Assembly: GCA_946541845.1 (NCBI GenBank)
Contig: CAMNJW010000010.1
Span: forward strand, 1 to 33,794
Direction of reading: 5' to 3'
From: an uncultured Methanobrevibacter sp.
Lineage (GTDB): Archaea; Methanobacteriota; Methanobacteria; Methanobacteriales; Methanobacteriaceae
Length of the DNA: 33,794 nt
The position numbers were made by a program, and so were the translations under genes. Under the pieces are notes generated by a model. The model was given only the letters and a program-made list of their open reading frames with translations. It was not told the origin of the DNA and did no database searches. Of this stretch, positions 1-33,794 are shown piece after piece. The number at the start of each line of letters is the position of its first letter. Position 1 is the stretch's first letter.

Positions 1-73
1 GTGTTACTTTTAATAATATAATAGAATTTTAGCGTGTTTTTTAAAAATAATTTTATTCAAATCTCATTTAAAA

Positions 74-86
74 AATATTTATATAG
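74..86 (+). promoter_or_regulatory. TATA box candidate upstream of the YbjQ-family gene
   Basis: An A/T-only run containing ATATTTATATA lies about 40 bases before the start at 118. An AGGTGAT ribosome binding site at 107-113 follows. The spacing suggests a very short leader. This rests on position and composition only. Confidence 0.45.
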
Positions 87-117
87 TTGTAATTAAAATT
101 AAGTATAGGTGATAATA

Positions 118-456
118 ATGGTATCCGTTAATGAATTTGCAATATCAACCGCTAATGATATTCCAGGTTTTAAAATAGTCGAAACAAAAGGTTTTATATA
201 TGGTTTAACCGTCAGAAGTAGAGGTGCTGGTGGTCAGATTGGTGCAGGCATCAAATCCCTTTTCGGTGGTGAAATCACACAATATGTTAAAATGATGGAA
301 GAGTCACGGGAGGAAGCATTGCACAGGGCAATTGCACACGCAAAAGAATTGGGGGCAAACGGAATAATTGCAATCCGCTTTGACTCAAATGAAATATCTG
401 AAGTGATGCAGGAAATTTTGGTCTACGGTACTGCTGTAGTTGTGGAAAAAGAATAG
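118..456 (+). CDS. YbjQ/UPF0145 family protein
   Basis: A 112-aa protein of the YbjQ family (UPF0145, often labelled heavy-metal-binding), a small domain that forms pentamers and has no firmly established function. The family signature is clear: an N-terminal strand with IPGFKIVETKG, then GLTVRSRGAGGQIGAG with a Gly-rich turn, a helix rich in Glu and Arg (EESREEALHRAIAHA), the motif GANGIIAIRFD and a closing strand ending in YGTAVVVE. No signal peptide or membrane span is seen. I chose ATG 118 because AGGTGAT ends five bases upstream; the in-frame GTG at 109 lies inside that ribosome binding site. The next gene begins 7 bases after the stop, so the two probably form one transcript. The family call is firm; the metal-binding role is only a family label. 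Confidence 0.85.
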   Translation: MVSVNEFAISTANDIPGFKIVETKGFIYGLTVRSRGAGGQIGAGIKSLFGGEITQYVKMMEESREEALHRAIAHAKELGANGIIAIRFDSNEISEVMQEILVYGTAVVVEKE

Positions 457-463
457 GGATATA

Positions 464-1258
464 ATGTTCTTTGAGGAATTGGAGTATAAGGGAAAATCCA
501 TTCCCCAAACAATTTTGGGTTATGGTCCTTTCATGGCTGAACTGTATTATGGTCATAGATCAAGATTGTACCTTGATGATTTATATAATGACCCTCAAAA
601 TGCTTCAGAGGTCATAATTGAATCGTATAATCATGGTGTCAGGGCTATCAATTTGGTCAATAATTCTAATTTGTTGAAGGCTTATGATTTGGCAGAGGAT
701 GCCGGTTGTAAGATGAAAGTAATTGCAACAATAGGTAAGAGTGATGTCGATTATCTCAATCCCAATTATGAAGTTGCAAAAGAAGTTGATTGGGATGAGG
801 ATATTGAACTGTTCTCTAGCTATGACTGTCCGTTAATGTTGGTCGATGAATTCATAACAGACGGTTATGACTGGAAACTGACTTCAAAAATATTAAATAC
901 AATCAATGATTCGGGTTCTCTTTCAGGCATTGTGACTGCATTTCCATCAAAAACATCTGATTTGCTTCCTGATAATCTTGATATGAATTTATTTGATTTT
1001 TTCATGATTCCATACAATAACCTTTCATATATGATGGATATCAGTGCATTCAATGCTTCCCAAAGACAGGAATTCATTGACAAGATAATGAAATTAAATA
1101 AAAAAATAATTGCCACTAGAATCCTAGCAGCGGGTGTTTTAAAACCTAAAGAGGCATTTACATTTTATCAGAATGTTGATTTTGTAGATGCCATTTGCAT
1201 GGGTGTTGCTAAAGTTGAAGAAGCTCGTGAAGACTTTTCACTCCTGAAGGAGTATTAA
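464..1258 (+). CDS. Conserved TIM-barrel-like protein, possibly aldo/keto reductase-related
   Basis: A soluble 264-aa protein without signal peptide or membrane span. The order of features resembles a TIM barrel of the aldo/keto reductase type: an early ILGYGPF turn, IIESYNHGVRAINL (in reductases, the helix and strand that follow the first turn) and a C-terminal ARILAAGVLKPKEAF...FVDAICMGVAKVEEA, which is how reductase-like barrels close. I cannot identify the usual Asp-Tyr-Lys-His catalytic set, so enzyme activity is not claimed. The ATG at 464 follows AGGGAT; an upstream in-frame TTG at 440 lies within the ybjQ-like gene and lacks a ribosome binding site. It is probably cotranscribed with the preceding gene, and its stop overlaps that of the opposite-strand gene by 4 bases. 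It could equally be an uncharacterised methanogen-specific family. Confidence 0.6.
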   Translation: MFFEELEYKGKSIPQTILGYGPFMAELYYGHRSRLYLDDLYNDPQNASEVIIESYNHGVRAINLVNNSNLLKAYDLAEDAGCKMKVIATIGKSDVDYLNPNYEVAKEVDWDEDIELFSSYDCPLMLVDEFITDGYDWKLTSKILNTINDSGSLSGIVTAFPSKTSDLLPDNLDMNLFDFFMIPYNNLSYMMDISAFNASQRQEFIDKIMKLNKKIIATRILAAGVLKPKEAFTFYQNVDFVDAICMGVAKVEEAREDFSLLKEY

Positions 1259-1641
1259 AGTTTCACAACTTCATATTCTTCAAATGGTATGTACCCTTCT
1301 TGTTCAAGGGAATCGTTCAAGTCTTTTAATCCATTAATCAAATCTTTTATATTTTTATTTGATGGTTTTTTACCGGTAATCTGCAGGTATTGTCTAGGTG
1401 AGATTTCACAAAATTCACAATCAAAATTGCAGCATCTGTCTTTTTCTTCACAACCGTAACCCTCTTGAGCTTCATCAGTTCCAATGACTATGTCTTCTAA
1501 AATTCTTGAAACTCTTTCATCTGATGCAAACATGGCTATTTTTTGGGTTTTACCACAAATTCCAATTGCATTTTGGCCTTTGTAATTGCAAACCCATTTT
1601 ATAGGATAATCTTCCATACCTGTAATCTGTAAATTTTCCAT
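1255..1641 (-). CDS. Cys-rich hypothetical protein (likely metal- or FeS-binding)
   Basis: I do not recognise this 128-aa family. The N-terminal half looks like a small beta-rich domain (IKWVCNYKGQNAIGICGKTQKIAMFA) and the middle holds a dense cysteine cluster, C-x6-CC-x3-C-x2-C (within YGCEEKDRCCNFDCEFC), which suggests a zinc or iron-sulfur site. The C-terminal third is helical and acidic. It starts 9 bases after the stop of the XRE-type regulator on the same strand, so the two probably share a transcript and perhaps a function. Its stop overlaps that of the convergent plus-strand gene by 4 bases. Metal binding is inferred from the cysteines alone. Confidence 0.6.
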   Translation of the reverse strand: MENLQITGMEDYPIKWVCNYKGQNAIGICGKTQKIAMFASDERVSRILEDIVIGTDEAQEGYGCEEKDRCCNFDCEFCEISPRQYLQITGKKPSNKNIKDLINGLKDLNDSLEQEGYIPFEEYEVVKL

Positions 1642-1650
1642 ATTACCACA

Positions 1651-2583
1651 CTAATTTTCCTTTCTCTCTTTAATCATCTTCAATAATTCTTTGGAATTTT
1701 CGAATTCCTTCAGCTCCCAAGATTTTATAACTGGGATAGTGCCAATGGATTCCTTGATCTTATCGTTATTGATTATAAAAACTGGTTCTGATGTTGTAAC
1801 CATCGATAAATCTTTAAGTGGAATTGCCATTCTTTTCAATGTTTTTTCAGTTCTATTCTTTTCAACATTTGCCATTAATGGGGAGTGCTTATCTGAACTT
1901 TTCATCTTTGCGACTGCATCGAAAGGACTTTTATTTGTTGATAAAACTCCATATCCGAGTTTTGATAAGTCATTAACATCGTCACTATACTCAACGTCAT
2001 CTTTTTGTGGTTGTTTCAATAAATCGATGTCTAATGTGACTTTTGTATTCAGTATTTCCTCCAGTATCATTGCAGTTTCTGTATTTGCACGTACAATTCC
2101 ATTTTCATATTTGTACATTGTTGCACGGGAAACATGTGCAAGACTTGCCAAATCTTTCAGAGACATTGAATATTCCTCTCTGTATTGCTTTATGACATTT
2201 CCATCAATTTTAACAAAGTATCCTCCACGGTCTGCCAAAATTTCAGGATATTCATTGTATAAAATCATGTTCTTGAGAGTTTCAAAGCCGATTGTTGGGA
2301 TGTCATATCTTTCATATATAACTCCATCTTCCAATGCGCCGTTCCTTGATTTTTCTCCAATGATTATTGGAGACGCTAAGAAAATGTTAGCTAATTGCTT
2401 CATTTCGTGCGCATTATGTTCATTAATACTATCAATGTTTAAAAAAGTTTTTAGAAGTAGAATCTGTAAGTTTTTCCTTGCCACAATATCAAATGAACCC
2501 TGATCATAGATATCTGAGGTTTTAAACCCCTGTGATTTCAGTAAATTTTCAATATTTTGCAGCAGTTGGCTTCGAGTTAACAT
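1651..2583 (-). CDS. XRE-family HTH regulator with nuclease-like N-terminal domain (COG1395-type)
   Basis: A 310-aa predicted DNA-binding regulator resembling the archaeal COG1395 family. Residues 1-105 look like a restriction-endonuclease-like fold: FDIVARKNLQILLLK (Asp32 ... Lys45) matches the D-(x)n-hydrophobic-K strand pattern, but I cannot identify a full catalytic set. Residues about 130-180 are a clear XRE/Cro-type helix-turn-helix (REEYSMSLKDLASLAHVSRATMYKYENG). The C-terminal half, about 195-310, is unassigned, with a basic and hydrophobic segment near TLKRMAIPLKDLSMVTT. The start follows GAGGTAT. It is divergent from tiaS across about 60 bases and is followed closely by the Cys-rich gene. 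Targets are unknown; autoregulation of the divergent region is possible but unproven. Confidence 0.75.
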   Translation of the reverse strand: MLTRSQLLQNIENLLKSQGFKTSDIYDQGSFDIVARKNLQILLLKTFLNIDSINEHNAHEMKQLANIFLASPIIIGEKSRNGALEDGVIYERYDIPTIGFETLKNMILYNEYPEILADRGGYFVKIDGNVIKQYREEYSMSLKDLASLAHVSRATMYKYENGIVRANTETAMILEEILNTKVTLDIDLLKQPQKDDVEYSDDVNDLSKLGYGVLSTNKSPFDAVAKMKSSDKHSPLMANVEKNRTEKTLKRMAIPLKDLSMVTTSEPVFIINNDKIKESIGTIPVIKSWELKEFENSKELLKMIKERKEN

Positions 2584-2643
2584 ATTGAATACCTCTTTAA
2601 TTAAAATATATATTCTTTTAACTTTAATATATTTTATATTAAG
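2584..2643. promoter_or_regulatory. Divergent promoter region, XRE-type regulator / tiaS
   Basis: Sixty bases, almost entirely A/T, separate the two divergent genes. A/T-only runs at about 2599-2613 and 2624-2640 can serve as TATA boxes for either direction. The minus-strand gene has GAGGTAT just before its ATG; the plus-strand gene has AAGGTGAT at 2641-2648. No clear operator is visible. Confidence 0.45.
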
Positions 2644-3912
2644 GTGATTAAGATTAAGTATTTACATATTGGGATAGACGATACGGATTCTCCGGATGGA
2701 ATGTGCACAACATATCTTGCAAGTCAGATTATTAATGAATTTAAAGATAATGGAATTGAATTGGTTGAGTATCCTAGACTGATAAGATTGAATCCATTTG
2801 CCCGTTTTAAAACTCGTGGAAATGGTGGGGTCAGTTTAAAGATTTTAAATGATGACAAAGCAGAGTTGGCCAAAGAGATTGTTTTGTGCAAAGTTAAGAA
2901 GCTATCCATGTTTGACTGTGACAATACAAATCCCGGCGTAATCTTTTATGATGGTGAAATTACAAAGGAAATGGTGGATTATGCGTTCAGGGCTATTTAT
3001 GAGTTCATCACAATTGAAGAGGCCGAAGAATTTGGAAAGTCTGTAGGATGTGAAATCCATAAGTTCAAAAAGGGAAGGGGAATCATAGGCTCAATCGCAG
3101 CTATTAGCCTGCCTTTAAAGGATTATACTTATGAACTTCTTGCATATAGATCTAGTGAAAACTACGGAACCAAAAGGTGCATCGATTATGAATCAGTATA
3201 TCAGATGGATAAGGAAACTTTTCCTGACACTTTTGAAAACATAGATTATTCTGAAGACTATATTGCAATTGAACCGAAAACACCTTGTCCTGTTTTATAT
3301 GGAATCCGATCAAACACTGTTGATGCGTTGAAGGAGGCAAAAAACATTGTTGAGGTTTCAGAGCCGATTGTTGACTGGTGTATTTTTAAGACAAATCAGC
3401 ATACTGATATGCATATACAAAAGGCGTCAGATATTTCTTCCATGAAGCAGTTTGGATGCTATGAGGTCGTTGGGGAAGTTAAAAACAAGCCTACAATCAT
3501 TGATGGTGGACACATGTTCTTTTATATCTTCGATGAGTCAGGAGAGATTGAATGCGGCGCATATGAGCCAACAAAAAATTTCAGAAAGGTCGTTTCCAAA
3601 TTATTGCCTGGAGATATCATTAAAGTCTATGGGGGAATTGGAGAACAAAACACTTTCAATATTGAGAAGTTTCAAGTTATAAAACTGAATGATGTAGAAT
3701 ATAAAAATCCAATCTGTCAATGTGGTAAAAGAATGACTTCTGCAGGTAAAAATAAGGGTTTCAAATGTAAAAAATGTGGAAATAGGGTTGAATCTAATGA
3801 AAAAGTTCCTATTAAAATCAAGCGTTTTTTAAAAAATTCTCAATTTTACGAAACACCAGTTTCTGCAAGGCGTCATCTATCAAAACCACTTTGTAGAATG
3901 AATCTAAATTAA
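2644..3912 (+). CDS. tiaS: tRNA(Ile2) 2-agmatinylcytidine synthetase TiaS
   Basis: TiaS uses ATP and agmatine to convert C34 of tRNA-Ile(CAU) to agmatidine, so that the tRNA reads AUA codons. It is a near-universal archaeal decoding enzyme. Evidence: the N-terminal HIGIDDTDSPDGMCTTYLA signature, FARFKTRGNGGVSL, the middle GRGIIGSIAAI segment, an OB-fold-like stretch (FGCYEVVGEVKNKPTIIDGGH) and a C-terminal zinc ribbon, C-x-C-GKRMTSAGKNKGFKC-x2-C. Length (about 420 aa) is normal. Start: the only canonical option is GTG 2644, but it lies inside AAGGTGAT (2641-2648), which looks like the ribosome binding site. Four bases further on is ATT 2653, which would give the short N-terminus usual for the family. 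I report GTG 2644 but consider ATT 2653 at least as likely. Confidence 0.92.
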   Translation: MIKIKYLHIGIDDTDSPDGMCTTYLASQIINEFKDNGIELVEYPRLIRLNPFARFKTRGNGGVSLKILNDDKAELAKEIVLCKVKKLSMFDCDNTNPGVIFYDGEITKEMVDYAFRAIYEFITIEEAEEFGKSVGCEIHKFKKGRGIIGSIAAISLPLKDYTYELLAYRSSENYGTKRCIDYESVYQMDKETFPDTFENIDYSEDYIAIEPKTPCPVLYGIRSNTVDALKEAKNIVEVSEPIVDWCIFKTNQHTDMHIQKASDISSMKQFGCYEVVGEVKNKPTIIDGGHMFFYIFDESGEIECGAYEPTKNFRKVVSKLLPGDIIKVYGGIGEQNTFNIEKFQVIKLNDVEYKNPICQCGKRMTSAGKNKGFKCKKCGNRVESNEKVPIKIKRFLKNSQFYETPVSARRHLSKPLCRMNLN

Positions 3913-3968
3913 ATAACTTATTTTTATTTTTTATTTTTAAAAATAATGATTTTTATTAATAATTTTTT

Positions 3969-3985
3969 ATTCACTTTTTGTGAAA
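3969..3985. promoter_or_regulatory. Inverted-repeat element upstream of cassette copy 1
   Basis: ATTCACTTTTTGTGAAA contains TTCAC/GTGAA arms around five T. A near copy with two changed bases lies at 5491-5507, at almost the same distance (about 140 bases) from the start of the paralogous gene. It could be a shared operator or a remnant of the duplicated upstream region. Confidence 0.4.
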
Positions 3986-4044
3986 TAAATTCCAATTTAT
4001 ACCTATTTTTTTTCATATTTTTGGAAATAATGAGAACTAAGTCA

Positions 4045-4060
4045 TATGTATTTAAATAGT
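4045..4060 (+). promoter_or_regulatory. TATA box candidate for cassette copy 1
   Basis: ATGTATTTAAATAGT lies about 55 bases before the GAGGTGAT ribosome binding site at 4099-4106. The spacing fits a transcription start near 4080 and a short leader. Confidence 0.4.
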
Positions 4061-4109
4061 AGTTTTAAAAGACTAGTTTTATCTATTCTTACTCAATAGA
4101 GGTGATATT

Positions 4110-5003
4110 ATTTTCAATAAGGATGGGCAAAATAGTGAAGTTGAACATATTTATCGTGATAAAACTGATAAGCGTATTCTAAAGAAAAATCCTTGGAAGG
4201 ATTATGGATTGCATCTATCCGTACTTCTTTTGGTGATTATTGCTGAATTAATTGGGCCAATAGAAATACAACTTACAAAGGGAGTTACTGTTTCAATCAT
4301 GCCCTTACTTTATACAATGGTTTTGGGATTAATTTTTTACCTTGCAAAACCCATTAAATGGATTCAGCGAAAACAAGCTCGTATTGCTGAAGGGGCTATG
4401 ATGCTTTTCATTGGTGTTCTGATTGCAAAACTGGCGGTTTCCAGCGGTCAGTCAATTCATTTAATTTTTGAAATGGGTCCGGCATTGTTATTGCAGGAAT
4501 TGGGGCATTTGGCAACAATATTCATTGCACTTCCTGTTGCTTTGTTGTTAGGTTTTAAACGAGAGACTATAGGTATGACAAATTCTATCGGCCGTGAACC
4601 TGAAGTTGCAGTTGTTGTTGACAAATATGGATTTAATTCACCTGAATCCAGAGGAATTTTTGCGCTGTTTATTGTCGGAACAATAATCGGAACTGTATTT
4701 ATCAGCTTTTTGACAAGTATTTCTGTTTCAGTTCTTCCTCTTCATCCGTTTGCGTTTGCAATGGCAAGTGGTGTGGGAAGTGCAAGTATGAATGCTGCTT
4801 CATTGGGACCTACATTAGCTGCATTTCCATCGTTAGAGACTCAAATTGAAGCATTCGCAGGATTCAGTAATTTGCTATCATTCTCTATTGGGATTTATAT
4901 TGTGATATTTGTTGCATTGCCTTTAACTGAAAAATTATATGCCTTTTTTGAACCAAAAATTGGAAGAGATTATGTAAAAAAGGGAGATGATGAAAATGCC
5001 TGA
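4110..5003 (+). CDS. DUF3100-type membrane protein, copy 1 (apparent ATT start)
   Basis: A polytopic membrane protein of about 297 aa resembling the DUF3100 family, function unestablished; I infer a transporter component. The N-terminus is cytosolic-looking and basic (HIYRDKTDKRILKKNPWKD), followed by roughly seven to eight hydrophobic spans. Conserved-looking loops are KPIKWIQRKQARIAEGAMM, GMTNSIGREPEVAVVVDKYGFNSPESRG and AMASGVGSASMNAASLGPTLAAFP. It is a close paralogue of the gene at 5630-6529. No ATG, GTG or TTG precedes TTG 4209, which would remove the conserved N-terminus and cut into the first span. GAGGTGAT (4099-4106) is instead followed three bases later by ATT 4110, which aligns with the paralogue's start region. 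Either ATT is used, or an ATG has been lost. Its stop overlaps the partner gene's start by 8 bases. Confidence 0.72.
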   Translation: MFNKDGQNSEVEHIYRDKTDKRILKKNPWKDYGLHLSVLLLVIIAELIGPIEIQLTKGVTVSIMPLLYTMVLGLIFYLAKPIKWIQRKQARIAEGAMMLFIGVLIAKLAVSSGQSIHLIFEMGPALLLQELGHLATIFIALPVALLLGFKRETIGMTNSIGREPEVAVVVDKYGFNSPESRGIFALFIVGTIIGTVFISFLTSISVSVLPLHPFAFAMASGVGSASMNAASLGPTLAAFPSLETQIEAFAGFSNLLSFSIGIYIVIFVALPLTEKLYAFFEPKIGRDYVKKGDDENA

Positions 5004-5484
5004 TTTCATTGATGGATCCGAAAATGTTTCTGTTCATGGAATATTTAATTGGATATTGCTTTTAGCAATATTTTCTGTAATTGTAGTTATTGGAAATTTT
5101 ATCGGGTATCAGCATCCTATTTCTGATTCATTGGTTGGTATGGCCATATTGTCTTTAATTACTCTTGCTGGCGTTTGGATGGAGAGATATTTGCCGTTCA
5201 ATATTTCATCCATTATTTACATAAGTGTAATGGGGATTGTTTTGGCATTTCCTGGAATGCCTACTTCTGAAATTTTGCTTTATTATGTCTCTAAAGTGGA
5301 ACTTTTATCTATCGTTACAGTATTTTTGGCTTATGTAGGTATTGGTATGGGTAAAAGCTGGGATGAGTTCAAGGCTCTTGGTTGGAGGGCAATAATTATC
5401 ACAATTTTGGTTATTGCGTCAACGTATCTTGGTTCTGCCTTTGTTGCCCACGTTATCTTGGTTATGACTGGTGTTCCAGCATAA
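4996..5484 (+). CDS. Membrane protein partner of the DUF3100-type protein, copy 1
   Basis: A 162-aa integral membrane protein with about four to five hydrophobic spans and an amphipathic N-terminus MPDFIDGSENVSVHGIFNW. Notable conserved parts are LVGMAILSLITLAGVW, MERYLPFN, FPGMPTSE and GKSWDEFKALGWRA. I do not recognise a named family. The fixed pairing with the DUF3100-type gene in both tandem copies and the 8-base overlap suggest that the two proteins form one complex, perhaps a two-subunit permease. I chose ATG 4996 over ATG 4987 and 4990 because the paralogue starts at the matching MPD. Substrate unknown. Confidence 0.75.
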   Translation: MPDFIDGSENVSVHGIFNWILLLAIFSVIVVIGNFIGYQHPISDSLVGMAILSLITLAGVWMERYLPFNISSIIYISVMGIVLAFPGMPTSEILLYYVSKVELLSIVTVFLAYVGIGMGKSWDEFKALGWRAIIITILVIASTYLGSAFVAHVILVMTGVPA

Positions 5485-5490
5485 CTTTTT

Positions 5491-5507
5491 ATTCATCTTT
5501 TGTGAAA
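5491..5507. promoter_or_regulatory. Inverted-repeat element upstream of cassette copy 2
   Basis: ATTCATCTTTTGTGAAA differs from the element at 3969-3985 in two positions. It starts 139 bases before the ATG at 5630; the first copy starts 141 bases before ATT 4110. The arms TTCA/TGAA are retained. Confidence 0.4.
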
Positions 5508-5560
5508 ATTATTACTATTTTTCATTCCTATTATGTGAATTTTTTAAATTGAATGTGATT

Positions 5561-5573
5561 AATTTATATATTA
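5561..5573 (+). promoter_or_regulatory. TATA box candidate for cassette copy 2
   Basis: AATTTATATATTA sits about 63 bases before the ATG at 5630 in a 145-base gap. The second cassette therefore probably has its own promoter. Confidence 0.45.
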
Positions 5574-5629
5574 TGTTTTGAGAAAATATTAAATGTACAA
5601 TGTATTTTTAACATATTATTTAAAACTTC

Positions 5630-6529
5630 ATGGGGTTTGTTACTATTCCAAATAAGGATGATGATGGGCATATAGAGCATATTTATAGAGAAAAAACGGA
5701 CAAGCGTATTTTAAAGAAAAATCCCTGGAGGGATTATAGATTACACGTTACTGTGTTTGTTTTGGTAATCATTGCTGAGTTAATCGGTACTATAGAAATA
5801 CCACTATCTAAAGATATTTCAATCACAATTATGCCTTTGATTTATACCATTATCTTAGGTTTGGCATTTTATCTGGCAAAACCTATTAAATGGATTCAGC
5901 GAAAACAGGCTCGTATTGCTGAAGGGGCAATGATGCTTTTCATCGGAGTTTTAATTGCAAAATTAGCTGTTTCTAGTGGACAATCAATCAGTTTAATATT
6001 TGATATGGGTCCTGCATTGATTTTACAGGAATTAGGGCACTTGGCAACAATTCTTGTTCTTCCGATTGCTTTGCTTTTAGGATTTAAGAAAGAGGCTATC
6101 GGTATGACAAATTCAATAGGTAGGGAACCGAATGTTGCGGTTGTTGTTGATAAGTTCGGATTCGACTCCCCTGAATCAAGAGGGGTCTTTGCAATATTTA
6201 TCATCGGTACTGTGATTGGTACAATATTTATCAGTTTCCTTGTAACATTCTCATTGTCATTCCTGCCATTGCATCCGTATGCATTTGCTATGGCTAGTGG
6301 TGTGGGAAGTGCAAGTATGAATGCAGCTGCAATCGGACCGACCCTTGCGGCTTTCCCTGGTATGGAAACTCAAATTGAAGCGTTTGCGGGTTTCAGTAAT
6401 TTGCTCTCATTCTGTGTAGGAATATATATTGTGATATTTGTTGCTCTTCCTTTAACTGAAAAGATGTATAATTGGTTGGAGCCAAAAATTGGAAGAGATT
6501 CAATAATGCCTAAAAAGGAGGATGAATAG
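5630..6529 (+). CDS. DUF3100-type membrane protein, copy 2
   Basis: A 299-aa polytopic membrane protein, paralogue of the gene at 4110-5003 and resembling DUF3100. It has the same basic N-terminal stretch (HIYREKTDKRILKKNPWRD) followed by about eight hydrophobic spans. The loops GMTNSIGREPNVAVVVDKFG and AMASGVGSASMNAAAIGPT are nearly unchanged between copies, whereas the periplasm-like segment after the first span (IEIPLSKDISITI) has diverged. The ATG at 5630 has no obvious Shine-Dalgarno sequence. The partner gene begins directly after the stop, with GGAGG inside the 3' end of this gene as its ribosome binding site. Function is inferred as transport, from topology and its place before a carboxylate-enzyme gene set. 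Confidence 0.82.
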   Translation: MGFVTIPNKDDDGHIEHIYREKTDKRILKKNPWRDYRLHVTVFVLVIIAELIGTIEIPLSKDISITIMPLIYTIILGLAFYLAKPIKWIQRKQARIAEGAMMLFIGVLIAKLAVSSGQSISLIFDMGPALILQELGHLATILVLPIALLLGFKKEAIGMTNSIGREPNVAVVVDKFGFDSPESRGVFAIFIIGTVIGTIFISFLVTFSLSFLPLHPYAFAMASGVGSASMNAAAIGPTLAAFPGMETQIEAFAGFSNLLSFCVGIYIVIFVALPLTEKMYNWLEPKIGRDSIMPKKEDE

Positions 6530-7021
6530 ATGCCTGATTTGATTGATGGATCTGAAAATGTCACAGTCCATGGTATTTTTAATTGGATTTTATTGTTGGC
6601 TATATTTTCAATTATCACTGCCATCGGTAATTATTTAGGTTACAAACATCCGATGACCGATTCATTGGTTGGTATGGGTATTTTATCTCTTATTACTCTT
6701 GTAGGTGTATGGTTGGAAAGGTACTTGCCGTTTAATGTATCTTCAATTCTTTATATCAGTATAATGGGTATCATTTTGGCTTTCCCGGGAATGCCAACAT
6801 CTGAATTTGTCCTATATTATGTTTCTAAAGTTGAACTGTTGGCTATTGTGACCGTATTTTTAGCATATGTTGGTATAGGAATGGGTAAAAGTTGGGATGA
6901 ATTCAAGGCTTTAGGTTGGAGAGCTATTGTTATAACAATCCTGGTTATTGCAGCGACTTATTATGGTGCAGCTATTGTGGCACACATTGTTCTTGTATTA
7001 ACTGGTGTTCCTGCAGTTTAA
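6530..7021 (+). CDS. Membrane protein partner of the DUF3100-type protein, copy 2
   Basis: A 163-aa membrane protein, paralogue of 4996-5484, with the same MPDLIDGSENVTVHG start, the ERYLPFN turn, FPGMPTSE and GKSWDEFKALGWRA. It begins the base after the upstream stop, behind GGAGG at 6518-6522. The 87-base gap to the MmgE/PrpD gene has no strong terminator, so read-through into the enzyme genes is possible. No recognised domain; a permease subunit is my inference. Confidence 0.77.
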   Translation: MPDLIDGSENVTVHGIFNWILLLAIFSIITAIGNYLGYKHPMTDSLVGMGILSLITLVGVWLERYLPFNVSSILYISIMGIILAFPGMPTSEFVLYYVSKVELLAIVTVFLAYVGIGMGKSWDEFKALGWRAIVITILVIAATYYGAAIVAHIVLVLTGVPAV

Positions 7022-7108
7022 ATTAATTTTTAAACTTTAAACTTTCTTTTTTAATAAAAACTTACTATTTTTAATACTACCTTTTACATATATTATTGTA
7101 GGTGTTTT

Positions 7109-8515
7109 ATGTTTTTACAAAATATTTCTAAATTTATTTCAAACTATCGCTATGAACAAGCAACTGTAGAATCACTCACCACGGTCAAGGCTGCTTTTTT
7201 AGACTTTTTTGGAGTAACTTATCGTGGAATGGGTGAGGAAGCTTCAAAAATTGCTCTAAATACTGTTGAAGAAATATTTTCAAATAAATTCAATTCAAAT
7301 TTGAGCGCATCAGTCATCGCAACAGACTTGAAAACAGATATATTAAGCGCTGCTTTTGTAAACAGTGTTGCAGCCCATGTTCTGGAATTGGATGATGGCC
7401 ATAGGGGAGCTCAAATACATTTGGGGTCAATCATATTTCCTACAGCATTGGCAATATCCGAAGCATATGACTTGACTGGTAAGGAGTTTCTAGAAGGAGT
7501 CATAGTGGGATATGAAGTCGGCATATTGCTTGGCCAAATTGTAAATCCTGACCATAGAAACAGAGGGTTTCATACGACTGGAACTATTGGAACTTTTATC
7601 GCAGGGACTGTTGCATCAAAGCTGTTAAAACTGGATGAGGAACAAACCTTAAATGCGTTAGGCCTATGCGGAACTCAAGCCGCCGGTCTTTTGGAATCTG
7701 ACCATGGCGGATCAATGGGCAAGGTTTTGCATGCTGGAAAGGCATCTTACAATGGGATTTTGTCAGCATTCCTTGCAAGAAACGGTTTTACAGGCAGTGG
7801 AACTATCTTTGAAGGGGATGAAGGATTTTTAAATGCAATGGTGTTTGATTCAGATAAGAATATGGATGATTTTTCATTGGAAAACGTACTGAAAGACATA
7901 GGAAAGGTCAGAGTAAGAGATATTTACTTTAAAAAATATCCTTTTTGTAGGCATTTGCATTCTTCAATTGACACTGCTTTAAAGCTTAAGGCAAGCATTG
8001 GAGATGAATATGATCATATTAAAAATATCGCAGTTAAAACATATTCTGTTGCGGCGGAACATAACAACTATCGTCCTAAAAACTTGGAAGAACTAAAGCA
8101 AAGCCTGCCTTATGCAGTGGCTATTGCATTGGTGGTTGGTGAAGTAACAGTTGATGATATTAATCAATTAATTGAATATGGTCTTTTAGATAATTATTCT
8201 ACTGTGGATAAGGTAAACAGCATTAAAAACCTGGTCAATGGAATGATTCTTATTTCAGATGATAAATTAAATGAATTATATCCATCAAAAAGGCCTTCTA
8301 ACGTCATTATTAAGTTGGATGAAACTTTCAGAAGCGGTATTTTTCAAAACATCACATTGCTTCCGAAGGGTGATTTTGAAAATCCGTTGCAATTGAGAGA
8401 GTTGATTGATAAATTCAAAGGACTTAATCATGATTATGATATTAAGAATTTGACAGTCATTGATTCTCTTGAAGATTATACAATGAAGTATGTTGTTCGT
8501 AAATTAAATGAGTAG
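7109..8515 (+). CDS. MmgE/PrpD family protein
   Basis: A soluble 468-aa enzyme of the MmgE/PrpD family, which includes 2-methylcitrate dehydratase, cis-aconitate decarboxylase and iminodisuccinate epimerase. Family blocks are present in order: NSVAAHVLELDDGHRG (85-100) with IHLGSIIFPTALA following, GYEVG (134-138), GFHTTGTIGTFIAG (153-166), GKVLHAGKASYNG (204-216) and KKYPFCRHLHSSIDTA (275-290). His104, His155, Lys211 and a His in the last block fall where the active-site His/Lys residues of this family are expected. Length is normal for the family. TAGGTG precedes the ATG. It heads the five-gene set through 11668, with only 5 bases to the next gene. The exact reaction cannot be read from sequence; neighbours suggest a di- or tricarboxylate substrate. 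Confidence 0.88.
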   Translation: MFLQNISKFISNYRYEQATVESLTTVKAAFLDFFGVTYRGMGEEASKIALNTVEEIFSNKFNSNLSASVIATDLKTDILSAAFVNSVAAHVLELDDGHRGAQIHLGSIIFPTALAISEAYDLTGKEFLEGVIVGYEVGILLGQIVNPDHRNRGFHTTGTIGTFIAGTVASKLLKLDEEQTLNALGLCGTQAAGLLESDHGGSMGKVLHAGKASYNGILSAFLARNGFTGSGTIFEGDEGFLNAMVFDSDKNMDDFSLENVLKDIGKVRVRDIYFKKYPFCRHLHSSIDTALKLKASIGDEYDHIKNIAVKTYSVAAEHNNYRPKNLEELKQSLPYAVAIALVVGEVTVDDINQLIEYGLLDNYSTVDKVNSIKNLVNGMILISDDKLNELYPSKRPSNVIIKLDETFRSGIFQNITLLPKGDFENPLQLRELIDKFKGLNHDYDIKNLTVIDSLEDYTMKYVVRKLNE

Positions 8516-8520
8516 ATACT

Positions 8521-9423
8521 ATGAATGATACAAAGGAATTCCTTAAGAAAATTGGCATAAATGAAGTTTTCAAAGATTATGAATCTTCCAAGAGATTTGG
8601 CGATGGTGGTCAGTACCGTTTTGAAGTGCCGGGCATCCAATCTCCAAAAACAATGAATGCGCTTTTGAAAGAATCTATCAAACAGGATGTTTTCATTCAC
8701 AGGGTTACTCAGACCAAAGGCATCATGATGTTGACTGATGATGAAATCAGTGAAATGGTTGATTTGGCCATTGACTATGGATGCGAGTTATTTTTATCAG
8801 TGGGTCCAAGAGCAACTTACGACACTTCTGCAACAGTTCATACAAAAGAGGGCAGCAGAATAGGATATCGTTTACGAGGATATGATAATTTAGTTTATGC
8901 AATCGAAGATGTTAAAAGGGCATGCAGGTTAGGTGTAAGGGGGATCTTGCTTTATGATGAGGGATTACTTTTTGTTTTAAATAAGATGAGGCAAGACGGT
9001 GAGATTCCAGAAAATGTTCACTTCAAGTTGTCAGCTCATGCTGGGCACTCCAATCCAGCTTCTGCTAAACTTTTACAGGAACAAGGTTTAAATTCTCTAA
9101 ATCCGGTTAGAGACTTGCAAATCCCAATGATTGCAGCCATTAGGGATGCCTGTGATATGGCAATAGATTTGCACACTGAAAATCCGAAATCAACCGGAGG
9201 TTTCATTAGGCATTATGAGGTTCCTGAATTCATTAAGGTTGCAGCGCCTGTTTATCTAAAAACCGGAGGTTCCGTTGCGGCAAATCACAATTGGGATACA
9301 ACTGAAAAAGAGGCGATAGCCCGTATAAAACAGGTATTGCTAGTCAAAAGAATGATTAATACCTACTGTCCTGATGCTGTAGTTTCTCCAAAGCAATCTG
9401 ATGATTTATCTGTTCCAGAGTGA
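8521..9423 (+). CDS. U32-peptidase-like TIM-barrel protein of the carboxylate gene set
   Basis: A soluble 300-aa protein with alternating strand and helix segments typical of a TIM barrel. Recognisable parts are TKGIMMLTDDEISEMVDLAIDYG, a glycine-rich RIGYRLRGYDN turn, RLGVRGILLYDEG, then HFKLSAHAGHSNPASAKLLQ and GLNSLNPVRDLQIPMIAAI. The last two resemble the barrel end of the U32 peptidase group, where such proteins are usually placed by automated annotation. I see nothing that proves peptidase activity, and its place between carboxylate enzymes argues for a lyase or isomerase instead. It is 5 bases from the preceding gene and 4 from the next, with no promoter between. The gene is real; its function is unknown. 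Confidence 0.7.
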   Translation: MNDTKEFLKKIGINEVFKDYESSKRFGDGGQYRFEVPGIQSPKTMNALLKESIKQDVFIHRVTQTKGIMMLTDDEISEMVDLAIDYGCELFLSVGPRATYDTSATVHTKEGSRIGYRLRGYDNLVYAIEDVKRACRLGVRGILLYDEGLLFVLNKMRQDGEIPENVHFKLSAHAGHSNPASAKLLQEQGLNSLNPVRDLQIPMIAAIRDACDMAIDLHTENPKSTGGFIRHYEVPEFIKVAAPVYLKTGGSVAANHNWDTTEKEAIARIKQVLLVKRMINTYCPDAVVSPKQSDDLSVPE

Positions 9424-9427
9424 TTAT

Positions 9428-10300
9428 ATGGATATTCTAGAGGATATTTCTAAAACGATAATAGATGCATCCACTTCTCTTTCTGATGATAAGCTCAATG
9501 CATTAAAAAAGGCCATTTCCATTGAAGAAAATGAAAATTCAAGATGGGCATTGGAGCAGATTCTGGAAAATTATCTAGTGGCTCAAAAGACCAGTTTTCC
9601 CTTATGTGATGATACAGGAATTCCTCATGTAATTATTGAGATGGGCGAAAAAAGAGAAATTTCAGGTGAACTTTTAAACCAGATTCATGAAGGAATCAGA
9701 TTAGGTTTAAACAATCTTCCAGCAAGGCCCATGGCTGTTAGAGGAAATGAATTTGAGCGAATTGAACAGAGTCAGGGACTATTTGAAGAGCCTGGAATGC
9801 TTCGCCCAGCTTCTATATTGATTGACAGTGCTAATGATGAATCAACCTACAAGAGGGACATCGCACCGGACACATTAAACATTCATTTTTTACTTGAAGG
9901 AGGAGGCCCTGAAATTAGGGCAAAGACATATAGGGTTTATCATAAGAGGTCTTTTGAAAATGTGATAAATACTGCATGCGAATGGCTTGAAGATTCACTG
10001 AAAATGTTGGGATGCACTCCTTCGATTCCGGCCATAGGCATTGGAAGGACACACTATGAAGCGACATCACTTCTTTTAAAATCAATCGCTTATGGAAATT
10101 TGGACAGTCAAAACAGCTATGAGAAGCAAATTACAGATAAATTGAATGAAACTGGAATCGGACCGTTAGGATTAGGTGGTAAAACTACTGTTTTGGGAAC
10201 TTATCTTAATATCGGAAATCAAAGGGCAAGCGGTGTTAGAATAGTTTCCGTAAGACCGTCCTGTTTTGTTGAGCCGAGAGTTGCAACATTGAAATTATAA
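9428..10300 (+). CDS. Class I fumarase / tartrate dehydratase alpha-type Fe-S hydro-lyase
   Basis: A 290-aa protein matching the alpha (N-terminal) part of class I fumarases and L(+)-tartrate dehydratases, oxygen-sensitive 4Fe-4S enzymes that add or remove water from dicarboxylates. Three cysteines sit where the cluster ligands are expected: Cys60 in SFPLCDDTGIP, Cys196 in MLGCTPSIPAIGIG and Cys279 in RPSCFVEPR. GPLGLGGKTTVLG (245-257) and LEGGGPEIRA (156-165) are family blocks, the latter differing from the more usual GGGGSEN. The partner beta domain is absent from the window, so it must be encoded elsewhere or be unnecessary. I chose ATG 9428, preceded by AGTGAT; an in-frame ATT-ATG option upstream overlaps the previous gene. 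This gene may be a paralogue of the housekeeping fumarase. Confidence 0.85.
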   Translation: MDILEDISKTIIDASTSLSDDKLNALKKAISIEENENSRWALEQILENYLVAQKTSFPLCDDTGIPHVIIEMGEKREISGELLNQIHEGIRLGLNNLPARPMAVRGNEFERIEQSQGLFEEPGMLRPASILIDSANDESTYKRDIAPDTLNIHFLLEGGGPEIRAKTYRVYHKRSFENVINTACEWLEDSLKMLGCTPSIPAIGIGRTHYEATSLLLKSIAYGNLDSQNSYEKQITDKLNETGIGPLGLGGKTTVLGTYLNIGNQRASGVRIVSVRPSCFVEPRVATLKL

Positions 10301-10356
10301 ATCTTTATATATTATTTTATATTATTTTTAATTAACAAAGCAAAAGGTATTTGAAA

Positions 10357-11157
10357 ATGCAAGAAAATAATTTTAGAGTCAATCCACATTCACTAAAAAC
10401 AGCCATATCCAGAGTTGAAACAGATAAAATCGTCACTCGAGGATACAATCAAAGAGATTTGATTGAGAAAATCCGTTATAGCGATATGGTTTTTTTACTT
10501 TTGAAAGGCAGATTACCCTCTATTGAAGAGGGAAGAATATTCAATCATGTTCTTGTTTCATTTTGTGATCATGGTGTCACACCGCCAAGTACTCAAACTG
10601 CACGTTTAGTTGCATCATCAGGTTCACCGATGAATTCTGCAGTTGCAGGAGCATTACTATCCTTTGGACATAAGCATGCGGGAGCCATTGAAAAGACAAT
10701 GGAATTATATCAATCCAAGGTCAATTCATTATATCTTACTGAAGATTCAGACATTGACAATAAGCAAATTGCTCGTTTGGCTATTGAAATATACAATGAA
10801 TATGTATTAGGCAATAAAAAAGTACCTGGATTCGGACATAGATATCATAATGTTGACCCCAGGGCCGATAAACTGATGGAACTTGTCATCAAACAGGGTT
10901 TCATTGGGCCTCATATAAAATTGGCATTGGCAGTTGAAGACTTGATTTATCAAAAAAAAGGAATCAAACTTAATGTAGATGGTGCAAATGCAGCTATATT
11001 ATCTGATTTGGGGTTCACTCCTGATTTGGGTCTTGGTGTTTTCATTATAGGTAGAATTCCCGGCATAATTGCACACATCCATGAAGAGAATATGGAAGAA
11101 GAAGAATTTAGAAAATTTTGCGATTTAGATGATATAATATATAAAACAGGAAGATAA
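10357..11157 (+). CDS. Citrate synthase superfamily protein, short citryl-CoA lyase type
   Basis: A 266-aa protein of the citrate synthase fold, much shorter than true citrate synthase (about 370-430 aa) and close in size to citryl-CoA lyase-type proteins. The three catalytic positions of the superfamily look intact: His107 in FGHKHAGA, His161 in GFGHRYHNVDPRAD and Asp208 in LNVDGANAAI. GLGVFIIGRIPGIIAHIHEE closes the fold. It probably forms or cleaves the bond between an acyl-CoA and a 2-oxo acid, for example citryl-CoA to acetyl-CoA and oxaloacetate. I start it at ATG 10357 behind AAGGTAT, not TTG 10351. The 56-base gap before it is A/T-rich and could hold an internal promoter. The stop is one base from the nitroreductase start. 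Confidence 0.85.
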   Translation: MQENNFRVNPHSLKTAISRVETDKIVTRGYNQRDLIEKIRYSDMVFLLLKGRLPSIEEGRIFNHVLVSFCDHGVTPPSTQTARLVASSGSPMNSAVAGALLSFGHKHAGAIEKTMELYQSKVNSLYLTEDSDIDNKQIARLAIEIYNEYVLGNKKVPGFGHRYHNVDPRADKLMELVIKQGFIGPHIKLALAVEDLIYQKKGIKLNVDGANAAILSDLGFTPDLGLGVFIIGRIPGIIAHIHEENMEEEEFRKFCDLDDIIYKTGR

Positions 11158-11158
11158 T

Positions 11159-11668
11159 ATGGAATTTATTGATGTAATTACTGAAAGATACAGTGTTAGA
11201 GGATACTTGGATAAGGAAGTTGAAAAGGAAAAGCTCGATTATGTCCTTAAGGCTGCAACAATAGCTCCGACTGGTGTCAATGCTCAGCCTTTTAAGGTTT
11301 ATGTGATTGATACAAAAAAGTACAAGGATGAATTATCAGAAATCTATGCTGCTAAATGGTTTGTTGAAGCTCCATATGTGTTATGTGTTGTTGCTGTTAA
11401 AAATGAGGCCTGGACAAGGCCATGGGACATGAAAAACATTGCAGACATTGATGCAACAATCGTAATGGATCATATCATTCTTGCAGCGACTGATGTGGGT
11501 CTTGGAACTTGTTACATTGGAGCATTCAAGAAAAACAAGGCACATCAATTTTTAAACCTGGATGAAAACGAAGAAGCAGTTTTATTTACTCCATTAGGAT
11601 ATGGTAATGCTGAACCTAGGGAAACTCCAAGAAAAGAATTGGATGAATTTGTAGTTTATATGGATTAA
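11159..11668 (+). CDS. Nitroreductase family flavoprotein
   Basis: A 169-aa FMN-dependent oxidoreductase of the nitroreductase family. It begins with VITERYSVRGYLDKEV, the usual phosphate-binding Arg segment, followed by AATIAPTGVNAQPFKVYVID, a helix with DATIVMDHIILAATDVGLGTCYIGAF and the C-terminal LGYGNAEPRETPRKELDEFV. Length fits the compact form of the family. It starts one base after the citryl-CoA lyase-type gene and is therefore probably in the same transcript, but the family is too broad to say whether it takes part in the same pathway. Substrate unknown. Confidence 0.88.
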   Translation: MEFIDVITERYSVRGYLDKEVEKEKLDYVLKAATIAPTGVNAQPFKVYVIDTKKYKDELSEIYAAKWFVEAPYVLCVVAVKNEAWTRPWDMKNIADIDATIVMDHIILAATDVGLGTCYIGAFKKNKAHQFLNLDENEEAVLFTPLGYGNAEPRETPRKELDEFVVYMD

Positions 11669-11669
11669 A

Positions 11670-12008
11670 ATGAAACTCTATATTTTGTCTGCAGAGAATT
11701 CCAAGGAGATGGACAGGCTGTCTGAGGAATTGTCTGACAAGAAATTCAAGCTTGTAGAACAGGATGATACCTTTAGATTAATGCGAAGAAGAAGATATGG
11801 TAATGTTTTAATTCATGTGGTTTGTTTAATTATTGCATTAACCTACTTCAGCCCCTTAATCTTTGTAAATGTGATTTACTTTATGTATTCATATCTATGG
11901 GCTTCCCCACATGCATTGATTACAACTGAAAAAGTTGATGATGAGGGCAATCCATTGGAATTTAGTGACATGGATGAATTGCTGGACAAGGCCACAGCTA
12001 TTCTATAA
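11670..12008 (+). CDS. Small two-span membrane protein, unknown
   Basis: A 112-aa protein that I do not recognise. The first 45 residues are charged and cytosolic-looking, ending in a basic patch (RLMRRRRYG). Two hydrophobic segments follow (about 46-62 and 65-82), then an acidic tail (EKVDDEGNPLEFSDMDELLDKA). The basic patch suggests that both ends are cytosolic. It starts directly after the nitroreductase stop, so it probably shares its transcript, and its stop overlaps that of the convergent gene by 11 bases. It may be restricted to Methanobacteriales. Confidence 0.6.
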   Translation: MKLYILSAENSKEMDRLSEELSDKKFKLVEQDDTFRLMRRRRYGNVLIHVVCLIIALTYFSPLIFVNVIYFMYSYLWASPHALITTEKVDDEGNPLEFSDMDELLDKATAIL

Positions 12009-12327
12009 TTTCATCAACACTATATTCTTCTATTTTTCTTATTAGCAGTGGGCTTTTTGCATTTATGTATTCTGATTCTTCACCAATTTTAGCGTCAATG
12101 AACACTTTATCCACACTTGGTTCTGAAAATAATGTCACAATATCTGAAATGAATTCATCATAATCTTTTTGAACATTTTCATTGCTGAATCCTAAACGTG
12201 GAAGTTCGTTGGTCCATATGTCGTTTCCAGGTGAAAATTTTTTATCAACAATTCTTTCATTTTTTATTTCACTGTCAAGTGTCAGTGAAAAGTTTTTGTT
12301 TAAAATTATCCAAACTGCTCGTTCCAT
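11998..12327 (-). CDS. Hypothetical protein, 109 aa
   Basis: A soluble, acidic protein without a recognisable domain: MERAVWIILNKNFSLTLDSE, a basic stretch around VDKKF, then FISDIVTLFSEPSVDKVFIDAKIGEESEYINAK. No membrane span or cysteine cluster is present. The frame is open over its full length and a promoter-like A/T run precedes it in the 64-base divergent gap. The last 11 bases overlap the convergent membrane-protein gene. No function can be proposed. Confidence 0.5.
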   Translation of the reverse strand: MERAVWIILNKNFSLTLDSEIKNERIVDKKFSPGNDIWTNELPRLGFSNENVQKDYDEFISDIVTLFSEPSVDKVFIDAKIGEESEYINAKSPLLIRKIEEYSVDEIIE

Positions 12328-12391
12328 ATATACTCATTTATAATAAAATGATATAAATATTATTAAATCCAAATAAAAATTAAGTGTTATT

Positions 12392-12742
12392 ATGGCAAAT
12401 GTTAAAATGTTTAAATTGTTAGGGGTAGTATTGGCCTTAATGTTGATTGTATGGGGATTGACTCCAATCTTTAGACATGAAGCTTTAACTAATGATGTTC
12501 TTGCAACAGCAATTATATTGGTCATGATTGGTATTGCTTATCTGATAATAATGTACAATCCAGGTTGGACCAAGGCGGTTTTCTTTTTTGAAGGAATCAT
12601 AATTGCAGTCTGCGGGTATATGTTTTTGGATTATCCGTACAATTTAGAGTTGGCTATTGTTGGTCTTATCATCATTATAATAGCAATTCTTGCTTATTTA
12701 CAAAAATTACCGGCTAATATTTTGAAATGGTTTTATAGATAA
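12392..12742 (+). CDS. Small four-span membrane protein, unknown
   Basis: A 116-aa protein made almost entirely of hydrophobic helices: about residues 8-26, 37-53, 61-79 and 84-103, with short charged loops such as FRHEALTND and YNPGWTK. The C-terminus KLPANILKWFYR is basic and probably cytosolic. I recognise no named family. It stands alone, divergent from the 109-aa hypothetical gene, and is followed by a T-rich stretch typical of archaeal transcript ends before the ATP synthase promoter. Function unknown. Confidence 0.6.
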   Translation: MANVKMFKLLGVVLALMLIVWGLTPIFRHEALTNDVLATAIILVMIGIAYLIIMYNPGWTKAVFFFEGIIIAVCGYMFLDYPYNLELAIVGLIIIIIAILAYLQKLPANILKWFYR

Positions 12743-12856
12743 TCTAATTATCTTTTATTCTTTTTTTTGTTTATTTTTTTCATGTAAATTTAATATTTTA
12801 AATACTTTTTTTTATTCTTTTTTAAATTTCAGCTATTTTTAGAAATATTGAATAGT

Positions 12857-12871
12857 AAAAGATATATATAT
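12857..12871 (+). promoter_or_regulatory. TATA box of the ATP synthase operon
   Basis: AAAAGATATATATAT is the strongest TATA-like run in the 165-base gap before atpH. A start about 27 bases downstream would give a leader containing GGTGAT (12897-12902) before ATG 12908. No separate operator is visible. Confidence 0.6.
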
Positions 12872-12907
12872 TGCTCAACAAAAATAAGTGTACCATGGTG
12901 ATTAATT

Positions 12908-13222
12908 ATGGCAGAGATATCAGACGCAATCGCAATGATAAAAAAAGCTGAATCTGATGCTGAACAACTTATCGTTGATTCAAATTCACAATCAAAAGAT
13001 TTGATTGCAGAATCAAAGTTAAAAGCTGAAGAAGCTGTTTCAGAAGTTGTAATAGCTGCAGAAGAAGAAGCTAAAAATACTGTTTTTGATGCAGAAGATA
13101 AAGCTAAAAAAGAAGCGCAAACAATTGCTGAGCAATCTAAAGGCGATGTAAAAGCCTTAAAAGATAAAGCTATGGCAAATGTTGACGAAGCTGCTTCTAT
13201 TATTGTCAAAAATATTTTGTAG
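12908..13222 (+). CDS. atpH: A-type ATP synthase subunit H
   Basis: First gene of the A1Ao ATP synthase operon (also called ahaH). The 104-aa product is nearly all alpha-helix with a heptad-like pattern rich in Ala, Glu and Lys (AEEEAKNTVFDAEDKAKKEAQTIAE), as expected for the small coiled-coil stalk subunit. It pairs with subunit E to form the peripheral stalks that hold the A1 head against the membrane subunit I. Length is typical. ATG 12908 follows GGTGAT; 11 bases separate it from atpI. Low-complexity helices make the sequence call weak alone, but operon position makes it secure. Confidence 0.9.
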   Translation: MAEISDAIAMIKKAESDAEQLIVDSNSQSKDLIAESKLKAEEAVSEVVIAAEEEAKNTVFDAEDKAKKEAQTIAEQSKGDVKALKDKAMANVDEAASIIVKNIL

Positions 13223-13233
13223 TGTGAGTTTAT

Positions 13234-15237
13234 ATGTTCAAGACAGCTAGAATGCGAAAAATTAGAATTGTTACACTGGAAAAGTATGTAGCACCTACAG
13301 TGGACGCTCTCCACGAATCAGGGCTCATACAAGTCAGTGATATTTCTGAAAGCATTCAGCAAGATCCTGAATTAGCGGAATTAGTGACTCCTTCAAAAGC
13401 CACTCCTTACACTGGTAAATTATCTTCACTTCTTATGAAAACAAACGGTATATCTGAACTATTAGGAAATTCTTTATCAGAAGGCCATGGGTTAAAAGAC
13501 ACTTTAATGTCTTTTATTAGTCCAGATTTGCCTGTTCAAAAAGAAATTGAGAAGTTGGATACTCCAGCTTTTATTGAAAAAGCTGAAGATACTTTAGCAC
13601 AAGTAGAGAGTAAAACAAGTGTTATTGAAGGTAAATTAGCCGCACTCGACGCTGAAACAAGTGAACTAAAGTCTAATAAAAGTTTGGCTAAACGCTTATC
13701 TAATTTTGACATGGATTTAGCTCTTTTAAAAGATTCAAAGTACACTTCTACTACTGTTGGTAGGATTAATGCTGAATCTTCTTCAGAAATCAAAAAAGAA
13801 TTAAGTAACTTGACTGATGAATTAGAAGTATTTACTGTTCCTATGGATGATGATGACGGTGAAATCATTACTGTAGTGACATTAAAAGAATTTAGTGATG
13901 ATGTTTATTCAACACTTCGTAAATTCGACTTTGAGAAAATTGAAGTAGGAGATGTTGAAGGTACTCCTCAACACGTTATTTCAAATGCTGATTCCAGATT
14001 ACTTACCATTGAATCAGAACGTGCTTCAGTTAAATCTGAATTAAGAGCAGTCGCTGAACAATGGGACGATGAGATATTAGCTCTCAAAGAACAATTAGAA
14101 AATGAAAAAGAAAAGAACGAAATCCTTTCATCATTTGTTCAAACTAAAGATGCTTATGTCCTTGAAGCATGGGTACCTGTAAAAGATACCGAGAAAGTTG
14201 AACAATTAGTTGAAAAAAGTTCTGATGGACATTGTGCCTTTGAAACAATAGAGGTTGAAGGTACTGATGATGAAAATGTTCCTGTTTTACAACAAAATGG
14301 ATGGTATGCAAAACCTTTCGAATACCTCGTGGATATGTACTCTCCAGTACGTTACAACGCTTTAGATCCAACAATATTTGTTGCAATCACATTCCCATTC
14401 TTCTTCGGTTTCTGTTTAACCGATGCAGTTTATGGTTTAGTTGTAGCCGCAATTGGTGTTGTATTATTGAAAGGTCTTGGAAAAGTTAAAGAATCCATGC
14501 ATTCATTTGGTTGGATTTTAATCTGGTCTGGTCTGTGGGCCGTTGTACTGGGTTTAATAACCAATGGTTTTATTGGGGACTTCCCAGAAAGGATTGCTGG
14601 TTTCCGTTTACCAACTGTAATTCCTGCAGTTGAATCATTTGTACACCCTGATACTATTTTGATTATAGCTATCATCGTTGGTCTTATTTACACCAACATA
14701 GGATTCATATTAGGTGCTATTAACAACTTGAGATACGGAAATGTTAAAGATGCAATCGGTTCTCAAATTTGTTGGTTTGTTTTCGAAGCTGGTATTATCT
14801 TACTCGCTTTAGGATTTATGATGCCTGCAATCGGTATGATAGGCATGATCTTAGGTGGAATATTAATAGTTGCTACCATTGGAATGTTAGTATGGGCTAA
14901 CGGTGCATACGGTGTAATGGATATTTTCGGTTACATGGGTGACGTCTTATCCTACGCTCGTCTTTTAGCATTATGTTTAGCTACCGGTGGTATTGCTATG
15001 ACCGTTAACATTTTAGCTGAAATGTTAAACAACATGATTCCTTTCGCTGGAATTGTAATTGCAATTATTGTATTCATATTTGGTCATATTGCAAACTTCG
15101 CTTTCCAAGTATTAGGTGCATTTATTAACGCTTTACGTCTTAACTATGTAGAGTTCTTCTCACAATTCTTCATGGAAGGTAAAGGTAAATTCGAAGCTTT
15201 CAAAGCAAAAAGAACATTTACAAAAATTAAAAATTAA
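13234..15237 (+). CDS. atpI: A-type ATP synthase subunit I (a-type membrane subunit)
   Basis: The large 667-aa stator subunit. Residues 1 to about 345 are cytosolic, with long coiled coils (ESKTSVIEGKLAALDAE, LKEQLENEKEKNE) that bind the peripheral stalks. The rest has about seven to eight membrane spans forming the ion half-channels next to the K ring. DVLSYARLLALCLATGG contains the conserved Arg expected to face the ring carboxylates, and NALRLNYVEFFSQFF is the family's closing signature. ATG 13234 follows GTGAG. Length is normal. The following 65 bases before atpK are the longest gap inside the operon. Confidence 0.95.
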   Translation: MFKTARMRKIRIVTLEKYVAPTVDALHESGLIQVSDISESIQQDPELAELVTPSKATPYTGKLSSLLMKTNGISELLGNSLSEGHGLKDTLMSFISPDLPVQKEIEKLDTPAFIEKAEDTLAQVESKTSVIEGKLAALDAETSELKSNKSLAKRLSNFDMDLALLKDSKYTSTTVGRINAESSSEIKKELSNLTDELEVFTVPMDDDDGEIITVVTLKEFSDDVYSTLRKFDFEKIEVGDVEGTPQHVISNADSRLLTIESERASVKSELRAVAEQWDDEILALKEQLENEKEKNEILSSFVQTKDAYVLEAWVPVKDTEKVEQLVEKSSDGHCAFETIEVEGTDDENVPVLQQNGWYAKPFEYLVDMYSPVRYNALDPTIFVAITFPFFFGFCLTDAVYGLVVAAIGVVLLKGLGKVKESMHSFGWILIWSGLWAVVLGLITNGFIGDFPERIAGFRLPTVIPAVESFVHPDTILIIAIIVGLIYTNIGFILGAINNLRYGNVKDAIGSQICWFVFEAGIILLALGFMMPAIGMIGMILGGILIVATIGMLVWANGAYGVMDIFGYMGDVLSYARLLALCLATGGIAMTVNILAEMLNNMIPFAGIVIAIIVFIFGHIANFAFQVLGAFINALRLNYVEFFSQFFMEGKGKFEAFKAKRTFTKIKN

Positions 15238-15302
15238 AAATTTTTCATTTATATCTTAAATAAAATTTATAAAATCAATATTATTTCAAAGGTGAATTAA
15301 AT
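15238..15302 (+). promoter_or_regulatory. Non-coding gap before atpK with possible internal promoter
   Basis: This 65-base A/T-rich gap is unusual in an operon whose later genes mostly overlap or nearly touch. It includes AAAATTTATAAAAT, which resembles a TATA box, and ends in AAAGGTGAAT as ribosome binding site. It could add transcripts for the highly expressed ring subunit or be an RNA-processing site. Neither is proven. Confidence 0.35.
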
Positions 15303-15780
15303 ATGGTAGAAATTGCTTTAGGTACTGCTTTAGCAGCTATTGGTGCTGGAGTAGCAATTGGATTTGCTGGATTAGGTTCCGGTTTAGGGCAAGGTATGGC
15401 AGCTGCTGGTTCTGTAGGTGCAGTTGCAGAAGACAATGACATGTTTGCAAGAGGTATTATTTTCTCTGCATTACCAGAAACTCAGGCTATTTACGGGTTC
15501 TTGGTTGCAATCTTATTATTAGTATTCTCAGGTTTATTAGGTGGAGGACAAGGATTACCTACTGAAGCAGGTATTGTTGCTATCGGTGTAGGTGCATCCA
15601 TTGGTTTCGCTGGTTTAGGTTCCGGTATGGGACAAGGTATGGCAGCAGCATCCTCTGTCGGTGCTATTGTAGAAGACAATGATATGTTTGCTCGTGGTAT
15701 TATTTTCTCTGCATTACCAGAGACACAAGCTATTTACGGTTTCTTGATTGCTATTTTACTTATGGTATTCGGTGGAATCT
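15303..15780 (+). repeat. Internal tandem repeat within atpK
   Basis: The two halves of the gene (about 15303-15542 and 15546-15780) encode nearly the same 78-residue hairpin. This reflects an ancient proteolipid duplication; the nucleotide sequences have drifted at third positions. Confidence 0.85.
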
Positions 15781-15788
15781 TAGGTTAA
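15303..15788 (+). CDS. atpK: A-type ATP synthase subunit K, duplicated proteolipid
   Basis: The 161-aa ring subunit with two tandem hairpins (four membrane spans). Each half repeats the same blocks: GFAGLGSG(L/M)GQGMAA, EDNDMFARGIIFSALPETQAIYGF. The ion-binding Glu is present in both hairpins (Glu59 and Glu140), each followed by Thr, with Gln30 and Gln111 on the inner helices and Tyr64 and Tyr145 nearby. In rotary ATPases such Gln/Glu/Thr/Tyr sets are associated with sodium binding, so a sodium-driven enzyme is plausible, but this is inference from motifs. It sits between subunits I and E, with a 13-base gap to atpE that contains AAGGAGG. Confidence 0.95.
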   Translation: MVEIALGTALAAIGAGVAIGFAGLGSGLGQGMAAAGSVGAVAEDNDMFARGIIFSALPETQAIYGFLVAILLLVFSGLLGGGQGLPTEAGIVAIGVGASIGFAGLGSGMGQGMAAASSVGAIVEDNDMFARGIIFSALPETQAIYGFLIAILLMVFGGILG

Positions 15789-15801
15789 GGAGGCAATTTA
15801 T

Positions 15802-16410
15802 ATGAGCTCAGGCACAGATAAAATTGTTTCAAGCATTATGTCTGAAGCCCAAGAGAAAGCTGATGTAATCATTCAAGACGCTAACGCAGAAGTTTCAGCA
15901 ATTCAAGCAAAAGCTGAAAAAACTGCAGAAGCTGAAAAAGCAAAAATTTTAGATAATGGTAAAAAACAATCTGATATGAGATATCAGCAAATTATCTCTG
16001 AAGCTAAGATGAATGCTCGTAGAGCAAAATTAGGCGCTAAAGAAGAAGTAATCGAAGCGGCTTTCAATCAAGCTACTGGAGAATTAAAATCAATCGCTGC
16101 TTCAGGTAGTGATGAATATGAAGATTCATTAAGTAAAATGATTAAAGAAGCTGCTGATGAAATTGGCCGTGATGATTTAATTATTCATTTAAATGAAGCC
16201 GATACTAATAAATTTAAACAAGAATTATCTTCAGATTCCTTTGAATTAGAAGGAGTTAATTTCAAATTAGGTGAACCTATTAAAGCTATTGGTGGAGCTA
16301 TTTTGAAAACTAGTGATGGAGATATCGAAGTAAATAATACTATTGAAGCTAGATTAGAAAGATTTAAAAGTATCTTACGTAGTGAAGTTGCTGAAATTTT
16401 ATTTAAATAA
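15802..16410 (+). CDS. atpE: A-type ATP synthase subunit E
   Basis: Peripheral stalk subunit, 202 aa. The N-terminal half is a long charged helix (AEVSAIQAKAEKTAEAEKAKI) that pairs with subunit H. The C-terminal half is the globular head domain binding the A3B3 ring, with the family-like end IGGAILKTSDGDIEVNNTIEARLERFKSILRSEVAEILF. Strong AAGGAGG precedes the ATG. Length is typical. The gene is 13 bases from atpK and 16 from atpC. Confidence 0.93.
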   Translation: MSSGTDKIVSSIMSEAQEKADVIIQDANAEVSAIQAKAEKTAEAEKAKILDNGKKQSDMRYQQIISEAKMNARRAKLGAKEEVIEAAFNQATGELKSIAASGSDEYEDSLSKMIKEAADEIGRDDLIIHLNEADTNKFKQELSSDSFELEGVNFKLGEPIKAIGGAILKTSDGDIEVNNTIEARLERFKSILRSEVAEILFK

Positions 16411-16426
16411 TTAGGAGGATAAATAT

Positions 16427-17581
16427 ATGGCAGATGAAATTGCTACATTAATAAGTTCTGTGGGACTTACTCAAGAAACATTTCTTGTATTTTGTATTCT
16501 CGCAATTCTTATTGTAGGTGCAGTTGTTGTAATCATTACATCTAGACCAATTTTGGACATTTATCCTTATCTTAACCCAAGTGCAAGAGTAAGAGCTAGA
16601 AAAGGAAGATTATTTGATGAAAAACAAATTTCTGAAATTGTTGAAACCAACGATGTTGAAGAAGTTGAAAATTACCTCAAAGGTATTCCTGAGTATGCTG
16701 ATGTTTTAGATGACTATCCACTTGACAAAGCATTAGATGTTGAACGTGCTAATACTTATGACTTTGTTGCAAGATTAGCTCCTAAAGACATCAAAGATCC
16801 TTTCGTTGTAATGTCTAAAAAAACTGATATTGACAACATTAAAAGTCTTTTGACTGCTAAAGAAGTCGGACTTTCCGCTGAAGAAACAAAAGAATTGTTA
16901 ATTCCTTGCGGATCATTATACGATGATTTAGAATCTTTAGCTGATGCTGAAAGTGTAACTGATGTTATAACAAGTTTGGATAATACTGAATACGCTACAG
17001 CTTTAGAAGATGCTCTTCCACAATATGAAGATACAAAAATGATTCTTCCATTAGAATCTGCTTTAGATAAATATTATTTAGGCAAATTATTACGTTCTAC
17101 TGATGTTCCTTCCGATGAAAATAAACAAATTTTATATTCTTATGTTGGAACTCAAGTTGATGTAGCTAATCTAAAACTAATTATAAGGGCTAAAGAAGAT
17201 GGCCTTGATTATGATGCAATCTCTCCTTATATATTAGAAGAAGGATACCAATTACGTGAATGGAAACTTAAAGATTTAATGGAATCTCCTGATGTTACTA
17301 ATGTAGTATCCGGATTAGAAGGAACAAAATATGCTAATGCATTATCAGATGCAATTCCAGTATACAATGAAACTGGTTCTGTTGCAGTATTTGAAAAAGC
17401 ATTAGATACTTATGCCGCAGATTATGCTAAATCTTTATCTGCTAAAAAACCATTAGGTATTGGTCCAATTATTGGTTATTTAAGTCAAAAAGAAAGTGAA
17501 ATTAAAAATTTAAAAATTATAGCAAGAGCAAAAAGAGAAGCAGACTTCCCAAATTCTAAAATCATGGAGATGTTAATATGA
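16427..17581 (+). CDS. atpC: A-type ATP synthase subunit C
   Basis: The 384-aa funnel-shaped subunit linking the K ring to the central stalk D/F. Three internal repeats of a helical domain can be followed through recurring parts such as YDFVARLAPKDIKD, YYLGKLLRSTD and YAADYAKSL, and the C-terminal block IGYLSQKESEIKNLKIIARAKREADFP is a family hallmark. An N-terminal hydrophobic segment (LVFCILAILIVGAVVVIITS, about 20-39) precedes the repeats and may be a membrane anchor. TTAGGAGGAT precedes the ATG. The stop overlaps the atpF start in ATGA. Confidence 0.93.
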   Translation: MADEIATLISSVGLTQETFLVFCILAILIVGAVVVIITSRPILDIYPYLNPSARVRARKGRLFDEKQISEIVETNDVEEVENYLKGIPEYADVLDDYPLDKALDVERANTYDFVARLAPKDIKDPFVVMSKKTDIDNIKSLLTAKEVGLSAEETKELLIPCGSLYDDLESLADAESVTDVITSLDNTEYATALEDALPQYEDTKMILPLESALDKYYLGKLLRSTDVPSDENKQILYSYVGTQVDVANLKLIIRAKEDGLDYDAISPYILEEGYQLREWKLKDLMESPDVTNVVSGLEGTKYANALSDAIPVYNETGSVAVFEKALDTYAADYAKSLSAKKPLGIGPIIGYLSQKESEIKNLKIIARAKREADFPNSKIMEMLI

Positions 17582-17895
17582 GTTCAGTAGCAATTATTGG
17601 TGATATTGACACTGTATCTGGATTTAGACTTGGTGGTGTCAAACAAGCAGAAGTAGTAAACACTGCTGAAGAAGCTATCGCAGCTTTTGATAAATTTTTA
17701 GAAGACGAAATTTCAATTATTATTATTACCCAAGCTATGGCAAATGAAATAAGGGAACATATTAACAGAAAAATAGGTTCTGATGTGTTGCCAATGATAA
17801 TTGAAATACCTGATAAAGATGGGTCCGCAGGAGGATCATCTGATCAAATAAATGACCTTATTAAAAGAGTTATCGGGGTAGAGATGGTTAAATGA
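17578..17895 (+). CDS. atpF: A-type ATP synthase subunit F
   Basis: Central stalk subunit, 105 aa. The start [22 protein letters not shown] and the segment [18 protein letters not shown] are typical of subunit F, a small Rossmann-like domain with a C-terminal helix ([18 protein letters not shown]) that reaches into the A3B3 head. It overlaps both neighbours by 4 bases (ATGA at each junction), which suggests translational coupling with atpC and atpA. Confidence 0.93.
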
Positions 17896-19634
17896 TTATT
17901 GAAGGAAAAATTATTAAGATTGCTGGGCCTGTTATTGTCGCAGATGGTATGAGAGGGGCTCAGATGCTTGAGATGGTTAGGGTAGGTGAACAGAAGCTTA
18001 TCGGGGAAATCATTGAGCTTGAAGGTGACACCGCAACTATCCAAGTATATGAAGAAACAGCCGGTATCCAACCGGGTGAAGTAGTTGAATGTACTGGTGG
18101 AGCATTGTCCGTAGAACTCGGTCCTGGTGTAATGAGTTCTATTTTCGATGGTATTCAAAGACCTTTAAGAATCATCAGAGAAGAATCTGGTGACTTCATT
18201 GCAAGAGGTATTGATGTAGATTCCATTAACAAAGAGAAAAAATGGGAGTTCAAACCAGTAGCAAAAGTTGGAGATGTTTTAAAAGCTGGAGATGTACTTG
18301 GTGAAGTACAAGAAACTACAGCTGTTTTACACAAAATTATGGTTCCTCCATCCCTTGAAGGTGAAGTAACTGAAATCGCTCCTGAAGGTGAATACACTGT
18401 ATTAGAAGACATCGCTACTGTTGGTGGCGAAAAAGTTCAAATGCTCCAAAAATGGCCTGTAAAAAGAAGCCGTCCTTATGTAAGAAAATTAGACCCAGAT
18501 GTACCTTTGGTAACTGGTCAAAGAGCACAAGACACTTTCTTCTCTGTAGCTAAAGGTGGGGCAGCAGCTATCCCAGGTCCATTCGGATCAGGTAAAACTG
18601 TTACACAACAACAATTAGCTAAATGGGCAGACGCAGATATTGTGGTATATATCGGATGTGGTGAACGTGGTAACGAAATGACTGAAGTACTTACTGAATT
18701 CCCATTCCTTGACGACCCTAAAACTGGTAACCCATTGATGGACAGAACAGTTCTTATTGCAAACACTTCTAACATGCCGGTAGCAGCTCGTGAAGCATGT
18801 GTATATACTGGTATTACTATTGCTGAATACTACCGTGACCAAGGTTACGACGTAGCACTTATGGCAGACTCAACCTCAAGATGGGCTGAAGCTATGAGGG
18901 AGATTTCAGGAAGATTAGAAGAAATGCCTGGGGAAGAAGGTTATCCTGCATACTTAGCATCCAGATTAGCTCAATTCTACGAAAGAGCTGGAAGAGTAGA
19001 AACTATTGGTTCAGAACCACACGTAGCATCTATCTCTGTAGTTGGTGCAGTATCTCCTCCTGGTGGGGACTTATCAGAACCTGTTACTCAAAACACCTTA
19101 CGTATCTGTAAAGTGTTCTGGGCATTAGACGCATCTCTTGCGGATAAACGTCACTTCCCTTCAATTGACTGGTTACAAAGTTATTCCTTATACGTAGACA
19201 GTATTGAAGGTTGGTGGGCTGAAAATGTAGCTGCAGATTGGAGAGCAACTCGTGACCAAGCTATGAGTTTATTACAAAAAGAATCTGAATTACAAGAAAT
19301 TGTACAATTAGTTGGTCCTGATGCATTACCTGAAACTGACCAAGCTACTTTAGAAACTACACGTATGTTAAGAGAAGATTTCTTACAACAAAATGCATTT
19401 GATGATGTAGATACTTACTGTGCACCTGACAAACAGTACAAAATGTTAAAAACCATTTTATTATTCTACAAAGAATCTCTTGCAGCAGTTAACAGAGGTG
19501 CACCTATCGCAACTATTGCATCCTTACCTGTTAAAGAAGAAATCGGTAAAATGAAATACATACCACAAGATGAATTTGATGCAAAAATTGCAGATATTCA
19601 AGCAGCAATTACTAAACAATGCAGTGAGGCTTAA
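17892..19634 (+). CDS. atpA: A-type ATP synthase catalytic subunit A
   Basis: The catalytic nucleotide-binding subunit, 580 aa. The P-loop GPFGSGKT is at residues 229-236, in the GPFGSGKT form characteristic of archaeal A subunits. An N-terminal barrel ([17 protein letters not shown]), the A-type insertion region (about 110-200) and [25 protein letters not shown] and [26 protein letters not shown] follow in the expected order. No intein is present. Length is typical. It begins inside the atpF stop and is 2 bases from atpB. Confidence 0.98.
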
Positions 19635-19636
19635 AA

Positions 19637-21028
<1,392 letters not shown>

Positions 21029-21055
21029 TCTCATTACAGTAATGTAGGTGATTAA

Positions 21056-21742
21056 ATGGCACAAGATATTATAGATGGAATTAATCCAACTCGTATGGAA
21101 TTATTGTCTCTTAAAAATAGGACAAAACTTGCTGTTAAAGGGCATGGTTTACTTAAAGAGAAAAGGGACGCTTTAATTAAAGAGTTTTTTGATATCTTGG
21201 ATCGTGTCAAAGGTATTCGTGAAAATGCAGAATTAAGTCTAAAAGAAGCTAATGATGCTTTACTTGAAGCTCAAATTGCAATGGGTGATTTGGCTGTAAG
21301 AAAAGCAGCATTATCTGTTAAAGAATCTATTGATGTGGACATCACATCAAGAAGTGTTATGGGTGTTGCAGTACCTGTAACTAATGTTAAAATGGAAGAA
21401 AGATCCATCATTGACAGAGGTTACGGTTTTTCAGACACCACTATTCAATTAGACGAAGCTGCAAAGAAATTCGAGGAATCTCTTAAGTATTTAATTGAAC
21501 TTGGTGAAGTGGAAAAAACTATTTATCTGCTCGCTGAAGAAATTGAAGCTACTAAACGTAGAGTAAATGCTTTAGAACATATTATGATTCCAAGATTCCA
21601 AAATACTGAAAAGTATATTGATATGAGACTCCAAGAAATGGAAAGGGAAAACTTTGTAAGATTGAAAATGATTAGATCAACAATTGAGAAAAATGAAAAA
21701 GCAGCTGCAGCAGCTGAAGCTGCTCAAAATGCAGAAGCTTAA
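21056..21742 (+). CDS. atpD: A-type ATP synthase subunit D
   Basis: Central rotor stalk subunit, 228 aa. The family start [33 protein letters not shown] is clear, and the C-terminal helix carries [40 protein letters not shown]. Both ends form the long coiled coil of the rotor shaft. The tail is Ala/Glu-rich ([14 protein letters not shown]) and unimportant for identity. It is the last recognised ATP synthase gene; a T-rich run at 21760-21795 probably ends most transcripts. Confidence 0.96.
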
Positions 21743-21889
21743 AATTTTCTCAAAACTTCTCATTTTCTTTTATTTTTATTTATTTTTTTGTTTTGAGTTT
21801 ATATTTACATTTATTTTAAAAAAGAGTTATACTTAATTAGTTATTGTAAAAATTTTTTTTACTAGAAATTTCTAGAAACCGGTGTAAAA

Positions 21890-22039
21890 ATGAAAAGAAA
21901 TCCAATTGACCAATTTATGAAAGACCCAGATAATAAGGCTAAACTATTTATTTGGATGACCCGTGCTATGATTATTACTACTTTTATGATAACAATTGGA
22001 GTAATTTTGTTTATTTGTTATCTAGTTGGCATCTTTTAA
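21890..22039 (+). CDS. 49-aa single-span membrane protein downstream of the ATP synthase operon
   Basis: A short open frame coding for 49 residues: a charged cytosolic-looking start (MKRNPIDQFMKDPDNKAK) followed by one hydrophobic span of about 25-48 (ITTFMITIGVILFICYLVGIF). The layout, with positive residues before the span, fits an N-in single-pass protein. GGTGT precedes the ATG by four bases. It lies 147 bases after atpD, and its last 29 bases overlap the 3' end of the convergent ATP-grasp gene. I infer a real gene from the membrane pattern and its start context. A link to the ATP synthase is possible but rests only on position. Confidence 0.6.
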   Translation: MKRNPIDQFMKDPDNKAKLFIWMTRAMIITTFMITIGVILFICYLVGIF

Positions 22040-23195
22040 CTTCTTTTTCAACGATTTTACTAGATAATTCTACTTTTTCATATAATTTTTTAAAATCCTT
22101 ATTCTTATCGATTATTGTAAGCAATGGTTCTGATTTTTCAGTGATTGACCCTATGTGTGGAAGGTCATAAATGTTATCCAAATTGATTTTTTCATATTTG
22201 TTTCTATTTGGTGAATAGACAATTTTCTTATAAGAATAAAATTTCGGTTCAGGAACTTCAATGATTTTTCCCCTACATGCATTGATATGTGCTTCAAGCA
22301 TATTGATTCCAAGTGATTGTTCAACACATTCAAATGTTCCCTGAATTCTCGGATTAATTTCAATTACATATAATCCATTTTCATTTAGGATGTAATCCAC
22401 ACCATTTGATCCAAGCAGCCTAAATTTTTTCGCCAATGATTCTGATGTAATTTTCATTTCCTCAAGAATCTCATCGATATTTTCAACATCTGACATTATG
22501 GATTCCTTAGTTAGGGGCACAATATTTCCAATATATCTGAAACTGTTATTTTTTTCAAAATCATTTTCGGTCAATAGTCTGGAGCTGATAATTGTTTTTG
22601 CATTGGTGCCGGTTGATAAAATTGATGAGCTTACATTTATTCCACTGACAAATTCCTGCATAATGAATTCATCCTCATTAAATTCAATGCATTTATCATT
22701 ATCTAAAAGATTTACGTTATACCCTCCACTTCCTTGAACGGGTTTTAAAATAAATTTATTGTTAGGGCAAGCCTTTTGTATTTCATAAGCTTCATCTATA
22801 TCACTTAACCTAAAAGTCTTAGGGGTTAAGAATTTATTTTTTATCTCTTTGTAGAAATTGTATTTGTTTTCAATTTTATTTACATCAACATTTCCTAAGA
22901 TTTTCTTTTGATCCTTTTTGGAAAAGTCGTTTGGTGAGATGCCTGATATTGGTATGATGTAATCGACTTCATCAATGAATTCCCTTGAAATGTCCAGTAT
23001 GGTTTGAGGATTGAATTCCTCTTCAAAAACACCGCAACTTTCACCATAACTTTCATTGAGAATAATTTTCTGGTTTTTGATGGATGGTGTATCTGATGTT
23101 GAAAAATAACTGGTGGAATATACAGTATAATCTAATTTTAATGCACTGTTAAGCATACTTCTTGTATCAATTCCAATAAGTAATAGCTTTTCCAT
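22011..23195 (-). CDS. ATP-grasp domain protein
   Basis: A 394-aa soluble ATP-grasp enzyme, probably of the archaeal carboxylate-amine ligase type (COG2232-like). The pre-grasp domain starts MEKLLLIGIDTRSMLNSALK; ATP-binding parts are FILKPVQGSGGYNV (Lys plus glycine-rich loop) and FIMQEFVSGINVSSS; the magnesium site is in NGLYVIEINPRIQGTFECVE, with the Glu and Asn ligands retained. The C-terminal about 80 residues are charged and family-specific. Such enzymes join a carboxylate to an amine or thiol through an acyl phosphate, but the substrates here are unknown; cofactor biosynthesis is one option in a methanogen. The next gene upstream on this strand is tRNA-Gln. Confidence 0.82.
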   Translation of the reverse strand: MEKLLLIGIDTRSMLNSALKLDYTVYSTSYFSTSDTPSIKNQKIILNESYGESCGVFEEEFNPQTILDISREFIDEVDYIIPISGISPNDFSKKDQKKILGNVDVNKIENKYNFYKEIKNKFLTPKTFRLSDIDEAYEIQKACPNNKFILKPVQGSGGYNVNLLDNDKCIEFNEDEFIMQEFVSGINVSSSILSTGTNAKTIISSRLLTENDFEKNNSFRYIGNIVPLTKESIMSDVENIDEILEEMKITSESLAKKFRLLGSNGVDYILNENGLYVIEINPRIQGTFECVEQSLGINMLEAHINACRGKIIEVPEPKFYSYKKIVYSPNRNKYEKINLDNIYDLPHIGSITEKSEPLLTIIDKNKDFKKLYEKVELSSKIVEKEVKRCQLDNK

Positions 23196-23225
23196 AAAAT
23201 ATCAATAAAAATAGTTAGTTAAAAA

Positions 23226-23297
23226 TAGTCCCGAGCGGAGTCGAACCGCCGTCTCCGGGTCCAAAGCCTAGAAGGATTACCACTACCCTACGGGACT
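23226..23297 (-). tRNA. tRNA-Gln (anticodon TTG)
   Basis: Read on the minus strand, the 72 bases fold as a cloverleaf: acceptor AGTCCCG/CGGGACT with discriminator A, D arm GGGT/ATCC, anticodon loop CTTTGGA with TTG at 34-36, and T arm GGCGG-TTCGACT-CCGCT. CCA is not encoded. A TTTTT run follows the 3' end. The anticodon stem CTAGG/CCCGG has one mismatch: A at 23269 (tRNA strand) opposite C at 23257, next to a T-G wobble. G there would give an intact stem. Confidence 0.93.
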
Positions 23298-23301
23298 ATA
23301 C

Positions 23302-23322
23302 ATGTTGTATCACATACAACAT
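23302..23322. promoter_or_regulatory. Perfect inverted repeat in the tRNA-Gln promoter
   Basis: ATGTTGTAT and its exact reverse complement ATACAACAT flank CAC. The repeat lies between the likely TATA box (AATATATATTT at about 23324-23334) and the 5' end of the tRNA (23297), a position where a bound protein would block initiation. It could also be a leader hairpin. A repeat this short can occur by chance in A/T-rich DNA. Confidence 0.4.
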
Positions 23323-23353
23323 TTAATATATATTTATCATGTAGTATTTAAAT

Positions 23354-23752
23354 CTATCGGTTATTTGATAAATTTTGATAAAATAAGCATTTTTCATGCC
23401 ATATACAATTAAAACAGATTTCACTAACACTTTCCTTTGTATTGAAAATTGAATCGATTTTTTCAAATAATTCAACTGATTTAAACTCTGTTTCGGTATC
23501 TAATTTTTCAAGGACTGCATTGTCCATTTTCACTATTCGATCATTTTGAACTATGTCTTCACAGATATTATTTTTTAAGTTGGGACAAGATTTGCAGATG
23601 TCATCGGGACAATTTGTTAGGGAAACCTTTGTTTCAGGCAATTTTCTTTTATTGTTTACATCAATCATGTTCTCTACAAAGTTTTCGTCATAACCATAGC
23701 CCTGAAAACCCTTGAGACATAATAAGTGATGTCCTCTTAAAATAAGTTTCAT
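23354..23752 (-). CDS. DUF1284 family protein (predicted Fe-S or metal-binding)
   Basis: A 132-aa soluble protein of the DUF1284 family. The hallmark start MKLILRGHHLLCLKGFQGYGYDENFVENM is present. Cysteines are spread in clusters: C12, then NCPDDICKSCPNLKNNICED and ICFNCIWHEKCLFYQ, a pattern suited to a metal or iron-sulfur site. No enzyme activity is established for the family, to my knowledge. It lies between tRNA-Gln and bioY on the same strand, but the bioY hairpin terminator just upstream suggests that it has its own promoter in the 50-base gap or depends on read-through. Confidence 0.82.
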   Translation of the reverse strand: MKLILRGHHLLCLKGFQGYGYDENFVENMIDVNNKRKLPETKVSLTNCPDDICKSCPNLKNNICEDIVQNDRIVKMDNAVLEKLDTETEFKSVELFEKIDSIFNTKESVSEICFNCIWHEKCLFYQNLSNNR

Positions 23753-23781
23753 TTGAATCAGAAATAAATAAATAAAAAAAG

Positions 23782-23802
23782 AAAAAGATTTAAAATCTTT
23801 TT
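23782..23802 (-). terminator. Intrinsic-type terminator of bioY
   Basis: On the minus strand a hairpin with GATTT/AAATC core and A-T extension lies immediately after the bioY stop, followed by a long T-rich run (23771-23781 as A on the plus strand). This is the expected form of a U-tract terminator. Confidence 0.6.
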
Positions 23803-24414
23803 TTAGTCTTTTGGTAAGAATGCTTTAGATACTGCTGCAGCACCTAATACTTTTACAATGTCTCCTGCAATAAATGGAACAAGGCCCATCATTAAAAGGT
23901 CAACAACTCCTAAGGTTGTTCCTTGTGCGAAGTAGAACCATAATGCAAGACCTGCTAAACCTGGAATGTAGATCAATGCAAAGTTTGCAACTCCAATAAC
24001 AACAGCCATTCTTGTAAAACTACGTGCTTTTGCGTATTTTTCAGTAATAAAACCAACAAAGTATGATGCAATGATAAATCCGATTAAGAATCCACCAGTT
24101 GAACCAAGTAAAGTTTCAAGTCCTCCAGTCATTCCTCCAAACCAAGGAATAAATGCAACACCTAAAACGACGTATAATATTTGGCTTAAACATCCATATT
24201 TTTTACCTAAGAATAAACCAGAACATAACACTGCAAATGTTTGTGCAGTAATTGGTACTGGGGTCCATGGGAGCGGGATAATGATTTGTGCCATTATACC
24301 AGTAAAACAAGCCATCATTAAAGACATGAGTAACTTTGTTGCAGTACTAGCATCTTGAATTCTTTCAAAAACATTTTTTCTAGTGCTATAATAATTATCC
24401 ATATTTATATTCAT
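23803..24414 (-). CDS. bioY: Biotin transporter BioY (ECF S component)
   Basis: A 203-aa integral membrane protein with about six spans and the BioY signature: TGIMAQIIIPLPWTPVPITAQTFAVLCSGLFLGKKYGCLSQILYVVLGVAFIPWFGG. The substrate-specific S component takes up biotin alone or with the shared ATPase/T energising module, which is not in this window. Length is normal. I start it at ATG 24414, because GGAGG lies 7 bases upstream; ATG 24402 is a weaker alternative. It follows the dnaG terminator, so it has its own promoter in the 124-base gap. I see no convincing BirA or BioR operator. Confidence 0.93.
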   Translation of the reverse strand: MNINMDNYYSTRKNVFERIQDASTATKLLMSLMMACFTGIMAQIIIPLPWTPVPITAQTFAVLCSGLFLGKKYGCLSQILYVVLGVAFIPWFGGMTGGLETLLGSTGGFLIGFIIASYFVGFITEKYAKARSFTRMAVVIGVANFALIYIPGLAGLALWFYFAQGTTLGVVDLLMMGLVPFIAGDIVKVLGAAAVSKAFLPKD

Positions 24415-24499
24415 TTTTTACCTCCGTTTTCCGAATCCCAATTATTATTTGTTAATAATAGTATTTATTATTTCGGTTTTAGAGTTATAATATTAAAAA

Positions 24500-24527
24500 T
24501 AAAAAAGAGTGAGAATTTAAAATTCTC
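24500..24527 (-). terminator. Intrinsic-type terminator of dnaG
   Basis: Just past the dnaG stop on the minus strand, GAGAATT and AATTCTC (24511-24527) form a hairpin with a three-base loop. It is followed by a run of T (A run at 24498-24506 on the plus strand). Good stem plus U-tract. Confidence 0.65.
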
Positions 24528-24538
24528 AAATAATATGT

Positions 24539-25780
24539 TTAGTCAATAGTGATTATTTTCACGTTATGTGGTTTCTTAACGATATTGACAGATTTGAATG
24601 CGACTAGCTTTTTAATTCCTTTTTGTGATGCAACGTCAACAAGTCTCTGTGAGATTACGCCATCAAAAATAACAGTGTCAGCAGTGCCTTCTATGTTTTT
24701 GATTTCTTCATAGATGTTTTCCACTTCTACTTCTTTAGTCATATTCAATGCTTCGTCTAGTATGGCTCCACTGCCGGATCCTTCGAATTCCCTTAACATA
24801 TCTTTCATTAAGCTTACTTCATCATCTTCAATGACAGGTTCTTCAACAGGAGGTTTTTCTTCACGACGATTGAATCTTTGTTTTCTGTTGTTTCTATCGT
24901 TGCGTTTGTTATGATTTTCCTTTTTGTTGTTGTGGTCATTTAAAATGTTGCTTGTAGCTAAAAATTGTGCAGTAGGAACTTTGTCTCTAAGTGCAACTAA
25001 AACTTCATCTTTCCCTAAGTCTTCAACTTCTTTTCCTTTAGGTGCACGTGTGATGTAGTCAACGTCTCCAATTTGTAAAAGTTCTTTTAAAATGAGCTCT
25101 CCGCCTCTGTCACCATCAACAAATGCGGTGGTAGTTCTTTTTTTACTTAATTCACCAATGGAACGAGGTACACTTACGCCTTCAACCGCAACAGTATTTT
25201 TAATACCGTATTTGAGTAAGTTTAAAACATCACTACGTCCTTCAACTACAATAATTGCATCGGATGTGTGGATGCTAGGACCTGCAGGCAAACGATCTTC
25301 ACCATATTCAGAGATTTCATGCACGCGCATTGCTTCCCTTACTTCTTCAATCATTCTCATGCTGGTAGGGCCAACGCTTTCAACCATGTTTTTGTAAATT
25401 TCTTTTGCACGGTTAACAACTTGTTCCCTTTTAACAGCTCTTACGTCTTCAACTTTTGTAGTTTGAATCTCAGCTTCACAAGGACCTACACGATTAATTG
25501 TTTCGAGAGATGCAGCAAGTATAGCGGTTTCAACTCTGTCTAAACTGGAAGGAATTACGATTTCACCTTTTGCCCTTCCACTATTGGAGCGAATGTTAAC
25601 TTGGATTCTTCCAATTCTTCCAGTTCTTTGAAGCTCTCTTAAGTCTAAATCATTACTAAGTAAACCTTCAGTTTGCCCAAATACAGCACCAACAACATCT
25701 GGTTTTTCTACAATACCATTAGCGTTAATTTGGGCATGAATTAAATATTTTGTTGTAGTTAATTCTTCGCCTTTTCCCAT
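24539..25780 (-). CDS. dnaG: Archaeal DnaG-type primase
   Basis: A 413-aa TOPRIM protein of the archaeal DnaG family, associated with the archaeal exosome and proposed to have priming activity. An N-terminal domain (MGKGEELTTTKYLIHAQINANGIVEKPDVVGAVFGQTEGL) is typical. The TOPRIM acidic motifs are present: VVEGRSD (178-184) and VDGDRGG (221-227). A poorly conserved linker rich in Asn, Lys and Arg (about 270-310) separates it from a C-terminal domain. There is no helicase-binding or Cys4 zinc domain of the bacterial type. GGAGGC lies 5 bases upstream of the ATG. The gene stands alone, with a hairpin terminator 12 bases after its stop. Confidence 0.95.
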   Translation of the reverse strand: MGKGEELTTTKYLIHAQINANGIVEKPDVVGAVFGQTEGLLSNDLDLRELQRTGRIGRIQVNIRSNSGRAKGEIVIPSSLDRVETAILAASLETINRVGPCEAEIQTTKVEDVRAVKREQVVNRAKEIYKNMVESVGPTSMRMIEEVREAMRVHEISEYGEDRLPAGPSIHTSDAIIVVEGRSDVLNLLKYGIKNTVAVEGVSVPRSIGELSKKRTTTAFVDGDRGGELILKELLQIGDVDYITRAPKGKEVEDLGKDEVLVALRDKVPTAQFLATSNILNDHNNKKENHNKRNDRNNRKQRFNRREEKPPVEEPVIEDDEVSLMKDMLREFEGSGSGAILDEALNMTKEVEVENIYEEIKNIEGTADTVIFDGVISQRLVDVASQKGIKKLVAFKSVNIVKKPHNVKIITID

Positions 25781-26236
25781 CTTTAAGCCTCCTAAGCTTA
25801 TTAATCGGGATAATTTATGTAATTCTAAAAATTAATGATTTTTAGTAGATAAATTTGCATAAATTATACGATAATCATATTCGTCAGTCTTTAAGACCTA
25901 TTATACACTAAAAAAGAGTTCATACATATCGAGAGAGTGTTTCTATTAAGAGGATACTGTTATTTTCTAATTTTTCCATTAATCTTAAATTTAATAACTT
26001 TTTAACCTATATTTTCCTTAATAATTGCTTTTCTCCTGTCTTTGAATAAATTAATAATAATTATAATAATGAATAATGTAAATAACTCTTATGAGTATAT
26101 AATAATATCAAGTATCTTTAAAATACTACATTTATTAATTTTGGTAAAACTAATATATAAAATATATCATGTTGTGAAATGTATTTTAATGTAATCGTAT
26201 AATATAATATACAAAAGAAGAACTAACGGTGAGGTA
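25781..26236. other. 456-base divergent intergenic region between dnaG and the RraA-like gene
   Basis: No open frame of useful length is seen. It is A/T-rich with two small hairpin-like spots and a few GC-richer bases around 25870-25960. A C/D-box RNA was looked for and no good C/D box pair was found. TATA-like runs at about 26150-26166 and 26198-26211 can drive the RraA-like gene. Much of the middle is unexplained. Confidence 0.5.
25825..25845 (-). promoter_or_regulatory. Hairpin or operator candidate in the dnaG upstream region
   Basis: CTAAAAAT and ATTTTTAG form an 8-base perfect inverted repeat with loop TAATG, 45 bases before the dnaG ATG. It could be an operator or a leader hairpin. 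The stem is almost all A-T and could be chance. Confidence 0.3.
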
Positions 26237-26980
26237 ATGTCAATAAGTCCAAAAGATGTTTTGAATAAAAACAAAGATTTAAACAAACGTATTGATGTGG
26301 AAAAAATCAATTTAGAAAATGTTACAATTGATGACTTGAGATTTAATGGAAAGAATTATGATAATTACATTAATTTATACTCCTTGCTTGAAAATGTATC
26401 AGCATGTCAGGTTTCAGATGCTTACAATGGAATTTCAAGAAGGTCAGGCGTCATACAATCCATAAAACCGATCAATAATCAAAAAGTTTTTGGTAGAATT
26501 TTCACTGCTGAAACTTCAAGTGATGATTGGGGAACTTCCGCTTTGGCTATTGATGCTGCAAGTCCTGGCGATATTTTATTTTTTAAAGTTGACAGTGATG
26601 ACAAGGCTATTTGGGGAGAGCTAGCTTCAACATGTGCAAGGGACAATGGGATTAAGGCATGTGTAATCTATGGATCTGCACGTGACTTGGATGCTCTTTT
26701 ATATATGGATTTCCCTATTTTTGCATCTAATTTCTGTCCTAATGCTGGTTCAGCTTTAGGTTTGGGAACTTTAAACGAGGAAATTGAGGTTGAAGGTGCT
26801 AAAATCAATCCTGGAGACTTTTTCATAGGTGATGAGAGTGGAATTGTTGTAATTCCTCAGGAGTTATTTTCAAAAACCATGGTCGCAGCATTGGGTGTAA
26901 AGGTTAAAGAGTCCAAAATCATTAAGGATATTGCTCAAGGCAGTACTTTGGCTGAGATAGTTGGCCTTGGAAATAAATAG
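26237..26980 (+). CDS. RraA-like family protein
   Basis: A 247-aa protein of the RraA / demethylmenaquinone methyltransferase-like fold, which includes RNase E regulators and 4-hydroxy-4-methyl-2-oxoglutarate aldolases. Core motifs are ACQVSDAYNGISRRSGV, GDILFFKVD, WGELASTCARDNGIKACVIYGSARDLDAL, and PGDFFIGDESGIVVIP. The G-x2-A-x5-G-x2-A-x3-YGSARD block holds the Arg-Asp pair usually found at the metal/substrate site of the aldolase branch. About 50 residues precede the core, more than in the simplest members. As archaea lack RNase E, an aldolase-type role is more likely; the substrate is unknown. ATG 26237 has GGTGAGGT directly upstream. Confidence 0.87.
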   Translation: MSISPKDVLNKNKDLNKRIDVEKINLENVTIDDLRFNGKNYDNYINLYSLLENVSACQVSDAYNGISRRSGVIQSIKPINNQKVFGRIFTAETSSDDWGTSALAIDAASPGDILFFKVDSDDKAIWGELASTCARDNGIKACVIYGSARDLDALLYMDFPIFASNFCPNAGSALGLGTLNEEIEVEGAKINPGDFFIGDESGIVVIPQELFSKTMVAALGVKVKESKIIKDIAQGSTLAEIVGLGNK

Positions 26981-27009
26981 AAAAACATTTAAATAGAATA
27001 CAATATTTA

Positions 27010-27037
27010 TATATAAAGATATCGATATCTTTATATA
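27010..27037. promoter_or_regulatory. 28-bp perfect palindrome upstream of gar1-tfb
   Basis: Bases 27010-27037 are an uninterrupted palindrome centred on ATCGAT (between 27023 and 27024), each arm containing TATATAAAGAT. It thus contains a TATA-like element in both directions, 53 bases before the gar1 start. It may be a symmetrical TBP/TFB site or an operator. Confidence 0.6.
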
Positions 27038-27090
27038 CTACTTATTTTTAATAATATAAATGATACAGATTTGATTTTAAGTTTGATTTT

Positions 27091-27378
27091 ATGAAAGTAT
27101 TAGGAAAAAGTTTGCATATTGCAAATTCTGGAAAATTAATAGCTCGATCTACCAAAACACCTTCACCAGGTGCTATTGTATTTGATAGTAATAAAAAGAA
27201 AATTGGTAAGGTGGGCTATGTATTTGGGCCTACAAAGCAGCCCTATATCTCAATTAGGTTATTCAGATCAGCTAATAGAGATGAAATTGCGAAAAACTGT
27301 GGTGAAAAACTATTTGTATCAAAACCAAAATCCAAAAAATCTAGAAAAAGGAGGATGAGACCACGACACAAGAAGTAG
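27091..27378 (+). CDS. gar1: H/ACA ribonucleoprotein component Gar1
   Basis: A 95-aa protein of the Gar1/Naf1 family, part of the archaeal H/ACA complex with Cbf5, Nop10 and L7Ae that pseudouridylates RNA. The central beta barrel is clear ([37 protein letters not shown]), followed by a basic tail ([18 protein letters not shown]). The last four residues RHKK and the TAG stop appear only because base 27364 is C; with T the frame would end at TGA 27364 after RRMRP. The frame overlaps the extended tfb start. It is probably cotranscribed with tfb, as in other Methanobacteriales that I recall. Confidence 0.9.
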
Positions 27379-28355
27379 AAGAAATTCCAAAAAGAGGACG
27401 TAAAACTGTTTCAAAACCTATTATGCAAGAAGGTGTTGTTGACCAAGACAGACAAACTGTATGTCCTGAATGTGGTTCTACTGAATTAACCGGTGACTAT
27501 GAGAGGGCAGAAGTCGTATGTTCTCGCTGTGGATTAGTCATTGATGAAAATCTCGTTGATATGGGTCCTGAATGGAGAGCATTTGACCACGAACAAAGAG
27601 ATAAACGTACAAGAGTAGGAGCTCCAATCACCTACACAATCCACGATAAGGGTTTAAGTACCATGATTGATTGGAGAAATAAAGATATCTATGGTCGTGA
27701 TATTCCTGCAAGAAACAGAGCTCAATGGTACAGATTAAGAAAATGGCAAAGAAAAATCAGAATTTCTGGTGCTACTGAAAGAAACCTCGCATTCGCATTA
27801 AGTGAATTAGACAGGGACTCCTCAAGATTAGGTCTTCCAAGAAGTGTAAGAGAAGCTGCATCTGTTGTATATAGAAGTGCAGTTGATAATAAATTGATTA
27901 GAGGAAGAAGTATTGAGGGAGTAGTGGCTGCATCATTATATGCAGCATGTAGGCGTTGTAACGTCCCACGTACTTTAGATGAAATTGCAGAAGTATCTAG
28001 AGTTACTAAAAAAGAAGTTGGAAGAACATACAGGTTCTTAACCCGTGAATTAAATATTAAATTGCCACCGACTTCTCCGGTAGACTATGTACCAAGGTTC
28101 GCTTCAGAACTTGGACTTTCAGGTGAAGCTCAATCCAAAGCTATTGAAATCATCGAAAAGGCAATGGAAAAAGGATTGACTTCAGGAAGAGGACCTACTG
28201 GTGTAGCAGCAGCCGCATTATACATCGCATCAGTTTTACTCGGTGAGAGGAAAACTCAAAGGGATGTAGCAGATATCGCTGGTGTTACTGAAGTGACTAT
28301 CAGAAATAGATATAAAGAATTAACAGAACAATTAGAAATGGGTGTAACTTTATAG
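27363..28355 (+). CDS. tfb: Transcription initiation factor B (apparent ACG start)
   Basis: TFB recruits RNA polymerase to the TBP-TATA complex. The protein has an N-terminal zinc ribbon (CPEC...CSRC, Cys34, 37, 53, 56 in this numbering), the B-finger linker [18 protein letters not shown], and two cyclin-like repeats (about 130-215 and 225-310) ending in a helix-turn-helix [20 protein letters not shown]. The first ATG is 27423 and has no ribosome binding site. GGAGG (27350-27354) points instead to 27363, an ACG codon that begins [18 protein letters not shown], a typical basic leader. One T at 27364 would make this ATG and also stop gar1. Start from 27423 gives 310 aa, from 27363 330 aa. Confidence 0.9.
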
Positions 28356-28379
28356 ACACTCGTTTTTTATCTTTTTTTT

Positions 28380-30281
28380 TTAAGAATATTTGGAATATTT
28401 TTCGATTCTATAGATTAACTCGCGCACGATTCCGTCATTATTTGTTTTCTTAACTTTTGCAAGCCTTTTTTGATATCTTGGAAGCTTGGATAAAAATGCC
28501 TTAACTCTTGGTGCATTCATTACTTCATGATATTCTCCGTAACCTAATTTCTGTACGTAAAATCCGTTTAATGTCTGTTCGAAGTTACCGATAGCTGGGA
28601 CGGAATAAATAGGTTTTTTAAGACTTATAGCTTCTGAAATAAATGTAAATCCACCATTACATATCACTGCTTTTGATGAAGCTAGATCATCATAGAATAC
28701 ATCTTCGTTAAACAGTTTGTAGGTTAGGTTGCCATCGGTTGCTTCTTTATTAAATCCATAAACAATGAACTTTTCGTCTTTTAGGGATTTAAGGTTTCGA
28801 ACAAGCCTTTCACTTTCCTTACTTGTCTGATAAACTATCACATGGTCTCCGGTTGTAGGTTCTAGTTTCAAGATGTCCTCACGTATAATCGGAGGATAGA
28901 TGACTGCATTTTTCTTAGGCCTCACTTTTGGATAGAAAAAGCTGGTTAAAATGTGGACCTTTGGCTTTACAACATATGTTTTGATTACTCCCTTTGCCTT
29001 AATCATTTCAACATAATGTTTTTTAGGATAATCTATTTTTGTCTGTGTAATCATGTGGATGTTGTCTAGGCTGATTAAAGGAATATCCAAAAGCTTGGAT
29101 ACCATGGTAGCATAAATCTCGAAATCAGTAACGATAACATCCGGCCTTAACTGTCTTGCTTTTTTATATAGAGTTTCATATCCCACTTTAATATTGGTAG
29201 GATTTCTTTTCAAAGCATTTGCCAATGTTTGCAGGTTGTTCACCTTGTTGTTAATGTAGACGGTATTGAATCCACCTATCTCATAAACATTGTCAAACTT
29301 TGAGCTTAAGTATTCATAAGCCCTTTCGCTTGAAAACAGGTAAACGTCATATTTTTCCTTAATTCTATCAACAATCACTCCAGTTCTTATGGCATGACCC
29401 ATTCCCTCACCGCAAACACAGTAGAAAACAATTTTTTTGTGTCTGTTGTGTCTTGTGGATCTGATTTGAGTTCTTGCTGAATTTATCTTTTGAATTGATT
29501 CGTCATATGTGCCTTTGATTTCATTGATTTGTTCCACACGCTTTTCAAGCTTTGATAGTCTTGTCTTTGTAATTTTTTCATGACCATGGTCAAAGTTATA
29601 GTCTAATTCATCAGCGTTGGTTCTTTTTCCAAGAAAATCATTAACAGTACTTCTGCCGTATTGCTTTATCAGTGTTTCAATTCCCTCTTCTTCAAGACGT
29701 CTTGTTGAAACGCCGATTTTAGCATTTCTCAATACTTTGAATGGTTCTTTTTTAGCTAATCTTTCGATATAGTCTGTATCTTCACCAAAAGTTAAGGACT
29801 CGTCATATCCTCCACATTTGTCATGGAGTTCTTTTCTTGCAATTATCCCATAACATCCTGCCCCGTGGGGTTTGATTTTTTCAACGCCGATCATGAAGTA
29901 ATTTGCAAAATCATGGAATAGCTTGTCTTCAACCTTATTGGACATTGGTTTCATTTGGGTAATGGCAATTCCAAGCCTTTCCATTCTGAATTCGTATAAG
30001 ACATCTCTCAAATAATCCTCTGTAAGCTGTAAATCAGAGTCCAAAAACAGTAAATAGTCTCCTTTAGCAATCTTTGCACCATTATTCCTACCTACTGCCG
30101 GAAGGCCTCCATCGACCACTATGCACCCGTATTCCTTCGCGATTTCTCTTGTTTTGTCAGTTGAATTAGCATCGGCTACAATTATCTCATAATCGTCGAA
30201 GTCCTGTTCCTTGATGCTGTCCAGTAATACCGGAAGGTATTCTTCTTCATTATAGGTAGGTATGATAATGCTAAAAATCAT
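28380..30281 (-). CDS. Glycosyltransferase fusion: GT2 domain plus MJ1255-type domain
   Basis: A 633-aa two-domain protein. Residues 1 to about 230 are a GT-A family 2 glycosyltransferase: SIIIPTYNEEEYLPVLLDS, IIVADANSTD, LLFLDSDLQL (DSD 81-83, the nucleotide-sugar/metal site) and a C-terminal GEDTDYIERL. A linker (about 235-280, basic) leads to a GT-B-like domain starting KKIVFYCVCGEGMGHAIRT (282-300) with DVIVTDFEIYATMVSKLLDIPLISLD and AVICNGGFTFISEAISLKKPIYSVP, the UDP-sugar-binding end; this resembles the MJ1255 family. The two may act successively on a surface glycan or glycolipid. The transcript starts alone, with a convergent tfb 24 bases from its stop. Confidence 0.85.
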   Translation of the reverse strand: MIFSIIIPTYNEEEYLPVLLDSIKEQDFDDYEIIVADANSTDKTREIAKEYGCIVVDGGLPAVGRNNGAKIAKGDYLLFLDSDLQLTEDYLRDVLYEFRMERLGIAITQMKPMSNKVEDKLFHDFANYFMIGVEKIKPHGAGCYGIIARKELHDKCGGYDESLTFGEDTDYIERLAKKEPFKVLRNAKIGVSTRRLEEEGIETLIKQYGRSTVNDFLGKRTNADELDYNFDHGHEKITKTRLSKLEKRVEQINEIKGTYDESIQKINSARTQIRSTRHNRHKKIVFYCVCGEGMGHAIRTGVIVDRIKEKYDVYLFSSERAYEYLSSKFDNVYEIGGFNTVYINNKVNNLQTLANALKRNPTNIKVGYETLYKKARQLRPDVIVTDFEIYATMVSKLLDIPLISLDNIHMITQTKIDYPKKHYVEMIKAKGVIKTYVVKPKVHILTSFFYPKVRPKKNAVIYPPIIREDILKLEPTTGDHVIVYQTSKESERLVRNLKSLKDEKFIVYGFNKEATDGNLTYKLFNEDVFYDDLASSKAVICNGGFTFISEAISLKKPIYSVPAIGNFEQTLNGFYVQKLGYGEYHEVMNAPRVKAFLSKLPRYQKRLAKVKKTNNDGIVRELIYRIEKYSKYS

Positions 30282-30721
30282 GATTTTAAATATATTTTCT
30301 AAATATTATAAATTTTTGTAAAATTGAACTTTTTTTATGATTTAACTTGATTTTAATTATTTTCTTGAATAATATTTTTTTCTAGGACAGGGTTGAATTA
30401 ACCTTTTTTTAAATAATTATACAAATCATTAATCATTGATTTCGTTGGATGTTTTATCTTTATTTTTCAAATCATTTTTAAAAAGAGATTCAGTTCAATA
30501 AAATCACATTTTTATTCCTTATTTTTCAGTTTAACCAATTCATTTTCAGTTACTGTATGAAAATATTTTCCGAGTAAATGGGATTTTTTTATGGGTTTTT
30601 GATTTATGATAACTTAGGGGATTATTTCTGTATTTGGACTATAATTTCTCTTTAATTTCTATAAATTGGCTTTTTTAATTAGATATGTTGTATTGAGGTA
30701 TTTACACTTGAAATATACCTC
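30282..30721. other. 440-base intergenic region without a recognisable gene
   Basis: The stretch is strongly A/T-rich, with many stop codons in all frames. I see a weak GGTT/AACC hairpin followed by a T run near 30390-30412, and the inverted repeat at 30695-30721. The promoter of the GT fusion must lie in its first 80 bases. No RNA gene is recognised. Confidence 0.5.
30695..30721 (-). terminator. 3' hairpin of the EamA gene
   Basis: GAGGTAT (30695-30701) and ATACCTC (30715-30721) form a 7-base inverted repeat directly after the permease stop. There is no good U-tract immediately behind it, so it may be a processing or stabilising hairpin rather than a true terminator. Confidence 0.4.
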
Positions 30722-31612
30722 TCAGTTGTGAGCATCTTCTTTTTTACTTAACAATATCATGGCAATGATTGTCAGTATGAATCCGAAAAACATTAGCAAT
30801 GAAGGTACTTCTGAGTATATTAATAATCCGAATATCAGTGCGGCAAGGGGTTCTGCACCGGACATGAAAATGGATGAGATTCCTGAATCGATATATTTTA
30901 AGCTCAATGTTGAGAGGATATATGGAAGGGCAAATGAAAATGTGGAGTGCAGGAACAGGAATATTGCCACTAAAGTGGGATTAATGCTTATGAAATTATT
31001 AATTTGGCTGAAATTTGTAAATGGAATTAATGCTATGGATATGAATATGATTGAATAAATGAGGATGGTGAAAGTGTGGTTTCCATTTTCGATTGATTTT
31101 TTGGAAGCCATTAGATAAACTGCCCAAAACAATCCTGCACCTATTCCTGAAAGGATTCCCAATAATGGTATGCTTTCAATGTTGCTTTCTAAGACTCCGG
31201 TCATTAGTATGCATCCAAATATGGCCAAAACCATACAAATAATCTTTTTTGATGTGATTTTTTCTTTGAATAGGAAGTATGCAATTATCAATACATAAAT
31301 TGGCGCTAAAGACAATAGGACTGCTGCTAATGATAATGGAACAGTATTCATTGACTCATTATAACATAAGTTTAGCCCGACGATACACATTGCACAAACT
31401 AAAATCAGTGGAATATCATTTAATTTTATTTTAAATAACTCTTTATCTGTTAAAAATATTGCAATTAACAGTGGGATAATTGCTATTGAAAACCTTAGGA
31501 AAAGCAGTGTTGTTGAATCAATTCCATTTTGTGTAATTGTCCTTACGAACACTCCGCTTGATCCAAACATAAATCCGGCAAGGATAGGTAAAATAAGATA
31601 TAGTTTTTTCAT
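30722..31612 (-). CDS. EamA/DMT superfamily permease
   Basis: A 296-aa integral membrane protein with ten hydrophobic spans in two EamA halves, the drug/metabolite transporter layout. Features include FMFGSSGVFVRTITQNG at the first span, LLFLRFSIAIIPLLIA, the first half ending MVLAIFGCILMTGVLE, and the second half closing MFFGFILTIIAMILLSKK. Substrate cannot be inferred; the superfamily covers metabolites, amino acids and drugs. I start it at ATG 31612 behind GTGAT; the longer frame to 31660 would overlap the upstream gene. It lies 4 bases after that gene's stop, so the two form an operon. A 7-base hairpin follows its stop. Confidence 0.85.
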   Translation of the reverse strand: MKKLYLILPILAGFMFGSSGVFVRTITQNGIDSTTLLFLRFSIAIIPLLIAIFLTDKELFKIKLNDIPLILVCAMCIVGLNLCYNESMNTVPLSLAAVLLSLAPIYVLIIAYFLFKEKITSKKIICMVLAIFGCILMTGVLESNIESIPLLGILSGIGAGLFWAVYLMASKKSIENGNHTFTILIYSIIFISIALIPFTNFSQINNFISINPTLVAIFLFLHSTFSFALPYILSTLSLKYIDSGISSIFMSGAEPLAALIFGLLIYSEVPSLLMFFGFILTIIAMILLSKKEDAHN

Positions 31613-31616
31613 AATA

Positions 31617-32675
31617 TCACAAATATGAATAAGCATTCCATGAAACTGTATAATATTCACAGGAATTGTTCAATGGCACTTTCAAGTCATTAATCAGTTC
31701 CATTTCGTTATAGCTTGAGTCAACATGATATGTTGTGTTGTTTATTTTTTCAATAGGAATATCGCCAAAGTCGACATTGTCATGGATATCCTCAATGTTT
31801 ACGGTGTAATAATCAGGCTCTGCACCTGCAAAGGCTATTGTGAATCTTAAAATTATCACGAAAATCACTATAAAGTATGGGAGGAATCTGTTAAATATGT
31901 ATCTGACTTCACTCAAACCCTTGTTTCTGTAGGATGGCTGGATGCATTCATTTTTATAAAGTAATCTTTTGTCTTTTAGAAGGGTACCGACAATGTAGTT
32001 TAGGTAATAACCATTTCTATACACTAAGTAAAGACCTAAAATTCCGACAAGTGCAGGGGTTCCCCACATTCCGCCGTCAATTGCTCCAATAAGCAGACAG
32101 CTTGAAAAGAATGCAACTAAAAAGTTTGTAAACCACACTCTTTTCTGATTTGCCAATACTAATGTAATAAATAATATTGGGATTAATAAAATCACTAGGA
32201 ATCCAATGGATGGAACATAAGAGTATAGGCCAACTCCAGTGTTTATGTCACTTTGGATAATCGGTCCAATGATTTGAGTTAGAACCGCTCCCAAAATGGA
32301 CTTTAACAGGTGAGTATGCAGAATGCTTGTGGAACTCATTGTGTTTGACATGGAGCAGAAAACAGTGTTGAGCTTTATTCCCATTTGCAGCCTGAAAACG
32401 ATTTCGAGAACTATTCCCAAAATCAGCAGGAGGGAACCGATAACGATTGAGATTTTTAGGTATTTTGTGATGTCAATATCTCTTTTAATTGCTTGAGACA
32501 GTATTAAAAATAAACCTAAAAGGCCAAAAAACATGATGTCTTTTCCCTTTGATGATCCCATCAGAAATAGGTATGTTATCGGTCGGATAATTGGATTTAA
32601 AATATCCGTTACGAATATTGCTCCTGCGAGTAATATGAATAGGAATCCAATTATGATTGTTTTGTTAATCTTCAT
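31617..32675 (-). CDS. Multi-span membrane protein with extracytoplasmic C-terminal tail, unknown
   Basis: A 352-aa membrane protein that I do not recognise. From ATG 32675 it begins MKINKTIIIGFLFILLAGA (signal-anchor-like), followed by about seven further spans, with a large loop NKRVWFTN and YRNGYYLNYIVG. The final about 75 residues after the last span are Asn/Asp/Tyr-rich and probably outside the cell (DYYTVNIEDIHDNVD... NSCEYYTVSWNAYSYL). The longer frame to 32744 adds an unlikely N-terminus. A TATA-like TTATTTAAAG lies about 28 bases before 32675 with no ribosome binding site, so the message may be leaderless. It shares an operon with the EamA gene. Confidence 0.68.
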   Translation of the reverse strand: MKINKTIIIGFLFILLAGAIFVTDILNPIIRPITYLFLMGSSKGKDIMFFGLLGLFLILSQAIKRDIDITKYLKISIVIGSLLLILGIVLEIVFRLQMGIKLNTVFCSMSNTMSSTSILHTHLLKSILGAVLTQIIGPIIQSDINTGVGLYSYVPSIGFLVILLIPILFITLVLANQKRVWFTNFLVAFFSSCLLIGAIDGGMWGTPALVGILGLYLVYRNGYYLNYIVGTLLKDKRLLYKNECIQPSYRNKGLSEVRYIFNRFLPYFIVIFVIILRFTIAFAGAEPDYYTVNIEDIHDNVDFGDIPIEKINNTTYHVDSSYNEMELINDLKVPLNNSCEYYTVSWNAYSYL

Positions 32676-32697
32676 TAAAAATAATTTAATTGTTAAT

Positions 32698-32709
32698 GCT
32701 TTAAATAAC
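32698..32709 (-). promoter_or_regulatory. TATA box candidate for the membrane protein/EamA operon
   Basis: On the minus strand, GTTATTTAAAGC is centred about 28 bases before the ATG at 32675. A start at the usual archaeal distance would fall on or next to the ATG. Confidence 0.4.
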
Positions 32710-32898
32710 TGATGTTTATTTTTTGATATTATTTTTAAATTCAATTATATTGTGATACATTAATTTCTAAAGTATAAACGATTGATGATAATTTTAAATA
32801 TGGCATCTAATTGTATTCTATTTTTTTATAGATTATTTTAGGAGTTTATTTTTTTCAGTGGTTGAGGCGTGGTAATTCAATTCAAAGTAATAAAAAGT

Positions 32899-32910
32899 AA
32901 TATTTATAAT
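32899..32910 (+). promoter_or_regulatory. TATA box candidate for the TauE/SafE gene
   Basis: AATATTTATAAT is centred about 28 bases before ATG 32933, with no Shine-Dalgarno sequence between. The gene is a candidate leaderless transcript. Confidence 0.45.
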
Positions 32911-32932
32911 AAGAATACAATATTAAATTGTT

Positions 32933-33742
32933 ATGTTTCCAATAGAATATTTCCTTGGATTGATGCTGATTGGTATTTGTGCAGGTTTTGCATCCGGTCT
33001 TTTAGGTGTCGGCGGAGGATTTTTAATAGTTCCTCTTCAATATTTCCTGTTAAAATACATTGGAGTTTCTCCTGATTTGGCCATATTAATATCCTTTGGA
33101 ACCAGTTTGGCTATTATTATCCCAACTTCTCTTAGCGGAGCATATAGGCATACAAGAACCATGGATAACATATTAAAACCAGGTATCCGTTTGGGAATTT
33201 TTGGCATAATTGGAGGTGCTTTAGGGGGTTTTGTTGCATCAGCTTTGCCTTCAAGGGTTTTAGAAATTATTTTTGGTTTATTGTTGCTGTTCATAACTGT
33301 CAATAATATCATAAATATCAATAAGGAAAGAGAAGATGCAAGAATTCCATTCAATTGGATTTCTATTGGAATAATAGGATTGTTAGTGGGATTTTCATCA
33401 GGTCTTTTAGGCGTTGGTGGTGGAGTATTTTTAATAGCTATTTTAACAGCATTGCTTGGATTTTCAATGATTGAAGCAATAGGCACTTCATCAATATTTA
33501 TTTCTTTAACTGCCGTTGGAGGATTTTTGTCTTACATGATTTCAGGTTGGGATGTAAGTACCTTTCCGTATTCAATAGGATATGTCAGCATTATTAATTT
33601 TGTCTTGATTGCATGTTTTTCAGTCCCTATGGCATCTATTGGAGCAAAAATGGCGCATAAAGTTCCCCAAAGAAAATTAAAAATTATATTTTCAGTTTTA
33701 GTATTATATATGGCATTAAAGATGCTTGGAATTCTACCTTAA
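32933..33742 (+). CDS. TauE/SafE family sulfite/anion permease
   Basis: A 269-aa membrane protein with about eight spans in two inverted halves, each starting with the family repeat: GFASGLLGVGGGFLIVP (residues about 19-35) and GFSSGLLGVGGGVFLIAIL (about 154-172). TauE/SafE proteins are linked to export of sulfite, sulfoacetate or other small organosulfur anions, or to uptake of related anions; the substrate here is unknown. Length is typical. No ribosome binding site precedes ATG 32933, while a TATA-like run sits at 32899-32910. The next gene begins 9 bases after the stop behind AAGGTGAT. Confidence 0.9.
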   Translation: MFPIEYFLGLMLIGICAGFASGLLGVGGGFLIVPLQYFLLKYIGVSPDLAILISFGTSLAIIIPTSLSGAYRHTRTMDNILKPGIRLGIFGIIGGALGGFVASALPSRVLEIIFGLLLLFITVNNIININKEREDARIPFNWISIGIIGLLVGFSSGLLGVGGGVFLIAILTALLGFSMIEAIGTSSIFISLTAVGGFLSYMISGWDVSTFPYSIGYVSIINFVLIACFSVPMASIGAKMAHKVPQRKLKIIFSVLVLYMALKMLGILP

Positions 33743-33751
33743 GGTGATAAA

Positions 33752-33794
33752 ATGAGTGATGAGAGAAAAGTCGGTCAAAATTTCGATGCTGATA
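33752..33794 (+). CDS. Partial CDS at window end, unidentified
   Basis: AAGGTGAT at 33741-33748 is followed by ATG 33752 and an open frame MSDERKVGQNFDAD that runs off the window. The ribosome binding site and close spacing to the TauE/SafE gene support a real start. Fourteen residues are too few to name a family. Confidence 0.6.
   Translation, partial: MSDERKVGQNFDAD

Follow-up and report, generated by a model that had tools for sequence, protein, structure and literature searches.

A conserved enzyme operon of Methanobacteriales that may serve the synthesis of the methanofuran tail

What use does a methanogen have for a row of genes whose products resemble enzymes acting on citrate-like acids? 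The question is raised by a 33,794-nucleotide stretch of DNA from an uncultured Methanobrevibacter sp. (the window), in which four such genes follow two pairs of membrane-protein genes. The initial annotation took the whole for a block that could import an external hydroxy-tricarboxylate and split it into an acyl-CoA and an oxo acid. Its eight open reading frames are all present on the + strand at the coordinates it gave, the families named for them were right, and the idea of citrate-like chemistry was sound. The gene row runs on past the lyase gene, with 1-nt gaps, into genes for a nitroreductase and a small membrane protein. We found no description of the block in the literature, and likewise nothing on it under DUF3100, HTCA (see below) or MTH962-965. 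The features are:

4110..5003, +, N-terminal part of DUF3100 transporter, copy 1 (PF11299, 288 bits); fused to the next open reading frame in relatives
4987..5484, +, C-terminal part of DUF3100 transporter, copy 1 (homology with the matching portion of the fused DUF3100 proteins)
5630..6529, +, N-terminal part of DUF3100 transporter, copy 2 (PF11299, 285 bits)
6530..7021, +, C-terminal part of DUF3100 transporter, copy 2 (homology as for copy 1)
7060..7089, +, predicted AT-rich promoter-like block 5' of the enzyme operon, conserved when 12 Methanobrevibacter loci are aligned
7109..8515, +, MmgE/PrpD-superfamily enzyme, probable dehydratase (PF03972, 228 bits; PF19305, 89.6 bits)
8521..9423, +, U32-like TIM-barrel protein (PF01136, 21.5 bits, under the cut-off of 22.4)
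9428..10300 (frame open from 9401), +, Fe-S hydro-lyase alpha subunit, second fumarase-alpha paralogue (PF05681, 178.7 bits)
10357..11157, +, citryl-CoA-lyase-type enzyme, citrate synthase superfamily, short form (NF004866, 418.5 bits; cut-off 245)
11159..11668, +, nitroreductase-family protein, genus-specific operon extension (PF00881, 95 bits)
11670..12008, +, small membrane protein, genus-specific operon extension (position conserved within the genus)

The tandem arrangement of the membrane genes stands, but each supposed pair of proteins is a single one divided in two, since relatives carry a fused form of 421-468 amino acids. A split DUF3100 transporter is thus encoded twice in a row. The first N-terminal frame probably begins with ATT at 4110, since no ATG, GTG or TTG occurs before 4209 and the N-terminus matches that of the paralogue at 5630; a Shine-Dalgarno motif (AGGTGAT) lies at 4100-4106. 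The fused protein was modelled with a pLDDT of 77. A Foldseek search returned NapA and CitS as best matches at non-significant E values (0.007-0.02), and a sequence comparison with the PDB gave no match; a function from structure was rejected. On bacterial plasmids, DUF3100 genes have variable neighbours (M20 peptidase, amidohydrolases, aspartoacylase and threonine dehydratase).

The enzyme genes tell a different story from the cassettes. Their order (MmgE, U32-like, hydro-lyase alpha, lyase) is identical at every locus examined in four lineages, a conservation far beyond chance. A lack of conserved linkage in other genomes, which the initial annotation named as refuting its reading, is seen for the membrane cassettes but not for the enzymes. 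Spacings of the 4-5 bases first reported apply to two gaps, 5 nt between the MmgE and U32-like genes and about 4 nt before the alpha gene (in-frame ATG at 9428), but not to the third: the lyase gene (ATG at 10357) follows after a longer interval of about 56 nt. The U32-like gene was detected in 129 of 152 Methanobacteriota genomes, with a single distant match among some 245 other archaea. The operon is present even in a 1.24-Mb genome and is kept, whatever the habitat, in all sampled lineages save Methanosphaera, where searches of the sampled genomes for the U32-like gene, the second alpha and the second beta (see below) found none. In almost the whole of Methanobacteriales the operon belongs to the conserved core. 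Next to it in the order lie a tRNA-modification-type gene and genes of ATP synthase; the four-gene operon itself shows no linkage to mfn genes. The nitroreductase gene follows the lyase gene within the genus and is missing from this place in other genera.

This distribution bears directly on the uptake reading. Cassettes and enzymes do lie side by side on one strand in the source genus and some sister genera, and the citryl-CoA-lyase-type enzyme retains its catalytic residues; both points favour this reading. Against it, DUF3100 is missing from at least 14 enzyme-bearing genera and is found in Methanosphaera, where the enzyme genes searched for are absent; the cassettes are not a required part of the enzyme pathway. 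The enzymes, moreover, are near-universal in the order, autotrophs included, and the 87 nt separating them from the cassettes contain the conserved block that may be a promoter of their own (a generic promoter and terminator scan performed near chance level). Uptake and cleavage of an external acid is in our view very improbable: the lack of co-occurrence, the core character of the operon and the linkage of a partner subunit to mfnA, described below, point to biosynthesis instead.

Which biosynthesis, then? The lyase-type enzyme has as its nearest solved relative the citryl-CoA lyase 6hxp (261 bits). It belongs to that subfamily by its profile score and its His/His/Asp residues, and H107, H161, D208 and R233 are invariant. 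It is a short form, scoring 92.9 bits against the 421.3 of the cit_synth_II cut-off, and so is not a full-length 2-methylcitrate synthase. It differs from the 6hxp family in its core biosynthetic setting and in that no citryl-CoA synthetase gene occurs among neighbouring reading frames in the window or in relatives. The MmgE/PrpD enzyme is closest among solved structures to IDS epimerase and IRG1/cis-aconitate decarboxylase, with PrpD weaker; its 32.7-40.5 bits against the prpD equivalogs (cut-offs 458-950) set it apart from PrpD-type 2-methylcitrate dehydratases. The U32-like protein is the operon's most conserved member (about 65% identity across the order), has no conserved cysteine, and fails to reach the cut-off of the U32 peptidase profile, to which its bacterial homologue gives no match. 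Its AlphaFold2 model (pLDDT 80) matched generic barrels only, so that here too a function from structure was rejected; with PrpB it has the generic barrel alone in common. The operon thus resembles the 2-methylcitrate cycle (PrpC, PrpD) in the proposed successive action of a carbon-carbon enzyme of the citrate synthase superfamily and an MmgE/PrpD dehydratase, but departs from it in lacking PrpB and AcnD and in adding the U32-like barrel and a two-subunit Fe-S hydro-lyase.

C69, C205 and C288 of the hydro-lyase alpha subunit, the three cluster cysteines, are invariant in 14 sequences. Class I two-subunit fumarase and L-tartrate dehydratase (TtdAB) likewise combine an alpha that has three such cysteines with a beta (FumA-C/TtdB type) that is a polypeptide of its own. 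Its scores, however, lie far below the equivalog cut-offs (120.8 versus 276 bits for fumarase, 58 versus 365 for tartrate dehydratase), and a canonical fumarase alpha (313-362 bits) and beta are encoded elsewhere in each genome, which led us to reject a role as the TCA fumarase. Action of the alpha without a beta was rejected as well, given a second PF05683 beta gene that co-occurs with the second alpha, unlinked to the operon: operon-bearing genomes have two alphas and two betas, whereas g26, the lineage without the operon, has one of each. In Clostridia the beta gene lies beside the alpha gene, and its product shares 44-49% identity with this second beta; the archaeal second alpha and second beta therefore form one enzyme, distinct from fumarase, although their genes are unlinked. 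In 13 of 18 testable genera the second beta gene adjoins mfnA, a gene of methanofuran biosynthesis (identified by TIGR03812, 537-572 bits versus 299), and in two of them (L163 and L164) the genes overlap by 4 bp. Five genera do not show this arrangement, among them the source genus, where the second beta adjoins 2-oxoacid:ferredoxin oxidoreductase genes (kor/sucC), and ppsA is another conserved neighbour of mfnA; the linkage could therefore be inherited synteny, which counts against giving it a functional meaning.

Methanofuran is the first carbon carrier in CO2-reducing methanogenesis, and in Methanobacteriales, the dominant methanogens of gut and rumen, its tail ends in 1,3,4,6-hexanetetracarboxylic acid (HTCA). 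To our knowledge, MfnA-F make the core of the coenzyme and do not account for this tail; we found no genes assigned to HTCA synthesis. As of 2011, about seven methanofuran proteins of Methanothermobacter were still unknown (PMC3087415). We propose, at about an even chance, that the operon and the unlinked beta would make HTCA. The citryl-CoA-lyase-type enzyme would join a C5 acyl-CoA (glutaryl-CoA or similar) to 2-oxoglutarate, a homologue of 2-methylcitrate formation whose product would consist of two glutarate halves joined C2 to C2'. Dehydration of this product by the MmgE/PrpD enzyme would give an alkene resembling 2-methylaconitate. The U32-like barrel and the alpha/beta hydro-lyase might process this alkene or make a precursor, and a putative reductase would carry out the final saturation. 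The nitroreductase-family protein might act in the pathway as a flavin reductase. It counts against the proposal that neither a reductase nor a ligase nor a source of the C5-CoA was identified. We infer the substrates, the product, the order of steps and every reaction of this route from what is observed, namely gene content and order, the two-subunit hydro-lyase, the mfnA linkage, the phyletic pattern and the invariant cluster and catalytic residues.

The archaeal distribution fits HTCA-type methanofuran, whose tail structures are known for few species; related genes, however, occur in Clostridia. Gut Clostridia carry a U32-like gene 64-66% identical to that of the operon, together with MmgE and both hydro-lyase subunits (identities to the archaeal proteins of 26-30% for MmgE and 44-47% for alpha), inside polysaccharide clusters composed of ATP-grasp, MmgE, AKR, Ppd, U32-like, C-C_Bond_Lyase, FumB and FumA genes. 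As we know of no methanofuran in gut Clostridia, these clusters are the main evidence against the HTCA proposal. They could mean that the operon acid decorates the cell surface (pseudomurein or polysaccharide), the same acid serving in Clostridial exopolysaccharide, with the mfnA linkage being inherited synteny. The sugar transferases, flippases and nucleotide-sugar genes around these closest bacterial relatives agree with such a role. So do the enzymes encoded with them: besides MmgE and a C-C bond lyase, the clusters have an ATP-grasp ligase, an aldo-keto reductase and a decarboxylase of the phosphonopyruvate-decarboxylase type, three additions relative to the archaeal operon. Yet the C-C bond lyase is of the PF15617 type and replaces the citryl-CoA-lyase-type gene, no surface-polymer gene adjoins the operon in Methanobacteriales, and the operon is kept irrespective of habitat; we consider a surface acid unlikely. 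Phosphonate synthesis, suggested by the decarboxylase, was not supported: a PEP-mutase match exceeded the cut-off in one of five cluster-bearing genomes, and none did in the Sporofaciens genome. A fuller version of the HTCA proposal, in which the U32-like/MmgE/hydro-lyase part was exchanged with gut Clostridia for use in surface polysaccharide, is possible, if somewhat short of probable.

The lineages without the operon bear on the HTCA proposal in both directions. In its favour, no archaeal MoaA scored over the cut-off in g26, and Methanosphaera has neither molybdopterin synthesis nor a functional formylmethanofuran dehydrogenase (PMC6120340). Against it, Methanosphaera keeps mfnA, mfnB and fwdB; the core coenzyme genes were not lost along with the operon, and a joint loss of the entire methanofuran system in that genus was rejected. 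One could envision that the operon makes some other methanogen metabolite, such as the hydroxyglutarate of methanopterin, the precursor of an unknown coenzyme, or HTCA mainly as a solute. The core distribution would suit this, as would the neighbourhood of the second beta in the source genus, and in M. thermautotrophicus Marburg HTCA (1,3,4,6-tetracarboxyhexane) was reported both as a methanofuran component and among the major solutes (PMC1224877). On the other side stand the linkage of the second beta to mfnA and the restriction of the operon to Methanobacteria. Methanopterin, by comparison, is general among methanogens. We hold such alternatives to be quite unlikely.

If the HTCA proposal is true, the four operon genes, which are well conserved, and the unlinked one would gain a function, and the annotations "fumarate hydratase", "citryl-CoA lyase" and "U32 peptidase" that databases give these genes would be corrected. 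Single knock-outs could then be used to test a question about a known structure that has long been open, and a pathway specific to the methanogens of livestock and the human gut would come to light.

Inspection of open reading frames in the window bears out the eight-gene, same-strand block that the initial annotation placed at 4110-11157. The enzyme operon and its neighbours are as follows.

2644-3912, TiaS-like tRNA-modification-type gene, upstream neighbour of the operon
4110-11157, eight genes, all on one strand
7109-11157, + strand, enzyme operon (MmgE/PrpD, U32-like barrel, Fe-S hydro-lyase alpha, citryl-CoA-lyase-type)
12908-15237, A-type ATP synthase genes, other flank of the operon

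Pfam recognizes two DUF3100 proteins, MmgE/PrpD, a fumarase alpha subunit and a citrate synthase domain in the block; the U32 match of the barrel gene is sub-threshold. In NCBIfam, the last enzyme gene falls in the "citryl-CoA lyase" subfamily (418.5 bits; cut-off 245), while the MmgE gene falls far short of the methylcitrate dehydratase equivalog cut-offs, and the fumarase-type gene far short of those for fumarase. For the first membrane gene, the most probable start is the ATT codon at 4110, preceded by AGGTGAT (window 4100-4120); the N-terminus thus extended matches that of the paralogue at 5630. A nitroreductase gene and then a small membrane protein gene follow the enzyme genes with 1-nt gaps. 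The TiaS-like upstream neighbour is kept in most families.

The four enzyme genes form a core operon. A search for the same order in other archaea, as the initial annotation had proposed, found it unchanged in every relative examined: in Methanobrevibacter, in the Methanothermobacter group (a 1,751,377-bp genome), in a third family and in a 1,243,342-bp genome that we take to be Methanothermus fervidus. Of 152 genomes from the phylum, 129 carry the U32-like gene; of about 245 archaea outside the phylum, one does, with a much lower score. Twenty of the 23 genomes without it belong to Methanosphaera, a genus that includes a 1,767,403-bp genome, presumably M. stadtmanae; the other three, from other genera, are only 67-72% complete. 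Methanosphaera is reported to lack molybdopterin synthesis and, as a consequence, a functional formylmethanofuran dehydrogenase (PMC6120340); archaeal MoaA scored under the cut-off in all 11 Methanosphaera genomes tested and over it in 10 of 10 others. Unrelated inserts (a broken ATPase-type gene, a cation-efflux-like gene and a TnpB-like transposase gene) separate the hydro-lyase alpha and lyase genes at three relatives' loci (L046 5539-6763, L048 2962-4329, L068 11831-13087).

The proposal that the membrane cassettes and enzymes together import and split an external hydroxy-tricarboxylate is not supported. Among Methanobacteria, DUF3100 occurs in five genera, including Methanosphaera, which lacks the U32-like gene, and is absent from at least 14 genera bearing the enzymes. 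The two parts form a single fused protein in relatives, and a fold search returned no significant match. The family is widespread in bacteria, where its neighbours vary and are often amidohydrolases or M20 peptidases. In Methanosphaera, DUF3100 genes adjoin thiM-like and thiE-like genes (L219 9776-18166, L220 6067-10942, L221 8089-12964); as M. stadtmanae is reported to require thiamine, they are candidate thiamine-precursor transporters. The DUF3100 genes in the window are best treated as neighbours encoding a putative transporter.

Operon-bearing genomes encode two PF05681 alpha subunits (a canonical one elsewhere and the operon copy) and two PF05683 beta subunits (canonical and divergent); Methanosphaera has a single canonical alpha and a single beta. 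With the Clostridial beta encoded beside the alpha, the divergent beta shares 44-49% identity, and the alpha's three cysteines, the expected Fe-S cluster ligands, are invariant in the compared sequences. Judged from these sequences, the operon hydro-lyase is a distinct two-subunit enzyme. In a M. thermautotrophicus DeltaH-type genome the second beta ORF is short (L162 9095-9499; 134 aa vs ~165), possibly owing to a frameshift or sequencing error.

The location of this unlinked beta gene points to a link with methanofuran. It adjoins mfnA, a methanofuran biosynthesis gene (TIGR03812 equivalog, 537-572 bits; cut-off 299.4), in the M. fervidus-type genome, the third family, Methanothermobacter and most Methanobacteriaceae genera, with a 4-bp overlap at two loci (L163, L164). 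Among 19 operon-bearing genera inspected, 13 show the adjacency (one convergently), five do not (g1, g17, g20, g24, g27), and in one the contig ends at the locus. In the window's genus the divergent beta lies beside genes for ferredoxin, 2-oxoacid:ferredoxin oxidoreductase and succinyl-CoA synthetase beta; in the window's own genome it is on contig C34 (locus L167). Two Methanosphaera genomes have ppsA-mfnA without the beta gene.

The tail of Methanothermobacter methanofuran, 1,3,4,6-hexanetetracarboxylic acid (HTCA; also named 1,3,4,6-tetracarboxyhexane), is made up of two glutarate halves linked through C2. By chemical inference, exactly this skeleton would arise if a citrate-synthase-type enzyme condensed a C5 acyl-CoA with 2-oxoglutarate and the product then underwent PrpD-type dehydration and reduction, a route homologous to 2-methylcitrate chemistry. 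Methanofuran of M. smithii reportedly contains hydroxylated HTCA (White 1988), which a hydro-lyase could help explain. HTCA is part of Methanothermobacter methanofuran and, in free form, a major solute of the Marburg strain (PMC1224877). In 2011, MfnA alone had been assigned for Methanothermobacter methanofuran, about seven proteins being unknown (PMC3087415), and those identified later act in making the core (see also PMC11365854).

Two observations argue against a role of the operon in HTCA synthesis. One is that Methanosphaera retains mfnA, mfnB and fwdB. The second is the existence of U32-like homologues (64-66% identity) in a few gut Clostridia; of 344 genomes from the order that includes Sporofaciens, just 2 have one. 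Their neighbours encode an ATP-grasp protein, MmgE, an aldo-keto reductase, a phosphonopyruvate-decarboxylase-type enzyme, a PF15617 C-C lyase and both hydro-lyase subunits. These clusters are embedded in polysaccharide genes. The tree places the Clostridial sequences (99/100) near the archaeal ones and distant from other bacteria, making transfer of the gene between these archaea and Clostridia likely. The decarboxylase-type enzyme, found in sporadic gut Clostridial polysaccharide clusters (L146-L150), probably acts on a substrate other than phosphonopyruvate, because no PEP-mutase match turned up in the Sporofaciens genome. A distant U32-like homologue lies in an apparent small-molecule biosynthesis cluster on an Enterobacter plasmid (L152 7914-16771). 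The genes common to archaea and Clostridia may yield one shared intermediate, completed in a different way by each lineage; alternatively, the archaeal product may be a surface acid. The archaeal operon is, to our mind, best explained by a part in the biosynthesis of the methanofuran tail, a reading with about an even chance of being correct.
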